Source of the DNA: a bacterium
GTDB taxonomy: Bacteria > Myxococcota_A > Bradymonadia > UBA7976 > UBA1532
DNA length: 64,000 nucleotides
NCBI GenBank assembly: GCA_030426085.1
Contig: JAUHYW010000001.1
Span: forward strand, 186,001 to 250,000
Reading direction: 5' to 3'
The translations under genes and the position numbers were made by a program. Positions 1-64,000 of the stretch are shown here, in pieces (within the stretch, counting starts at the first letter, position 1; each line of letters opens with the position of its first letter). The notes under the pieces are model-generated. The model was not told the DNA's origin, made no database searches, and saw nothing but the letters and a program-made list of their open reading frames with translations.

Positions 1-1019
1 GGCAGCTCGGGCACGTGGCAGTCGCCGCAGCCGATGGCCGAGAAGAGCTGCTCGCCGTTCCACACGGCGTCTTCGACGTCGCGGTCGCGGGGGATGACCC
101 GGCCCGGGGCCGAGAGGGTGGCCTGCCAGACGCTGGCGGCGGTCACGTCGGCGACGGTCATCTCGTTGACGAAGCCGTCGCCGTCGGGGTCGCCGGTGCC
201 GAAGCGCTCGACCGGCTGGATGCCGTGGTGGTGGTTCATCGCGTTGTTGGTGAACTGCCGCAGCGAGATGACCGCGCCGGCCTGGTGGAACGGGCGCACG
301 ATGAGGTTGGGCGGGTCGTCGGATCCGGTGCTGACGATGGACGGCCAAGCGAGGCCCTCGACGCCGGAGACGTCCCAGCTCCCGTCGGGCTCGCGGGCGA
401 GCTCGCCGAAGTCGACGCCCTTGGCCACGAGCTGGGTGGCGTCCCCCGGGTCGAGGGCGTCCCGCTGGGCCTGCAACGCGTCGGTCATCTCGATCGCGAG
501 CCGCTCGATGTAGCCCGATCCGTTCATGCCGAGGGTGGCCCGGCTGTTGGCGATGGAGTCGAGGGTCACCGGGCGGCCGAGCTCGTCGACGGCGCCCCGC
601 AGGGGGGTCTGGTCGGCCTGGTCGAAGGTGGCGTGGTCGAACCGCTGGCCGAGCACGAAGACGTTGGTCACGAAGTCGCCCCCGCCGCCGGCGGCGGGCA
701 GGTTGTGGCAGCCGGCGCACGAGTTGGCGTCGGGGGCCGAGACCCGGTTGAAGTTGCGGGGGAAGAGCAGCGGTGAGCTCGGATCGGAGAGCGGCCCGCC
801 GGTGCCTTTGGTCAGCGGGCGCCCCCCGCCTTCTTGTGGGGTCCACGCGGCGCTGAACAGCAGGCCGCCGTGCCGGTTGAGGTCTTCGATGTCGAGGTCG
901 AACTCTTCGCCGTCGGCGAGGTGGCGGGGCACGGCGACCTCTACACCGGGCACGAAGTCGGCGAGCGCGGCGCTCGGGGCGAGCAGCGCGCAGATCGCAA
1001 CGGTGGCCATACGCTTCAT
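1..1019 (-). CDS. Di-haem cytochrome c oxidoreductase (DHOR/DUF1111-like), 3' end outside window
   Basis: About 340 N-terminal residues are visible and the frame runs off the left edge. A Sec signal peptide (MKRMATVAICALLAPSAALA) exports it to the periplasm. There are two haem c sites: CAGCH at residues 101-105 and CGDCH at 331-335, the second inside a GEQLF-SAIG-CGDCH-VPEL context typical of the di-haem oxidoreductase/putative peroxidase family. Members are thought to be thiol-oxidoreductase-like or peroxidase-like electron carriers; the substrate here is unknown. The ATG at 1019 follows a strong AGGAGGAGG site (1021-1032). It diverges from the Cys-repeat lipoprotein gene. MauG or cytochrome c peroxidase is a less likely alternative given the spacing of the two haem motifs. 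Confidence 0.8.
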   Translation of the reverse strand, partial: MKRMATVAICALLAPSAALADFVPGVEVAVPRHLADGEEFDLDIEDLNRHGGLLFSAAWTPQEGGGRPLTKGTGGPLSDPSSPLLFPRNFNRVSAPDANSCAGCHNLPAAGGGGDFVTNVFVLGQRFDHATFDQADQTPLRGAVDELGRPVTLDSIANSRATLGMNGSGYIERLAIEMTDALQAQRDALDPGDATQLVAKGVDFGELAREPDGSWDVSGVEGLAWPSIVSTGSDDPPNLIVRPFHQAGAVISLRQFTNNAMNHHHGIQPVERFGTGDPDGDGFVNEMTVADVTAASVWQATLSAPGRVIPRDRDVEDAVWNGEQLFSAIGCGDCHVPEL

Positions 1020-1086
1020 GGGATCCCTCCTCCTGACAGTCACTCCATGTCCCGGGGCGGCGCGAGCGCCGGGCTCATGTGTATAT

Positions 1087-1114
1087 AGTCTAAGTTAGTA
1101 ATTTTATTTGTCCA
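1087..1114 (-). promoter_or_regulatory. Candidate sigma-70-like promoter of the di-haem oxidoreductase gene
   Basis: On the minus strand TGGACA (1114-1109) is followed after 16 nt by TAGACT (1092-1087). It lies in an AT-rich island unlike the surrounding DNA and implies a leader of about 60 nt. A GC-rich 5-bp hairpin sits in that leader (1058-1071). Assignment is by pattern only. Confidence 0.35.
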
Positions 1115-1289
1115 GAGGTTTTTTGACGGAGTGTATCCGGATCATTCCGGTCATGCGTCATCATTAGTGCAATAATCCTGCATTGTTGTAATGGCTTCTC
1201 GTTTTTGACCAACTGCTCGCGGATACTTGCCTCGAACCCCGCCTCCGGGTCACAAGCAAGATCGAGTTTCGAAGAAAGCGAGGTGTTCC

Positions 1290-4200
1290 ATGCGGCGCTG
1301 GGTTCTCGTGCTGACGATGGCGGCGGGGGTGTCGGCCGCCGGGTGTGATGGCGATGAGTCACCGGGAGCGAGTGACGGCGGCGCGGTCGATTCCGGGCCC
1401 GACGGGTCCGTGGGCGGCCCGGACATGGCGCCGGATCCGCGGCTGGATCTGGGGCTCGACATGGCCGCGGACGATGGCTCGACGCCGGTGTGCGGCGACG
1501 GGCGGCTCGAGGGCGACGAGCAGTGCGACGACGGGGGGCAGGTCGGCGGCGACGGGTGCGACGCCGAGTGCCGGCTGGAGCCGGAGACCTGCGGGGACGG
1601 CGCGCTCGACGAGGGCGAGTCGTGCGACGACGGCAACCGGGCGGCGGGCGATGGCTGTGATCCGGGGTGTCGGTCGGAGGTGGTCGATGTCAGCGCGGGC
1701 GGGCTCTTCGAAGGCTTCATGCTGCGGGGCGAGGTCGACCTGTACCGCTTCGATCTGGCCCTGCCGGCCCGGGTGACCCTCCAGACGAGCGACGGGGCCG
1801 AGGGGTGCCCGGGGGATACGGTGCTGACGCTGTACGCCGGGGACGACGCCGATCGCGAGCTGATCGTGCAGAACGACGACGGCCCGCCCGAGATCGGGGA
1901 GTGCTCCCGCATCTACTATCTGCTCGAGCCGGGGGTCTACTCGCTCGACGCGAGCTTCAAGCAGGAGGCGGACGGGCCGACGCCGTCGCTGAGCTATGTG
2001 CTCGCGGTCGGGTTCGGCGGCGATTGCGGCAACGAGCGGGTCGAGGTGGGCGAGGAGTGCGACGACGGCAACCGGGCGGACGGCGACGGCTGCGACGCCG
2101 ACTGCGCGCAGGAGTTCGGGCCGGTCTGCGGTGATGGCGAGGTCGAGGGCGACGAGGGCTGCGACGATGGCAACCGCGAGTCGGGCGACGGCTGCGACGC
2201 CGACTGCGCGCTCGAGCCGGCCTGCGGAGACGGCGACCTCGACGAGGGCGAGGGCTGCGACGACGGCAACCGGGATCCGGGCGACGGCTGCGACGCCGAC
2301 TGCGCGGTGGAGGCGGCCTGCGGTGACGGTGTGCTCGATCCCGGGGAGTCGTGCGACGACGGGGGCCGGGTGGACGGGGACGGGTGCGACGCCATGTGCC
2401 GCATCGAGCCGGGCTGCGGCAACGGCTGGCTCGAGGCGGGCGAGGAGTGCGACGACGGCAACCTGGAGCCGAGGGACGGCTGCTCGGCCGCGTGCCGGGT
2501 CGAGGTGCCGATGTGCGGCGACGGGTGGCAGGACGACGGGGAGGCGTGCGACGACGGCAACCGGGTGGCGGGCGACGGCTGCGACGGGGCCTGCCGGGTC
2601 GAGGTGGCGGTGTGCGGCAACGGTGAGCTGGAGCCGGGCGAGAGCTGCGACGACGGCAACGTCGATCCGGGCGACGGCTGCGCGGACGACTGCCGCATCG
2701 AGCCCGATCCGGTGTGCGGCAACGGGGCCGTCGAGATGGGCGAGGTCTGCGACGACGGGAACCGGGTGGCGGGCGACGGGTGTGATCCCGACTGCCAGCC
2801 CGAGGCGGAGCAGCGCTGCGGCAACGGGGTGCTCGAGGGCGAGGAGGAGTGCGACGACGGCAACCTGAACGTGGGCGACGGCTGCGCGCCGAACTGCACG
2901 TTCGAGCCGGTGTGCGGCGACGGGCAGCTCGAAGGGGTGGAGCAGTGCGATGACGGCAACCGGGTGGCGGGCGACGGCTGCGCGCCGAACTGCACGCTCG
3001 AGCCGGATCAGGTCTGCGGCAATGGGATCGTCGAGGGCGACGAGGAGTGCGACGACGGCAACCGCTTCTTCGGCGACGGCTGCGGCGGGGACTGCGTCTT
3101 CGAGCGCATCCCCGAGTGCGGCAACGACTTCCTCGATCGCAACGAGGAGTGCGACGACGGCAACCGGGAGGCGGGCGATGGCTGCGGGCCCAACTGCCGG
3201 TTGGAGGGTGATCCGGCGTGCGGCAACGGGGTGGTCGAGCTGGGCGAGGAGTGCGACGACGGAGGCCTGGTCGGGGGGGACGGCTGCGACGCGCAGTGCG
3301 GGCTCGAGCCGATGGCGGTCTGCGGTGACGGGCGCACCGAGGGCGATGAGCAGTGCGACGACGGCGGGCTGGAGGCGGGCGACGGGTGCGACCCGACGTG
3401 CCGGCTCGAGGCGGCGATCTGCGGCAACGGGCGGGTCGAGCAGGGCGAGGAGTGCGACGACGGCGCGGCGGTGGGCGGCGACGGGTGCAGCGCCGACTGT
3501 CGCTACGAGACGCTGGCGGTCGCGCCGGGTGAGCCGGTGGGCCGGGTCGATCTGCGGGCGGGGTCGGTGCACCTGTACACGCTCGATCTGGACGTGATGC
3601 GGCAGGTGCGGGTGCGCACGGTGCGCAACGGCGGTTGCGGCGCGGATGTGTTCGATCTGCGGGTCATCGCGCTGCCCGGCGGGCAGCAGGTGGGCGCGGA
3701 CGTGGGGGACGTGGAGACCGCCGGCTGCGCCGATTGGACCGGGCCGCTCGAGCCGGGCAGCTACCGGCTCGAGGTCCGCTCGGCGGGCGGGGACGCCGGG
3801 GGCTACGCCCTGTTCGTCGACTTCCTGGGGCTGTGCGGCAACGGCGCGATCGAGGCCGACGAGACCTGCGACGACGGCAACCTGGAGCCGGGGGACGGCT
3901 GCGACGCGGTCTGCGCCCGGGAGGACACCCTGGTGACGACCCCCGGGGCGTACCCCGGCGGCTTCGCGGCGGGCGGGCAGGACGTCTTCACCCTGGAGTT
4001 GCAGGCGGTCGCGCTGGTGACCCTGGAGACGAGCGACGGGGCCGATGGCTGCCCGGGCAACACCTTCATGACCCTGGGCCGGGTGCTGGCCGGGGGGCAG
4101 GTGCAGGCGCTGACCGCCGACGACGATCGGGGGCTCGACCTGTGCTCCCGCATCTCGCTGCGCTTGCAGCCGGGCACCTACCGGGTCGTGGTGAGCCACC

Positions 4201-4700
4201 CCCAGGGGGCGGCGATCCCGATGTACGCGTTGGAGGTCGACCTGCGGGGCGCCTGCGGCGACTCGATCCTGGAGTACGGCGAGCAGTGCGACGACGCCAA
4301 CCGGGCGGACGGGGACGGGTGCAGCGGGCAGTGCCTCGCCGAGTACACCCCGGTGCTCGAGAGCGGGCTCTTCGGGGCCGGGGCGCCGCCCGGAGGGGCG
4401 GTGCTGTTCGGCTTCGATCTGGAGGCGCCGACGGCGGTGACCGTGGTGACCGGGGACGACGCGCTGCGGGGTCCCGGCGGCCCGGCGAGCTGCGTGGGGG
4501 TCGATACGCTGCTCGAGCTCTTCGAGGTGCGGCCGGTGGGGCTGGCGCTGGTCGACAGCGACGACGACGGCGGCTTCCCGCCGGGCTGCTCGCGGCTCGA
4601 GCGGGTGCTGGGCCCCGGGGCGTGGCGGGTCCGCATCCGTCACCCGGACGGCGCCGCGCTGCCCGAGCACCGGGTGTACTTCGACATCCGGCCTCAGTGA
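1290..4700 (+). CDS. Giant Cys-rich lipoprotein with 19 DUF4215 repeats and four PPC-like beta domains
   Basis: A 1136-residue surface or periplasmic lipoprotein. The signal peptide ends in SAAGC (lipid Cys19), followed by a Gly/Asp-rich linker and repeats starting at Cys68. Each repeat of about 32-35 residues follows CGxGxLExGExCDDGNxxxGDGCxxxC, the DUF4215 myxococcal cysteine-rich repeat. Two repeats are followed by a beta-sandwich-like domain (about 130-245), then fifteen consecutive repeats (246-738), a second such domain, repeat 18 (849), a third domain, repeat 19 (989) and a C-terminal domain. The sandwich domains (for example VDLYRFDLALPARV) resemble bacterial pre-peptidase C-terminal (PPC) domains. 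The ATG at 1290 is preferred over an upstream in-frame ATG at 1227 because it starts the signal peptide and follows GCGAGGTG. Adhesive or structural function is inferred only. Confidence 0.85.
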   Translation: MRRWVLVLTMAAGVSAAGCDGDESPGASDGGAVDSGPDGSVGGPDMAPDPRLDLGLDMAADDGSTPVCGDGRLEGDEQCDDGGQVGGDGCDAECRLEPETCGDGALDEGESCDDGNRAAGDGCDPGCRSEVVDVSAGGLFEGFMLRGEVDLYRFDLALPARVTLQTSDGAEGCPGDTVLTLYAGDDADRELIVQNDDGPPEIGECSRIYYLLEPGVYSLDASFKQEADGPTPSLSYVLAVGFGGDCGNERVEVGEECDDGNRADGDGCDADCAQEFGPVCGDGEVEGDEGCDDGNRESGDGCDADCALEPACGDGDLDEGEGCDDGNRDPGDGCDADCAVEAACGDGVLDPGESCDDGGRVDGDGCDAMCRIEPGCGNGWLEAGEECDDGNLEPRDGCSAACRVEVPMCGDGWQDDGEACDDGNRVAGDGCDGACRVEVAVCGNGELEPGESCDDGNVDPGDGCADDCRIEPDPVCGNGAVEMGEVCDDGNRVAGDGCDPDCQPEAEQRCGNGVLEGEEECDDGNLNVGDGCAPNCTFEPVCGDGQLEGVEQCDDGNRVAGDGCAPNCTLEPDQVCGNGIVEGDEECDDGNRFFGDGCGGDCVFERIPECGNDFLDRNEECDDGNREAGDGCGPNCRLEGDPACGNGVVELGEECDDGGLVGGDGCDAQCGLEPMAVCGDGRTEGDEQCDDGGLEAGDGCDPTCRLEAAICGNGRVEQGEECDDGAAVGGDGCSADCRYETLAVAPGEPVGRVDLRAGSVHLYTLDLDVMRQVRVRTVRNGGCGADVFDLRVIALPGGQQVGADVGDVETAGCADWTGPLEPGSYRLEVRSAGGDAGGYALFVDFLGLCGNGAIEADETCDDGNLEPGDGCDAVCAREDTLVTTPGAYPGGFAAGGQDVFTLELQAVALVTLETSDGADGCPGNTFMTLGRVLAGGQVQALTADDDRGLDLCSRISLRLQPGTYRVVVSHPQGAAIPMYALEVDLRGACGDSILEYGEQCDDANRADGDGCSGQCLAEYTPVLESGLFGAGAPPGGAVLFGFDLEAPTAVTVVTGDDALRGPGGPASCVGVDTLLELFEVRPVGLALVDSDDDGGFPPGCSRLERVLGPGAWRVRIRHPDGAALPEHRVYFDIRPQ
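1491..4350 (+). repeat. DUF4215-coding tandem repeat tract (about 100-bp units)
   Basis: Nineteen diverged copies of a roughly 96-105-bp unit encoding CGDG-GE-CDDGN-GDGC-C. Fifteen lie end to end between about 2026 and 3500. Key constant positions are the six Cys codons and the GACGACGGCAAC core. The units differ enough at the third base that slippage is not the obvious recent cause. The repetition also creates long spurious frames on the opposite strand. Confidence 0.85.
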
Positions 4701-4702
4701 GC

Positions 4703-4717
4703 GAGCCGGGCGGGCTC
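4703..4717. terminator. Short hairpin between convergent genes
   Basis: GAGCC (4703-4707) pairs with GGCTC (4713-4717) around a 5-nt loop, exactly between the stop of the Cys-repeat gene and the stop of the CAP gene. There is no U-tract, so terminator function is uncertain. Confidence 0.25.
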
Positions 4718-6287
4718 AGTCGGCGGCGATGATGACCACCCGCACGTCGGGCAGGGGCCGGGCCGGATCGCGGTGGATGCCGACCCCGATCCGGCCGAGG
4801 TCGGCGCCGAGCAGCGCCTCGGGCAGCTCGAGCCGGGTGGGGTCGAGCAGCGCGGCGGTCCACGCGGTGAGCCGGCGGGCGCGGGCGGTCGGCTCGGCGG
4901 TGCGCAGCGCGCTGTCGGGGCTGGCGTCGTCCCGCCGGGCCTCGCGATCGGCGGCGGCGGCCAGCTCGGCGTCGACCCGCAGCGGCGGGGCGTCGCGCCG
5001 GGCGCGGGCGGCGGTGATGCGAGCGTAGAGCGCCTCGACGGCGTCACGGGGGTCGTCGAGCGCGGGCGCCGGCCGGGCGAAGACCTGGGTCACGTACCAC
5101 CCCGACTCGCCGCGGGCGGCGCCCAGGCCGACGTGGGTGAAGTCTTCGCTGACGATGTTGCGCCGGTGGCCCAGCGAGCGCATCAGGCCGGCCTGGGCGT
5201 CGTCGAGGCTGCGGTTGAGCGCGACGTTCTCCCCCGAGGCCGCGGCCCGGTAGTCGGCGGCCCGCAGGCGATCGTCGACCTGCCCGGTGCGGGGCGAGGT
5301 GTGCCCCACGAAGTCGTGGCGCCGCATGTCTTCGCTGTGGGCGGCGGCGATGGCGTGCAGCGTGGGATCGACGATGAGCGGCGCCCGCCCGGCGGCGGCC
5401 CGATCGGCGGCGAGCAGCGCGGCGAGGTGGGCGATGGGATCGGCCGGCGGGCTGTCGTCGGGCCAGACGCCGTCGTGGATGTCGGGCAGCGGCTCGTCGA
5501 CGTGGATCGTGATCTGGGCCAGCGGCGCGGGGCCGGCGGGGCCTTCGGCGAGCACTTCGACCTGCCAGGCCCCGGCGGTGGCGGTGAAGTCGGTCGAGAA
5601 GCGGGCCCCATCCGATTGCACGGGCAGATCGATCAGCGTGCCGTCGGGGGTCGCGGCCAGCGCGCCCGGATCGCGATGGCCCGGGGCGAGGGTGCCCGAG
5701 ATGTGGATCCGGTCGCCGACGGCGGCGGTTCGGGGCACCGGGTCGAGGGCCATGCCGGGGCGGGTGACCAGCGCGGCCCGCACGTAGCGCGGCGGGTCGC
5801 CGACCGAGGCCTCGCCGACCCCCGCCCGCCAGCCGGTGGCGCCCTGGGAGGCCAGCGCCTCGCGCAGCGGCTCGAGGCCGTCGGTGGCGGTGACGACCAC
5901 CGCCTGCCGCACCCCCCAGAACGGCGCGCCCGCCGCGTCGAGCAGGAAGGCGAGCGCGTCGCCGGGGGCCAGCCGGCCGTGCTTCGCGTAGAACCGGGCC
6001 AGCTCGCGGGCGGCGTGCCCCAGCGCGGGGTCGGGGGTGAGGCCGGCCTGCTCGACGAGCGGGGCGAAGGTCAGATCGGCGGCGGTGATCGGCGCCGGGC
6101 CGTACTGAGGGCGGGGATCGGCGCTCAGCTCGTGGGTGTAGGGCGCCCCCGCGGCCGGGCGGGGCAGCCGGGGCAGGGGGTCGGGGGTGACGAGCCGCCG
6201 GAGGGCGGCGCGGCGATCGTCACCGCCGAGCCACCAGGCGGCGGCGGCGACGAAGACGGCGAATACGATGAGTCCCAGGCGGCGCAC
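4716..6287 (-). CDS. CAP/SCP-domain (PR1-like) membrane-anchored protein
   Basis: A 523-residue protein with an N-terminal membrane anchor (RRLGLIVFAVFVAAAAWWLG), so the bulk is periplasmic. Residues about 295-425 form a CAP domain with AAAHSEDMRRHDFVGH, SGENVA, and GHRRNIV-FTHVGLG. The His and Glu residues of the usual cavity are present. The last 95 residues repeat the start and end of the CAP pattern (APPLRVDAELAAAADREARRD; LGRIGVGI) but lack the His/Glu cavity, so a second decayed CAP copy is likely. Residues about 160-290 look like beta-rich Ig-like sequence. The frame opens with GTG at 6287 without a convincing Shine-Dalgarno. Bacterial CAP proteins are poorly understood; the target is unknown. 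Confidence 0.75.
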   Translation of the reverse strand: MRRLGLIVFAVFVAAAAWWLGGDDRRAALRRLVTPDPLPRLPRPAAGAPYTHELSADPRPQYGPAPITAADLTFAPLVEQAGLTPDPALGHAARELARFYAKHGRLAPGDALAFLLDAAGAPFWGVRQAVVVTATDGLEPLREALASQGATGWRAGVGEASVGDPPRYVRAALVTRPGMALDPVPRTAAVGDRIHISGTLAPGHRDPGALAATPDGTLIDLPVQSDGARFSTDFTATAGAWQVEVLAEGPAGPAPLAQITIHVDEPLPDIHDGVWPDDSPPADPIAHLAALLAADRAAAGRAPLIVDPTLHAIAAAHSEDMRRHDFVGHTSPRTGQVDDRLRAADYRAAASGENVALNRSLDDAQAGLMRSLGHRRNIVSEDFTHVGLGAARGESGWYVTQVFARPAPALDDPRDAVEALYARITAARARRDAPPLRVDAELAAAADREARRDDASPDSALRTAEPTARARRLTAWTAALLDPTRLELPEALLGADLGRIGVGIHRDPARPLPDVRVVIIAAD

Positions 6288-6353
6288 CGTGAACGGACAC
6301 GCCGCGCGGTCGGGCGGTTGCGCGGCGTCGTCGGGGGCACTACCGTCCGCCCG

Positions 6354-6389
6354 ATGGCCACCCGCGAGGTGGCTGGGGAGGAGGGCTGA
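6354..6389 (+). CDS. Possible 11-residue leader peptide upstream of the MscS gene
   Basis: ATG at 6354 opens a frame encoding MATREVAGEEG. Its TGA (6387-6389) shares one base with the ATG of the channel gene (TGATG). A TACCGT hexamer (6341-6346) lies 7 nt before its ATG, the same geometry as other apparently leaderless genes here. Its codons contain the GGGGAGGAGG ribosome site of the channel gene, so it may simply be a by-product of that site. No function is claimed. Confidence 0.25.
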   Translation: MATREVAGEEG

Positions 6390-7366
6390 TGCCCGATTGG
6401 CGTGTATTCGAGTCGCACCCCTGGTTGATGATCTACCTGCCGTTGGTGGGCGCGCTGGGCACCTTGGCGGTGCTGGCCGTCAGCCGCCAGCTCCGCCGGC
6501 TGCGGACCCGGCGGGTCGATCGGGTCGAGCAGGCCGAGACCATCGAGTCGGTCGCGTCGGACGGTCCGCTGGACGACGCTGGCGAGGCGGCCCGGGGGCG
6601 GGCGCTGCGCAGCATCGAGCAGTACTTCCGCAACAGCCGGCGGGTGCTGGTGCCGAGCATCGCGCTGTTCACTGTCATCGGGCTGACGGTGCCCTTCATC
6701 GACGAGGTGCCCGCGGCGCTGCTCAGCCTCTTCGCCGGCGCGGTCACGGTCATCGTCGGCATCGCGGCCCGGGCGGTGCTCGAGAACATGCTGGCCGGGC
6801 TGGTGCTGACCTTCAGCAAAGCGATCAACATCGGAGACACGGTGCTGCTCGAGGGTCACTATGGGACCATCGAGGAGATCTCGATGACCCACACGACGAT
6901 CAAGATCTGGGACTGGCGGCGCTACGTGGTGCCCAACCGGCGCATGCTCGACGTCGAGCTGGTCAACTATACGCTGACCGATCGGGTGCAGTGGTCCCAG
7001 ATCGAGTTCTGGGTGGGCTACGAGACCGACATGGCGCTGCTCGAGCGGCTGGCGGTCGCCGCCCCTCAAGGCTCACCGGCGTTCGCCGACTACGAGCTGC
7101 CCCGGTTCTGGGTGATGGAGCTGGCGCCCCATGGCATCCGCTGCCTGGTGGCGGCCTGGGCCGACGGCCCGGCGCAGGGGTGGGATCTGAAGCACGACAC
7201 CCGGATGGCGCTCATCGCGGCGTTCGCCGAGCATGGCATCCGGTGTCATACGTGGTCGGTGGGGACCGAGTGGGTGGGGCCGAAGCCGCCCGGTCCGGGC
7301 CCGGGCGGCGCCGACGCGGGCGGTCAGTCCTCGGCTTCCCGCCGCCAGCCGACCCACTTGGCGTAG
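6389..7366 (+). CDS. MscS-family mechanosensitive ion channel
   Basis: A 325-residue inner-membrane protein. Three hydrophobic segments (about 12-34, 88-110 and 112-140) are followed by the MscS beta domain with INIGDTVLLEGHYGTIEEI and the conserved YVVPNR segment. This matches small-conductance mechanosensitive channels, which vent solutes on osmotic downshock. The start follows GGGGAGGAGG. The C-terminus ends in a Gly/Pro-rich tail, and its last 43 bp overlap the 3' end of the convergent small gene. Location beside an osmolyte-uptake operon suggests a shared osmotic theme, but the two units are convergent, not co-transcribed. Confidence 0.88.
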   Translation: MPDWRVFESHPWLMIYLPLVGALGTLAVLAVSRQLRRLRTRRVDRVEQAETIESVASDGPLDDAGEAARGRALRSIEQYFRNSRRVLVPSIALFTVIGLTVPFIDEVPAALLSLFAGAVTVIVGIAARAVLENMLAGLVLTFSKAINIGDTVLLEGHYGTIEEISMTHTTIKIWDWRRYVVPNRRMLDVELVNYTLTDRVQWSQIEFWVGYETDMALLERLAVAAPQGSPAFADYELPRFWVMELAPHGIRCLVAAWADGPAQGWDLKHDTRMALIAAFAEHGIRCHTWSVGTEWVGPKPPGPGPGGADAGGQSSASRRQPTHLA

Positions 7367-7772
7367 CCTTCGATGAAGTCGTCGATGATGTACTGCTGGC
7401 TGATCTCGTCGAGGTCGATCTCGTGGGTCCCGTCGGGGTCGTTGATCTCGAGCTGAGCCATGCGCGGCTCGTCGTCGCCGGCGCCGTACATCGGGAAGGC
7501 GAAGGTCATCTTGTGGAAGACCCGCCCCCGCACCGCGTAGGTGAACGCCTCCTGCCCGTCGCGCATCACCGTGAGCACCGCCTGATGCTTCGTGCGTTCG
7601 ATGCGGGTCTTGCACCCCGAGGCGTCGAGCTCGGCGGCGAGGGTCTTGAAAGCGGGCAGCACCGTGTCGTCGATGAACTGCTTGACGTAGGCCCGAGCCT
7701 CGGCGGGCGCCTTGCGCGCGGGGCGCTTGCTGCCCCGCAGCACATTGGCCAGCTTGGACTTCCAGTCATCGC

Positions 7773-7776
<4 letters not shown>
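7324..7776 (-). CDS. Conserved-looking small protein coupled to a BCCT transporter, function unknown
   Basis: A 150-residue soluble, charged protein without signal peptide or membrane segment. I do not recognise the family. It begins MSDDWKSKL, has a basic segment (RGSKRPARK), a central beta-rich part (FTYAVRGRVFHKMTFAFPMY) and an acidic C-terminus (DEISQQYIIDDFIEGY). Its ATG overlaps the transporter stop by 4 nt (ATGA), so it is translationally coupled and last in the porin-BCCT-small protein operon. A cytoplasmic accessory or regulatory role in transport is an inference from this coupling only. Confidence 0.75.
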
Positions 7777-9344
<1,568 letters not shown>

Positions 9345-9353
9345 GGGTCCCTC

Positions 9354-10616
9354 CTAGAAGTAGTAGCCGAGGTTGATGTTGAAGCGCATCTCCCACTCGG
9401 CCTCGGGGTCGCCCTCGGCGGCCTCGGGGTCGCCCTCGGCGGCCTCGGGGTCGCCCTCGGCCAGCGCGTTGCCGTAGTTGCCCCCCAGCCAGGGGTGGTT
9501 CTTGCCCATCGCCAGGTCGAAGTAGGTGTAGATGTGGGTCGTCGCCAAGAGCATGCCCAGGACGTTCATCTGGGTGTCTTCGTAGCCTTCCTCGGACTTC
9601 ATGAGCATGCTGAAGTCATTGTAGAAGGTCAGTGACTTCACGACGCTATCGTCGATGCCGAGGGTGTAGGCGATGTTGGCGTGTACGATGATGCCTTCGG
9701 CGGCGACCTTGTACGGGAAGTCGTAGGCCCCCATCACCACGAAGCGGTCGTCCTCGCCCTCGGCGTTCTCCGGGGCGTGGTCGTAGTAGATGCCCATCAA
9801 CTGCACGTTGACCGGCCCGTAGTCGCCGACGAGGTGGGCCGCGCCGGCGTAGTGGCTGCCGAACTCCTCGGTGGCGCTGTTGTAGAGCTGCCCGAACTGG
9901 CCCGACAGCCCGATCTCGGTCTGGCCCAGATCGCCGTGGCCCAGGGTGTAGGTCGCCTTGAGGTTGAACTGGTTGGTCTCGCTGTTGTTGGCCGCGCCGT
10001 CGAACCCGGCGTAGCCCAGCGCGCCGGCGGCGGCGGGTACCACGTCGTACGAGTAGCGGGCGCTGGCCACGCTGTCGCCGGTGTAGTGCCCCTCGTCGTT
10101 CTTGTAGAAGGCGACGTGCAGGTCGAGGTCGCCGAGGTCGAAGACGCCCTTGACCCCCAGATCGTGGTCGTCCTCGAAGCCGACGTAGTAGCCGATGTCG
10201 AACCACCAGCTATGCGAGGCGTACTGCTGGATGCCGAACGGGACCTGGTTGACCCCGACCTGGATGTCGATCCAGTCGGCGGGCTTCCAGCCGACCCAGC
10301 CCTGCTTGAGCATGTTGTAGCCGGCGTAGAACCGGTACTCGGCCGACAGGTAGAGCGGGCCCCGGCTGATGTCGGCGTTGATGCGGAAGGTGTCGAGGGC
10401 GATGTCGCCGAAGCGATCCTGGTTCGCCTCTTCACCCTCCCAGGTCTTGTAGAAGAAGTTGAATCGCAGGGCGCCGCCGATCTTGACGACGGTCTCGGCC
10501 TCCTCGACGACGGTGTCGGCTTCGGTGGGTTCGTCGGTTTCGGCGGCCGATGCAGCGGCCGGGATGATACCCAGCAGCAGGCTCAGCGTGAACTCACGGG
10601 ACCAGGTTCGCTTCAA
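9354..10616 (-). CDS. Outer-membrane beta-barrel porin
   Basis: A 420-residue protein with a signal peptide (LLLGIIPAAASA) followed by alternating aromatic/hydrophobic strands and a C-terminal Tyr-Phe, the usual outer-membrane barrel ending. A strand such as LRFNFFYKTW and the motif IQVGVNQVPFGI recall phosphate-selective or DcaP-like porins, but specificity is not clear. I prefer the TTG at 10616 because GGGGAGGAG sits 4-9 nt before it and it begins MKRTW-signal peptide. An in-frame ATG at 10631 contains that ribosome site. First gene of the porin-BCCT-small protein operon, so it is probably the outer-membrane gate for the same solute. A threefold EGDPEAA repeat lies near the C-terminus. Confidence 0.82.
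   Translation of the reverse strand: MKRTWSREFTLSLLLGIIPAAASAAETDEPTEADTVVEEAETVVKIGGALRFNFFYKTWEGEEANQDRFGDIALDTFRINADISRGPLYLSAEYRFYAGYNMLKQGWVGWKPADWIDIQVGVNQVPFGIQQYASHSWWFDIGYYVGFEDDHDLGVKGVFDLGDLDLHVAFYKNDEGHYTGDSVASARYSYDVVPAAAGALGYAGFDGAANNSETNQFNLKATYTLGHGDLGQTEIGLSGQFGQLYNSATEEFGSHYAGAAHLVGDYGPVNVQLMGIYYDHAPENAEGEDDRFVVMGAYDFPYKVAAEGIIVHANIAYTLGIDDSVVKSLTFYNDFSMLMKSEEGYEDTQMNVLGMLLATTHIYTYFDLAMGKNHPWLGGNYGNALAEGDPEAAEGDPEAAEGDPEAEWEMRFNINLGYYF
9400..9461 (-). repeat. Three tandem 21-bp units in the porin gene
   Basis: Copies at 9400-9420, 9421-9441 and 9442-9461 encode EGDPEAA repeats. They are nearly identical in DNA, so recent slippage is likely. They fall between the last barrel strands, probably in an exposed loop. 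Confidence 0.8.
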
Positions 10617-10687
10617 GTCTCCTCCCCTCATGGTGACATCCGGTGACGCCAGCAGGAGAGCTTTCGCATTCGAAGCTTTCGATCACA

Positions 10688-10716
10688 ATCTATTTGTAGG
10701 CGTCGGGTTTGCCGAC
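10688..10716 (-). promoter_or_regulatory. Candidate promoter of the porin-BCCT operon (TCGGCA-N17-TAGATT)
   Basis: TCGGCA at 10716-10711, 17-nt spacer, TAGATT at 10693-10688 on the minus strand. Both boxes and the spacer length are identical to those before the TPR/TM gene at 20857. A direct repeat AGCTTTCG (10660-10667 and 10675-10682, 15 bp apart) lies just downstream and could bind a regulator. Confidence 0.45.
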
Positions 10717-10726
10717 CGCGGCGGGA

Positions 10727-13700
10727 TCAGTCGGCCGATGACCGCATCCGGGTGTGCTGACCGGCCACCGCCAGGATGACCGCCCCGGCGCCGATCAGGA
10801 GGGCCGCGGCGAGGAACCCCCGGGCGAAGCCGGTGCGCAGCAGGTGCAGGGTCACGTCGACGACCACCGCGGCGGCCCCGGCGATCATCAGGTCGCCCCG
10901 CTTCTTGCGCCAGCCGACGGCGACGGTGGCCAGCCCGAGGGCGAAGAGCAGCACCGCGTGGGTCGGGTCATCGAGCCGCACGACCTGGACCGCGACCGAC
11001 AGATCGGCGATCGCGATGCCCACGAGCTGGAGGATCTCGACCGCCCGGCGGCTGAGGCTGTGGCGCTCGATCCACGCGCCGACGATGAGGGTGAGCCCGG
11101 CGGGCAGGCCGTAGAAGGTGGGGTCGACGACGTGCATCGCCAGCCCGACGCGGCAGGCGGCGGCGAGCAGCAGCGTCAGGCCGAGGCCGGTGAGCACCGG
11201 GCGGGCGAGCTGGCGGGCGGCGAGGCCCCAGGTGGTCGCGGCGAGCAGGCAGGCGACGGCGCTCTGGCCGTGGTCGGGCAGGGTGGCGATCAGCGCGGGG
11301 ATCGGCAGCAGCAGCGCCCGCGACCGCAGCCGCACGGTGAGCGGGCCCACCCCGCCGACGACGCGCAGGGCGGGGGCGGCGACGGCCCACAGGACGAGGT
11401 GGTGCCCGTCGAGCGCGGCGAGCAGGTCGCTGCGGGCGACGGCGAAGGCGTGGCCCAGCGCGAGGGCGAGCAGGGCGGCGTCGACGGCGGCCCGGCGGCC
11501 GGTCCGGCGGGCGTGGCGGGCGGCGGTGGCGAGCAGGAGGGCAACGGTGAGCAGGCCCGCGAGCAGGACGACCGTCGGCGCGGTCCGGGGGTGCATCAGG
11601 GCCATATTCACCAGGAGCGGGAGAGTCGCCAGGGCGCCGAGGGCGACCAGGGTGCGGCGGATGCGGGCGTCGAGGGCGTCGGCGAGCTCGGGCGCGCGGG
11701 TCCGCAGGCCGTCGAGGGCGCGGGGGCCGGCCCCCTCGACGAGCGCGGCGATGAGGGCGGCGATCAGGCCGACGATGGGCAGGATCTCGGCCGGGCCCCG
11801 GCCGCTGGAGGGCACCAGCGCGATGAGCCAGGCGGTCGCGGCGGCGAAGATCGCGTAGACGGTGACCTCGATGGCCGGGCCCCGCTCGGGGCGGCGGGTG
11901 ACGAGCAGGGGCAGCGCGGCGACGGCGGTCAGGGTGAGCGCGAAGAGCGGGCTGCGGATGGCCCCGCCGGTGGCGACGAGGGCGGTGACGCCGAGGGCGA
12001 TGGCGGCGAGTCGGCCCCGGCGGGCGACGGCGAGCGCCAGCGCGGCCAGCTCGAGGGCCGGGGCGCGGGCGCCGAAGAGGCCGCTGAGCACGGGCCACTG
12101 CGCGACGAGCGGCACGGCGGCCAGGGCGGCGGTGGTCCAGCGGTGGCGGCGGGGCGCGAGGGCGACCACCAGCGCGGCCCAGGTCAGCAACAGGACGGTC
12201 AGCGGCGCGGCCCCCAGGCCGCCCGGGGTGATGTGGGTCTCGCCGATCAGGCGGGCGCCGGTCCACGGGAGGATCGGCAGGCAGAGGCCGGCGGCGATGA
12301 GCCCGGCGATGACCCGCGCCGTGCCCCGATGCAGGCCGACGCGGTGGGCGCCGACGGCGATGAGCAGGCCGGTGGCCGCGATCAGGGTGGTCCGGTAGGC
12401 GGCGGGCACCGGCAGGAGCCGCAGGGCGACGGGCCCCCACAGCGTCAGGATGCCCAGCAGCAGGGTGATGGCCGTGGCCGCGCGGGGGTGGCGGCGCACG
12501 GTCGAGGCGCACAGGCCGGTCAGCAGGGCCAGGGGCAGCGCGCTCGACGCCGGCCCGCTCTGCAGCATGTCGTCGAGCAGGATCGCGAGGCCGAAGGGCA
12601 GGGCGGTGGCCAATACGAGCGCCGCGGCGAAGCGGTCGGCGTGGGGCAGCGGCGAGACGCCCCGCCGGCGGGCGGCGTCGAGGGCGACGTAGGCCATCGG
12701 GCCGATGAGCAGCGGCACGAAGGCGCCCCGACCCTCGCCCTGGGCGGCGACGATGGCCGCGGCGACGGGCACCAGCAGGGCCAGGTGGTGCAGCACGGGC
12801 GCGCTGCGGGTCTCGGGGGCCAGGGCGAAGGCGACGAACGCGAGGGTGAGCGGGATCAGGCCGGCGTAGGGCGGCAGGCCGTCGGCGACGAGCAGGACGC
12901 CGAGGACGGCGCCGGCCAGCGAAGCGAGGGCGCCGGCGTCGACGAGGCCGACGCGCACGCGGCGGATCCGGGGCCGGTCGCGGCGGGCGAGGACGAGCGT
13001 GAGCAGCCCGATGAGGGCCGGGGCCAGCGCCACGACGGGGCGGGGCAGCCCGGCGCGCAGGGCGCCCCAGGTGGCGGCGCCGGCGAGCAGCAGCGTGGCC
13101 ACGGGGGCCGCGGGCGCGACGTGCAGCCGATACGCGGCGTGGGCCCAGAGCAGGGCCAGCAGCGCCAGGGTCGCCGGGTGGACCGGGTTGCTGGGGCCGG
13201 CGACGAGCCACAGGCCGAGCGCGGCGGTGAGGCCGACGGGCAGGATCCACGGGGGCAGGCCGGCGCTGCGGCGGGGGCGGGCCCGCAGCGTCCGGTGCAG
13301 CTCGGCCGCGATCAGGAGGGCGCCGACGGCGACAGTGGCCCGGTGGGTGATCCCCAGGCCGAGCAGATCCAGCGTCGGCGGGATCAGGCCCAGGGCCATC
13401 GTCGCCGCGGCGACCGTCCACGCCGGGCTGCCCGCGTGGCGGGCGCGGAGGCCGGCGCCCAGAGCCAGCAGCGCGAATGCCGGCAGCGCCAGCGGCTCGG
13501 GGGGCAGAGCCAGTGCGGCGAGCCCCAGCGCCATCAGCGGCAGGCCGGCGGCCCACATCAGCGGGCGGTGCAGGTCGCGGCGGCGGGCGAGGGGCACGGC
13601 CGCGATCAGCGCCAGCCCGACGAGGCACTCGGTGAGCAGCAGGCCCTGGATCGGCGTCGAGCCGAGCCAGACCGCGGCGGCGATGCCCGATCCGACCAGC

Positions 13701-15340
13701 GTCAGCGGGGCCAGCGCCACGAAGAGCGCGTGCCGCAGCCACAGCCCGATGCCCAGCAGCACGAGCCCGTCGGCGGCGAGCACCGCCATCGGCGCCCGGG
13801 GGTCCGTCGAGACCACGGACAGCGCGCACAGCCCGAGGGTGACCAGCAGCAGCCAGCCGGTCGTGACCCGGGCCATCGCCGGGCGCCCCTCGAGGCGGCG
13901 GGTGGCCCAGGCGATGCCCAGGACATAGGGCAGGCAGGTCAGCCCGTACCACGCCAGCGGGACCGGCTGTCCCACGTAGCCCATCGACTCCATGAACGCC
14001 GCTTTGAGCGCCTGCACGAGCTGCCGCAGCGGGCCGGGGGCGGTGACGTAGGTCAGCAGCGAGGCCACGAGGGGGATGCCCAGCAGCGGCGCGCTGTCGA
14101 GGCGCAGGGCCATCCGGGCGCCGACGAGGGTGGCCAGCCCGCAGACGACGGGCAGCAGGTCGGGGGCGGTGAACGCGGGGCCGACCGCGAGCAGGGCCAG
14201 CGCGAGGACGGCGAGGCGGCCGGCGCGGCTGCGGATGTGGTCCATGAGGCCCGCCGCCAGCGCGGCGAGGACGACCGAGCCCACCCCGAAGACGTCGCTG
14301 CTGAGGATGAGGTGGGCCGCGAGGGTCAGGGTCGCGCCGGCGAGGTGGGCGATGTCGACGCCGCGGGGCGCGCGCACGACGACGCGGCACAGGCCGAAGA
14401 CGAGCGCCGCGCTGCCGAGGGCGGCGGGGATCGGCCAGCCGGCGACGAGCGGGGCCGCGGCGGCGGCGAGGCTGATCCCGAGGGCGGCGAGCGCGGCTCG
14501 GCGGTGGCCGGGGCCGTCGGCGAGGCGCCGGGCGCCGAGGGTGGCCAGCGCGACGGCGATCAAGGCGCCGAGGCCGGGCAGGGGCGCGTCGAGGGCGGCC
14601 CGGCCAGCGATGACGGCGGCCAGCGGCGCGAGCCCGGCGGCGAGGTGGGCGGTGATGAAGCGGATGCGGCGCCCGGCGGGCTCGTGCGCGAAGCCCCGGG
14701 TCAGCAGGCGGCCGACACCAGTGAGCAGGCCGCCGAGGGTGAGCAGCCCGCCGTCGAGCAACAGCAGGCGGGCGGTGCCGCTCATGGTGGTCCAGGCGGT
14801 GCTGGCGAAGTAGACCGCGCCGGCCACGACGAGGAAGCCGCCGAGCAGGTACATCAGGTTCTCGGCGGCGGCGGGGCCCAGGCGGCGCAGCCAGTCGGGC
14901 AGGATCGGCCGGGGGGGCTCGATCGGGGCGTCGGGTTCGGGGGCCTCGGCCGCCTGGGGGATCGACGTGGGCGCGGGGCGCGGCGTGGAGCTGGCGGGGA
15001 TCGGCGCCGCGGCGGCCGGCGCGACGACCCGGGGCGTCGGCGGCGTCAGGGTCCGGCGGCTGAGCGCGACCCGGGCCAGCAGATCGGCCCGCAGATCATC
15101 GGGCAGGTGCGGCCGGGCGGTGAGATCCCGCGACAGGGCGTCGACCGCCGCCCGCTGCAACGCGCGGGGGCTGCGGCGCTCGGCGGGGATGCGTCCGCAG
15201 GCGAAGCACGGCGCCCGGCTGGCCGGCGCGGCGGCGCAGGCGGGGCAGGCGGGGCAGCCGGGGGCCTCGGTGGAGACGGCGGGCGGCGGCGCCGCGGGCG
15301 ATCGCGGGCTCGGCGCTTCGAGGGGCGTGGGGTTCTGCAT
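10727..15340 (-). CDS. Very large polytopic membrane protein with N-terminal zinc ribbon, unknown function
   Basis: A 1537-residue protein. The N-terminus carries CPACPAC and CFACG, a plausible zinc ribbon, then a Pro-rich spacer and an amphipathic stretch (ILPDWLRRLG). From about residue 150 to the end it is almost unbroken hydrophobic segments, by eye around forty, separated by short Arg-rich turns. The architecture recalls actinobacterial SCO7613-type and DUF2157-like membrane proteins, but I cannot assign a family with certainty. The ATG at 15340 (MQNPTPLEAP) is chosen over an upstream GC-rich extension of 53 residues. It follows the tex hairpin terminator and has no obvious partner gene. 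Confidence 0.75.
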   Translation of the reverse strand: MQNPTPLEAPSPRSPAAPPPAVSTEAPGCPACPACAAAPASRAPCFACGRIPAERRSPRALQRAAVDALSRDLTARPHLPDDLRADLLARVALSRRTLTPPTPRVVAPAAAAPIPASSTPRPAPTSIPQAAEAPEPDAPIEPPRPILPDWLRRLGPAAAENLMYLLGGFLVVAGAVYFASTAWTTMSGTARLLLLDGGLLTLGGLLTGVGRLLTRGFAHEPAGRRIRFITAHLAAGLAPLAAVIAGRAALDAPLPGLGALIAVALATLGARRLADGPGHRRAALAALGISLAAAAAPLVAGWPIPAALGSAALVFGLCRVVVRAPRGVDIAHLAGATLTLAAHLILSSDVFGVGSVVLAALAAGLMDHIRSRAGRLAVLALALLAVGPAFTAPDLLPVVCGLATLVGARMALRLDSAPLLGIPLVASLLTYVTAPGPLRQLVQALKAAFMESMGYVGQPVPLAWYGLTCLPYVLGIAWATRRLEGRPAMARVTTGWLLLVTLGLCALSVVSTDPRAPMAVLAADGLVLLGIGLWLRHALFVALAPLTLVGSGIAAAVWLGSTPIQGLLLTECLVGLALIAAVPLARRRDLHRPLMWAAGLPLMALGLAALALPPEPLALPAFALLALGAGLRARHAGSPAWTVAAATMALGLIPPTLDLLGLGITHRATVAVGALLIAAELHRTLRARPRRSAGLPPWILPVGLTAALGLWLVAGPSNPVHPATLALLALLWAHAAYRLHVAPAAPVATLLLAGAATWGALRAGLPRPVVALAPALIGLLTLVLARRDRPRIRRVRVGLVDAGALASLAGAVLGVLLVADGLPPYAGLIPLTLAFVAFALAPETRSAPVLHHLALLVPVAAAIVAAQGEGRGAFVPLLIGPMAYVALDAARRRGVSPLPHADRFAAALVLATALPFGLAILLDDMLQSGPASSALPLALLTGLCASTVRRHPRAATAITLLLGILTLWGPVALRLLPVPAAYRTTLIAATGLLIAVGAHRVGLHRGTARVIAGLIAAGLCLPILPWTGARLIGETHITPGGLGAAPLTVLLLTWAALVVALAPRRHRWTTAALAAVPLVAQWPVLSGLFGARAPALELAALALAVARRGRLAAIALGVTALVATGGAIRSPLFALTLTAVAALPLLVTRRPERGPAIEVTVYAIFAAATAWLIALVPSSGRGPAEILPIVGLIAALIAALVEGAGPRALDGLRTRAPELADALDARIRRTLVALGALATLPLLVNMALMHPRTAPTVVLLAGLLTVALLLATAARHARRTGRRAAVDAALLALALGHAFAVARSDLLAALDGHHLVLWAVAAPALRVVGGVGPLTVRLRSRALLLPIPALIATLPDHGQSAVACLLAATTWGLAARQLARPVLTGLGLTLLLAAACRVGLAMHVVDPTFYGLPAGLTLIVGAWIERHSLSRRAVEILQLVGIAIADLSVAVQVVRLDDPTHAVLLFALGLATVAVGWRKKRGDLMIAGAAAVVVDVTLHLLRTGFARGFLAAALLIGAGAVILAVAGQHTRMRSSAD

Positions 15341-15536
15341 GACCCCGTGGTCAGGCAACCCCCGTGCCGTCGCGCCGGGCGCCCGGCGGGGCCTTGAATA
15401 CGCCGGCTGAGCCGCCGTCGCGCCGCGCCCACCGCGGCCGATCGGGGGTCGGCCGTCGATCACGGGAGCCGGGCCCGGGCCGTGAATCTCGGGCCACACC
15501 GTGCGCCGGGGGCACGCTCGATGCCTCGCGCGGATC

Positions 15537-15556
15537 GCGCGACCGGGCGGTCGCGC
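15537..15556 (-). terminator. Strong hairpin downstream of tex
   Basis: GCGCGACC (15537-15544) and GGTCGCGC (15549-15556) form a perfect 8-bp stem with a 4-nt loop, about 20 nt after the tex stop codon. No U-tract follows. The remaining sequence between here and 15341 holds a second hairpin (GGCCGA/TCGGCC, 15436-15454) and nothing else I recognise. Confidence 0.45.
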
Positions 15557-15576
15557 TGCCGACGCGCCCGGTCAGA

Positions 15577-18030
15577 TCACTTGTCCCGCAGCAGATCGGC
15601 GAACGGGTTGTGGCGGAAGCCGTCGCCCTGCCCGCCGCGGCCGCCCCGATCACCGCTCGGCTTCCCGCTGCGGCCGCGACCCCCGCCCTGCTTGCCGCCG
15701 CGCTGTCCGCCCCCGGAGCGCTGGCCGCCCGATCGCTGTCCGCCCCCGGAGCGCTGGCCGCCCGATCGCTGGCCGCCGCTCCGCTTGCCGCCCGATCGCG
15801 CGCCGCGTCCGCCCGACCGCTGTCCGCCCTCACGCCTCTCACGCCCACCCGGCCGCTCGCCGCTCTTCTGCTCGCCCTCGCCGCCCTTGCGGGCGCTGAG
15901 CCCGATGCGCTTGCGCTCCAGATCCACCGACAGCACCCGCACCCGGATCCGATCACCGGGCGCGACGACCTCGGCCGGATCCTTCACGTAGCGATCAGCC
16001 AGCTCCGAGATGTGGACCAGCCCGTCCTGGTGCACGCCGATGTCCACGAACGCCCCGAACGCGGTGACGTTGGTCACCACCCCCTCGAGCACCATGCCCT
16101 CGTTCAGGTCGTCCATCGTCTCGACGTCGTCTCTGAACTTCGGCGGGTCGAAGGTGCTGCGCGGATCCCGGCCGGGCTTCTTCAGCTCGGCGATGATGTC
16201 CTCCAGCGTCGGTCGGCCCACGTCGCCGCCCACGTAGCGCGCCGGCTCGATGCGATCGGCGAGCCGGGCGTCGCCGACCAGCGCCGCCACGTCGACCCCC
16301 AGATCGGCCGCCATGCGCTGCACCAGCCCGTAGCGCTCGGGGTGCACCGCCGAGGCATCCAGCGGATCGGCGCCGTCGGGGATGCGCAGGAAGCCGGCGC
16401 ACTGCTCGAAGGTGCGCGGCCCCAGCCCCGAGACGGCGAGCAGCGCGTCCCGCCGCTCGAAGCGCCCGTTCTGATCGCGGTGGGCCACGATCTTCTTCGA
16501 CAGCGAGGGCCCGATGCCGGCCACCTGGGCCAGCAGCGGCGCCGACGCGGTGTTCAGGGTCACCCCGACGTGGTTCACGCAGCTCTCGACGACCTCGTCC
16601 AGCTTGCGCTGAAGCATCGGCTGGTGCACGTCGTGCTGGTACTGCCCCACCCCGATGGACTTGGGGTCGATCTTGACCAGCTCGGCCAGCGGATCCTGGA
16701 GCCGGCGCCCGATCGAGACCGCGCCCCGCACGGTCAGATCGTGATCGGGGAACTCCTCCCGGGCGATGTCGCTGGCGCTGTAGACGCTGGCCCCCGACTC
16801 GTTGACCGAGACCACCATCACGTCGAGCCCCGCGTCGCGCAGGGCCTTCTTGGCGAAGCGCTCGGTCTCCCGGCCGCCGGTGCCGTTGCCCACGGCCACC
16901 GCCTCGGGGCGGTGCCGCTTCACCAGCTTCGCCAGCGTCGCGGCGGCCTCGGCGTCCTTGCCCGGGTTGCGCCCGGGGAAGATCACCGTGTGAGCGAGCA
17001 GCCGCCCGGTCGCGTCGAGGGCCACCGTCTTGCAGCCGGTGCGCAGGCCGGGGTCGATGCCGATGACCGCCTTGCCGCCCAGGGGCGAGGCCAGCAGCAG
17101 CTCGCGCAGGTTGCGCGCGAAGATCTCGACCGCGTCCCGGTCGGCGGCCAGCTTCATCTCGACCCGCACGTCGGTCTCGACGCTCGGCGCCACCCGCCGC
17201 TTGACCGCGTAGGCCACCGCCTCGGCGAACTGCCCGGCGAACGGCGAGCGCCGGTCGAGCCCCATCAGCCGCTCGACCCGGGGGTACAGCCGCTCCAGAT
17301 CGGCGTCGATCTTCACCCGCAGCAGCGCCTCGCGCTCGCCCCGGCGCACGGCCAGATAGCGGTGGGAGGGCACCCGCTTCACCGGCTCGCGGTAGTCGTA
17401 ATACTGCTCGAAGCGGGTCCGCTTCTCCCGGGCCTCGGCGGTGGCCTCGGCCACCAGCACCCCCTGCTCGCGGAAGGCCTCCCGCAGCAGCGCCCGCACC
17501 TCGGCCCGCTCGGTGACCGCCTCGGCGGCGATGTCCCGGGCGCCGGCCAGGGCCGCGTCGACGTCGGGCACCTCCTTGGTCGGATCGACGAACGCCCGGG
17601 CCTCGGCCGCTGGATCGCCGTCCCGGGGCTGCTCCAGGATGCGCGCCCCCAGCGGCCCCAGCCCCCGCTCGCGGGCGATGGTGGCCTTGGTGCGCCGCTT
17701 GGGCTTGAACGGCAGGTAGAGGTCTTCGAGCTCGGCCTTGGTGGTGCACGCCTCGATGCGTCGGCGCAGGGCGTCGGTCAGCTTGCCCTGCTCCTCGATG
17801 CTGCCGAGGATCGTCTGCCGCCGATCGTGCATCTCGCGCAGATAGGCCGCCCGGTCCTGGATGTCGCGGATCTGTACCTCGTCGAGGTTGCCGGTGGCCT
17901 CTTTGCGGTAGCGGGCGACGAACGGCACGGTGTTGCCGTCGGCCAGCAGGCGGACCACGGCTGACACGCCCGCGCGGGGCAGGCCGAGGTCGGCGGCGAT
18001 GGCGGGGGTCGGATCGAACGGCTGGGACAT
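15577..18030 (-). CDS. tex: Tex, S1-domain RNA-binding transcription accessory protein
   Basis: An 817-residue cytoplasmic protein. The Tex N-terminal domain contains FVARYRKEATGNLDE and ELEDLYLPFKPKRRTK. A YqgF/RNase H-like domain has IGIDPGLRTGCKTVALD, a helix-hairpin-helix region follows (VAGIGPSLSKKIVAHR), and an S1 domain (about 635-705) contains GVVTNVTAFGAFVDIG. Tex binds RNA and RNA polymerase-associated complexes and affects transcription and stress survival. Unusual here is a tail of about 100 residues made of Ser-Gly-Gly-Gln-Arg repeats, resembling RGG-type RNA-binding tails. The start at ATG 18030 (MSQPFDPTPAIA) fits the family; the ribosome site is weak. Confidence 0.95.
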   Translation of the reverse strand: MSQPFDPTPAIAADLGLPRAGVSAVVRLLADGNTVPFVARYRKEATGNLDEVQIRDIQDRAAYLREMHDRRQTILGSIEEQGKLTDALRRRIEACTTKAELEDLYLPFKPKRRTKATIARERGLGPLGARILEQPRDGDPAAEARAFVDPTKEVPDVDAALAGARDIAAEAVTERAEVRALLREAFREQGVLVAEATAEAREKRTRFEQYYDYREPVKRVPSHRYLAVRRGEREALLRVKIDADLERLYPRVERLMGLDRRSPFAGQFAEAVAYAVKRRVAPSVETDVRVEMKLAADRDAVEIFARNLRELLLASPLGGKAVIGIDPGLRTGCKTVALDATGRLLAHTVIFPGRNPGKDAEAAATLAKLVKRHRPEAVAVGNGTGGRETERFAKKALRDAGLDVMVVSVNESGASVYSASDIAREEFPDHDLTVRGAVSIGRRLQDPLAELVKIDPKSIGVGQYQHDVHQPMLQRKLDEVVESCVNHVGVTLNTASAPLLAQVAGIGPSLSKKIVAHRDQNGRFERRDALLAVSGLGPRTFEQCAGFLRIPDGADPLDASAVHPERYGLVQRMAADLGVDVAALVGDARLADRIEPARYVGGDVGRPTLEDIIAELKKPGRDPRSTFDPPKFRDDVETMDDLNEGMVLEGVVTNVTAFGAFVDIGVHQDGLVHISELADRYVKDPAEVVAPGDRIRVRVLSVDLERKRIGLSARKGGEGEQKSGERPGGRERREGGQRSGGRGARSGGKRSGGQRSGGQRSGGGQRSGGQRSGGGQRGGKQGGGRGRSGKPSGDRGGRGGQGDGFRHNPFADLLRDK
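15700..15815 (-). repeat. Repetitive Gly/Arg/Ser coding tract in the tex tail
   Basis: Imperfect 33-bp units containing GGAGCGCTGG and CCCGATCGCTG recur here and encode GGQRSGG repeats. They lie wholly within tex, in the region beyond the S1 domain. Confidence 0.7.
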
Positions 18031-18093
18031 CGGGCGGGGCTCCGGTCGGTCGAAGGGCGGTGGAGACGGGCCCGCTCGACTATCACATCCCGA

Positions 18094-19209
18094 TCACTCG
18101 GGGAAGGCGCCCCGCCACACGGCGCGCAGGCCGGCGGCGATGTCCTCCGGCGGCGGGTGGCGGAAGCGGCGGGGCTCTTCGACCAGCGCCCCCTCGGGGT
18201 CGACCACCGCCCGGATGCCCCACAGCGCGTGCCCCGGCCGGTCGGGGTAGGCCAGCCGGAAGTCCTCCAGGTCGACCCGGGTGCCGCCCTCGGCCGGCGC
18301 GGTGAAGGCCACCAGGCGGTCGTTGGCGAACCAGCGGAAGAGCTTCGCGTTGGGGTGTTCGAGCAGCGCGTCGACCGCCGGGCCCCGGGTCCGCGGCACC
18401 CGGGTCCAGGCGATGGGCCGCGGCCGGAGCGTCGAGATGACGCCCACCTCGACCGCGTCGGGGTACCACGCGACGACCCGTCGGCCCCACGGCTGGAAGA
18501 ACGTGGGGTAGGCGTCCATGCGCTCCAGCGCCGTGGATCGGGCGCCGATCTGCTCGGTGGCCAGCGCCCGGGCCCGCTCGTTCTGCCAGTAGCCGTAGCC
18601 CAGGTAGGCGGTCGTCACCAGCAGCGCCGCCTGCCCCGCGATCATCGCCCGCCGGGGGCGCCGCCGGCTGCGCCAGCCGATCAGCAGCGCGATGGCCAGC
18701 ACCCCGGTGTACAGCGGGTCGATGATCGAGACCCCGTCCCACGCGAAGCGGGTGTCGTCGAACGGCGTCAGGAGCTGGGTGCCGTAGGTGGTGAAGGCGT
18801 CCAGCAGCGGGTGGGTGAGGATCGCCAGCGTCCACAGCCCGATCCACGCCGGCAGCGCCTCCCGGCTGCCGGGGTCGGGGATCGTCTGATCGGCGGTCTG
18901 CGGTCCCACACCGGCGTCGGGCGGGGCCTGCTTGTCGGGTCGGGCGCGGCGGCGGGCTCTTCGGCGGTACCAGCGCCACGTCAGCCAGCCGAGCAGCGGG
19001 CCGGCCAGCGGCCCGAACCACAGCGCGTGGGTCGGCCCCCGGTGCCAGACCAGCTCGCCCCACTCGCCCACGAAGAGGCCGAAGAACACGTCGAAGTCGG
19101 GCACCAGCCCGCCCAGCGCGCCCCACCAGTTGGCCCGACGGCCGAGCTTGCGGGCGAACAGCCCCTGTCCGACGGTGGCCCCCAGGGCCGCCTGGGTCAC
19201 GGTGTCCAC
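18094..19209 (-). CDS. YdjM-like (DUF457) metal-dependent hydrolase-type membrane protein
   Basis: A 371-residue integral membrane protein. The N-terminus MDTVTQAALGATVGQGLF followed by LVPDFDVFFG and HRGPTHALWFG matches the YdjM/DUF457 family, whose Asp and His residues suggest a metal site. A second HPLLDAFTTYGTQLLTPFD motif and several membrane spans follow. The start is GTG at 19209. The C-terminal third is soluble and less conserved. Genes on the same strand lie 38 nt upstream and 63 nt downstream (tex), so one transcript from 20857 to tex is possible. Enzymatic activity in this family is not well established. Confidence 0.85.
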   Translation of the reverse strand: MDTVTQAALGATVGQGLFARKLGRRANWWGALGGLVPDFDVFFGLFVGEWGELVWHRGPTHALWFGPLAGPLLGWLTWRWYRRRARRRARPDKQAPPDAGVGPQTADQTIPDPGSREALPAWIGLWTLAILTHPLLDAFTTYGTQLLTPFDDTRFAWDGVSIIDPLYTGVLAIALLIGWRSRRRPRRAMIAGQAALLVTTAYLGYGYWQNERARALATEQIGARSTALERMDAYPTFFQPWGRRVVAWYPDAVEVGVISTLRPRPIAWTRVPRTRGPAVDALLEHPNAKLFRWFANDRLVAFTAPAEGGTRVDLEDFRLAYPDRPGHALWGIRAVVDPEGALVEEPRRFRHPPPEDIAAGLRAVWRGAFPE

Positions 19210-19247
19210 CGGTGCAGATCTCCCGGATCAGGTGTGAAGCGGCGCCG

Positions 19248-20153
19248 CTACGGTCGGCAGCGGCAGACGAAGGTGTCGAACGCGCGGGCGCAGCCGGCGC
19301 CCGGCGCGTCGGGGTGCTCGCAGACGCCGGTCGGCGTGTTCCAGGCGTCGACGCAGCCCCAGCCGTAGCTGTCGCAGAAGGTGCCGCAGTCGATCGGCAT
19401 CCCCAGCTCGAGGAAGAACTCGCAGTAGGCGTCGATGCCGTCGCGGGCGGCGCAGAAGAGCGACGCCCCGCCCGGATCGAACTCCGCGCAATCGGGGAAG
19501 GCCGAGCAGGCGCCCTCGCCGTCGCAGGTGCCGATCTCGTTGCACGGGGTGCCCTCGGGCGCGCGGTCGAGCTGGGGCGGGATGACGCTGTCGCAGCCCT
19601 CCATCGCGATGCAGGGTCCGGGCACGATGATCTCGACGTCGACCGGCCGCGGGGCGCCGCAGTAGACCTCGATCTCGTCGTGGCACGCGCCCAGGGCCCG
19701 GCAGGTGCCGTCCCGGGGCACCCGGCGGTCGGCGGTGCAGATGAGCAGGCCGTCCTCGAATACGCGCTCGTAGCGGTCGAGCGCCCCGCAGTCGAGCGGC
19801 GGGCAGTCGGGGTCGTCCTCGGGCATCACCGCCTCGCCATCGTCGCCGCAGATCATGCACCGGCCCAGCGACTCGCCGGGCGCGCAAGGGGCCGCGTCCA
19901 GCCGGGGCGCGGCGTCGAGGATGGCGTCGGGCCGCGCGACGTCGGGCGGCCCGTCGAGCGCGGCATCCCGGGCGCGGGCGTCGGGCAGGTCGAAGTCGGG
20001 GGAGGGCAGGAGCAGCAGATCGGGCGTCGGCCCGGTGTCGGCGATCGGCGCCAGCGGCACCGAGGGCAGCGCGTCCCCCAGGGTGGGACACCCCGCCAGG
20101 GGCGCGGCCAGGGCGGCGCACAGCGCGAGCGGCAGCGGGCGGATCGTCGGCAT
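19248..20153 (-). CDS. Cys-rich lipoprotein, function unknown
   Basis: A 301-residue lipoprotein. The signal peptide ends LAGC, followed by an Asp/Ala/Pro-rich linker and a domain with about 24 Cys (for example CMICGDD, CDGEGACSAF, CGTFCDSYGWGC), presumably disulfide-rich and outside the cytoplasm. I do not recognise the family. ATG at 20153 shares one base with the stop of the upstream TPR/TM gene (TGATG), which indicates translational coupling; a GTG one codon earlier is possible. The same pairing of a TPR/TM protein with a lipoprotein occurs again at 38.2 kb. Confidence 0.8.
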   Translation of the reverse strand: MPTIRPLPLALCAALAAPLAGCPTLGDALPSVPLAPIADTGPTPDLLLLPSPDFDLPDARARDAALDGPPDVARPDAILDAAPRLDAAPCAPGESLGRCMICGDDGEAVMPEDDPDCPPLDCGALDRYERVFEDGLLICTADRRVPRDGTCRALGACHDEIEVYCGAPRPVDVEIIVPGPCIAMEGCDSVIPPQLDRAPEGTPCNEIGTCDGEGACSAFPDCAEFDPGGASLFCAARDGIDAYCEFFLELGMPIDCGTFCDSYGWGCVDAWNTPTGVCEHPDAPGAGCARAFDTFVCRCRP

Positions 20154-20857
20154 CACCAGCGCCCCCGGACGCTCAACCCCCGCGGCCCCACCGCGACCGT
20201 CGGCCCGTCGCCCGTCGCGATGAAGCCCCCGATCGCCAGCCCGCTGAGGGCCACGGTCAGCCCCAGGCCGACGTAGGCGGTGTAGCCCATCGCGTCGGTG
20301 CGGTCGCGGGCGTCGCCGAACCGGGCCCGGGCCGCCTCGGCGCCCGCCGCGTCGCCCGCCTCGCGCCGCGCCACATAGTCCGCGCGGGCCTCGGCCCGCT
20401 CGCCGTCCGCGTGCAGCGCCAGTCCGTAGACGACCCCGGTCGCGACCGCCACTGCGCCGGCGGCGATGGCGCTGCGCACCGGCCAGCTCAACCCGCGGTC
20501 CTCGACCGGCGGAGCGCAGGTGGGCTGGAGCTTCGAGATGCGGTCGCGGGCGGTGCGCGCCAGATCGGGGTCGGTCGTCGCGGCCACCACCTTCCGGTAG
20601 GCCGCGACCGCCTGGCAGGCGGCGTCGGCTTCTCCCCCGGCCGCCAGCCGCTGCAAGGCGAAGCCCCGGTTGAACTCCAGGTCGACGGCGTCGGCGGCGC
20701 AGTCCGGGCGGCGGGTGGCGGCTTCGAACGCGGCGGCGGCGTCGGCGAAGCGCCGGGCGTCGAGCGCGGCGAGGCCGGCGTCGAAGCAGTCCGGCGCGGC
20801 GGAGGCGGCCGCCGGCGCGAGGAGCGCGGCGAGCGCCAGTGGGATCGGGCGGACCAT
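20153..20857 (-). CDS. Signal-peptide TPR protein with two C-terminal membrane segments
   Basis: A 234-residue protein. The signal peptide (LALAALLAPAAASA) is followed by a TPR-like helical region (about 20-110, FEAATRRPDCAADAVDLEF), then membrane segments at about 118-140 and 190-215 and the ending VGPRGLSVRGRW. It is a paralogue, in layout and in the terminal VGPRG motif, of the protein at 38233-38997. I take ATG 20857 as the start rather than TTG 20866: TAGATT lies 7 nt before it and no Shine-Dalgarno is present, so the mRNA may be leaderless. A scaffold or assembly role is plausible but unproven. Confidence 0.8.
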   Translation of the reverse strand: MVRPIPLALAALLAPAAASAAPDCFDAGLAALDARRFADAAAAFEAATRRPDCAADAVDLEFNRGFALQRLAAGGEADAACQAVAAYRKVVAATTDPDLARTARDRISKLQPTCAPPVEDRGLSWPVRSAIAAGAVAVATGVVYGLALHADGERAEARADYVARREAGDAAGAEAARARFGDARDRTDAMGYTAYVGLGLTVALSGLAIGGFIATGDGPTVAVGPRGLSVRGRW

Positions 20858-20864
20858 CGGGTTC

Positions 20865-20893
20865 AATCTATACCGGTTGGCCGCGTCTGCCGA
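20865..20893 (-). promoter_or_regulatory. Candidate leaderless promoter (TCGGCA-N17-TAGATT)
   Basis: TCGGCA at 20893-20888, 17-nt spacer, TAGATT at 20870-20865; ATG is 7 nt further. The boxes and spacing are the same as those before the porin operon. Confidence 0.45.
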
Positions 20894-20951
20894 CAGCCGC
20901 CTGAACGGGGTGGGGCGCGAGGCTCGGGGGTGGGGTCGGGCCTGGGCGGCC

Positions 20952-21200
20952 CTACTGCTCGTTGAGCAGCTTGTTCAGCGCGTCCTGATCCTCGCACTTC
21001 AGCGAGTTGTCGGCTTCGATGAGGCAGCGCTTGACCCGGGAGACGTTCTGGTCCTCCGCGTAGGCGACGTAGATGTACTTGCCGGCGTCGGTGGACCACG
21101 CCGAGACGTGGGTGACGGTGCGCACCGGCGGGGCGCAGCCGACGGCGGTGGCGGCGAGGGCGAAGGCGGCGACGAGGCCGCCGATTCGGGCGAGAGTCAT
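20952..21200 (-). CDS. Small lipoprotein, member A of a four-gene array
   Basis: An 82-residue lipoprotein with lipobox ATAVGC. The mature part holds IYVAYAEDQ and a two-Cys segment RCLIEADNSLKC (9 residues between the Cys). AGGAGG precedes the ATG. It is the last of four genes on one strand, separated by only 10-12 nt, all small lipoproteins with the same C-x8-10-C feature near the C-terminus. No known family recognised. Probable disulfide hairpin on a membrane-anchored stalk; role unknown. Confidence 0.78.
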   Translation of the reverse strand: MTLARIGGLVAAFALAATAVGCAPPVRTVTHVSAWSTDAGKYIYVAYAEDQNVSRVKRCLIEADNSLKCEDQDALNKLLNEQ

Positions 21201-21210
21201 GGCCGTCCTC

Positions 21211-21462
21211 CTAATACAGCGAGCCGGGGGTGACGTTCTCGAGTACGACGGTGTCGTTGCACTTCGTCTCGGCCCCGTCCTCGATGTTGCAGACCCGCAG
21301 GCTCTGGTCGAAGGTGCCGGCCGCGTTCTTCTTCATCAGCATCTTCACCGTGTGGGCGTCGCCGAGGAAGGCGTGGTCGACCATCACCTTGGGGGCGGCG
21401 CAGCCGGTGGCGAAGAGGGCGGCGAGGGCCAGCCCGGCGAGGGCGATCGATCGCGATTGCAT
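21211..21462 (-). CDS. Small lipoprotein, member B of the array
   Basis: An 83-residue lipoprotein with lipobox FATGC. The mature region contains KVMVDHAFLGDAHTVKML and the two-Cys element VCNIEDGAETKC. AGGAGG lies 8 nt before the ATG, and the stop is 10 nt from the next start. Sequence identity to its neighbours is low, but length, lipobox and Cys spacing match. Confidence 0.78.
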   Translation of the reverse strand: MQSRSIALAGLALAALFATGCAAPKVMVDHAFLGDAHTVKMLMKKNAAGTFDQSLRVCNIEDGAETKCNDTVVLENVTPGSLY

Positions 21463-21474
21463 GCTGGGATCCTC

Positions 21475-21771
21475 CTACCGGGTGTTGCTGGAGACGACGC
21501 CGCCGCCGGCCGAAGCCGCGGGGCAGACGATGTCCCGATCGCCGCCGCACGAGCGGTTGCACTCGAGCTCATCGCCCTTGTCGGTGCACAGCCAGAACTG
21601 GTGCTCGGCGGTGGCCCACAGCCCGTAGCTGGTCATCTTGACCACCTCGAGCTGGTTGAGCTTCGTATCGGCGTTGCCGTGATCTTCGAACTTCACGATC
21701 TCGTACCGCGAGCAGCCCGCCAGCGCGGCGAACAGGCCGAGCACGAGCGCGCATCGGATGACTCTGCTCAT
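21475..21771 (-). CDS. Small lipoprotein, member C of the array
   Basis: A 98-residue lipoprotein with lipobox LAGC, followed by SRYEIVKFEDHGNADTK. The two-Cys element is LCTDKGDELEC, here extended by a further Cys pair (CNRSC...IVC) and a Gly/Val-rich tail. GAGGAGG precedes the ATG. It is the longest member and the only one with five mature Cys besides the lipid Cys. Confidence 0.78.
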   Translation of the reverse strand: MSRVIRCALVLGLFAALAGCSRYEIVKFEDHGNADTKLNQLEVVKMTSYGLWATAEHQFWLCTDKGDELECNRSCGGDRDIVCPAASAGGGVVSSNTR

Positions 21772-21781
21772 CTCGGCCTCC

Positions 21782-21997
21782 TCACTCGCCCTTGAGCGTC
21801 AGCCGCATCTGGCGACACTCGGACAGCGCGCCGTCGGGCGCGCGCGTACACTTGATGACACCCTGGTTGCCGCCCTTGTCGACATACAGGAACTTGATCT
21901 GGTCGCCGCTGCCGGTCGATGCGGCGATGTAGCGGGTGTTGGCACACCCGACCATCATCGCCAGACCCAGCGCGAGCGCCGCGAGGCGCGCGATCAT
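21782..21997 (-). CDS. Small lipoprotein, member D and first gene of the array
   Basis: A 71-residue lipoprotein: MIARLAALALGLAMMVGC, then RYIAASTGSGDQIKFLYVD and the two-Cys element KCTRAPDGALSEC. AAGGAG precedes the ATG at 21997. A much longer reading in the same frame extends upstream over the divergent gene, but it lacks a credible start and signal sequence. First gene of the transcription unit, with a promoter candidate about 65-95 nt upstream. Confidence 0.78.
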   Translation of the reverse strand: MIARLAALALGLAMMVGCANTRYIAASTGSGDQIKFLYVDKGGNQGVIKCTRAPDGALSECRQMRLTLKGE

Positions 21998-22060
21998 GCG
22001 GTCCACTCCTTGTTGGCTCGTGAGCTCCTCGTCCGCGCGCTGACGCGCAGATCTTCGATC

Positions 22061-22090
22061 GGCGTAGCACCGGGCTCGGCTCATGGTCAA
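22061..22090 (-). promoter_or_regulatory. Candidate promoter of the four-lipoprotein operon
   Basis: TTGACC (22090-22085), 18-nt spacer, TACGCC (22066-22061) on the minus strand. The -35 box matches consensus in five of six positions, but the -10 is weak. Confidence 0.3.
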
Positions 22091-22110
22091 CCACACCTGC
22101 GGACACGGGT

Positions 22111-22130
22111 CGACACACATTCGACACACA
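22111..22130. promoter_or_regulatory. Direct repeat CGACACACA, one helical turn apart
   Basis: CGACACACA at 22111-22119 and again at 22122-22130, start to start 11 bp. It lies in the divergent region between the lipoprotein operon and the cytochrome-NnrU gene, about 20 nt upstream of the proposed -35 of the former, a usual place for an activator. Confidence 0.35.
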
Positions 22131-22192
22131 CCGAACGCTGGCGTTGCGCCGACCCCGGTGGCACTGTCCGGGCATCGGTGCACGAGGTGGAC

Positions 22193-23317
22193 ATGCGCTC
22201 GCTGATGTTGCTGCTGTGGATCGCGCTGCTGGTCTTGGCACCCGGCGCGGGGCGGGCCGACGTGATCGCGCTGGACGACGACCCCCACGGCGCGGCCGAG
22301 CCCGACCCCCGAGCCGAGGACGGCCGGAGGCTGCTCGCCCGCCACGGGTGCACCGGCTGCCACAGCCTCGACGGATCGGCCGGCCCGGGGCCCACCTTCG
22401 CCGATCGCTGGGGCGGGCTGGCCACCGTTCAGGTCGGCGGCGCGGGCCCGACCCGGCCGGTGCCCTACGACCGGGCCTACCTCGCCCGCGCGGTCGCCGC
22501 CCCCGACGCCGAGATCGCCGACGGCTGGTCGGCGGGTCTGATGCCGGCCGCCGACCTCGACCCCGAGACGCTCGACGCCATGGCGGCCGCGCTCGCCGAG
22601 GCGGCCACCGGCGCCCCCGAGCCCCCGCCCACGAGCTGGACCGCCCTGGTCGCCGGGGTGCTGGTCTTCGTGCTGGGCCACTTCCTGCTCTCGGCCGGGC
22701 CGGTGCGCCGCCGTCTCGCCGGCCCGCTGGGCGAGGGCCGGTTCATGCTGCTCTACTCGGTCGTCGCCGGCCTGGGGTTGTACCTGATGATCGTCGGCCT
22801 GGACGCCGCGCCCTACGTCGAGCTGTGGCCCCGGCTGCCGTGGACCGCGCACGCCCCGCTGGCGGTGATGCCCCTGGCCGTCGCGCTGTGGGTCTTCGGC
22901 TTCTCGACGCCCAACCCCACCGCCGCCGGGCGGGCATCGGTCGCCGAGCAGGCCGAGCCGGTCCGGGGCGTCGTCGCCATCACCCGTCACCCGGCGCTGT
23001 GGGGGTTTGCGCTGTGGGGCCTGTCGCACCTGCCGCCCAACGGTGATCTGGCCTCGGTCGTATTCTTCGGCGGGTTCGTGGCGCTGGCGCTCGGCGGCAT
23101 GTGGCACATCGACCGTCGGCGGGCGGCGCGGCTCGGCGAGGCGTGGCGGGGCTTCGCCGAGCAGACCTCGGTCGTCCCGTTCGTGGCGGTCGCGCGGGGC
23201 CGGACCCGGCTGCGGTTCGGGGTGGGCGACCTCGCGCGGCTGGTGATCGCGGCGGTGGTCTTCGTGGGGCTGCTGCACACCCACCACCTGCTGTTCGGGG
23301 TGGCGGCGCTGCCTTGA
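22193..23317 (+). CDS. Cytochrome c-NnrU fusion protein
   Basis: A 374-residue protein. A signal peptide (LLLWIALLVLAPGAGRA) is followed by a class I cytochrome c domain with CTGCH at residues 53-57 and a likely Met ligand in GLMPAAD. This layout resembles the C-terminal haem domain of cytochrome oxidase subunit II. From about residue 155, several membrane spans carry NnrU features (FMLLYSVVAGLGLYL, ITRHPALWGFALWGLSHL). NnrU is an integral membrane protein linked to denitrification gene clusters. The fusion implies a haem-bearing periplasmic domain feeding a membrane NnrU unit. Start ATG 22193 follows GAGGTGG. No denitrification gene is visible in the window. Confidence 0.85.
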   Translation: MRSLMLLLWIALLVLAPGAGRADVIALDDDPHGAAEPDPRAEDGRRLLARHGCTGCHSLDGSAGPGPTFADRWGGLATVQVGGAGPTRPVPYDRAYLARAVAAPDAEIADGWSAGLMPAADLDPETLDAMAAALAEAATGAPEPPPTSWTALVAGVLVFVLGHFLLSAGPVRRRLAGPLGEGRFMLLYSVVAGLGLYLMIVGLDAAPYVELWPRLPWTAHAPLAVMPLAVALWVFGFSTPNPTAAGRASVAEQAEPVRGVVAITRHPALWGFALWGLSHLPPNGDLASVVFFGGFVALALGGMWHIDRRRAARLGEAWRGFAEQTSVVPFVAVARGRTRLRFGVGDLARLVIAAVVFVGLLHTHHLLFGVAALP

Positions 23318-23318
23318 A

Positions 23319-23948
23319 TCAGACCACCGAGAGGAACCCCAGCTCGATGAGCCACAGGTAGAACGCGATGCGGGGGATGCGGGTCAGCGAGATGAGCACG
23401 AACGGGCGCAGCTTCATGCCCAGGGCGCCGGCGCTCCAGCAGGCGAGGCAGTAGGGCAGGGGGCTGACCGCGCCGATGAGCACCGCCAGCACGCCATAGC
23501 GCTCGACGAGGTTGTGGATCTGCCGCCCGCGGCCCTGGGTGATGGCCCGGAACCAGCGGGTCCAGCTCAGCCGGCGGCCGATGTAGAAGCCGACGACCCC
23601 GCCGACGAGGGCGCCGACGCTTCCATAAGCGACGATGATCCAGAACGGCACCCCGCCCAGCAGCGCCAGCCCGGTGTAGATGTCCGGCGGGATGGGGAAG
23701 GCGAAGGCGTCCTGCAGGAAGAAGCCGAGCGCGACGCCGAGCGGTCCGAGGAGGTCGACGAAGCCGCTGCCGAGCGCGATCAGCTCCTCGCGGAAGACCA
23801 GCCCGACGGCGGTGACGAGCACGAAGACGAGGAACAGGCCGACGCAGGTGCGGATCAGCAGCCGGCGCAGGTCGGGCAGCTCACGCTCGGGGGGCGGGTC
23901 GGTGTCGAGCGGGCCCGGCTCGAGCGGGCGGGCGATGGGATCGGTCAC
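23319..23948 (-). CDS. DedA/VTT-domain membrane protein (YqaA-like)
   Basis: A 209-residue inner-membrane protein. The VTT/SNARE-associated domain has GFFLQDAFAFPIPPDIYTGLA, GSVGALVGGVVGFYIGRRL and GAVSPLPYCLACWSAGALGM. The family includes DedA and YqaA proteins implicated in lipid scrambling and membrane homeostasis. I choose GTG 23948 (GGGAGATCC before it) over an upstream reading through Arg-rich non-conserved sequence. It is convergent with the cytochrome-NnrU gene, with one base between stops. Confidence 0.82.
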   Translation of the reverse strand: MTDPIARPLEPGPLDTDPPPERELPDLRRLLIRTCVGLFLVFVLVTAVGLVFREELIALGSGFVDLLGPLGVALGFFLQDAFAFPIPPDIYTGLALLGGVPFWIIVAYGSVGALVGGVVGFYIGRRLSWTRWFRAITQGRGRQIHNLVERYGVLAVLIGAVSPLPYCLACWSAGALGMKLRPFVLISLTRIPRIAFYLWLIELGFLSVV

Positions 23949-24197
23949 GGATCTCCCAGCGTCGTGGCGGTCGCCAAGGGCCTGGAAGCAAATGACTCGG
24001 ATAGGCGAGGGCGTGAGGTCGGCCCCCAGTCGCCAGCGCCCCCGCAGCCGGCGACGCAGTCGCACCCGGGGTGCGGCGAGGAGCCGGCGAGGAGGAAAGC
24101 GGCGAATGGGGGTCGAGATCGCGGCCGCAGCCCGAGTAATTTGCTGACGGGCCCATAGTGGCGACCCCGGTCGCGCCGGGCAAGAGGCCGGCGCGGC

Positions 24198-24968
24198 TCA
24201 GCAGCTCTCCTCGGACTGCATGTCGGGCTTGAGCAGCCCCAGCGGCGCGCCCTGGGGGTCGAGGATGAGCCCGATACGGCCGACGTCGGGCACGTCGAAG
24301 GGCGCCATCATGCTCTGGCCGCCGTTGTTCTTCGCCCGCTCGACGGTGGCGTCGACGTCCTCGACGGCGACGTAGGGCATCCAGTAGCTGGGCATGCCCG
24401 CCTCGGGCTTGCCCATCACCCCCGCCCGGCCGGTGCCGTCGCGCGAGAGGACCGAGTAGGGCCCGTTCTCCATCTGCATCGTCTCGACCGCGTCGTAGCC
24501 GAACGCGCCCTTGTACCAGGCGCACATCGCGTCGGGGTCGTCGGTCATCAGCTCGATCCAGACGAAGTCGCCCGGCCCCTCGTACCCGTCGGGGCTGTCG
24601 CCCTCCTCGGCCTTGAAGGCCATCAGCCCGGCGCCGCCGGGGTCGACCACCCCCGCCATGCGGCCCACCGTGGGGATGGTCATCGGCTCCATGACCACCT
24701 TGCCCCCCGTCGCGCTGGCCGCCTTCGCGACCGCGTCGACGTCATCCACCGAGACGTATGACACCCAGTGGGGCGCCGGCCCCCGGGGGTCGACGATGCC
24801 CGAGTTGAACTGCCGGTCGTCGCCCGGCTTGAACATGGTGTACTCGCCGCCGGGCATCGGCACGGTCTCGGTCTTCCAGCCGAAGACCTCGCCGTAGAAC
24901 CGCTTCGCGGCCTCGGGATCGGGGGTGGACAGCTCGAACCAGACCGCCTTGCCGGGGTTGTAGTTCAT
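24198..24968 (-). CDS. Two-domain VOC (glyoxalase/bleomycin-resistance fold) protein
   Basis: A 256-residue cytoplasmic protein with two VOC modules: AVWFELSTPDPEAAKRFYGEVFGW near residue 10 and FVWIELMTDDPDAMCAWYKGAFGY near residue 133. This resembles the CFP30B-like VOC group. VOC proteins bind a metal or small ligand; no substrate can be assigned. ATG 24968 follows GGAGGAG by 7 nt and is preferred over an ATG five codons upstream. It diverges from kinase giant 1 across a perfect 12-bp inverted repeat. Between its stop and 23949 there is no other gene. Confidence 0.85.
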   Translation of the reverse strand: MNYNPGKAVWFELSTPDPEAAKRFYGEVFGWKTETVPMPGGEYTMFKPGDDRQFNSGIVDPRGPAPHWVSYVSVDDVDAVAKAASATGGKVVMEPMTIPTVGRMAGVVDPGGAGLMAFKAEEGDSPDGYEGPGDFVWIELMTDDPDAMCAWYKGAFGYDAVETMQMENGPYSVLSRDGTGRAGVMGKPEAGMPSYWMPYVAVEDVDATVERAKNNGGQSMMAPFDVPDVGRIGLILDPQGAPLGLLKPDMQSEESC

Positions 24969-25014
24969 CGGGTGCTCCTCCATGTCCGGCCGTCGGCCGG
25001 GTTCGTCGGGCGCC

Positions 25015-25064
25015 GTCGATCGGCGCCGTCACCCCCACGACGGCCGACATACGCGCCGATCGAC
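25015..25064. promoter_or_regulatory. Perfect 12-bp inverted repeat between divergent genes
   Basis: GTCGATCGGCGC (25015-25026) and GCGCCGATCGAC (25053-25064), 26 nt apart. It lies 47 nt upstream of the VOC gene and 128 nt upstream of the kinase gene. Possible operator for one or both; a hairpin in RNA is also possible. Confidence 0.45.
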
Positions 25065-25179
25065 AGGGGCGGTTGTTTTTCTGCCGGGCCGGGCCGCGAC
25101 CGGAAGGCGGCATGCACGGCGCCGTGCTATGAGGACTAAGGATCGAGACGGGCAAAGTGTCCGCTGTACGTTTGTTCTG

Positions 25180-25185
25180 TATATT
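25180..25185 (+). promoter_or_regulatory. -10-like hexamer of an apparently leaderless kinase gene
   Basis: TATATT lies exactly 6 nt before ATG 25192, in the only AT-rich patch of the region, and no Shine-Dalgarno is present. No good -35 is seen. Confidence 0.35.
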
Positions 25186-25191
25186 GCCGCG

Positions 25192-28464
<3,273 letters not shown>

Positions 28465-28489
28465 CCCCGGCGGGGGCGGGCTGCCGGGG
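28465..28489 (+). terminator. Hairpin directly after kinase giant 1
   Basis: CCCCGGC (28465-28471) pairs with GCCGGGG (28483-28489), beginning at the first base after TGA. It has a 7-bp stem, 11-nt loop and no U-tract. Confidence 0.4.
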
Positions 28490-28531
28490 CGCCGCGGCGG
28501 GCCGCCGGAACGGTCGTCTCGACCCCGCTGA

Positions 28532-28544
28532 TCGTGTTACACGA
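28532..28544. promoter_or_regulatory. Palindrome TCGTGT-T-ACACGA upstream of the EG lipoprotein gene
   Basis: A perfect 6+1+6 palindrome 32 nt before the ATG, in an otherwise GC-rich spacer. It has the size and position of a repressor site. Confidence 0.35.
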
Positions 28545-28576
28545 CGCCGCGCACGACAGACGATCGGGGGATCAGC

Positions 28577-29608
28577 ATGTCCGGCTCGAAGTGGGGATTG
28601 TTCTTGGCGCTCGCGCTCGCGGCGTGGGGCTGCAACGGCGGTGGCGGCGGCGGCGCGGCCGACAGCGGCGTGCAGGCGGACACCGGGCCGGGCGGCGAGG
28701 GCGAAGGCGAAGGCGAGGGCGAAGGCGAGGGCGAAGGCGAAGGCGAGGGTGAAGGCGAAGGCGAGGGTGAGGGCGAAGGCGAGGGCGAAGGCGAAGGCGA
28801 AGGCGAGGGTGAGGGCGAAGGCGAGGGTGAGGGCGAAGGCGAAGGAGAGGGTGAGGGCGAAGGCGAGGGCGAGGGTGAAGGAGAGGGCGAAGGCGAAGGT
28901 GAGGGTGAAGGAGAGGGCGAAGGCGAAGGTGAGGGCGAGGGCGAGGGCGAGGGCGAAGGCGAAGGAGAGGGTGAGGGCGAAGGCGAGGCCCTGCCGTTCG
29001 ACTGCAACCTGCTCTGCGACGCCTTCCAGAACGAGTGCGGTGGCGCCTTCGCGATCGCCGGCGACTGCAACAACTGCCTGGACGCCGCCGCCGCCGCCGC
29101 CGACATGCTCACCGATCCCCTCGCCCGCTCGGCTGCGCTGTGCGACGCCGCGGTCGCGGCCGCCGACTGCGCCCGCCTGAGCGCCTGCCTCGCCGACGAG
29201 GACGGCGTGGTGGCCTACGGCGCCGGCGCCAGCGTGCAGGTCGCCGCGGTGCTCGACGGCGCGCCGCTGCAGCTCGACACCGCCGAGGCGGTGGCCATCG
29301 TCGGCACCAAGAACGACGGCGGCCCCAGCGACCTCGAGGTGCACTTCGAGGCCGAGGGCACCTTCTACGTCATCAAGTTCAACGACCTCGCGGCCGACGC
29401 GGCCAACGCGCCGCTCGACGCCGCCGACAACGACGTGCGGGTCTACATCGCCGACACCCGCACCGACTTCGAGGTGGGCACCGTCATCATCAACCGGTTC
29501 GCGCTCGAGAGCGACGAGCAGCCGGCCGGCTTCGACGTCGAGGCCCGGGTGCAGGTGACCGCCGACGACCCGCTGGCCACGTTCCGCGCGGTGGGCACCT
29601 TCCGCTGA
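28577..29608 (+). CDS. Lipoprotein with (EG)48 linker and Cys-containing domain
   Basis: A 343-residue lipoprotein. The signal peptide ends AAWGC, followed by Gly-rich sequence and then 97 residues of strictly alternating Glu-Gly (41-137), a long acidic flexible spacer. The C-terminal domain starts LPFDCNLLCDAFQNEC, carries ten Cys early on, and then a beta-rich part (VHFEAEGTFYVIKFND). The layout resembles other delta-proteobacterial GEGEGE-linked lipoproteins, where the linker holds a domain away from the membrane. GGGGG precedes the ATG. Repeat length is likely to vary between strains. A strong hairpin follows the stop. Confidence 0.85.
   Translation: MSGSKWGLFLALALAAWGCNGGGGGGAADSGVQADTGPGGEGEGEGEGEGEGEGEGEGEGEGEGEGEGEGEGEGEGEGEGEGEGEGEGEGEGEGEGEGEGEGEGEGEGEGEGEGEGEGEGEGEGEGEGEGEGEGEGEALPFDCNLLCDAFQNECGGAFAIAGDCNNCLDAAAAAADMLTDPLARSAALCDAAVAAADCARLSACLADEDGVVAYGAGASVQVAAVLDGAPLQLDTAEAVAIVGTKNDGGPSDLEVHFEAEGTFYVIKFNDLAADAANAPLDAADNDVRVYIADTRTDFEVGTVIINRFALESDEQPAGFDVEARVQVTADDPLATFRAVGTFR
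28697..28987 (+). repeat. Simple GARGGH-type hexamer tract coding for (EG)48
   Basis: About 291 bp of GAG/GAA alternating with GGC/GGT/GGA codons. Codon choice is mixed, but short blocks recur (for example GAGGGTGAAGG), consistent with slippage plus drift. Confidence 0.95.
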
Positions 29609-29614
29609 GCCGGC

Positions 29615-29636
29615 GGCCCCGGCCGGCGCCGGGGCC
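29615..29636 (+). terminator. Very stable hairpin between EG lipoprotein and MBOAT genes
   Basis: GGCCCCGGC (29615-29623) and GCCGGGGCC (29628-29636) form a perfect 9-bp stem with a 4-nt loop, 6 nt after the stop. It lacks a U-tract. Confidence 0.5.
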
Positions 29637-29665
29637 CGCGCGACCCCCTCCCGGAGAGCGACGAC

Positions 29666-31096
29666 GTGCTGTTCAACTCGCTGGCCTTCGCCGTCTTCAT
29701 CGTCGTCTTCTACAACGGCTACCTGCACTTGCAGCGCACCAAGACCTGGCAGAACGTCTGGCTGCTGCTGGGCAGCTACGTCTTCTACGGCTGGTGGGAC
29801 TGGCGCTTCCTCTCGCTCTTGTGGATCAGCACCGCCGTCGACTTCTTCGTCGGCCGCCGCCTCGCCCGCAGCGACGACCCCCGGGTCCGCAAGCGGTGGA
29901 TGATCCTCTCCCTGTGCACCAACCTGGGCATCCTGGGGCTGTTCAAGTACTTCGACTTCTTCACCGAGAGCTTCGCCGAGATCGCCGGCAGCGTGGGGTG
30001 GCAGGTCGACGCGCTGACCCTGGGGCTGGTGCTGCCCGTCGGCATCTCGTTCTACACCTTCCAGACGCTCAGCTACACGATCGACATCTACCGCCGGCGG
30101 CTCGAGCCCACCGACGATCTGCTCGACTTCGCAGTCTACGTCGCGTTCTTCCCCCAGCTCGTCGCCGGCCCCATCGAGCGGGCGTCCCACTTCCTGCCCC
30201 AGGTGGCGAAGGCCCGCACCATCGCGCCGGGCCAGATCGAGGGCGGGCTGTGGCTCATCGTGTGGGGCCTGTTCAAGAAGGTGGTCATCGCCGACAACGT
30301 CGCCGGGGTGGCCAACACCGTCTTCAACGGCTACGGCGACTACCAGGGCCTGGACCTGCTCATCGGCGCGCTGGCGTTCACCGTGCAGATCTACGGCGAC
30401 TTCAGCGGCTACAGCGACATCGCCCGGGGGCTGGCCAAGCTCATGGGCTTCGAGCTGATGGTGAACTTCGCCCTGCCCTACTTCTCGCGCACGCCGAGCG
30501 AGTTCTGGCGCCGATGGCACATCAGCCTGTCGAGCTGGCTGCGGGACTACCTCTACATCTCGCTGGGCGGCAACCGCGGCGGGCGGTACAAGACCTATCG
30601 CAACCTGAGCCTGACGATGCTGCTCGGCGGCCTGTGGCACGGCGCGGCGTGGAACTTCGTGCTGTGGGGCGCCTTCCACGGGCTCATCCTGTGCCTGTAC
30701 CGGCCGCTCGAGATCCGCAAGCGCAAGGCAGACAAGGGCCCGGGGCCGCTGCCGCTGCGGGTCGGCAAGGCGTTCGGCGGGTGGCTGATCTTCTTCACGC
30801 TGACCGTCATCGGCTGGGTCCTCTTCCGGGCCGAGAGCGTGCCTCAGATCCAGCACTTCCTGACGCACATGTGGAGCTTCGACGACTCGAAGAGCACCGC
30901 CGACATGGCCACCACGCTCGGCTGGTGCGCGCTGCCGCTGGTCGTCGCCCAGATCGTGCAGTACACCCGCCACGATCTGCTCGCCCCCATCCGCGGGCCG
31001 TGGATCTGGCGCGCGGCCCTGTGCGCGCTGCTCGCCGCCGCCCTGCCGCTGTTCGCGCCGGGCGAGTCGGTGGAGTTCATCTACTTCCAGTTCTGA
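29666..31096 (+). CDS. MBOAT-family O-acyltransferase (AlgI-like)
   Basis: A 476-residue polytopic inner-membrane enzyme. The MBOAT hallmarks are present: VYVAFFPQLVAGPI, ALAFTVQIYGDFSGYSDIA, the EFWRRWHISLSSWLRDYLY segment, and the invariant His in LLGGLWHGAAWNFVLWG. AlgI-type members move acetyl groups across the membrane onto exopolysaccharides or cell-wall polymers. The start is GTG 29666 after GGAGAG. The usual SGNH/AlgJ-AlgX partner is not next to it; a CotH-type lipoprotein gene follows after 75 nt, so the acceptor is unknown. Confidence 0.93.
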   Translation: MLFNSLAFAVFIVVFYNGYLHLQRTKTWQNVWLLLGSYVFYGWWDWRFLSLLWISTAVDFFVGRRLARSDDPRVRKRWMILSLCTNLGILGLFKYFDFFTESFAEIAGSVGWQVDALTLGLVLPVGISFYTFQTLSYTIDIYRRRLEPTDDLLDFAVYVAFFPQLVAGPIERASHFLPQVAKARTIAPGQIEGGLWLIVWGLFKKVVIADNVAGVANTVFNGYGDYQGLDLLIGALAFTVQIYGDFSGYSDIARGLAKLMGFELMVNFALPYFSRTPSEFWRRWHISLSSWLRDYLYISLGGNRGGRYKTYRNLSLTMLLGGLWHGAAWNFVLWGAFHGLILCLYRPLEIRKRKADKGPGPLPLRVGKAFGGWLIFFTLTVIGWVLFRAESVPQIQHFLTHMWSFDDSKSTADMATTLGWCALPLVVAQIVQYTRHDLLAPIRGPWIWRAALCALLAAALPLFAPGESVEFIYFQF

Positions 31097-31171
31097 TCGG
31101 GCGCCCTCGGGCTGGTCTCTGTCACCGCATCCGGTCTACCGTCGTCGTTCGACCGCCACCGGGAGGTCACG

Positions 31172-34100
31172 ATGCCACGACGCCGACGCCACTTCCTCGT
31201 CACCGGGCTCACGCTGTGGGCCCTCGTCGGCTGCGATCCGTCGTCGACGGCGCCCCTCGACGCGCGCCCGGTGGACGGTGATCCACCGGCCGACGCCGGG
31301 GGCGAGGCCGACAGCGGGCTCGACGGGGCGCTCGACATGGCCCCGTCCGATCTCGACGCAGCGCCCGACCCGCTCGACGGGGCCCTGCCCGATATCGCCG
31401 GGCCGGATGGGACCTCGCCCGACCGGGGCCTGCCCGACGGGGCCGCCGGGGACACGGCCCTGACCGACGCGGCCGCGCCGGATATGGCATCGCCTGACGT
31501 GGCGGCGCCCGACATGGCCCTGCCCGACCCCGACGCCGCCGTCGACATGCGGATCGACGCCGGACCGCCCCCGCTCGACCCGCCGCAGATCACCGAGGTC
31601 GCCGCCCGCGACGGCGCCGGCGTGGTCGACGAAGACGACGAGCCGTCCGACTGGCTCGAGCTGTACAACCCCAACCCGGTCCCCTACCTGCTCGCCGACC
31701 ACCACCTCACCGACGACCGCGACGACCCCTTCGGCTGGGCCCTGCCCCCGGTCGACATCCCGCCCCGCGGGTACCGGGTCGTCTTCGCCTCGGGCAAGGA
31801 CCGCGCCCCGCTCGACGGCCCGCTGCACACCGACTTCCGGCTGTCGGCCGAGGGCGAATACCTCGCGCTGACCGACCCCGACGGGGCCGTGCTCGACGCG
31901 TGGGACGGCTGGCCGCCGCAGATCGAGGCCGCGACGTGGGGCCGGCCGATGACCGTCGAGCGCCGCCCGCTCGACGCCCCGGCTCGGGCGGTCCCCCTGG
32001 CCGACGCCGCCCCCGGCTGGACCGGCCCGGTCTTCGCCGACGGCCCGTGGCCCCTGGTCGCGCTGCCGCTCGGCGTCGACCGCGCCGACCCCGACGCGCC
32101 GATCGCGACCCCGTTGGACGCGCCGGGCGCCGCGCTGCGCCTGCGGGTCGAGGTGCCCCCCAACCCCGGCCACCTCGAAGTGAGCCTGCGCTTCGCGGAC
32201 GGCGTCGCGGTCTGGCTGGATGGCGTGCCGGTCTTCGCGTATGGCATGCCCGCCCCGCTCGACGCGGCCGGGCTGCCGACCGACGCGCCCGCCGCCGACG
32301 CCCGGGCGACCGTCGAGCGGGCCCCGGTCGAGGCGTCGGCCCCGCTGCGGATCGCGCTGGACGCCGCCCCCGGGCCGCGGGTCATCGCGCTGGCCGGGCT
32401 GGACGGGCCGGCGGACGACGGGCGCTTCATGCTGGGGGTCGAGGCCGCCGACGTGCGGCGCACGATCGAGCCGGAGCGGCGCTACCTCACCCCGACGCCG
32501 GGCGCCGACAACAGCCCGCCGGTCGACCTCGGCCCGATCGTCTCGGCGTTGACCCGCGACCCGCCGGCCGCGCCCGACACGCCGCTCGAGGTCGTCGCCC
32601 GGGTGCACCCCACCGCGGCGCCCATCGCCTCGGTGCGGCTGACATGGCGGGTGGCCTTCGAGCCGCCCGAGGTCATCGAGCTGGCGCCCGATCCCGATGA
32701 TCCCAGCCTGTACCGCGCCACGCTGCCGGCCGCGGTCATGCTGCCGGGGCAGATGATCCGCTGGTTCGTCGAGGCCGCCGACACCGACGGCCGGACCACC
32801 CGCGAGCCGCCGTTCGCCGATCCCACCGACAGCGAGGAGTACCGGGGCACGGTGGTGGCCGATCCCACGATCGCCAGCGATCTGCCGGTGCTGCACTGGT
32901 TCATGGAGCGCCCCGAGCTGGCCGATCGGGCCAGCGGCGGGCGGGCGAGCATCTGGTTCGACGGCGAGCTGTACGACAACGTGCGCTTCGATCTGCACGG
33001 GCAGTCGACCCGCGGCTTCCCCAAGAAGAGCTACGACGTCGACCTCAACCGGGACCACCGCTTCCGCCTGAGCGACGATCTGGGGCGCATGAAGGACTTC
33101 AACCTGCTGACCACCTACGCCGACAAGTCGCGGGTGCGCAATACGCTGGCCTACGGCGCGTTGGCGTCCATCGGCGCCGATCACCACCTGGCCTTCCCCA
33201 TGCGCGTGCAGCGCAACCGGAGCTTCTTCGCGGTGGCCGACTTCGTCGAGGACGGCGACGACCGCTGGATCGAGCGGCTGGGCTACGACCCGGTCGGGCC
33301 GCTGTACAAGGTCTACGACGGGGCCTACGACCCCGGCCGGGCCGAGAAGAAGACCCGCCGCGAAGAAGACAACGCCGACTACGCCGCGCTCATCGCCGGG
33401 CTCGGGCTGCCGCCGGCCGAGCGGCGGGCCTTCCTTTACGACAACGTCGACCTCGCCCGCATGGCGAACTACCTCGCCGGCAACGCGCTGCACGCCACCG
33501 TCGACTGCTGCCACAAGAACTACTATCTGTACCGCGACGCCGCCCGGCTCGAGTGGTGGATGATGACCTGGGACGTCGACCTGAGCTTCGGCCGGGTGTG
33601 GACCGGCAACTACTTCGACGACCGGATGTACCCCGAGAACGGGCTCTTCCTCGGTCGGGACACCGGCAGCCGCAACCAGCTCCTGCTCGCGCTCTATGAC
33701 GACCCGGCCTTCGTCGAGATGTACCTCCGGCGGACCCGCTCGGTGCTCGACGCGATGCTCCAGCCGCCCGGCACCCCGCCCGAGGCGCTCATCCTCGAGG
33801 CCCGGGTGGACGCCCTCACCGCGCAGATCGGCGACGACGCCCGGCTCGACGCCGAGCGCTGGCCCACCTGGGGCGAGCCGCAGACGATGCTGGAGGCCGC
33901 CCGCCGGCTGAAGGACGACTTCCTCGCGCCCCGCCGGGCGTGGGTCTACGGCGCGCTGGTGCAGCACGAGCCGGGGGTGATCCTGATCCCGCCCGAGCCC
34001 GGCGCGGCGCTGGGGCGCTACCGGGTGCCGCTGGTCGACGACCCCGAGCAGGCGTGGACCGCCCCCGACTTCGACGACGCCGACTGGATCGAGGCGCCCC

Positions 34101-34885
34101 TGGGCCTGGGCTATGAGAACGCGCCCGCGGACTACGACGGCTTCATCGCCACCGTCGTGCGCCCCACCGATCTGGACCCCGCCGCGACCGGGATCCAGCT
34201 CCGGGTGCCCTTCGTCGTCGACGACCCGGCCGCGGTCGACACGCTCACCCTGTCGCTGCGCTACGACGACGGCGTCGTGGCGTGGCTCAACGGGGTCGAG
34301 GTGGCCCGGCGCAACGTCGAGGGGCTGCCGGCGTGGGACGCGGGCGCGGTCAACCACCCCGACAATCAGGCGGTGTCATTCGAAGGCATCGACATCAGCG
34401 CCGCCCTCCCCGCCCTACGCCCGGGGCTCAACGTGCTGGCGATCCACGTCGTCAACACCAACCCCGGCAGCAGCGATCTGTTGATCCAGCCGGCCCTGGT
34501 CGACGGCGCCCTGGGCGAAGGCGTCCTGCCCCCGGCCCAGGCCCCGGATGCCATCGTGCATGCCATCGACATGCAGGCGCCCGACGACCCGGCCGAGGCG
34601 TGGATCGCCGTCGAGAACCCGGAGCCGGTCGCGGTCGATGTCAGCGACTGGCTGGTGCGCGGCGCGGGCATCGAGCACCGCTTCACCCCGGGCACGGTCA
34701 TCCCGGCGGGGGGCACGCTCTACGTGGTGGCCGACAGCGTGCGTTTCCGGGCCCGGGCCGAGAGCCCGACCGGCGGCGAGGGTCTGTTCGTGCAGGGCGA
34801 CTGGCGCGGCCAGTTGGTCCCGGCGTTCGGTCTGCCCGATGTCATCCGCCCGGACGGCGCGGTGATCGCGCCGGGCGGGCTGTGA
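31172..34885 (+). CDS. CotH-kinase/lamin-tail-domain lipoprotein
   Basis: A 1237-residue lipoprotein: lipobox LVGC, then an Asp/Ala/Gly/Pro linker to about residue 130. A lamin-tail domain follows (EPSDWLELYNPNP, about 130-260), then a jelly-roll-like region (LEVSLRFADGVAVWLDGV). The CotH domain (about 565-870) has HGQSTRGFPKKSYDVDLN, HKNYYLYRD and MTWDVDLSFGRVW. A second jelly-roll copy (LTLSLRYDDGVVAWLNGV) and a second lamin-tail-like end follow. CotH proteins of spore formers are protein kinases; here the fold is extracytoplasmic and its substrate unknown. GGGAGGTC precedes the ATG. Confidence 0.9.
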   Translation: MPRRRRHFLVTGLTLWALVGCDPSSTAPLDARPVDGDPPADAGGEADSGLDGALDMAPSDLDAAPDPLDGALPDIAGPDGTSPDRGLPDGAAGDTALTDAAAPDMASPDVAAPDMALPDPDAAVDMRIDAGPPPLDPPQITEVAARDGAGVVDEDDEPSDWLELYNPNPVPYLLADHHLTDDRDDPFGWALPPVDIPPRGYRVVFASGKDRAPLDGPLHTDFRLSAEGEYLALTDPDGAVLDAWDGWPPQIEAATWGRPMTVERRPLDAPARAVPLADAAPGWTGPVFADGPWPLVALPLGVDRADPDAPIATPLDAPGAALRLRVEVPPNPGHLEVSLRFADGVAVWLDGVPVFAYGMPAPLDAAGLPTDAPAADARATVERAPVEASAPLRIALDAAPGPRVIALAGLDGPADDGRFMLGVEAADVRRTIEPERRYLTPTPGADNSPPVDLGPIVSALTRDPPAAPDTPLEVVARVHPTAAPIASVRLTWRVAFEPPEVIELAPDPDDPSLYRATLPAAVMLPGQMIRWFVEAADTDGRTTREPPFADPTDSEEYRGTVVADPTIASDLPVLHWFMERPELADRASGGRASIWFDGELYDNVRFDLHGQSTRGFPKKSYDVDLNRDHRFRLSDDLGRMKDFNLLTTYADKSRVRNTLAYGALASIGADHHLAFPMRVQRNRSFFAVADFVEDGDDRWIERLGYDPVGPLYKVYDGAYDPGRAEKKTRREEDNADYAALIAGLGLPPAERRAFLYDNVDLARMANYLAGNALHATVDCCHKNYYLYRDAARLEWWMMTWDVDLSFGRVWTGNYFDDRMYPENGLFLGRDTGSRNQLLLALYDDPAFVEMYLRRTRSVLDAMLQPPGTPPEALILEARVDALTAQIGDDARLDAERWPTWGEPQTMLEAARRLKDDFLAPRRAWVYGALVQHEPGVILIPPEPGAALGRYRVPLVDDPEQAWTAPDFDDADWIEAPLGLGYENAPADYDGFIATVVRPTDLDPAATGIQLRVPFVVDDPAAVDTLTLSLRYDDGVVAWLNGVEVARRNVEGLPAWDAGAVNHPDNQAVSFEGIDISAALPALRPGLNVLAIHVVNTNPGSSDLLIQPALVDGALGEGVLPPAQAPDAIVHAIDMQAPDDPAEAWIAVENPEPVAVDVSDWLVRGAGIEHRFTPGTVIPAGGTLYVVADSVRFRARAESPTGGEGLFVQGDWRGQLVPAFGLPDVIRPDGAVIAPGGL

Positions 34886-34888
34886 TCC

Positions 34889-34903
34889 GAGGCGCCGCGC
34901 CTC
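34889..34903. terminator. Hairpin between convergent CotH and lipoprotein genes
   Basis: GAGGCG (34889-34894) and CGCCTC (34898-34903) around CCG, between the two stop codons. It could serve both strands. Confidence 0.4.
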
Positions 34904-35792
34904 AGTCGTCGAGGTCGTCGTCGTCCCCGCCGCTGCCCGGCGGCTCGCGGTCGTCGGGGTCCTCGGTGCACTGAAGCTCCTGGCGGCCGAAGGCGCCGTC
35001 GGTGGCGACCCACGGGGCGCCGGTGTCGCCGAGGTAGGTGATCGTCAGCGCGGTGCCCTGGATGTCGTCGGCGCCCGTCGCCCGGGTGCGGCCGTAGACG
35101 ATCGTGCCCGCCGCCGGGCAGAACGCGTCGCAGCCGTAATAGTCGTCGACCGACGTCAGGAAGATCTCGTCGTCCAGCGAGCTGCTCCACTCGCCGTCGA
35201 TGGAGAAGCAGGCGTCGCTCCACTCGATGTCGTAGGTGCCGAGGCGCCCCACGATCAGGTCGTCGGGGGTGGTGCCGAGGCCCTCGGTGGTGACCGAGGC
35301 CCGGTGGGCGCCGAGCGGCTGCGGGGCGTAGTCGGCGGTGGCGTTGATGGTCATCGTGGCGTCGCCGATCTCGAGGCCGGTGGCGGTGAGGTTGAGGGTG
35401 GCCCCGTCGTCGTCGGCGGCGGTGAAGACGACCGCCGCGGTGCCCGAGACGCTCAGCGCCCGGGGGCCGGCGCAGCCGTCGAGCGTCATCGTGAGGGTGG
35501 CGTCGACCACCTCGGTCTCGACGCAGTCGGCGGGGGTGAAGACCATCGGCAGGGCCATCGCGACGGCCGGGGCGATGGCCGATGGCATCTCGCCGGGCGG
35601 GATCTGCTCGGCGATGGCCATCAGCAGGGTGGCTTCGAGACGGGTGAGCGACATCGACTCGACGGCGGCGCGGGCCTCTTCGCTGTCGCGGGGGGTGAGG
35701 GCGTCTTCGACCGCGTCGCAGCCGGAGAGCGCGGCGGCGAGCGCGAGCAGGCACACGGCCGGGCGGGCGGTTCGGTTCCCGAGTGATCGCAT
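34902..35792 (-). CDS. Lipoprotein with beta-rich domain and acidic tail
   Basis: A 296-residue lipoprotein: lipobox LSGC, a helical part (VESMSLTRLEATLLMAIAEQ), then a beta-rich domain with conserved-looking repeats (LTMTLDGCAG; LNLTATGLEIGDATMTINAT) and three Cys pairs. The C-terminus is Gly/Asp-rich (GGDDDDLDD). I do not recognise a family. It lies on the same strand as the lipase-like gene 90 nt upstream, with a hairpin between, so probably a separate unit. Only GGGATGCC is available as a ribosome site. Confidence 0.78.
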   Translation of the reverse strand: MRSLGNRTARPAVCLLALAAALSGCDAVEDALTPRDSEEARAAVESMSLTRLEATLLMAIAEQIPPGEMPSAIAPAVAMALPMVFTPADCVETEVVDATLTMTLDGCAGPRALSVSGTAAVVFTAADDDGATLNLTATGLEIGDATMTINATADYAPQPLGAHRASVTTEGLGTTPDDLIVGRLGTYDIEWSDACFSIDGEWSSSLDDEIFLTSVDDYYGCDAFCPAAGTIVYGRTRATGADDIQGTALTITYLGDTGAPWVATDGAFGRQELQCTEDPDDREPPGSGGDDDDLDD

Positions 35793-35814
35793 TGGGGCAT
35801 CCCTGGGGGCTGGG

Positions 35815-35829
35815 CGGGCCGGCGGCCCG
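35815..35829 (-). terminator. Hairpin downstream of the lipase-like lipoprotein gene
   Basis: CGGGCC (35815-35820) and GGCCCG (35824-35829) with a 3-nt loop, about 54 nt after the stop at 35883. No U-tract. Confidence 0.3.
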
Positions 35830-35882
35830 TTGGTGGTTCGTGATGGGCGGTGGACGGCGGCGCGATGCCGCAGGGGCCCGCG

Positions 35883-38009
35883 CTATTCAGCGGGCTCGGC
35901 GGGCGGCGCGTCTTCGGGGATGGCGCTCAGGTCGGGGCAGGTCCCGCCGTCGCACACATCGATGATCTCGCCGGTCCGGAAGAAGTGGGCCATCTGTCGG
36001 TTCTGGGCGTCGAGGTGGCGGGCGTTCTCGTGGGGGTCGCCGTTGGCCGGGTCTTCCTCGGGCGGGCGGTTGCCCGGCGCCGGCCAGGCGTTGCCGAAGT
36101 GCCAGTTGACGACGCCCGATCCGACGTGGGGGTAGCTCTGCTCGGCGGCGAGCGGCACGTCGCGCACGTCGTCGTAGTTGACCATCAGCGGCACCCCGAT
36201 GTCGCTGCGGGCGAGGTTCTCGACGCTGACGAGCGGCACCTGATAGTCGCCGACGGCCACGTCGACGAGCGCCTGAGCCGGCGCGCGCCCGGGCAGCGGA
36301 TCGGCGAGGTGGCGGTAGTAGCTGATGCTGTCGGTGCCGTCCCACAAGAGCTGCATCAGGGCGATGGCCACGAGCTGGTCGGGGCGGCCGGTGTAGACCC
36401 CGCCGAGGATCGCGAAGAACGGCTCGAAGTTGCGCGAGCGCTCGAGCAGGGTCGCGTAGTTGGCCCCGGCCACGCTCAGCGCGCCCCGCTGTACGTCGGG
36501 GCTGACGCTGAGGAAGGTCGCCCCGAAGATGGCCCCCTGGCTGATGCCCCAGTAATAGCTCTCCCCTTCGGCGAGGGTCACCCCCAGCTCGGCGACCTCG
36601 GGCAGCGAGGTGAAGCGGCGCTGCATCGCCCGGGTGATCAGCACGTACTCGACGAGCCCCTGGTGCAGCCGGTCGGCGAGCCAGGTGAAGCGGGAGACGT
36701 CGGTCAGCACGGTCAGCGCGTGCTCGTCGCGATCCCACTGGCTCATGCCGATGAGATCGACGGCGTATGTGATGAAGCGATGGTTCTGGTCGACCCGCCC
36801 GTGGAACCAGCCGCACTCTCGGGGCGGGTACTTGCCGCAGTCCCGGGTCCAGCCCAGATCGGCGGCGTCCTTGGCGTCGCCGAACATGCCGTGGCCGTGG
36901 TTGATCAGGCCGTGGGGGGTGCCATCGAGCGCCGAATACGGGATGGAGGCGTACCACCGCACCTCCTCCCGCCAGCCGTTCTGCGCCGGCATCCCGTCGT
37001 CGCCGCGGTTGAAGATCTCGCCCTGCTTGCCCTGATACGGCTCGTCGAGGCGCATGTAGTGCGGCGCCCGGAAGTGCCCCTTGAGGCGGTAGGCGACGTA
37101 GGGGTTGTATTCGAGGCCTTCGGCGTTCTCCGGGTCGGGGCTGTAGCGATCGACGGTCTCGACCACCAGCGCGGGGCCGTCCTCGCCGACGACGTCGAGC
37201 GCGTCGTTCACCATGTGCAGCAGCGGCCCGGTGAGGGCGGCGTCGCTGGCGGTGTGGAACGGCCAGGCCAGGGTCAGCGTATCGCGCTCGATGCCTTCGG
37301 CTTCGAGCCGGGCGAACAGCTCGTCGAAGCGGGCCTGCCGGGCGGCGAGGGGGCCGTCGGCGGCCCCGGCGACCAGCGCGGCGAAGGCCTCCGAGGGCGG
37401 GATGGGGCTGCCGTCGGTCGTCTGCAGCCCGCGCCACGCCACGATGTAATCGGTGTCGGGCTCGAGGATCTCGGCCGGGCGCATGATCGCGATGCGCTCG
37501 GCGGCGTCCGTCGCTCGGGCGTCGAGGTCGATGTAATACGACACCCGCCGCAGGCCGTCGGGGGTCACCTCGAAGAGCAGCGCCGCGGCGTCCTCGGCGA
37601 GCGACTCGGCGACGCGCAGCTCGTCGGGCAGCAGCGTGGGGTCGACGTCGGGGAAGAGCGCCATGATCGGGGTGCCGAGCCCGTAGCCGTCCAGGCGCAG
37701 CCAGGGCCCGGGATCGACGGGGCCCGAGGTCTGGCTGCTCGGCAGCGCGCCGACGGGGAAGTCGAGGCGGTAGCCCGAGGCGCGGCTGTCGTCGGCCACC
37801 AGGTAGCGATCGGACGGCCAGGGGAAGGTGCAGGCGACCGGCTGGAGCGGATCGCAGCCGTCGTCGGCCAACGGTATGCCTTCATCGGGCACGCTCGCGT
37901 CCACCGGGTCGGCGTCGGGGTCGTCGTCACACCCGCACAGCAGCCCCACAGTCATCAGCGCGCCCAGCATCCACCGGATCGCACCCACCTCGCGCACAGT
38001 GTTCCGCAT
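35883..38009 (-). CDS. Lipase-like alpha/beta-hydrolase lipoprotein
   Basis: A 708-residue lipoprotein: signal ending LLCGC, an Asp/Pro linker, then an N-terminal domain beginning CTFPWPSDRYLV, common in myxobacterial secreted lipase-like proteins. An Ig-like stretch follows (PAEILEPDTDYIVAWRGL). The hydrolase region has LINHGHGMFGD, an oxyanion-type segment, and the nucleophile elbow GISQG with Ser490. Candidate acid and His residues lie further on (VPLMVNYDDVRD; YPHVGSGVVNWHF). Substrate unknown; ester or lipid hydrolysis is inferred. ATG 38009 follows GGGAGGGAG. It diverges from the TPR/binding-protein/kinase unit. Confidence 0.82.
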   Translation of the reverse strand: MRNTVREVGAIRWMLGALMTVGLLCGCDDDPDADPVDASVPDEGIPLADDGCDPLQPVACTFPWPSDRYLVADDSRASGYRLDFPVGALPSSQTSGPVDPGPWLRLDGYGLGTPIMALFPDVDPTLLPDELRVAESLAEDAAALLFEVTPDGLRRVSYYIDLDARATDAAERIAIMRPAEILEPDTDYIVAWRGLQTTDGSPIPPSEAFAALVAGAADGPLAARQARFDELFARLEAEGIERDTLTLAWPFHTASDAALTGPLLHMVNDALDVVGEDGPALVVETVDRYSPDPENAEGLEYNPYVAYRLKGHFRAPHYMRLDEPYQGKQGEIFNRGDDGMPAQNGWREEVRWYASIPYSALDGTPHGLINHGHGMFGDAKDAADLGWTRDCGKYPPRECGWFHGRVDQNHRFITYAVDLIGMSQWDRDEHALTVLTDVSRFTWLADRLHQGLVEYVLITRAMQRRFTSLPEVAELGVTLAEGESYYWGISQGAIFGATFLSVSPDVQRGALSVAGANYATLLERSRNFEPFFAILGGVYTGRPDQLVAIALMQLLWDGTDSISYYRHLADPLPGRAPAQALVDVAVGDYQVPLVSVENLARSDIGVPLMVNYDDVRDVPLAAEQSYPHVGSGVVNWHFGNAWPAPGNRPPEEDPANGDPHENARHLDAQNRQMAHFFRTGEIIDVCDGGTCPDLSAIPEDAPPAEPAE

Positions 38010-38136
38010 CGCTCCCTCCCCGGCGACCCCCGCGGGTCGACCCGGGCCACGGTGCCCGACACCCGCGTACGGAATCAACCGCCGAGCGCGCCGTTTCGGG
38101 GCCGCCGGGCCGGCACCCGACATGGCTCGCGGTTAG

Positions 38137-38165
38137 TTGACGGTCCCCCGAGCGAGTCCTACGAT
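38137..38165 (+). promoter_or_regulatory. Candidate promoter of the TPR-binding lipoprotein-kinase unit
   Basis: TTGACG (38137-38142), 17-nt spacer, TACGAT (38160-38165): five and four matches to sigma-70 consensus. It implies a leader of about 60 nt before ATG 38233. Confidence 0.5.
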
Positions 38166-38232
38166 GCGTACGACTCGACGCGCGCCCCGACGTCACCCGC
38201 GGGGCGACAGGCGTCGAGAGGGAGGAAAGCGC

Positions 38233-38997
38233 ATGACGCGCAGGTGGGCGAAGTCGACGGCGCTGGCGATCCTGATCGCCGCTCCGGTGCAGGCCCAGCC
38301 GGCCGACGACGCCGTCTCGCAGGTCGAAGCTCTCGCCGGAGAAGCCCGGGCGCTCTACGACGCCGGCGAGTTCGGGCAGGCCGTCGCGAAGTATCTCGAG
38401 GCCTACAAGCTCCAGCCCACCGCGGCGGTGCTCTACAACGTGGCGGTCATCTACGACAAGAAGCTCAAGGAGGTCGATCTCGCCATCGACTTCTACCGGC
38501 GCTACATCGGCTCGCCCGACGCCGATCCCCAGGCGGTGCAGCGGGCGACGGCGCGCTTGCAGGCCCTCAAGGCCGAGAAGGAGGCCCGGCGTCAGGCCGA
38601 GCTGTCGACCCTGACGCCCACCGGCGGGGGGCAGGCCGAGGGGCAGCGCACGCCACCCCCGGCGCACATGTCGACCCAGGCGGTCACCGGGTGGGTGATG
38701 GCGAGCGCCGGGGCGGCGCTCCTGATCGGAGGCGGCGTCGTGGGCTACCTCGCCGGCGACTCGCAGGAGAAGTTCGCCGACTCGACCCGCGAGGTCGACG
38801 ACCGCATCGAGGCCCGCGACGTCGGCGAGGACCGGGCGCTGATCGCCGACGTGCTGCTCGGCGCCGGCGCCGCGGCGACGATCACCGGGCTGCTGCTGGT
38901 GGTGCTCGACGACGGGCCGGCCGAGGCCGAGGGCACCGCGATCCACGTCGGCCCGCGGGGCGACGGCTTCGGCGTCTCGGTGGGAGGGGTCTGGTGA
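38233..38997 (+). CDS. Signal-peptide TPR protein with C-terminal membrane segments
   Basis: A 254-residue protein. The signal peptide (LAILIAAPVQAQ) is followed by a TPR-like region (about 30-125; ARALYDAGEFGQAVAKYLEAY and a second repeat LAIDFYRRYIG), a Gln/Arg-rich helix, and two membrane segments (about 155-178 and 208-230). It ends IHVGPRGDGFGVSVGGVW. It is a paralogue of the protein at 20153-20857. GGGAGGAAAG precedes the ATG. The stop overlaps the next start by one base (TGATG), so expression with the binding lipoprotein is coupled. Probable role: periplasm-facing scaffold in the same complex. Confidence 0.85.
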   Translation: MTRRWAKSTALAILIAAPVQAQPADDAVSQVEALAGEARALYDAGEFGQAVAKYLEAYKLQPTAAVLYNVAVIYDKKLKEVDLAIDFYRRYIGSPDADPQAVQRATARLQALKAEKEARRQAELSTLTPTGGGQAEGQRTPPPAHMSTQAVTGWVMASAGAALLIGGGVVGYLAGDSQEKFADSTREVDDRIEARDVGEDRALIADVLLGAGAAATITGLLLVVLDDGPAEAEGTAIHVGPRGDGFGVSVGGVW

Positions 38998-40532
38998 TGC
39001 GCCCGCACCCGAAGATGGCATCCCCCGCCCTGCTGTCGCTGACGCTGCTGCTCGGCGGCTGCTCGTTCACCCTCGACTTCGAAGACCAGTGCTCGACCGA
39101 CGGCGACTGCCCGGGCATCCAGACCTGCGCCCAGGGGCTGTGCACCGGGCCGCTCACCCTCGACGGGGGGGTCGACGCCGATCCCGGCGAGGCCGACCTC
39201 GGCCCGCTCGTCAAGCCCGAGGCCTGCCGCAACACCTACTCGGTGCCCGAGTCGACGCTGCTCGACGACGAGTCGATGGTCATCCGCCTCGGCATGCTGA
39301 TGCCGACCACCGGCGACCTGGGGCCGGTGGGGCTGGCCATCGAGCAGGCCGCCGCGCTCGCCGCCGACGAGATCAACGCCAGCGGCGGGGTCGACGGCGT
39401 GCCGATCGGCATCGTGGCGTGCGACACCCAGACCAACCCCGATCAGGCCGAGGCGCTCGCCGAGTGGCTCGTCGAGCGGGCCCGGGTGCCGGCGATCATC
39501 GGCCCGGCGACCAGTTCGGGCACGCTCCAGGTCTTCAACCGGGTCGCCAAGCCCAACGGCACGCTGCTCATCAGCCCGTCGGCGACGAGCCCCGAGATCA
39601 GCAACCTCGACGACGACGACCTGATGTGGCGCACCGTGCCCTCCGACGCCATCCAGGGGCGGGCGATCCTGGAGTACCTCAAGGATCGCAGCTACCAGAA
39701 GATCGCGATGATCTACCTCGACGACGCCTACGGGCGGGGGCTGCTCGACGCGGTCCTGACCCCGCTGTGCGACGAGCCCATCGGCTGCGGGCCGGACGCC
39801 TTCCTCGCCCAGCCGTACTCCGCCGACGAGAACGGCAACGTCGAGGTGGACACCGTCAACGGGCTGATGAACGACCTGCGCATGTTCGAGCCCGAGGTGC
39901 TCGTCTTCGTCGGCTTCGTCGAGGCCGGCATCCGCATCCTCAACTCGGCGGCCAACTCGAGCTTCACCGACATCCCGATCGTGCTCAGCGACGGCATGCG
40001 CAACGCCGACATCGCCGCCCGGATCCTCGACGACGACCTCAAGCGCAACATCATCGGCACCGCGCCCGCCTCGCCGGCCGGCTCGGTGTATCAGGGCTTC
40101 CGCACCCGCTACGAGGGGCAGTACGACGCCGAGCCGGCGGTCTACAACGCCCAGGCCTACGACGCGATGTACCTGCTCGCCTTCGCCATCTCGGCCGCGG
40201 TGCAGGACGGGCCGCTGACCGGGCAGGCGATCGCAGCCAACCTGGCCCGGGTCTCCGAGGGCGAGCCGGTGCGGGCCGCGCCCGGCGACTGGAACACCGG
40301 CGTCTCGGCTCTGCGGGCGTCGCCGGACGCGACGTTCGACTTCCAGGGGTCGTCGGGCTCCCTCGACTTCGACAACAGCCGGGGCGAGGCGCCCTCCGAT
40401 ATCGAGGGCTGGTATTTGGACGTCGACGCAGGCACGGTTGAGTCGCTCGGGGTCGTCTTCACCAGCGGCGGCGACTTCGACGGCATGCTCTTCCGCACGC
40501 CCTACGAAGGCGAGGGCGAGCCGCCGATGTAG
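38997..40532 (+). CDS. LIV-type periplasmic-binding lipoprotein
   Basis: A 511-residue lipoprotein: lipobox LLGGC (Cys22), a short Cys motif (CSTDGDCPGIQTCAQGLC) typical of myxococcal lipoproteins, and a linker. A Peripla_BP_6 (Leu/Ile/Val or amide receptor) domain spans about 100-480. Marker segments are IRLGMLMPTTGDLGPVG, ALAADEINASGGVDG, PAIIGPATSSGTLQVFN and IAMIYLDDAYGRGL. Such proteins bind amino acids or amides, but no ABC permease or ATPase gene is present. The next gene is a Ser/Thr kinase, suggesting a sensing rather than uptake role. Start ATG 38997 is coupled to the TPR gene. Confidence 0.9.
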   Translation: MRPHPKMASPALLSLTLLLGGCSFTLDFEDQCSTDGDCPGIQTCAQGLCTGPLTLDGGVDADPGEADLGPLVKPEACRNTYSVPESTLLDDESMVIRLGMLMPTTGDLGPVGLAIEQAAALAADEINASGGVDGVPIGIVACDTQTNPDQAEALAEWLVERARVPAIIGPATSSGTLQVFNRVAKPNGTLLISPSATSPEISNLDDDDLMWRTVPSDAIQGRAILEYLKDRSYQKIAMIYLDDAYGRGLLDAVLTPLCDEPIGCGPDAFLAQPYSADENGNVEVDTVNGLMNDLRMFEPEVLVFVGFVEAGIRILNSAANSSFTDIPIVLSDGMRNADIAARILDDDLKRNIIGTAPASPAGSVYQGFRTRYEGQYDAEPAVYNAQAYDAMYLLAFAISAAVQDGPLTGQAIAANLARVSEGEPVRAAPGDWNTGVSALRASPDATFDFQGSSGSLDFDNSRGEAPSDIEGWYLDVDAGTVESLGVVFTSGGDFDGMLFRTPYEGEGEPPM

Positions 40533-40568
40533 CGCGGCGCCGACCGCCGAGAGGTCAGGCAAAAGACG

Positions 40569-42344
40569 ATGGGCACCCTCTGCCCCCACTGCCGTTCCCG
40601 CTTCGACGACGACGCCCTCGAGCGCTGTCCGCACGACAACAAGCGCCTCGTGCCCGATCGCAGCGGGCAGACCATCGCCGACCGCTACACCTTGCGCGAG
40701 CTGCTCGGGGTCGGCGGCATGGACAGCTCGGTGTGGCTGGCGTGGCAGACGTCGACCCAGCGTTCGGTGGCGGTCAAGATCCTGCCTCCGGTCGAGGGCG
40801 ACGCCGCCGAGCGCTTCGCCCGCGGGGGGCGCATCGCGTCGAACCTCAACCACCCCAACATCACCACGGTGCACGACTACGGCCGCGCGGCGGACGGCGA
40901 GCTGTACCTGGTGATGGAGCTGCTCGAAGGGGTGACGCTGTACAAGGCGCTGCGCAAGACGCCCTTCCCGCTCGAGCGCACGGTGCACGTCATCGATCAG
41001 GTGCTGCGGGCCCTGGGCCACGCCCACCGGCGCAGCGTGGTGCACCGCGACATCAAGCTGAGCAACCTGTTCCTGACCCCCCGGGACGACGACCCCGACT
41101 TCGTCAAGGTGCTCGACTTCGGCATCGCCCGCTTCGTCGAGGAGCCGCCCGAGGGCTGGGCTGAGACGGTCAACAACGAGATCACGACCACCCGCCAGCT
41201 CTGCGGCACCCCGCAGTACATGGCCCCCGAGCAGATCGGCTTCGGCAAGATCGACGCCCGGGCCGACCTCTACGCGACCGGGGTGGCGACCTACCGCATG
41301 ATCACCGGGCGGTTCCCGTTCCAGGGCACGGCCCACGACCAGTTCCGGGCCCACCTGCAGAGCCGGCCCCCGCCGTTCTCCCAGATCCGGCCCGATCTGA
41401 ACGTGCCGCCCGAGGTCGAGGCGTGGGTGATGCGGGCGCTCGAGAAGGACCCCGACAACCGCTTCGCCAGCGCCGAGGAGATGCGGACCGCGCTGCGCTC
41501 GATCCGCAAGCGGCTGGGCATCGCCGCCGGTGAGCTGGAGGACAGCTCGGTGCGCTCGGCGCCCCACAGCCGCAGCTCGTCGATCATGTGGGCCGGCGAG
41601 GCGCAGGACCGCACGACCGAGCACGTCGTGCCCCAGCCGCCGCGCCGCAGCCGGGCCTGGATCTGGGCCGCGCTGATCACGCTGCTGGTGGTCGTCGGCG
41701 TGGGCCTGCTGCTGACCCGCGAACCGCCCAAGCCGCGCATCACCGCCCTGGGCAGCGATGAGACCTCGCAGACCGAGCGCCCGCCGAAGCCCGGGCCGCC
41801 GGTCGCCGCGCCGAAGCCGGCCGACGCCGGGCCCCCGGTCGACGCCGCCCCGGTCGAGCGGGCGGTCCTGATCAAGAGCCGCCCCGACGGGGCGACGGTC
41901 GAGCGGGACGGCGAGCGGCTGGGGCGCACCCCGCTCGAGCTGAAGCTGACCCCCGGGCAGTACGTGTTCCGGCTGTCGCGGCGGGGGCACACCGACGCCG
42001 CGATCCGGGTCGACGTGGGCGCCGACGGCGACGAGGTCATCGAGGCGCTGGGCTTGCTCGATCGGCTCGGCCGCGGCCCGTCCCGACCCGAGCGGCCCGA
42101 ACCGCCCGCGCCCGATCCCGAGCCGGCGCCCGACCCCGAACCGGCGGTCGCGCCCGCGCCCCCGCCCGAGCCGCCGCCGGTCATCGCCGCCCCCAAGCCG
42201 GCGAAAGAGGCCGAGAAGAAAGACACCGTGCGCATGCAGCTCCTCGATGAAGACGAGGCGCGCACCTTCGATGTTGGCGGCGGGGCCGAGAAGCCGGCCC
42301 CGACTCCGGGCGGATCCAAGCCGTCGGTGGACCTCATCGACTGA
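40569..42344 (+). CDS. Membrane Ser/Thr protein kinase with N-terminal zinc ribbon and C-terminal PEGA domain
   Basis: A 591-residue protein. A CPHC-x10-CPHD zinc-ribbon-like start (residues 5-22) precedes a kinase domain (about 39-315) with VAVK, HRD (159-161) and DFG (183-185). Two oddities are a Gly loop GVGGMDSSV with one extra residue and Asp for the third Gly, and HRDIKLSN with Leu-Ser for the usual Pro-x. A membrane segment (about 363-384) leads to a Pro-rich periplasmic part, a PEGA domain (IKSRPDGATVERDGERLGRTP) and a charged tail. A periplasmic PEGA could contact the binding lipoprotein encoded 36 nt upstream. A hairpin ends the unit. Confidence 0.92.
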   Translation: MGTLCPHCRSRFDDDALERCPHDNKRLVPDRSGQTIADRYTLRELLGVGGMDSSVWLAWQTSTQRSVAVKILPPVEGDAAERFARGGRIASNLNHPNITTVHDYGRAADGELYLVMELLEGVTLYKALRKTPFPLERTVHVIDQVLRALGHAHRRSVVHRDIKLSNLFLTPRDDDPDFVKVLDFGIARFVEEPPEGWAETVNNEITTTRQLCGTPQYMAPEQIGFGKIDARADLYATGVATYRMITGRFPFQGTAHDQFRAHLQSRPPPFSQIRPDLNVPPEVEAWVMRALEKDPDNRFASAEEMRTALRSIRKRLGIAAGELEDSSVRSAPHSRSSSIMWAGEAQDRTTEHVVPQPPRRSRAWIWAALITLLVVVGVGLLLTREPPKPRITALGSDETSQTERPPKPGPPVAAPKPADAGPPVDAAPVERAVLIKSRPDGATVERDGERLGRTPLELKLTPGQYVFRLSRRGHTDAAIRVDVGADGDEVIEALGLLDRLGRGPSRPERPEPPAPDPEPAPDPEPAVAPAPPPEPPPVIAAPKPAKEAEKKDTVRMQLLDEDEARTFDVGGGAEKPAPTPGGSKPSVDLID

Positions 42345-42361
42345 CCGTCGCCGGGCGACGG
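42345..42361 (+). terminator. Hairpin directly after the PEGA kinase gene
   Basis: CCGTCGC (42345-42351) and GCGACGG (42355-42361) around a 3-nt loop, starting at the first base after TGA. It closes the three-gene unit. No U-tract. Confidence 0.45.
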
Positions 42362-42363
42362 CG

Positions 42364-42392
42364 TTGCCCGCGCCGCGGGTTCCCGCTACACA
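42364..42392 (+). promoter_or_regulatory. Candidate leaderless promoter of the DUF455-ATP-grasp gene
   Basis: TTGCCC (42364-42369), 17-nt spacer, TACACA (42387-42392), then 6 nt to ATG 42399. It starts 3 nt after the preceding hairpin. There is no Shine-Dalgarno. Confidence 0.4.
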
Positions 42393-42398
42393 GCCGAC

Positions 42399-44504
42399 AT
42401 GGAGATCCGCGAACTCGCCGAGCGGGTGCTGTTCGGGCGCACCCTCGCCGACAAGCTGCTGCGCCCCGACAGCCCGTTGACCGATCACCGGCCGGGCCCC
42501 GCCATCACCCGGCCCGACGCGCCCGGCCGCCCGCCGGGGCTCGGCCCCGCCCGCCGGGCGCGGATCCCCTTCCCCGCGCGCTCCGAGCTGCACCGGGACG
42601 AGATCCGGGGCCGGGTGCTGCACCGCTTCGCCAACCACGAGCTGATGGCCATCGAGCTGATGGCGCTGGCGCTGCTGCGCTTCCCCGAGGCGCCGGCAGC
42701 CTTTCGGCGGGGGGTCGCCGGGGCGCTGTTCGAAGAGCAGACCCACTTCGAGCTGTACCGCGACCGCATGCAGGCGCTGGGCTGCGCGCTGGGCGAGGTG
42801 CCGGCGAGCCCGCTGTTCTGGGACATCCTGGCGCCGATGGCCGAGCCGATGGACTACGTGACCGGCATGAGCCTCACCTTCGAGCAGGCCAACCTCGACT
42901 TCGCCCGCCACTACCGCGAGGTGTTCGCCGAGGTCGGCGACGCCGAGACCGCGGCGGTGCTGCACCGGGTCTACGAGGACGAGATCGGGCACGTGAAGCT
43001 GGGCCTCGTGTGGTTCCGCCGGTGGCGCACGTCGCCCGCGCCGCCCGAGGCCACGCCCGAACCCCCACCGAGCGACTGGGACGCGTGGTGCGCGGCGCTG
43101 CCCGATCGTTTGCAGCCGAGCCGGGCGAAGGGCATCGGCTTCGACGTCGAGGGCCGCCGCCGGGCCGGCTTCGACGAGGGCTACATCCGCCGGCTGCGGG
43201 TCTTCCAACAGTCCAAGGGCCGGGTGCCGACGCTGCATCGCTTCAACCCCACCGCCGAGATCGAGCTGACCGGGCGCACGCCGCCCGCGGTGGCCCGCCG
43301 GCTCGCCCGCGATCTGGAGACGCTGCCGATGTTCGTCTGCGCCCGGGACGACGCGGTCCAGGTCACCCGGGCCCCGCGCCCCGGCGCCCTCGAGCCGCTG
43401 GCCCGGGCCGGCTTCGTGCTGCCCGACTTCGTGACCCCGGGCGAGCTGGGCGGGCGGCGCTTCGCGACGGTGCGCCCATGGGCCGCGATCGCCGGCGCCC
43501 TGGAGGCCGGCGAGGCGCAGGTCGATCGGCCGGCGACGCCCACCCCGCCCGCGCTCTTCGGCAAAGCCTGGGCCGCCGCGCAGCTCGGGGCGCTGGCCGA
43601 TGAGCTGCCCTGCCCGGTCGACCCGGCGCTCGTCGGCGTGCCCTGCCCCGATCGCGCCGCGGTCGAGGCGCAGATCGCCCGGCTGCGGGCGGCGGGTTTT
43701 GGCCCGATCGCGGTGAAGGCCGCGCTGAGCACCGCCGGCGCCGGGATCCGGCGGATCGCAGCCGATGACATATCTCATACCGGATATGGCACACCCGAAG
43801 CGGATGACATATTGCCTCGCAGATGGCTGACCCGCGCGCTGGGCGGGGGGCCGGTGATCGTCGAGCCGTGGCTCGATCGGGTGCTCGATCTGGGCATCCA
43901 GCTCACCGTGCGCAGCGACGGCGTCCAGGTCGATGGCGTCGGGCGCAACCTCGTCGATACCCGGGGCCACCACCGGGGCGTCGCGCTGGTCCCGCTGGCC
44001 ACCGGGCTGCCCATACCGCTGCGCATCTTCCTCATGAGCCGGCCGGTCCAGGAGACATTGCAGCAGGTCGGCGCCCGGATCGGTGCGGCGTTGGCCGAGG
44101 CCGGCCACCGGGGCCCGGCGGCGATCGACGCCCTGATCTACCGCGACGGCGATGGCTTCGGCCTCAAGCCGATCGTCGAGGTCAACCCCCGCTGCTCGAT
44201 GGGCCGGATCGCCCTGGCGCTGAAGCGGCGAGTCGCTCGGGGCAGCAGCGCGGTGTGGCTGCAACAGCCGGCGGATCGCGCCCCCCGGGACGCCGACTTC
44301 GAGACCCGCGGTGATCCGCCGGTCATCGTCGAGGGCGTCCTGCCGACCACCGATCCCGTCGACGCCCGGTTCGCCACGACGCTCTTCGTCGCTCCCCGCT
44401 TCGAGATCCTGCGCGCGCGGCTGCGGCAGGCGGTCGGCTCACTGCCGGTGGCCGATCCGGCGTTCGCGATTCACATGCCCCAGAGTTCCATCACCGCCCG
44501 CTGA
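42399..44504 (+). CDS. DUF455 (ferritin-like) and ATP-grasp fusion protein
   Basis: A 701-residue cytoplasmic protein. The N-terminal third is DUF455, a MiaE/ferritin-like four-helix fold with candidate di-iron ligands Glu81, Glu86, Glu113-x2-His116 and Glu195-x2-His198 (NHELMAIEL; EEQTH; EDEIGH). From about residue 250 the protein changes to an ATP-grasp-like ligase: VIVEPWLDRVLDLGIQL and the C-terminal metal/ATP segment LKPIVEVNPRCSMGRIAL. ATP-grasp enzymes join a carboxylate to an amine; with a di-iron oxygenase-like domain, a tailoring or peptide-ligation role is conceivable but unproven. An AT-rich, rare-codon insertion occurs at 43764-43812. The 3' end overlaps the convergent TPR gene by 34 bp. 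Confidence 0.82.
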   Translation: MEIRELAERVLFGRTLADKLLRPDSPLTDHRPGPAITRPDAPGRPPGLGPARRARIPFPARSELHRDEIRGRVLHRFANHELMAIELMALALLRFPEAPAAFRRGVAGALFEEQTHFELYRDRMQALGCALGEVPASPLFWDILAPMAEPMDYVTGMSLTFEQANLDFARHYREVFAEVGDAETAAVLHRVYEDEIGHVKLGLVWFRRWRTSPAPPEATPEPPPSDWDAWCAALPDRLQPSRAKGIGFDVEGRRRAGFDEGYIRRLRVFQQSKGRVPTLHRFNPTAEIELTGRTPPAVARRLARDLETLPMFVCARDDAVQVTRAPRPGALEPLARAGFVLPDFVTPGELGGRRFATVRPWAAIAGALEAGEAQVDRPATPTPPALFGKAWAAAQLGALADELPCPVDPALVGVPCPDRAAVEAQIARLRAAGFGPIAVKAALSTAGAGIRRIAADDISHTGYGTPEADDILPRRWLTRALGGGPVIVEPWLDRVLDLGIQLTVRSDGVQVDGVGRNLVDTRGHHRGVALVPLATGLPIPLRIFLMSRPVQETLQQVGARIGAALAEAGHRGPAAIDALIYRDGDGFGLKPIVEVNPRCSMGRIALALKRRVARGSSAVWLQQPADRAPRDADFETRGDPPVIVEGVLPTTDPVDARFATTLFVAPRFEILRARLRQAVGSLPVADPAFAIHMPQSSITAR
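43764..43812 (+). repeat. AT-rich in-frame insertion flanked by 10-bp direct repeats
   Basis: GATGACATAT at 43764-43773 and 43803-43812. The copies start 39 bp (13 codons) apart. Codons such as ATA, TCT, TAT, ACA and TTG, rare elsewhere in this genome, cluster here. CATAT (43769-43773) and ATATG (43784-43788) form an internal inverted repeat. Removing one repeat unit would join IAADD directly to ILPRRW. Confidence 0.6.
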
Positions 44505-46738
44505 GCCGCGAGCCGCTCCCGCTCGTCGAGCGCGGCGAGCAGCTCGGTCCAGACGGCGGCGCCCGGCCAGTCGGCGCAGGTCTTCGTCAGCAGCGCGTCG
44601 AGGTCGCGCAGGCGGTCGGCGGGCACCGCGAGGCGGGCGTAGAGGCCGAAGACGAGGTCGTCTCCCTCGGGGTCGACCACGACGTAGCCGTCGCCGGTGA
44701 CGTCGCGCAGCTCGCCGCCGAGCGCCTGCACCGCCTCGCTCAGCGCCTCGACCGCCGCGTCGCCCGGGTGGCGGGCGTCGAGCACGAAGGCCCGGTAGCC
44801 GCCCTCGGCGCGCACCTCGACCTGACGGTAGGTGTAGGGCCCGCCGGGCTGCTCGCCGGGCGTGTCGTCGGGGGCCTCGACCGGCAGCGGGTCGAAGATG
44901 ACCTCGTCGCCGAAGCGGCACGGCAGCTCGGGCGGGGCGATGGACGCGACGCGGGCGGTCACCGGGCCGGTGCGCAGCGCCCAGGGGTCGTCGGGGTCGA
45001 CGGCGTCCTCCACCCGCAGCCGGATGGGCTCCCAGACCTCGTCGATCGGGCCGCTGTCGGTGGTGAAGGTCATGCCCAGCCGGGCGGCCGATCGGCGGAC
45101 GGCGCCCCACTCGCCCAGGCGGGTCGCGATCAGGATCCGGCGCCAGTCCCACGGCCCCGGATCGAGGGCGGGGTCGGCGTCGAGGCGGGCATCGAGCAGG
45201 GCCAGGGCCGCCCGGGGGTCGTCCTCGGCCCGGGCGTCGGCCAGCATCATCACCGCCCACGGGTCGTCGGGCGCGGCGGCCAGGGCCTCTTCGAGCACGG
45301 CCCGCTCGGCGGCCCGATCGGCGGTCCGGCGGGCCGCCGTCAGCCGGAGCTGGCGCCCGCTCTGCCGCGCCTCGTCGTCGTCGAGCGCGCACAGGCGACG
45401 GCCGATGGCCTCCACCGCCGCCCAGTCCCCGCGGGCGGCGAGGGTGCGACCCAGCTCGAGGGCGACCGACGGATGCCCGGCAGGCGCCGCGCGCAGCAGC
45501 GCTTCGCCCCGCTCCAGCTCGCCCAGCGCGCGCCACGCCCGGGCCTCGTCCACCCGCAGGTCGGGGTCGTCGGGATCCTTCGCCCGGGCCGCCGCCAGCC
45601 ACTCGAGGTCGGCCTCGGGGTCGCCGTCGTCGGGGTCGTGTGGCCGGCCGCCCCCGCCCCGCTCGAGCGCGCCCGCCTCATAGTCGATCTCGGCGGCCAG
45701 CCGGTCGAGCAGCGCCGGGCCGTCCAGCGGCGCCCGCAGCAGCGGGATCAGCGCCCGCCCGTCGGCCAGCGCCCGGCGGGCGGTCGCGATCCGCCCCCGG
45801 TCCAACGCCAGATCGCCCCGCACGATGCACAGGTGCAGCCCGTGGCGGATCACGCCGTTGCGCCGCAGCTCGCCGAACATGTCCCGCAAGCGGCGCTCGA
45901 GCACCCACTCGTTGGGCAGCGCCCCGCCCCGCACCAGCAACGCGACCGCCTCGACCCAGCCCCGATACAGGCTGTGGGTGCCGTCGATCGCCTCGAACGC
46001 GGGCAGCGCCTCGGCGCCCTCGGCGGCCTGCCCCATCAGCCCCAGCAGCCGGGCCCGCTCCACCCGGCGGGCGACCCGGCTGTCCTCGTCTTCGGTGTCT
46101 TCCATCAGCCGGTCGATCAGCGCCAGCGCCTCGTCGTGGCGCCCCAGCACCCGCAGCACCGTGGCCCGGCTCTCGCCCATCGGATCGGCGTGCCACTCGT
46201 CGGTGCGGGCCAGCTCGGCCTCCAGGCGGTCGATCTCGGCCAGCGCGTCCGCCGGGCGGCCGGCGTCGAGCAGGGCCTCGATCAGCTCGCCGCCGATGCA
46301 GCAGTAGCAGGGCCAGGTGGCGTCGATGCGGCCCAGGGTCTCGCGGGAGGCGGCGATGCGCTCGTCGGCGAAGCCCGGCCCGTCCCGATTGCCATAGCAG
46401 TTCACCAGATCCTGGGTCACGCAGACGCTCTGGGGGCACTCGCGGGTCTCGGGGCGGTTGGCGAACTCGAGCAGCGCCACCGCCTCGCCCATCCAGTCCT
46501 CGACCTCGTGGCGGTGCAGGATGCGGCTCTGCAGATTCCAGTGGCGCACGAAGACCTCGAGCCACGGGTTCTCCGCGGCCCGGGCGAGGGCCAGCGCCTC
46601 GGGGTAGATCGCGTCGACCCGGGCGTGGTGGTTGTCGCACACCGCGTCGGGCAGGTGGCGCAGGAGCTGCGACAGCCGCTCGTGGCCCGCCTGCTCCAGC
46701 TCGTCGTGGGCCCGGCCGACCCAATCCCAGATGTCCAT
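44471..46738 (-). CDS. Large TPR-type helical repeat protein
   Basis: A 755-residue cytoplasmic protein without signal peptide. It is Ala/Leu/Arg-rich helical throughout, with TPR-like pairs (PEALALARAAENPW; ADALAEIDRLEAELA; HDEALALIDRLMED). A cluster of His and Cys lies near the N-terminus (CDNHHARVD; WPCYCCIGGE). The C-terminal 180 residues look like a separate alpha/beta domain (TYRQVEVRAEGGYRAFVLDA). GAGGGAG precedes the ATG. The AAA+ gene lies 21 nt upstream on the same strand, so the two are probably partners in one operon. No catalytic motif is seen. Confidence 0.78.
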   Translation of the reverse strand: MDIWDWVGRAHDELEQAGHERLSQLLRHLPDAVCDNHHARVDAIYPEALALARAAENPWLEVFVRHWNLQSRILHRHEVEDWMGEAVALLEFANRPETRECPQSVCVTQDLVNCYGNRDGPGFADERIAASRETLGRIDATWPCYCCIGGELIEALLDAGRPADALAEIDRLEAELARTDEWHADPMGESRATVLRVLGRHDEALALIDRLMEDTEDEDSRVARRVERARLLGLMGQAAEGAEALPAFEAIDGTHSLYRGWVEAVALLVRGGALPNEWVLERRLRDMFGELRRNGVIRHGLHLCIVRGDLALDRGRIATARRALADGRALIPLLRAPLDGPALLDRLAAEIDYEAGALERGGGGRPHDPDDGDPEADLEWLAAARAKDPDDPDLRVDEARAWRALGELERGEALLRAAPAGHPSVALELGRTLAARGDWAAVEAIGRRLCALDDDEARQSGRQLRLTAARRTADRAAERAVLEEALAAAPDDPWAVMMLADARAEDDPRAALALLDARLDADPALDPGPWDWRRILIATRLGEWGAVRRSAARLGMTFTTDSGPIDEVWEPIRLRVEDAVDPDDPWALRTGPVTARVASIAPPELPCRFGDEVIFDPLPVEAPDDTPGEQPGGPYTYRQVEVRAEGGYRAFVLDARHPGDAAVEALSEAVQALGGELRDVTGDGYVVVDPEGDDLVFGLYARLAVPADRLRDLDALLTKTCADWPGAAVWTELLAALDERERLAAQRAVMELWGM

Positions 46739-46759
46739 CGCTCCCTCGACTCCGCGGCG

Positions 46760-48217
46760 TCAGTTGGCCCGGATGGCCCGCTGATGGGCCCACGAGCGGA
46801 TGCCCTTGATCTGCTCGGCCATCGTGCGGGCGAGCGGCACCATCTTGCCGACCTGCATGTAGACGTCGTCCTCGGCCACCGGCCGCCCCTCGCTCATCGC
46901 GTCGACGATGGCCGCGGTCACCGCCGCCTCGATCTCGGCGCCGTTCCAGCCCTTGGTGGCCTTGGCCAGCGTGGTCGTGTTGAAGCGGCCCACGTCCTCG
47001 CCCTTGCGCCGCAGGTGCACCTCGAAGATCTCGGCCCGCTCGCCCTCTTCGGGCAGATCGATGAAGAAGACCTGATCGAAGCGCCCCTTGCGCAGCAGCT
47101 CGGCGGGCAGCAGATCGATGCGGTTGGCGGTGGCCCCGACGAAGACCTGGGCCGGCTTCTCCTGCATCCAGGTCAGGAAGGTCGCGAAGATGCGGCCCTT
47201 GACGCCGGCGTCGGCCCCGGTGGTCTCGGCGCTGATGCCGTTCTCGATCTCGTCGATCCACAAGATGGCCGGCGAGACCTGCTCCATCATGACCAGCGCC
47301 CGGCGGAAGCTCTCCTCGGGGCTGCCGTAGGCCCCGCCGAAGACCCGGGACATGTCGAGGCGGAACAGCGGCAGGTTCCACAGCGCGCTGATCGCCTTGA
47401 TGGTCAAGCTCTTGCCGCACCCGGGGATGCCCATGACCAGCACCCCCCGGGGGGTGAGGCCCCGGGCGACCGCGTCGGGGTCTTCGAAGAGCGTGCGCCG
47501 GCGCATGAACCAGTCCTTGAGCGTCGCCAGCCCGCCGACGTCGTCGAGGGCCCACCGCTGGGGCACGTACTCCAGCACGCCCTCCTGCCGAGCGAGCTGG
47601 GCCTTCTGATCCTGGAGCGCGGTGAGCACCGCGTCGTCGATCGCCTCCCGCCCGTGCAGCGCGAGGTACAGCGCGTGCCCCGCCTCGCTGACGGTCAGGC
47701 CCCGCAGCGCGGTCACCAGGGGCACCCGCATCGCGTCGTCGATGGGCAGCCGGCCAGCGTGGCGCTCGAGCAGCGGCTCCAGCTCTTCGGGGCCGGGCAG
47801 GGGGAAGTCCACCAGCACGATGTCCCGGCGCAGCTCGGTGGGCAGCTCGACGCGGGGGCCGACGAGGAAGAGCAGCCGGGCGGTGCCCACCAGCCGGGGG
47901 CGCAGCTCGCGCAGGGCCCGCACGACGGCCGGGTCGTCGAAGTGGCGGTGCAGGTCGCGGAAGAGGAAGACGCCCTCTCGGGCAGAGGCCACCGCCGACA
48001 GGGCGGCCAGCGGGCTCTGGCTCTTGGGGGCGGCGCCCTCGGGGCCGCGCAGGCCGCGGGTGATGCTCCAGGTCAGCAGGGGCACCGGCTTGGCGAAGCG
48101 GCTCCGGGCGACGGCCTCCAGCGTGGTCTCGACCCGCTCTTCTTCGTACGAGTCGACCGCGATGATGGGGTGCCGGGCGATGAGGGCCGGGCGCAAGGCG
48201 TCGAGACTGCCGGGCAT
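46760..48217 (-). CDS. Ycf46-like AAA+ ATPase
   Basis: A 485-residue cytoplasmic ATPase. The N-terminal domain (PIIAVDSYEEERVETTL; VFLFRDLHRHFDD) matches the Ycf46 type. The AAA+ core has Walker A GIPGCGKS (about 260-267), Walker B ILWIDEIE (about 320), sensor-1-like VGATAN and the arginine segment ELLRKGRFDQVFFIDLP. Such ATPases are chaperone- or protease-like remodellers of unknown target. ATG 48217 (MPGSLDALRP) is preferred over an upstream Pro/Arg-rich extension. First gene of a two-gene unit with the TPR protein. Confidence 0.9.
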   Translation of the reverse strand: MPGSLDALRPALIARHPIIAVDSYEEERVETTLEAVARSRFAKPVPLLTWSITRGLRGPEGAAPKSQSPLAALSAVASAREGVFLFRDLHRHFDDPAVVRALRELRPRLVGTARLLFLVGPRVELPTELRRDIVLVDFPLPGPEELEPLLERHAGRLPIDDAMRVPLVTALRGLTVSEAGHALYLALHGREAIDDAVLTALQDQKAQLARQEGVLEYVPQRWALDDVGGLATLKDWFMRRRTLFEDPDAVARGLTPRGVLVMGIPGCGKSLTIKAISALWNLPLFRLDMSRVFGGAYGSPEESFRRALVMMEQVSPAILWIDEIENGISAETTGADAGVKGRIFATFLTWMQEKPAQVFVGATANRIDLLPAELLRKGRFDQVFFIDLPEEGERAEIFEVHLRRKGEDVGRFNTTTLAKATKGWNGAEIEAAVTAAIVDAMSEGRPVAEDDVYMQVGKMVPLARTMAEQIKGIRSWAHQRAIRAN

Positions 48218-48317
48218 TCGGGGCCTTTCTGCGGGGCGCGAGGGCGGATGGTGGCAGCCCGGGGCGGCGGGCACAACCGCGGCGCGCGACCCGTCGGCGG
48301 CATGCCGCACTCGACAC

Positions 48318-48346
48318 TGGACAAGTGTTCATACGCAGCGCATAGT
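48318..48346 (+). promoter_or_regulatory. Candidate promoter of the glutathione transferase gene
   Basis: TGGACA (48318-48323), 17-nt spacer, CATAGT (48341-48346). An inverted repeat ACACT/AGTGT (48314-48328) overlaps the -35 box and could be an operator. Confidence 0.42.
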
Positions 48347-48376
48347 CCCCCTCACACCGACCCCCGAGGCCAGACG

Positions 48377-49021
48377 ATGAGCACCGACCGCAAGCCCGAC
48401 ATCGCCCTGCACTTCGCGCCCCGCACCCGATCCTTCGTGGCCCTGTGGCTGCTCGAAGAGCTGGGCGTGCCCTACACCCTGGAGAGCTTCGACCTGCGCG
48501 GCGGGCGGCCCACCACGCCCGAGTTCCGCGCGCTCAACCCGCTGGGCAAGGTGCCGCTGGTCGTCGACCACGGGCGGCCGATCTCCGAGACGGGGGCCAT
48601 CGCGCTGTACCTGGGCGATCTGTACGGCGCGCCCGAGGCGGTGCCCGCCGCCGACGACCCCGATCGGCCGGCCTACCTGCGGTGGATGTTCTTCGTGGGC
48701 AACGTCATGGAGCCGTCATTCTGCCAGAAGATGTTCGGCTGGGAGGTCGCCCCGAGCACCGCCGGCTGGGGGTCCTACGCCCGCATGTTCGAGGTGCTGA
48801 CCTCGGCGGTGGACGGCGACGGGTGGCTGCTCGGCGAGCGGTTCACCCTGGCCGACGTGATCTTGGGCAACTACGTGCGCTTCGGGCTGCAGTTCGGGAT
48901 GCTCGACGCCGACCCCCGGCTCGAGCGCTACGCGGCGCGGGTCACCGCCCGGCCGTCGTTCGCCCGGGCGATGGCCATCGAAGAGCGGGAGAGCGCGCGC
49001 TTCCCGCCGGCGGCCGCGTAG
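48377..49021 (+). CDS. Glutathione S-transferase family protein
   Basis: A 214-residue cytoplasmic protein. The thioredoxin-fold N-terminus (IALHFAPRTRSFVALWLLEELGV) includes the glutathione-site segment NPLGKVPLVVD and the SNAIL/TRAP-like ISETGAIALYLGD. The all-helical C-terminal domain contains WLLGERFTLADVILGNYV. The catalytic residue would be Ser or Arg in PRTRS. Conjugation or disulfide exchange with glutathione is the family role; the substrate is unknown. ATG 48377 follows GAGG. The gene stands alone between the AAA+ unit and kinase giant 2. Confidence 0.9.
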   Translation: MSTDRKPDIALHFAPRTRSFVALWLLEELGVPYTLESFDLRGGRPTTPEFRALNPLGKVPLVVDHGRPISETGAIALYLGDLYGAPEAVPAADDPDRPAYLRWMFFVGNVMEPSFCQKMFGWEVAPSTAGWGSYARMFEVLTSAVDGDGWLLGERFTLADVILGNYVRFGLQFGMLDADPRLERYAARVTARPSFARAMAIEERESARFPPAAA

Positions 49022-49043
49022 CCCGCCTCCTGGGGCCCCGGCT

Positions 49044-49069
49044 CGGGGCGAGGCGAAGTCCCCGCCCCG
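49044..49069 (+). terminator. Hairpin after the glutathione transferase gene
   Basis: CGGGGCG (49044-49050) and CGCCCCG (49063-49069) with a 12-nt loop, 23 nt after the stop and just before the next promoter element. No U-tract. Confidence 0.35.
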
Positions 49070-49083
49070 GGCCCACCATCGGT

Positions 49084-49089
49084 TACAGT
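49084..49089 (+). promoter_or_regulatory. -10-like hexamer of an apparently leaderless kinase gene
   Basis: TACAGT lies exactly 6 nt before ATG 49096, as TATATT does for the paralogous gene at 25192. No Shine-Dalgarno and no convincing -35. Confidence 0.3.
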
Positions 49090-49095
49090 GGACCG

Positions 49096-52000
49096 ATGCG
49101 CGACTCGCCGCCCGCCCCCGAGCGCCCGATCTTCGAGGCCGGGCCGTTCGATGTCCTGCGCCCCGTCGCGCGGGGCGGCATGGCCGAGGTCTGGCTCGGG
49201 CGGCACCGGGTGCACCACACCGAGGCGGCGATCAAGATCGTGCGGTCGGCCGACGACGGCGCCGGGCTCGACCGGCGGCTGCGGGTCGAGGTCCGGGCGA
49301 TGGCCGGGCTCGACCACCCCCGGGTCGCGACGGTGCTCGACACCGGCACGCTCGACGCCTGCGCCGAGGCCGACTCCGGCGGGCGGGTATCGGCCGGCAG
49401 CCCGTGGCTGGCGATGACCTGGGTGCCTCACGGTGATCTGGGCCGGGTCGAGGGCCCCCAGCCGTGGGCGGTGACCCGGGCGCTGCTGCTCGACATCCTC
49501 GAAGCCCTGGCCCACGCCCACGCCCGAGGGGTCATCCACCGCGACCTCAAGCCGGGCAACGTGCTGCTGCGGGTCGAGGGCGAGGCCGGGGTGCGGGCGG
49601 TGCTGACCGACTTCGGCATCGCCCAGGTGCTCGACCCCCACGGCGACGAGCCGACCCTCGATCAGCGCATCTCGGGCACCCCGGAGTACATGGCCCCCGA
49701 GCAGATCCGGGGCGAGTGGCGCGACGTCGGCCCGTGGACCGATCTGTACGCGCTCGGCTGCCTCGGCTGGCGCCTGGCGACCGGGGAGCCGCCCTTCATC
49801 GGCCGGCACCCGGTGCGCATCTCGATGAAGCACCTCGGCGAGCCGGCGCCCCCGCTGGCGCTGCCCCCGGACCACCCCCCGGCCTTCGAGCGCTGGCTGC
49901 GGCGGCTGCTGGCCAAGGACCCCCACGCCCGCTACGAGCGCGCCGCCGACGCCGCCTCGGCCCTCGCTGGCGACACACCCGAGGATCCGGCAGGCACCGG
50001 CCCCCTGTTCCGCGCGCTGACGCACGGGCCGCTCGCCGCGGCCCCGCCGTCGCTGGTCGAGGGCCCGACCCGGGCCCCGGGCGCCGACCGCGCCAGCCAC
50101 CTGGCGCTGGTCTTCGGCGCCACCGCGGACGACGCCGTGGCCTGCGCCGCCACCCGGGCGCTGTCCGCGTCCGACACGGCGAGCGACGACCCGCCGATCG
50201 CGCCGCCGCCCGACGCGGGGGCCGACGCGCCGGGCCCCGCCCGGTCGAGCACCGGACCGATCCAGCCGCTGCCCGACGACTGGCGCTCGGCCCTGATGAG
50301 CCAGCGGGGCGTCGTCGGGCGGGCCGGGCCGGGGCTCTTCGGCCTGCGTCCCCTGCCCATGGTCGGGCGCATCGCCGCCCGGGACGGCCTGTGGGACGCG
50401 CTGCGGCAGGCGTGGCGGGACGGCACACCCCGGATGTGCGTGGTGCAATCCGCCGCCGGGTTCGGCCGCCGGCGGCTCGCCGACTGGCTGACCCGCCGGG
50501 CCGACGAGCTGGGCGCGGCCTATGTGATCCACGCGACCCACGGCCCGATCCCCGCCCGCCGGGACGGCCTCGGCGCGGCGCTGCTCGAGTGGTATCGGGC
50601 GCTCGACGCCGACGCGCGGCTGCTCGACGAGCGCATCGACGCCGAGCTGGCCCGGCGGGCCCCGGAGGTCGACCCGATCGTGCGGCGCGACACCCGGGAC
50701 GCCCTGGCCGCCCTCGCCCGCCGGGGCCTGCTCGTCGAGCGCCCCGGGCAGCACGACCCGCAGGCGCGGGGCTTCGTGCGCTGGCTGCGCTGGCTGGCCC
50801 GCCGCCGCCCGATCATCCTGCGGCTGGACAACGCGCACTGGAGCACCGCCTCACTCTCGATCGCCGCCCGCCTCGCCCGGGAGACCGGGCTGCCCCTGCT
50901 GATCCTGCTCACGCTGCCCATCGCCACCGAGCGGGCCCACGTCGGCGCCGAGCGGCTGGCCGCGCTCGAGCGGCTCGAGGCGCAGGGGGGCCACGCCGAC
51001 ATCCGGCTCGCGCCGCTGGACGCCGCCGAGATGCTGACGCTGCTCGTCGACGGCGTCGGGCTGGCCCCGGGCACCGCCCGTCCGCTGGTCGAGGCCGCTG
51101 GCGGCAACCCGCTCTTCGCGGTGCAGGTGGTCGCCGAGTGGCTGGCCGACGGGGCGCTGCGTCCCGGAAGCCGGGGTATGGTGCCCGTCGGCCGGGTGAA
51201 GCTGCCGATCCCCGCCGACCAGGACGCCCTGGGGCGGGCCCGCATCGAGCGGGTCCTGCACACGAGCGGGGTCGACCCCGATATCGGCTGGCGGGCCCTC
51301 GAGGCGGCGGCCATGCTCGGCGAGGCGGTCGCCGCCGACGACTGGGCCTCGGTCACCGGCGCCGACGGCGAGGCGCTGTCCGACCTGACGCTGGCCCTGC
51401 TCGACAGCGGCCTCGCCCGCCCGGCCGACGACGGCTGGAGCTTCGCCCACCGCTTCATCCGCGAGGCCCTCGTCGGCCGGGCCCGCGCCGGCGGCCGGGC
51501 CCGGCGGCTGGCGCTCTTCTGCGCCCTGGCGGCCATCGACACCGAGCCCGACGACGCCCGGGCCGCCGAGCGCCGGGCGCGCTACCTGCACGACGGGGGG
51601 CACCGGCTCGAGGCCGTCGAAGCCTACGCCGAGGCCGCCCGCCGCACGCTGGCCCGGGGCGCCTACCGGGCCGCGGCGACCCTGCTCGACACCGCCGACG
51701 CCGTCTTCGCCGCCGCCGGCCTCCTGCCGACCGACGTGCGCCGGGCGCGGCTGCTGGCGATGCGGGCCGAGGCCGCCCGCTTCACCGGCCAGCCCGATCT
51801 GGCCGAGGCCGCCCTGGCCAGCCTGCGCCGCATGCCCCACCCGCCCGGGCGCCCCTGGGCCCGGGCCGAGCTGAGCCGCCTCGACGGGCAGCAAGCGTTC
51901 TACGCCGGCCGCACCGACGCCGCCCTCGCCGCGTGGCGGGCCGCGGTCGACCTCTTCGAGCAGGCCGGCGACCCGGAGGGCGTCGCCCGCAGCCTGCACG

Positions 52001-52749
52001 GCCAGGGCTGGGCGCTGTGCAGCATCGGCGAGACCCTCGCGGCTCACGCGCTGTTCGAACGGGGCCTGGGGCTGGCCACCGCCGCCGACCTCCGGCTCCA
52101 GGCGGCCTGGTGCGCCCACGGCATGGCCGTCACCCGCATCTGGAGCGGGCGCCCCGGGGGCCGGCCCCTCGCCGAAGACGCCGCCGCCCGCTTCGCCGAG
52201 CTGGGCCAGCCCGCCGGTCGGGGGCTGTGCCTGGTGCACCTGGCCGACGCGCTGTGGGCCGACGGCGAGGCCATCGCCGCCCGGGCCGCCCTCGACCGCG
52301 CGGTGGGCCTGCTGCGAGCCGCCGAGGCCGCCACCCTGCCCGACGCGCTCACCCGGCGGGCCATCCTCGCGCTCGAAGAGGGGCGCCTCGACGCCGCCCG
52401 GGCCGACAGCACCGAGGTCGAAGGCCGCTGGCTCGACGTGCAGCTCGCCGGCCGCCGCTGCGAGCCGCTGATCGTGCTGGCCTGCCTGGAGCTGGCCGCC
52501 GATCGGCCGCCCACCGCCGCCCGGCTCTTCGACCGCGCCGCGGCCCACGCCGACACCGCCCTCTTCGCCAGCCCAGCCCTCGGCCGCATCCTGGAGCGCG
52601 CCGCCGAGGGTCTGACCCCTCACGACCGCCCCCGCGCGCGGCGCGCGTTCGAACTCGCCCGCCGCGTCTGGCGCCCACTCGACCCCCGACGGGGGGCCCT
52701 GCTCGGGCGCCGGATCCGCGAGATGCAGCGCGCCGACGCGAGGGGATGA
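49096..52749 (+). CDS. Ser/Thr protein kinase with degenerate ATPase and TPR domains (giant 2)
   Basis: A 1217-residue protein, paralogue of 25192-28464. The kinase domain has ARGGMAEV, AIKIV, HRDLKPGN (148-155) and DFGIA (172-176). It keeps the link motif LPDDWR and the GRAGPGLFG segment. The following ATPase-like domain has lost the P-loop: SAAGFGRR (452-459) stands where GPSGSGKT is in the paralogue, so Lys and Thr are both Arg. Walker B is also changed (LRLDNAHW for VVDDLQW). The C-terminal half is TPR-like. It may be a pseudo-ATPase scaffold that signals with or against its paralogue. Its stop is 3 nt from the convergent haem-protein gene. Confidence 0.9.
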   Translation: MRDSPPAPERPIFEAGPFDVLRPVARGGMAEVWLGRHRVHHTEAAIKIVRSADDGAGLDRRLRVEVRAMAGLDHPRVATVLDTGTLDACAEADSGGRVSAGSPWLAMTWVPHGDLGRVEGPQPWAVTRALLLDILEALAHAHARGVIHRDLKPGNVLLRVEGEAGVRAVLTDFGIAQVLDPHGDEPTLDQRISGTPEYMAPEQIRGEWRDVGPWTDLYALGCLGWRLATGEPPFIGRHPVRISMKHLGEPAPPLALPPDHPPAFERWLRRLLAKDPHARYERAADAASALAGDTPEDPAGTGPLFRALTHGPLAAAPPSLVEGPTRAPGADRASHLALVFGATADDAVACAATRALSASDTASDDPPIAPPPDAGADAPGPARSSTGPIQPLPDDWRSALMSQRGVVGRAGPGLFGLRPLPMVGRIAARDGLWDALRQAWRDGTPRMCVVQSAAGFGRRRLADWLTRRADELGAAYVIHATHGPIPARRDGLGAALLEWYRALDADARLLDERIDAELARRAPEVDPIVRRDTRDALAALARRGLLVERPGQHDPQARGFVRWLRWLARRRPIILRLDNAHWSTASLSIAARLARETGLPLLILLTLPIATERAHVGAERLAALERLEAQGGHADIRLAPLDAAEMLTLLVDGVGLAPGTARPLVEAAGGNPLFAVQVVAEWLADGALRPGSRGMVPVGRVKLPIPADQDALGRARIERVLHTSGVDPDIGWRALEAAAMLGEAVAADDWASVTGADGEALSDLTLALLDSGLARPADDGWSFAHRFIREALVGRARAGGRARRLALFCALAAIDTEPDDARAAERRARYLHDGGHRLEAVEAYAEAARRTLARGAYRAAATLLDTADAVFAAAGLLPTDVRRARLLAMRAEAARFTGQPDLAEAALASLRRMPHPPGRPWARAELSRLDGQQAFYAGRTDAALAAWRAAVDLFEQAGDPEGVARSLHGQGWALCSIGETLAAHALFERGLGLATAADLRLQAAWCAHGMAVTRIWSGRPGGRPLAEDAAARFAELGQPAGRGLCLVHLADALWADGEAIAARAALDRAVGLLRAAEAATLPDALTRRAILALEEGRLDAARADSTEVEGRWLDVQLAGRRCEPLIVLACLELAADRPPTAARLFDRAAAHADTALFASPALGRILERAAEGLTPHDRPRARRAFELARRVWRPLDPRRGALLGRRIREMQRADARG

Positions 52750-52752
52750 GCT

Positions 52753-53616
52753 TCAGCGGCGGCGCCCGAAGGCGAGCGCCACCATCATCAGCGCCAGCCC
52801 CCACCCGCCGGGCGCGCCGGGCGCCGCGCGGCAGTCGCCCGGGTCGGAGGCCGGCGGAAGGGCGGCGCCCCCGCCCATGTCGGCGGTCGCCTCCCCGGCG
52901 TCGGCGGGCGCCTCGATCGCCATGTCTTCGCCGTCGGGCGCGGCCACATCGGGCGGCGCCTCGCCCATGGCATCGGGGGTGGCATCGGGCGTGGCATCGA
53001 AGCCCTCCGGCGGCGTGCCATCCCCTTCCGGCATGGCATCCATCTCATCCGGCATGGCATCGGGCGCGGCATCGGGCACCCCCATGTCTTCCGGCGGCGG
53101 GGCCATGTCCGGCGGCAGGTCACGGCAGCCGCGCACGTCGAGCAGGCAATCGGCGGTGCAGGCCACCTCGCCCTCGTCGAAGCCCAGCGACTGGCAGCTC
53201 ACGTCGTCGGGTACGGTGACGTCGCACTCTTCGGCGAAGGGGATGGTCACCCCGTCGCCGCACTGGTCGGGGTCGCGGCCGTCGCCGGGGTGGGTGGTGC
53301 GCCCGCCCGGCAGCCGATCGCCGGGCCGCCAGTTGCAGCCGGGGTCGTTCAGCTCTTCGCCGTTGCTCAGGCCGTCGAAGTCCGAGTCGAGGTCACACAT
53401 GCCCCGCCCGGCCTGGGCCGGGTTGACCCACAGCCCCCGCTCCAGCGCGAAGTCGATGCCGAAGCCGTTGCGGTTGAGCCGGTCGTTGGGGTCGAGGTGG
53501 CACGTCTCACAGCCATAGGGCGTCGGCACCCGGTTGGGATAATCCGGCCGGCCCTCGGCCGAGCTCGCCCACAGCCCGCCGCCCATCGCGGCGAGCACCA
53601 CCAGAGTCTGGCGCAT
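52753..53616 (-). CDS. Secreted single-haem-motif protein with MYXO-CTERM-like tail
   Basis: A 287-residue protein: signal peptide, CETCH (36-40) in GCETCHLDPND, a Ca-binding thrombospondin-3-like segment (DLDSDFDGLSNGEEL), a Cys cluster (CDVTVPDDVSCQSLG), a long Pro/Asp/Met/Ala linker, and a C-terminal Cys, hydrophobic stretch and RRR (GGWGLALMMVALAFGRRR). The tail matches the MYXO-CTERM surface-sorting pattern. A haem or metal role for the CETCH is plausible; a single CxxCH could also be structural. ATG 53616 follows GAGGGGG and is preferred over a longer upstream reading. Confidence 0.85.
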   Translation of the reverse strand: MRQTLVVLAAMGGGLWASSAEGRPDYPNRVPTPYGCETCHLDPNDRLNRNGFGIDFALERGLWVNPAQAGRGMCDLDSDFDGLSNGEELNDPGCNWRPGDRLPGGRTTHPGDGRDPDQCGDGVTIPFAEECDVTVPDDVSCQSLGFDEGEVACTADCLLDVRGCRDLPPDMAPPPEDMGVPDAAPDAMPDEMDAMPEGDGTPPEGFDATPDATPDAMGEAPPDVAAPDGEDMAIEAPADAGEATADMGGGAALPPASDPGDCRAAPGAPGGWGLALMMVALAFGRRR

Positions 53617-53753
53617 CGAATCCCCCTCTCTCTCGGCGTGCGCGGGCCGGTTGTGCCCCAGCGGCGGCGGTCGGATCAACGGGATACACCCGCATACGGT
53701 CATCCATCATCGGGCCCTGCCCGCCGGGGGGCGACGTGTGCCATCATCCGGTC

Positions 53754-54179
53754 ATGGGATTCTTCAGTCGCCTCTTCCGCCGCCGCGCCCCCGATGTCGA
53801 CCCCACCGCCGACACCGCGCCCCGCCGGGCCGTGGCCCCGGGCAAGGCCGATACGCTGCCCCCCGACGCCGACACGCTGGTGGTCTACGGGCTCGACGCC
53901 CCCGACGCCGAGCCCGACGGGCAGACGCCGTCGCTGGTGGTGCTCGACTTCGACCCGGTCGACGTGCGGCGGGTGTTCGAGGCGACGCCGGCGCTGGCCC
54001 GGGCCCCGGCGCCGGCCTTCGCCGCCCGGCTCGATCCGCCGACCGACGCCCTGCGCGACCCCAACAGCCGGGGCCGGCTCACGTTCGTGCGGCGGTGGCT
54101 GGCCGAGCACGCCCCCGATCACGTCGGCTGGCGCCTGGAGCCGGCGGTGACGGCCGGTCGGGGCGCGCCGGGCGGCTGA
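53754..54179 (+). CDS. Small cytoplasmic protein of unknown function
   Basis: A 141-residue protein beginning MGFFSRLFRRR, a short amphipathic basic N-terminus that could bind the membrane. The rest is Pro/Asp-rich with a possible alpha/beta core (ADTLVVYGLDAP; SLVVLDFDPVDV; LTFVRRWLAEHAP). I do not recognise a family. CATCAT lies 6 nt before the ATG and there is no Shine-Dalgarno. A GTG six codons upstream is an alternative start. It converges on the tandem paralogue pair with 12 nt between stops. Confidence 0.6.
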   Translation: MGFFSRLFRRRAPDVDPTADTAPRRAVAPGKADTLPPDADTLVVYGLDAPDAEPDGQTPSLVVLDFDPVDVRRVFEATPALARAPAPAFAARLDPPTDALRDPNSRGRLTFVRRWLAEHAPDHVGWRLEPAVTAGRGAPGG

Positions 54180-54191
54180 AGGCGACCCGCG

Positions 54192-55046
54192 TCACCCCAC
54201 CCGGGCGATGGGGTGCACGATGTGCCCCTCGACCACCCGGGGGCGGTTCACGAGCACATAGCGCTCGCCCTCCTCGATGCGCCGCTGCAGCCGCTGCATG
54301 CCCTCGACGTCCTCGGCGCTCAGTTCGAAGTCGGCCGATGGCCGCGCCAGCTCGACCGCCGGATCGCCCAGGGCCGCCCGCAGGCTCTCCTCGGTCACCG
54401 TGAAGCTGTAGGTCAGCGTCTCGGGCTTGCTGTGAGCCGGGGTGTAGGCGGTGTCGAGGGTCAGCGGCCCGAAGCGGGTGTGGATGTGCAGCGCCATCGA
54501 GGTCCACTGGGTCGCGCCGATGAAGCGCTGGCAGCCGAACGCGCGCAGGGCCATCGCCTTGGTGACCGACGCCAGGTGATGCAGCCCGCGCCAGGGGAAG
54601 GCCCGGTTGAGGCTGGCGAGGTTGTGCCCGAACCAGCAGCCGTCCTCGAACATCGGGATGGCGATGTAGGTCGACACCGGGACCCAGCCCTCGGCGTCGT
54701 CGGGCAATTCGAAGGCCGCCCGCTCCCGCTCTTCGAGCTGCTCGACCGGCAGGCAGAAGCCATAGGTGAAGCCGGGGAGCTGGGCGCAATCGAACGCGAC
54801 CCACTTGTCCATCGGCAGCCCCTCGGGGCCGAAGGTGACCACGTCCAGCCGCTGGAGCCGGTCGAGGAAGGCCTCGGAGGCCACCCGCAGCGGGTCGATC
54901 TGCACGTCGATCGGCACCCCGAACGGCGCTTGTTCGAGCCGCTCGGCGTTGGCCGGCGTGGCGACGACGTAGGTCTTCAGCCGGGCGAAGAGCGACGGGT
55001 TCTTGCTGGGCGGGGCGGCGCGCGCCTCGTGCATCTCGTCGCTCAT
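54192..55046 (-). CDS. Unknown protein, second of a tandem paralogue pair
   Basis: A 284-residue protein without signal peptide, related to its upstream neighbour along its whole length. Shared segments are GVPIDVQIDPLR/GVEIPPANIIDPQR, FGPEGLPMDKWVAFDCAQLPGFTYGF/YAPIGLPMPDWVFYDC, VPVSTYIAIPMFEDG/VPVSIFICIPTVKRD, and AYTPAHSKPETLTYSF/AWTPAHDNPATCTFR. Its ATG overlaps the neighbour's stop by 4 nt. There is no recognised fold or catalytic motif; conserved Pro-Ala-His and Asp-Cys could be functional. Translational coupling of two different paralogues suggests a heteromer. Confidence 0.75.
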   Translation of the reverse strand: MSDEMHEARAAPPSKNPSLFARLKTYVVATPANAERLEQAPFGVPIDVQIDPLRVASEAFLDRLQRLDVVTFGPEGLPMDKWVAFDCAQLPGFTYGFCLPVEQLEERERAAFELPDDAEGWVPVSTYIAIPMFEDGCWFGHNLASLNRAFPWRGLHHLASVTKAMALRAFGCQRFIGATQWTSMALHIHTRFGPLTLDTAYTPAHSKPETLTYSFTVTEESLRAALGDPAVELARPSADFELSAEDVEGMQRLQRRIEEGERYVLVNRPRVVEGHIVHPIARVG

Positions 55047-55927
55047 CCCTGGAACCGCCGGGTGTAGCCGCCGAAGGACGCGCCGAGGTCGAAGGGCGCC
55101 CCGTCGTCCCGGATCTGGAGCGGCAGCCGGGTCGCCGCGCCCCGGATCTCGGCCGGCCCGGCGATCGCGATGCGCCGGCCCTCTTCGAGGGCGGCTTGCA
55201 GCCGCTTCAGCGCGTCGAAGTCGTCGGCGTCGACGTAGGCGTCGATGCCCTCGGGCCCGGTCAGATCGCCCCGCAGCAGCCGCTCGATGGCCGCCGCGGG
55301 CGTCGCGACCCGGAAAGTGCAGGTCGCCGGGTTGTCGTGGGCCGGGGTCCAGGCGGTGATCAGCTCGAGCGGCCCCAGGCCGGCGTACAGCCCGAGCTGC
55401 GGCGAGCGCCACTGCGAGACGGCCATCATGTGGTGCAGGTGGAAGGCGCCGATGCCCAGCGCCAGGGTGACCCGCCACAGCCCCTCGGGCGCCGCGCCGA
55501 CCGCCACCTGGTTGATGCTGCACAGGGTGTAGACCAGCGCCGCGTCGCGCTTGACGGTCGGGATGCAGATGAAGATGGAGACCGGCACCAGCCCGGTGTA
55601 GCCGTCGGGCACGCCCAGCGCCCGGCGGAACCACGGCTCGAGCTGCGTCGCCCGCCGGCCGAAGCCGAAGACGGCGCCGGGCATCACCGCGCAGTCGTAG
55701 AACACCCAGTCGGGCATCGGCAAGCCGATGGGGGCGTAGGTCAGCGCGTTGACGTGCTGCACCAGGTCGAGGAAGGTCTCGTGGCCCAGCCGCTGGGGGT
55801 CGATGATGTTCGCCGGGGGGATCTCGACGCCCATGGGGGCGACGCACAGCCGGTCGACCACGCCGCGGCGGGCGACGAGGTAGGGCTCGCAGTCGTCGAG
55901 GATCCGGCGATAGTGGCGCAAGGGCAT
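55043..55927 (-). CDS. Unknown protein, first of a tandem paralogue pair
   Basis: A 294-residue protein starting MPLRHYRRILDDCEPYLVARR. It aligns with the following gene in order and spacing. It contains GLPMPDWVFYDC, IGAFHLHHMMAVSQWRSPQLG and TAWTPAHDNPATCTF, the last two His-rich. No signal peptide or membrane segment. ATG 55927 is preferred over TTG 55963; CATGAT lies 6 nt before it, and no Shine-Dalgarno is seen. It diverges from the phosphofructokinase gene. Function unknown. Confidence 0.75.
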   Translation of the reverse strand: MPLRHYRRILDDCEPYLVARRGVVDRLCVAPMGVEIPPANIIDPQRLGHETFLDLVQHVNALTYAPIGLPMPDWVFYDCAVMPGAVFGFGRRATQLEPWFRRALGVPDGYTGLVPVSIFICIPTVKRDAALVYTLCSINQVAVGAAPEGLWRVTLALGIGAFHLHHMMAVSQWRSPQLGLYAGLGPLELITAWTPAHDNPATCTFRVATPAAAIERLLRGDLTGPEGIDAYVDADDFDALKRLQAALEEGRRIAIAGPAEIRGAATRLPLQIRDDGAPFDLGASFGGYTRRFQG

Positions 55928-55989
55928 CGGCCGATCATGCGCGCCCGGCCCGGCGATCCGCAAGAGGTCCCGCCGGCCGTCGCCCCCCG

Positions 55990-56018
55990 ATGACAGGGAC
56001 CCCCGACCGCTGTAGACT
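55990..56018 (+). promoter_or_regulatory. Candidate promoter of the phosphofructokinase operon
   Basis: ATGACA (55990-55995), 17-nt spacer, TAGACT (56013-56018). The -35 box is itself the only in-frame ATG upstream of the conserved protein, which argues that this ATG is not the start codon. Confidence 0.45.
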
Positions 56019-56049
56019 GCGCTCGCCGACCCGCACCAGGAGCCGCGCC

Positions 56050-57351
56050 ATCCAGCCGCCCGACCCCGCCGATCTGATCGTCGACCGCCTGGGCCCGGCG
56101 ACCCGCCCCTCCCCGTTGGGGCTGTCGACCGTGTCCGGTGATCGCATCGCCGACTACTGCCCCGACGACGCCCGCACGCTGTTCGACCCCAGCCCCTCGG
56201 GGGCCGACGGCCCGTCGTTCGAAATGGCCGGCCCCCGGGAGCAGGTCTTCTTCGACGGCCCCCGCAGCCACGCGGCCATCGTCACCTGCGGCGGCCTCAG
56301 CCCGGGGCTCAACAACATCATCCGGGCGCTGGTCCGCACCCTGCGCGGCCCCTACGGGGTGCGCAACGTGACCGGGTTCCGCTTCGGCTACGCCGGCCTG
56401 GCCAAGGACGCCGACCCCCCGCCGATGAACCTCGACCGGGCCGCGGTGCACCACATCGACCGCCAGGGGGGCACCATCCTCGGGTCTTCGCGGGGCCCGG
56501 TCGAGGCCGGCGAGATGGTCGACACCCTCGACCGCCTGGGCGTCGACCTGCTCTTCTGCATCGGCGGCGACGGCACCATGCGCGGGGCGCAGGCGATCTA
56601 CGACGAGGTGAAGGCCCGGGGGCGGCAGCTCGCGGTCATCGGGCTGCCCAAGACCATCGACAACGACCTGCCGCTCGTCGAGCGCACCTTCGGCTTCGAC
56701 ACCGCGGTGGGCATCGCCTGCGAGGCGCTGCGGGCGGCGGCCATCGAGGCCGAGTGCGCGCCCCGGGGCGTGGGGCTGGTGCGGCTGATGGGGCGGCACG
56801 CGGGCTACATCGCCGCCGCCGCCGCGCTGACGACCCGCGAGGTCGACCTGGTGCTGGTGCCCGAGCTGAGCTTCGCGCTCGACGGCCCCAAGGGGGTCTA
56901 CGCCTGGATCCGGGAGGTGCTCGCCCGCCAGGGCCGGGCGGTGGTCGTCGTCGCCGAGGGCGCCGGGCAGGACCACCTCGAGGCGGCCGGCGAGGCCGAC
57001 CCGTCGGGCAACCGCAAGCTGGGCGACATCGGCGTCTTCCTGCGGGACGCGATGAAGGCCGCCTTCGCCGACGACCCGATCAACCTCAAGTACATCGACC
57101 CCAGCTACATCATCCGGGCGGCCCCGGCGAACACCGCCGACGCCCGGCTGTGCGGCGAGCTGGCCGAGGACGCGGTGCACGCCGCGATGTCGGGGCGCAC
57201 CGGCATGGTGGTCGGGCTGTGGAACGGCCAGCGGACCCACGTCCCGCTGGGGGCGGTGGCGGGGCGCACCCGGCGGCTCGACCTGGACGGCGCGCTGTGG
57301 CGCTCGGTGGTGCAGACCACCGGTCAGCCCAAGGTCTTCGAAGGGGAGTGA
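56050..57351 (+). CDS. pfkA: ATP-dependent 6-phosphofructokinase (plant-like group)
   Basis: A 433-residue glycolytic enzyme converting fructose 6-phosphate to the 1,6-bisphosphate. It shows AGPREQVFFD, AAIVTCGGLSPGLNNIIR, GGDGT (ATP-type Gly, not Asp as in PPi enzymes), PKTIDNDL, LMGRHAGYIA and the C-terminal GNRKLGDIG. The Gly plus Lys combination is that of plant-like ATP-PFK. The start is odd. The ATG at 55990 overlaps a promoter -35 box and would add an Arg-rich non-conserved leader. A perfect AGGAG (56038-56042) sits 7 nt before an in-frame ATC (56050), so AUC initiation is my best reading. First gene of an operon with the UbiB kinase, NUDIX and HEAT-methyltransferase genes. Confidence 0.92.
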   Translation: MQPPDPADLIVDRLGPATRPSPLGLSTVSGDRIADYCPDDARTLFDPSPSGADGPSFEMAGPREQVFFDGPRSHAAIVTCGGLSPGLNNIIRALVRTLRGPYGVRNVTGFRFGYAGLAKDADPPPMNLDRAAVHHIDRQGGTILGSSRGPVEAGEMVDTLDRLGVDLLFCIGGDGTMRGAQAIYDEVKARGRQLAVIGLPKTIDNDLPLVERTFGFDTAVGIACEALRAAAIEAECAPRGVGLVRLMGRHAGYIAAAAALTTREVDLVLVPELSFALDGPKGVYAWIREVLARQGRAVVVVAEGAGQDHLEAAGEADPSGNRKLGDIGVFLRDAMKAAFADDPINLKYIDPSYIIRAAPANTADARLCGELAEDAVHAAMSGRTGMVVGLWNGQRTHVPLGAVAGRTRRLDLDGALWRSVVQTTGQPKVFEGE

Positions 57352-57393
57352 CCCGCGGCGGGGGCCGCGCATCCTCCCTCCACAGGAGAACCG

Positions 57394-58734
57394 ATGCCCA
57401 AGGACTGGGCCGCGCTGGGCGGTGACAAAGGCAAGAAGGTCGAGACCGGACGCATCGGGCGGGCGCTGAAGCTCGGCCGGGTCGCCGCCCGGTTCACCGG
57501 CTCGATGCTCAAGGCCGGGCTGACCGGCAAGAAGGACCCCGACCTCGAGCTGATGGCCGAGGCCGCGGTGGCCAACGCCCACCGCCTCGCCGACGTGATG
57601 GGCGAGATGAAGGGCGCGGCGATGAAGGTCGGCCAGATGCTCAGCGCCGACCCCGAGCTGGTCGACCCGGCCTTCGCCGAGAAGCTGGCGACGCTGCAGC
57701 GCGAAGCTCCGCCGATGGACTTCGAGACCGTCGCCGCCCAGATCGAGCGCTGGCTCGACCGCCCGATCGACGCCGTCTTCCGTCACTTCGACCCCGAGCC
57801 CATCGGCGCGGCCAGCATCGGGCAGGTGCACCGGGCGACGCTCTTCGACGGGCGCGAGGTGGCGGTCAAGATCCAGTATCCGGGCATCGCCGACAGCATC
57901 GAGAGCGACCTGCGCAACATGGCCTCGATGCTCAAGGTGGGCCGGGTCTTCGTCACCAAGGAGCGGGCCGACGGCTTCGTCGCCGAGGCCCGGGACGCGA
58001 TCCTGGCCGAAGCCGACTACCGCCGCGAGGGCCAGAACCTGGCCCGGTTCCGGGCGATGCTGGCCGACGACTGGCCCGACGTGCGGATCCCCGAGCCGGT
58101 GCCCGGGCTCACCGCCGAGCAGGTGCTGGTGATGGGCTTCTGCGAGGGCGACAAGCTCGACGAGGCGATCAACGCCATCGACGACCCGGCCCGGCGGGAC
58201 GCCATCGCCCACCGGTTCGTCGAGCTGTTCGTGCACCTGTTCCACGAGCGCCACACGCTGCACGCCGACCCCCACCCGGGCAACTTCATGCTGGCCCCCG
58301 ACGAGGCGATCGTGCTGCTCGACTTCGGCTGCATCCGCGACTTCGACGAGGCGCTCGCCGACGACGTGCTGCGCATGCTCGTCGCCTTCTGGGACGACGA
58401 CATGACCCGGCTCAAGGCGCTGCTCAAGCGCACCGGCTTCGGGCGGGACGACATGGTCTGGCCCGAGGACGACGTGCTGCGGGAGTACCTCGGGATGATC
58501 CTCGAGCCCCTCGCGGCCGACGCGCCGTTCCGCTTCGCCGACTTCAAGGTCGCCGCCCGCATCCGGGCGTTCTTCCGCCGCAACATCGGCTTCCTCAAGC
58601 TGGTCCCCCCGCCCGAGACGCTGCTGTACTTCCGGGTGCTCGGCGGCATGAAGGGCATGCTGACCCGCATCGACGCCGCGGTGAACCTGCGGGCCATCGC
58701 CGAGGACTGCTGCCGCCGCCGAGGCATACTGTGA
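57394..58734 (+). CDS. UbiB/ABC1 (AarF) family atypical kinase
   Basis: A 446-residue protein of the UbiB/ADCK group. The family KxGQ motif is KVGQ (78-81), the Ala-rich nucleotide loop is GAASIGQ (138-144), the lysine is in VAVKIQYP (Lys159), and the catalytic and metal motifs are HADPHPGN and LLDFGC. Members support ubiquinone or isoprenoid lipid homeostasis and may act as ATPases rather than protein kinases. There is no obvious C-terminal membrane helix pair. AGGAG precedes the ATG; the NUDIX start overlaps its stop by 4 nt (GTGA). Confidence 0.92.
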   Translation: MPKDWAALGGDKGKKVETGRIGRALKLGRVAARFTGSMLKAGLTGKKDPDLELMAEAAVANAHRLADVMGEMKGAAMKVGQMLSADPELVDPAFAEKLATLQREAPPMDFETVAAQIERWLDRPIDAVFRHFDPEPIGAASIGQVHRATLFDGREVAVKIQYPGIADSIESDLRNMASMLKVGRVFVTKERADGFVAEARDAILAEADYRREGQNLARFRAMLADDWPDVRIPEPVPGLTAEQVLVMGFCEGDKLDEAINAIDDPARRDAIAHRFVELFVHLFHERHTLHADPHPGNFMLAPDEAIVLLDFGCIRDFDEALADDVLRMLVAFWDDDMTRLKALLKRTGFGRDDMVWPEDDVLREYLGMILEPLAADAPFRFADFKVAARIRAFFRRNIGFLKLVPPPETLLYFRVLGGMKGMLTRIDAAVNLRAIAEDCCRRRGIL

Positions 58735-59597
58735 CCCCGACCGAGACCCCGACCCCCATCCGCGACGCCACCACCGTGCTGCTGCTGCGGCCGGGCGACG
58801 GGCCGCACCCGTTCGAGATCTTCATGGTGCGCCGCACGAAGCGGGCGAAGTTCATGGCCAGCGCGATGGTGTTCCCCGGGGGCCGGGTCGACGCCGCCGA
58901 CGCCGACGACGGGCTCACCGCCCGCTGCGACCTGAGCCGGGAGGCGGCCGCGCAGCGCATGGGCATGGACGACGGCGCGCAGGCGCTGGCGCTGCTCGTG
59001 GCCGGGGTGCGGGAGACCTTCGAAGAGGCCGGGCTGCTGCTCGCCCGCCGGGCCGACGGGCCGCTCGACCTCGAAGACGCGGCGCTGATCGAGCGGCTGG
59101 CGAAGCACCGCGACGCGCTGAACGCCCACGAGACGACGATGGCCGCGGTGGCCGAGGCCGAGGACCTGCGGCTCGAGCTCGATCGGCTGGCGTTCTACGC
59201 CCGCTGGATCACGCCGCCCATCGAGTCCCGTCGGTTCGATGCCCGGTTCCTGATCGCCCGGGCGCCGCGGGGCCAGCGGGGGCAGCACGACGCCGTCGAG
59301 ACCACCGCCAGCGCCTGGCTCGCCCCACAGGCCGCGCTCGACGCCTACGCCGCTGGCGACATCCAGCTCGCGCCGCCCACGCTGCGGGTGCTGCTCGAGC
59401 TGGCCCGGGCCGGGTCGATCGAGGCCGCGCTGAAGACCGATGGCGTGCCCCGCCCGATCCAGCCCCAGCCGCAGTTCGTCGGCGGCGACCTGCACCTGCT
59501 GCTGCCCGGCGACCCCGAGTTCGACCCGCCCGGCGCGGCCCGCAACCGCATCATGCTGCGCGACGGCCGCTGGATCTCGGAGGGCCGGGGGGCGTGA
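58731..59597 (+). CDS. NUDIX hydrolase (NUDT19-like)
   Basis: A 288-residue protein. The N-terminal NUDIX strand is ATTVLLLRPGD, followed by FEIFMVRRT and MVFPGGRVD, then a large insertion before the NUDIX helix RETFEEAGLL (94-103). That long gap between GG and REXXEE is typical of the NUDT19/RP2p branch, which cleaves CoA or nucleotide diphosphates. The start is GTG 58731, coupled to ubiB; its stop overlaps the next GTG by 4 nt. Substrate not decidable. Confidence 0.88.
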   Translation: MTPTETPTPIRDATTVLLLRPGDGPHPFEIFMVRRTKRAKFMASAMVFPGGRVDAADADDGLTARCDLSREAAAQRMGMDDGAQALALLVAGVRETFEEAGLLLARRADGPLDLEDAALIERLAKHRDALNAHETTMAAVAEAEDLRLELDRLAFYARWITPPIESRRFDARFLIARAPRGQRGQHDAVETTASAWLAPQAALDAYAAGDIQLAPPTLRVLLELARAGSIEAALKTDGVPRPIQPQPQFVGGDLHLLLPGDPEFDPPGAARNRIMLRDGRWISEGRGA

Positions 59598-61090
59598 CCG
59601 AGCGGGCCGAGGCGGTGCGGCGCATCGGGATCCGGCGCGACCCGGCCGACGCCCCCGCCCTGCGGGCCGCGCTGGGCGACGCCGATCCGGCCGCGCGGGC
59701 CATGGCCTGCCGGGCCCTCGGCTGGCAGCGCGACCCCCGGCTGGCCCCCGACCTGATCGGCGCCCTCACCGACCCCGAACCCGACGTGCGGGACCACGCG
59801 GTGCGGGCCCTGGGGGTCTGCCTCGGCGGCCGCTCGACCCCGCCCGCGGCCGCCGCGGCGCTGATCGACGCCCTCGCCGACCCCGATCCGATCGTCCGGG
59901 CATCCGCCGCGCGCACCTGCGGCTGGCTCGAAGTCGACGGCGCCCGCCCCGCCCTGCGCGCCCGCTTGAGCGACGATGACAGCGGCCCGGTCCGAGCCGA
60001 GGCGGCCCACGCGCTCGGTCGCCTGGGCGACGCGCAGTCCACCCCGGCCCTGCTCGCCGCGCTCGGCGCGCCCCACGCCGGCCTGCGCCATCACGCCGCG
60101 CGGGCGCTGGGCCTGCTCGACGCCGACGCGCTCGCGCACCTGAAGCCGTGCCTCGCCGATCCCGACGCCGAGGTGCGGGTCGCCGCGCTGCGGGTCGTCG
60201 CCCGGCTCGCCGATGATCCCGGGCCGATCGCGGCCGCCCTGCGCGACCCCAACCCCGGCGTGCGGGCCACCGCGGCCATCCTCGCCGCCGACTCATCGAT
60301 CCCCGACGCCGCGCTCGCCGAGGCGCTGGCCGCCGAGCCGCACCCCGAGGCGCGGCACCACCTCGTCCGGGCGCTCATCCGCCGGGGCGAACGGTCCGGC
60401 GCCCCCGACCCCCCCGACCCCAGGAGCCCCGCGATGCCCGATCCTGCCGACCCCGCCGCCTTCGGCCCCACCGGCGACCCGTCCCACCGCCGCAGCGCGC
60501 CGGCCGCCGAGCGCAACCGGGGGCCCATCGCCGACGTGCTCGCCGACCGGCTGCCGCCCGGCCCGGTGCTCGAGATCGCCGCCGGCAGCGGGACCCACAC
60601 CGCCTTCTTCGCCCATCGGTTCCCGGACCACGTCTGGCTGCCGACCGACCTCGACCCCGACGCGCTGGCCAGCATCGAGGGCTGGCGGGCCGCCGCCGCC
60701 GCCGAGGGGCGCCCGCTGGACAACGTGCGCCCCGCGCAGCGGCTCGACGTCTGCGCCGACGTGTGGCCGGTGGAGTCCGCCGGCGCGGTGTTCTGCGCCA
60801 ACATGATCCACATCGCGCCGTGGGCGGCGACGCCGGGCCTGATGAGCGGCGCGGCCCGGATCCTGACGCCGGGGGGGCGGCTCTTCCTCTACGGGCCGTT
60901 CCGCTTCGACGGGCGATTCACCGCGCCGAGCAACGCCCGCTTCGACGGCTGGCTGAAGGCGCAGGACCCCCGGTTCGGGGTGCGCGATCTGGGGGAGGTC
61001 TCGGCGGTCGCCGCCGAGCGGGGGCTGGCGCGGATCGAGGTGATCGCGATGCCGGCCAACAACCACGTCATCGTCTTCGAGCGCCGCTGA
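59594..61090 (+). CDS. HEAT-repeat and DUF938 methyltransferase fusion, with internal start
   Basis: A 498-residue frame. Residues 1-265 are HEAT/PBS-lyase-type repeats (DPAARAMACRALGW; DPDVRDHAVRALG-like units, about eight). After a Pro-rich linker, a DUF938 SAM-dependent methyltransferase begins at Met281, with VLEIAAGSGTHTAFFA as motif I and FCANMIHIAPWAATPGLM. CAGGAG lies 7 nt before ATG 60434 (Met281), a better ribosome site than that of the annotated start, so both a fusion and a free 218-residue methyltransferase may be made. GTG 59594 is coupled to the NUDIX stop. Methyl acceptor unknown. Confidence 0.88.
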   Translation: MTERAEAVRRIGIRRDPADAPALRAALGDADPAARAMACRALGWQRDPRLAPDLIGALTDPEPDVRDHAVRALGVCLGGRSTPPAAAAALIDALADPDPIVRASAARTCGWLEVDGARPALRARLSDDDSGPVRAEAAHALGRLGDAQSTPALLAALGAPHAGLRHHAARALGLLDADALAHLKPCLADPDAEVRVAALRVVARLADDPGPIAAALRDPNPGVRATAAILAADSSIPDAALAEALAAEPHPEARHHLVRALIRRGERSGAPDPPDPRSPAMPDPADPAAFGPTGDPSHRRSAPAAERNRGPIADVLADRLPPGPVLEIAAGSGTHTAFFAHRFPDHVWLPTDLDPDALASIEGWRAAAAAEGRPLDNVRPAQRLDVCADVWPVESAGAVFCANMIHIAPWAATPGLMSGAARILTPGGRLFLYGPFRFDGRFTAPSNARFDGWLKAQDPRFGVRDLGEVSAVAAERGLARIEVIAMPANNHVIVFERR

Positions 61091-61099
61091 GCGGCGCCC

Positions 61100-61131
61100 G
61101 GATCAGGCGGCGGCCGGATCAGGCGGCGGCC
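61100..61131 (-). repeat. 16-bp tandem duplication across the lspA stop
   Basis: GGATCAGGCGGCGGCC occurs twice in a row (61100-61115, 61116-61131). The second copy holds the lspA stop codon and the last Ala codons. Confidence 0.8.
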
Positions 61132-61652
61132 GGCTGGCGCTCCTCGGCGTGGCGGTTGACGATGGCGTCGACGAACAAGAGCCCGATGCCCACGCAGATG
61201 CCGACGTCGGCGACGTTGAACGTCGGCCAGACGAAGCTCTTGTAGTACCACTGGATGAAGTCGACCACGTAGCCCAGCCGCAGCCGGTCGATGGCGTTGC
61301 CGATCGCCCCCCCCATCAGCAGGATGAACGCCGCCTGCTGCAAGCGCAGCCGGGTCTTGCCCCACATGTAGGTGATGGCGCCCACCGCGACCACCGTCAC
61401 GGTGCCGAAGATCGCCGCCCGGGCCGCGCCCGACAGATCGCCGAAGATACTGAACGCCGCCCCGGTGTTGCCCGCGAGCCGCAGGTTGAACCACGACTCG
61501 GTCACCGCCATCACCTCGGTGCGGATCATGTGGGCTTCGGCCGGCAGCGGCGGCTCGGTGAGCGAGAAGGCCTGAACGGCGAGCAGCTTGGTCCACTGGT
61601 CGAGCGCGATCCAGGCGAGGGCGCCGATAAAGAGCGGCAGGTAGCGTCGCAT
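61119..61652 (-). CDS. lspA: Signal peptidase II (lipoprotein signal peptidase)
   Basis: A 177-residue inner-membrane aspartyl protease that cleaves lipoprotein signal peptides before the lipid Cys. Four membrane segments; the catalytic Asp residues are Asp122 in GNAIDRLRLGYVVDFI and Asp149 in FNVAD. An insertion of about 20 residues (LTEPPLPAEAHMIRTEV) lies in the first periplasmic loop. ATG 61652 follows GGAGG. It serves the dozen or so lipoproteins encoded in this window. It is convergent with the HEAT-methyltransferase gene. Confidence 0.96.
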   Translation of the reverse strand: MRRYLPLFIGALAWIALDQWTKLLAVQAFSLTEPPLPAEAHMIRTEVMAVTESWFNLRLAGNTGAAFSIFGDLSGAARAAIFGTVTVVAVGAITYMWGKTRLRLQQAAFILLMGGAIGNAIDRLRLGYVVDFIQWYYKSFVWPTFNVADVGICVGIGLLFVDAIVNRHAEERQPAAA

Positions 61653-61687
61653 CGGGCCTCCGGCGAGCGGGGTCGAAGTGGTCGCCC

Positions 61688-61716
61688 AGGCTATTGACGG
61701 GCCGGATGCCTGTCAA
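61688..61716 (-). promoter_or_regulatory. lspA: Candidate promoter of lspA with overlapping inverted repeat
   Basis: TTGACA (61716-61711), a full -35 consensus, 17-nt spacer, TAGCCT (61693-61688). ATTGAC (61693-61698) and GTCAAT (61712-61717) form an inverted repeat across the promoter, which could be an operator. Confidence 0.5.
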
Positions 61717-61770
61717 TCGGCGACGGCCGAAGCAGGCCGAAGCCGGCGGCGGGGGCGTCGGGCCGCCCTC

Positions 61771-62304
61771 TCACAGATCGACGAGGATGGGCGGCGAGTC
61801 GTGGCTCACCGCGACGGGCTCGAGCGCGCCCGCCGAGCGCAGCGGGGTGATCTCACCGGTGACGTGCACCGTGCAGGCGAAGCCGAAGAAGAGCTGCACC
61901 GAGCCGAAGTCGAGCGTGCGCGACGCGCCGGCCTCGAGGTGCAGCGCGCCGGGCGCGGGGTAGACCGCCTCGATCAGCCCCTCCGACTCGCCGTCCTCGC
62001 CCGGATCGGGGTGGGGGCGCATCACCAGATCGTCGAGATCGACGATGACCGGGTGCGGGTGTGGGTTCTCGACGCGGACCTTCAGCCGCAGGACGTCGGC
62101 GTCGGCGTCGGCGAAGCGCAGCCCCTCGTCGGTCGCCACCCCGTCACCGGGCCAGACGAAGTCGATCGAGACGCCGCGGGTCGACTGCTCCACCGGCGCG
62201 CCGACGACGCCATCGCGGACGCCGTCTCCCGAGGGTATGCAGCCGGCGAGCAGCGCGGCGGCGAGGGCGAACGGGGCGAGCGGGCGGGCGGTTCGACGGT
62301 GCAT
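61771..62304 (-). CDS. Lipoprotein with single beta-sandwich-like domain
   Basis: A 177-residue lipoprotein: lipobox LLAGC, then GVSIDFVWPGDGV, a strand-rich region (VLRLKVRVENPHPHPVIVDL) and LFFGFACTVHVTGEITP. The pattern resembles a LEA/WHy or Ig-like sandwich, in which NPHPHPVIVD is a characteristic turn, but I do not assign a family. ATG 62304 (GGAG 9 nt upstream) overlaps an earlier GTG. It is preceded by an inverted-repeat-flanked AT-rich region. Confidence 0.75.
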   Translation of the reverse strand: MHRRTARPLAPFALAAALLAGCIPSGDGVRDGVVGAPVEQSTRGVSIDFVWPGDGVATDEGLRFADADADVLRLKVRVENPHPHPVIVDLDDLVMRPHPDPGEDGESEGLIEAVYPAPGALHLEAGASRTLDFGSVQLFFGFACTVHVTGEITPLRSAGALEPVAVSHDSPPILVDL

Positions 62305-62360
62305 CACGGTGGGCTCCGGGCCGCGGAGGACGACGCGCTCATCGCATCGGACCGGCTCCG

Positions 62361-62421
62361 CGGGGTCGACCGCCGTTTATTCAATCGATGTGCCGCTTTT
62401 CGTGAATGCCCGTCGACCCCG
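62361..62421. promoter_or_regulatory. 10-bp inverted repeat flanking an AT-rich island
   Basis: CGGGGTCGAC (62361-62370) and GTCGACCCCG (62412-62421) enclose about 41 bp with runs such as TTTATT and CTTTTCG, unlike the adjacent GC-rich DNA. It lies 57-117 nt upstream of the lipoprotein start. Possible promoter with operator. The rest of 62308-62515 holds nothing recognisable. Confidence 0.4.
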
Positions 62422-62515
62422 GGCCGCCGGGGCCTCACCGGCCAGCCGCGACGCCGCATGCGGCCGATCCGTGCGCCCGACTCACGGTGCCCGTGCCCCA
62501 GGCGCACGACCCGCC

Positions 62516-63991
62516 TCAGATCCGGAGAACCAGCACCTCGCGCCCGCTCGGCGCCGCCTCCCACGCCAGCCGCGCACGCCCCGACCGGCCGCCGAGGAGG
62601 ATCAGCGCGCCCTCGGCCCCGGGCCGCATCCGCCGATCGAGCTCGGCCAGCCCCCGGTCCAGCGGGTGGGGCTCGTCCCCGCCGCGGCGCTTGATGCCCA
62701 CCACCGCCTGCTGGCGCCGCCGACCGACCAGCGGAAGATCGATCCGGCCCACGAGCTGGCGGGCGCCGTAGGCCGCCTGCCACATGACGCCGCCCGGCGG
62801 CAGCAGCCCCTCGATGTGCGCGGCGGCCCACACGACCGGGCCGAACCCGTCGTCCGCCGGACCCGGGCGCCAGCCGGTGGCCAGCGCGTTGATCACCCGC
62901 GGCAGATCCACGCCGCCGTCCGGCCGGCGGCAGGGGCTGGGATCGACCGTGACCTGCACCCCCGCCGCCCGGGCGTGGGCCCGCAAGATGGCCGCGAGCT
63001 GAAGCCCGCCGACCGCGCGCTCGCCGTCGAGCGTCACCAGCCCCCGATCGCGGGCCCGCTCGATGTCCCCCGGGCCGCCGGGGCCCAGCGGCGCGTCGCC
63101 GACGAGCAGCGGCCGGACCGCCCGCCGCCCGGCGGGATCATCCAACCCGGCGACGAAGCGATCGAACCACGCCGGCCAGGCCTCGAGCAGCCGGATCGCC
63201 GCCCGGTCGATGTCGTCGAGGTGCACCGGCCCCCGCAGCCCCAGCCCGTCGAACAGCTCCCGGGCCAGCGCGCACACCAGCCACGGGTGCCCGCCGGTCC
63301 ACCGACCGACCCGGCGCAGCGCCGCCTCGGCGAAGAGCTGCCCGGTGGCGACGACGTGCTGCCCGTACAGGCCGGCGATCTCCCGCGCGCCGAAGGCCGG
63401 CAACCGCACCCGCAGCAGGCCCCGCCCCAGGCGCCCGCTACCCGGCCCCCGCAGGCCGCCCACCCCGCCGAGCACCACCGCCCGGACCCGCGAGGCGCCG
63501 AGCTGAGCCCGCAGCAGCCCCCGCACCGGCGGCGGCAGCCGATCCAGCTCGTCGACCAGCGCGACGAGCGGCCGATCGGTGCGCCGGGACCAGTCGTCGA
63601 GCGCCACCGCCAGGAGCTGCCACGGCCCGCCGATGCGCCACGGCCCGTGCCCCGGCGAGCCCGGCTCGCCCCGAGCCGCCCGCCGGAGTTGATCGAGCAG
63701 GCGCACCTCGGCCCGGACCAGCGGCGCATCGGCGGCGAACCCGTGGGCGTCGAGCACGACCGGGGTCGCCCCCCGCTCGCGGAGTTGGCGGGCCAGCGCG
63801 TGCACCGTCGTGGTGCGGCCCCCGGCGGGCGGCGCCTGCATCGCGAAGCTGCCCCCCTCGAGCAGGCGCTCGAGGGCCGACCGGTCGCCCACCCGGGGCA
63901 GCCGGGCGACCGGATCGACGGCGTAGTGGATGTCGCCGTCGCAGGGCCCGTGGATGGCGAAGCGGCGAAGAGGCTCGGCAGCGGCGCGCAC
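62516..63991 (-). CDS. AAA-like (AAA_35 type) protein with Arg in place of the P-loop Lys
   Basis: A 491-residue protein. The start FAIHGPCDGDIHYAVDP-RLPR is the usual opening of AAA_35-type ATPases often found with signalling modules. The Walker A is APPAGGRT with Arg59 where Lys is expected (APRQTGKT in the family). Walker B is LVALVDELDRLP. A winged-helix-like part follows, and the C-terminal 140 residues resemble a PD-(D/E)xK-like or unknown domain (QQAVVGIKRRGG). The frame opens at GTG 63991, 9 nt from the window edge; a slightly longer N-terminus cannot be excluded. No partner is visible. Confidence 0.75.
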   Translation of the reverse strand: MRAAAEPLRRFAIHGPCDGDIHYAVDPVARLPRVGDRSALERLLEGGSFAMQAPPAGGRTTTVHALARQLRERGATPVVLDAHGFAADAPLVRAEVRLLDQLRRAARGEPGSPGHGPWRIGGPWQLLAVALDDWSRRTDRPLVALVDELDRLPPPVRGLLRAQLGASRVRAVVLGGVGGLRGPGSGRLGRGLLRVRLPAFGAREIAGLYGQHVVATGQLFAEAALRRVGRWTGGHPWLVCALARELFDGLGLRGPVHLDDIDRAAIRLLEAWPAWFDRFVAGLDDPAGRRAVRPLLVGDAPLGPGGPGDIERARDRGLVTLDGERAVGGLQLAAILRAHARAAGVQVTVDPSPCRRPDGGVDLPRVINALATGWRPGPADDGFGPVVWAAAHIEGLLPPGGVMWQAAYGARQLVGRIDLPLVGRRRQQAVVGIKRRGGDEPHPLDRGLAELDRRMRPGAEGALILLGGRSGRARLAWEAAPSGREVLVLRI

Positions 63992-64000
63992 GGCAAGCTC

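Follow-up and report, generated by a model that had tools for sequence, protein, structure and literature searches.

The stimuli of bacterial Ser/Thr kinases remain an outstanding question (PMC6069109). The closest described case is the GlnH-GlnX-PknG system of Actinobacteria, in which an operon encodes an orphan aspartate-binding substrate-binding protein (SBP), a transmembrane (TM) protein and a kinase, and in which amino acids stimulate the kinase (PMC6069109, PMC9769921, PMC8546545). The locus described here belongs to a genome of 10.1 Mb, the named relatives of which are all Myxococcota, and is found within the 64,000-nucleotide stretch of DNA that was analysed as a whole (G000:C160:186001-250000, referred to as the window). 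It has the same general plan, namely a conserved operon for an orphan SBP lipoprotein, a TM protein and a Ser/Thr kinase, with TPR involved. The parts differ, however. PknG is a soluble kinase with its own C-terminal TPR and, in mycobacteria, a rubredoxin domain, whereas the window kinase has one TM segment and a PEGA domain and matched no TPR or rubredoxin model in Pfam; TPR is instead found on a separate protein with two TM stretches (TPR/2-TM protein). GlnX has periplasmic four-helix bundles (4HB_MCP_1), whereas the membrane protein of the window matched TPR models only and was modeled as a TPR module with a TM hairpin, and GlnH is E. coli GlnH-like, whereas the SBP of the trio is of the Peripla_BP_6 class. 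Because of the PEGA transmembrane kinase, the unrelated membrane protein and the other SBP class, the trio is not a member of that system but an analog that probably works like it and is built from unrelated parts. No report of a receptor-kinase trio in Myxococcota was found in the open-licence literature.

Other described systems share individual features with the locus. The SBPs of LIV/HAAT transporters (LivJ 4gnr, LivK 3td9, Atu2422 3ip5) have their fold and pocket residues in common with the binding lipoprotein of the window (BP), but BP carries a Cys-rich module, has no permease or ATPase partner, and is linked or fused to kinases. Venus-flytrap sensor kinases such as BvgS (PMC4352136) have a flytrap outside and a signalling domain inside, a layout also found in two fusion proteins discussed below (L162 and L198), but the output here is a Hanks-type Ser/Thr kinase rather than a histidine kinase, and the flytrap of the window is a separate lipoprotein. 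PASTA-type kinases (PknB; NF033483) share a Hanks-type domain, one TM segment and an extracytoplasmic part with the window kinase, which has PEGA in place of PASTA and its sensing part on another protein; it reached 254 of 450 bits against NF033483, well under the NCBIfam cut-off. None of the three trio proteins reached the cut-off of any NCBIfam family.

The three genes lie on the + strand and encode the TPR/2-TM protein (38233-38997, 254 aa), BP (38997-40532, 511 aa) and the kinase (40569-42344, 591 aa). The ORF coordinates agreed with the preliminary description, according to which the first two genes overlap in a shared TGATG and the kinase gene begins 36 nt after the BP gene. The sigma-70-like promoter that it had placed before them, TTGACG-N17-TACGAT (38137-38165, + strand), also held up: it was the sole sigma-70-like match in 5.3 kb, where 0.1 was expected from shuffled sequences, and both boxes, GGTTAGTTGACG and CGAGTCCTACGATGCG, were retained in the same-genus relative L084 within DNA that had diverged around them, which is good evidence that the promoter is functional. 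The hairpin that was said to end the unit was confirmed as a structure, located directly 3' of the kinase stop (42345-42361, + strand) with a 7-bp stem free of mismatches and a 3-nt loop, but it is an unproven terminator and may not stop transcription, because it has no T-run, was not called by terminator prediction and was not kept in L084. As judged from the sequence, the TPR/2-TM, BP and kinase genes form one transcription unit. A gene for a DUF455 protein of 701 aa (42399-44504) begins 55 nt past the kinase gene, but it is probably not part of the unit, since it is not immediately downstream of the trio in the same-genus relative. Elsewhere, the window encodes a secreted-type protein of 1237 aa with CotH kinase and lamin-tail domains (31172-34885) and, flanking the trio at a distance of less than 15 kb, one further large Ser/Thr kinase on each side (25192-28464 and 49096-52749), whose kinase domains were far weaker matches than those of the trio orthologues.

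Searches with BP against 116 related genomes found homologues in 58 of them. The complete TPR-BP-kinase order was present in seven genomes of the window's family (G001, G003, G004, G005, G006, G008 and G010), so that the lack of conserved gene order in related genomes, which the preliminary description had named as grounds for refutation, was not seen, while G011 (BP-kinase) and G012 (TPR-BP) are cut by contig ends, so the trio recurs in this family wherever a contig spans the locus. The flanking genes changed in all but the nearest relative, which indicates that the trio holds together against reshuffling, and in most relatives its neighbouring ORFs either overlap or leave almost no gap. The trio kinases matched the window kinase at 1e-113 or better, compared with 1e-19 to 1e-40 for other kinases in the same stretches.

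BP was assigned to the amino-acid/amide receptor class from the start, and this assignment was borne out: its Pfam matches were limited to Peripla_BP_6 (2.4e-37, residues 96-420), ANF_receptor and Peripla_BP_5, and its structure model (pLDDT 90) was nearest in fold to LivJ 4gnr and LivK 3td9. A lipobox read directly as LLGGC-SF supports its description as a lipoprotein, and 68 of 70 Myxococcota homologues have the lipobox Cys. The lipobox Cys22 and a Cys-rich mini-module with C32, C38, C44 and C49 are encoded at 39060-39143 on the + strand. Together with C77 and C142, these four module positions are Cys in 69-70 of the 70 aligned orphan homologues. Among 13 ABC-type or outside sequences, in an alignment that is uncertain towards the N-terminus, Cys never occurred at C32, C49 or C142, occurred once at C38 and twice at C44, and was found at the C77 position in eight. 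The orphan BP class thus appears to be marked by six near-invariant cysteines. Another Peripla_BP_6-type lipoprotein with a Cys module, GCSLTLDFDC..., is encoded in the host genome (G000:C20:194454-195284; L040 7591-9375, - strand), and no kinase was detected in the stretch examined around its gene. Tandem orphan BP genes occur at L056, L058-L060, L068, L112, L134 and L152, in some Bradymonadales-like and Polyangiaceae genomes, and the loci tested had no permease close by; these pairs possibly encode heteromeric receptors.

The putative ligand pocket of BP is conserved. S173, T197 and D332 have S, T and D of LivJ 4gnr as their aligned counterparts and are retained in 65-68 of the 70 homologues. 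The matching positions of LivJ and LivK hold the alpha-amino and alpha-carboxyl groups of the ligand, so the best guess for BP is an amino-acid-like ligand, most likely an alpha-amino acid or a close analogue. A loop at residues 104-112 is variable, and therefore ligands may differ between family members. It was considered that the domain might have lost small-molecule binding and might now serve the kinase as an adaptor that binds proteins or the wall, a reading to which the variable loop, the additional Cys module, the extension past the standard domain and the FGE-sulfatase-type domain on one of the fusions would lend themselves; the retention of S173, T197 and D332 makes it very improbable.

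Uptake is the usual function of Peripla_BP_6 proteins, and the pocket signature of BP resembles that of transport-type binding proteins, so that BP might be a transport component feeding the LivHM of the host or a distant permease, with the nearby kinase merely co-regulated. The search for an ABC partner argued against this. The host genome has a single LivH/LivM pair, on contig C44, whose operon also encodes a separate SBP for it and both ATPases, and no match to BPD_transp_2 was found in five trio-bearing relatives that are 75-89% complete (G004, G005, G008, G011 and G012). LivH/LivM neighbours were found at none of 67 BP loci of Myxococcota or Myxococcota-like genomes but at 9 of 12 loci outside this set, which shows that the neighbour test was able to see permeases. 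An ABC partner for BP was thus rejected, and BP is considered an orphan, as had been claimed from the absence of permease and ATPase genes beside it; no dedicated permease that always pairs with it was found in the host, the five incomplete relatives or the 67 loci. Together with the fusion of such domains to kinases, these results leave very little room for a transport function.

The kinase matched Pkinase (5.2e-43) and PEGA (2.7e-10) in Pfam, in agreement with its earlier description as a transmembrane kinase with a PEGA domain. It consists of a CxxC-type N-terminus, a kinase domain (40-303), one TM segment by hydropathy (365-383), an extracytoplasmic PEGA domain (433-486) and a proline-rich tail. 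Its catalytic set is intact (GxGGM, K70, HRD 159-161, N166, DFG 183-185 and APE 219-221), and the catalytic residues are invariant among the trio kinases. At least 150 kinase domains were counted in the 10.1-Mb host genome, about 1.5 per 100 kb. The C-terminus of the trio kinases is a conserved acidic stretch of a few residues (VDLID, IELLE or VDLLDD; 42327-42341 in the window), which is duplicated in L096 and L131, and the convergently oriented kinases of Polyangiaceae end in P(I/L)D..(D/N)P(W/Y); both tails are possible docking motifs. By analogy with HOP and CHIP, (I/V)(D/E)L(L/I)(D/E) was considered as a peptide ligand of TPR, which is attractive for the trio kinases, but the control was not clean: other host kinases beside TPR paralogues have unrelated tails, and one has an LLDE tail with no TPR match in the stretch examined. 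Because of these control tails, the idea remains weak.

The TPR/2-TM protein matched TPR models alone, the best being TPR_16 at 1.1e-7, just below the cut-off, and hydropathy indicated TM stretches at 155-173 and 207-225. Its structure model has a signal-peptide-like start, a confident TPR module (24-126), a long two-helix hairpin (148-183 and 188-225) that carries both TM stretches, and a small beta hairpin at the C-terminus. In the host genome, 6 of 14 loci of this TPR family have a listed kinase domain no more than 2.5 kb away (binomial p of about 0.001 against a chance rate of 9.6%), which suggests that proteins of this type may be general companions of kinases. By analogy, the TPR/2-TM protein could hold the coupling part that GlnX has in Actinobacteria; its placement as a go-between of BP and the kinase is a weaker proposal than that of a kinase-linked receptor.

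The linkage of BP and kinase extends beyond the window's family. When about 85,000 species genomes were scanned, 79 BP loci were obtained in order of their similarity to BP of the window, a ranking by which its clade is over-represented; 67 of them, including one labelled Comamonas that groups with Myxococcus in the BP tree, were treated as Myxococcota or metagenome-assembled genomes of Myxococcota affinity, and 12 as outside. At the 67 loci, kinase density in the first 1 kb downstream of BP was 28.8 per 100 kb, compared with 0-1.4 per 100 kb beyond 2.5 kb downstream. Without the window's clade, and counting both sides, it was 8.8 (0-1 kb), 4.9 (1-3.5 kb) and 0.75 (more than 3.5 kb) per 100 kb. 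TPR-family matches numbered 43 within 1 kb of BP and none at 1-3.5 kb. The arrangements included TPR-BP-kinase, BP-kinase, kinase-TPR-BP and, in Polyangiaceae, BP convergent with kinase-TPR, while Myxococcaceae have TPR-BP with no adjacent kinase. A maximum-likelihood tree of the BP domain required at least 13 arrangement changes, compared with a mean of 34.8 after shuffling, and kinase linkage was found in several separated clades. The TPR-BP pairs of Myxococcaceae/Archangiaceae (L115 6227-10395, L108 6255-10392 and L123 6227-10407) directly follow a gene of the same orientation whose start resembles, by eye, a GTP-type PEP carboxykinase. Gene order alone is not proof of contact, and the arrangement is fluid outside the family, so that the genes might simply be co-transcribed in one physiological programme, such as starvation or development, with no signalling complex. 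Since the genes abut or overlap, the linkage recurs in several clades in differing orders, and fusions exist, this explanation is quite improbable.

Two genomes encode the kinase and the binding domain in one protein. In the metagenome-assembled genome SP4258 (L162), a single ORF of 927 aa has a kinase domain (17-237), a TM segment (408-426), a Cys module and Peripla_BP_6 (532-841). In G019 (L198, 4815-7949, - strand), a single frame of 1045 aa has a kinase domain, a TM segment (332-350), a Cys module and Peripla_BP_6, and additionally a C-terminal FGE-sulfatase-type domain. The two fusions may descend from one event, because their kinases resemble each other. No kinase-BP fusion spanning 80% of the query was found in plasmid records. 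Some Streptomyces proteins carry the RefSeq name 'bifunctional serine/threonine-protein kinase/ABC transporter substrate-binding protein', so kinase-SBP fusions in themselves may not be new. As read from their domain order, the two fusions show that Ser/Thr kinases use this binding domain for an ectodomain, and they lend independent support to a sensing model.

Taken together, the single unit, its conservation, the orphan status of BP, the intact catalytic and pocket residues and the fusions in two genomes make it rather probable that the trio is a ligand-responsive Ser/Thr kinase unit in which BP acts as the sensory ectodomain of the kinase. BP would close around an extracytoplasmic small molecule, most plausibly an amino acid as above, and liganded BP would alter the state of the single-pass kinase via the PEGA/tail ectodomain of the kinase, while the TPR/2-TM protein, with its TPR in the periplasm and its hairpin in the membrane, would probably hold BP and kinase together or relay the signal. 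Of the preliminary proposal that small-molecule binding outside the cytoplasm controls the kinase, the linkage, the orphan receptor and the fusions now form the supported part, while we infer the ligand class, complex formation, the direction of the signal and the role of the TPR/2-TM protein. Direct contact with a kinase ectodomain cannot be general, because some kinases beside BP are tail-anchored or have no ectodomain, and in another family the adjacent kinase has a kinase-AAA_16-TPR architecture and lacks a convincing TM segment; such cases would call for a relay in the membrane that is separate from the kinase, unless BP and kinase are linked in a different way there. The kinases that have no ectodomain, together with the Myxococcaceae TPR-BP pair, which without an adjacent kinase seems able to act alone, would also fit the reverse direction, in which the kinase regulates an output of TPR/BP, such as an envelope or nutrient-handling module, and BP reports nothing. 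This is unlikely, since the binding domain of the fusions sits at the ectodomain position of the kinase, which is a receptor layout, and since the kinase domain is cytoplasmic and BP lies outside, so that BP is no direct substrate.

In conclusion, the sensing model provides a probable small-molecule receptor that is genetically tied to one kinase and has natural fusions, so that ligand, receptor and output are directly testable, and, if true, it would be a second and apparently independent case of an SBP controlling a Ser/Thr kinase. The kinase linkage of BP recurs phylum-wide, and there is somewhat less than an even chance that Cys-module LIV-type flytrap lipoproteins are used across the Myxococcota as interchangeable ligand-binding ectodomains of Ser/Thr kinases, whether they are fused to the kinase or are proteins of their own that TPR/2-TM proteins couple to it. 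If such a phylum-wide receptor family exists, part of the large myxobacterial kinome would gain identifiable extracellular ligands.
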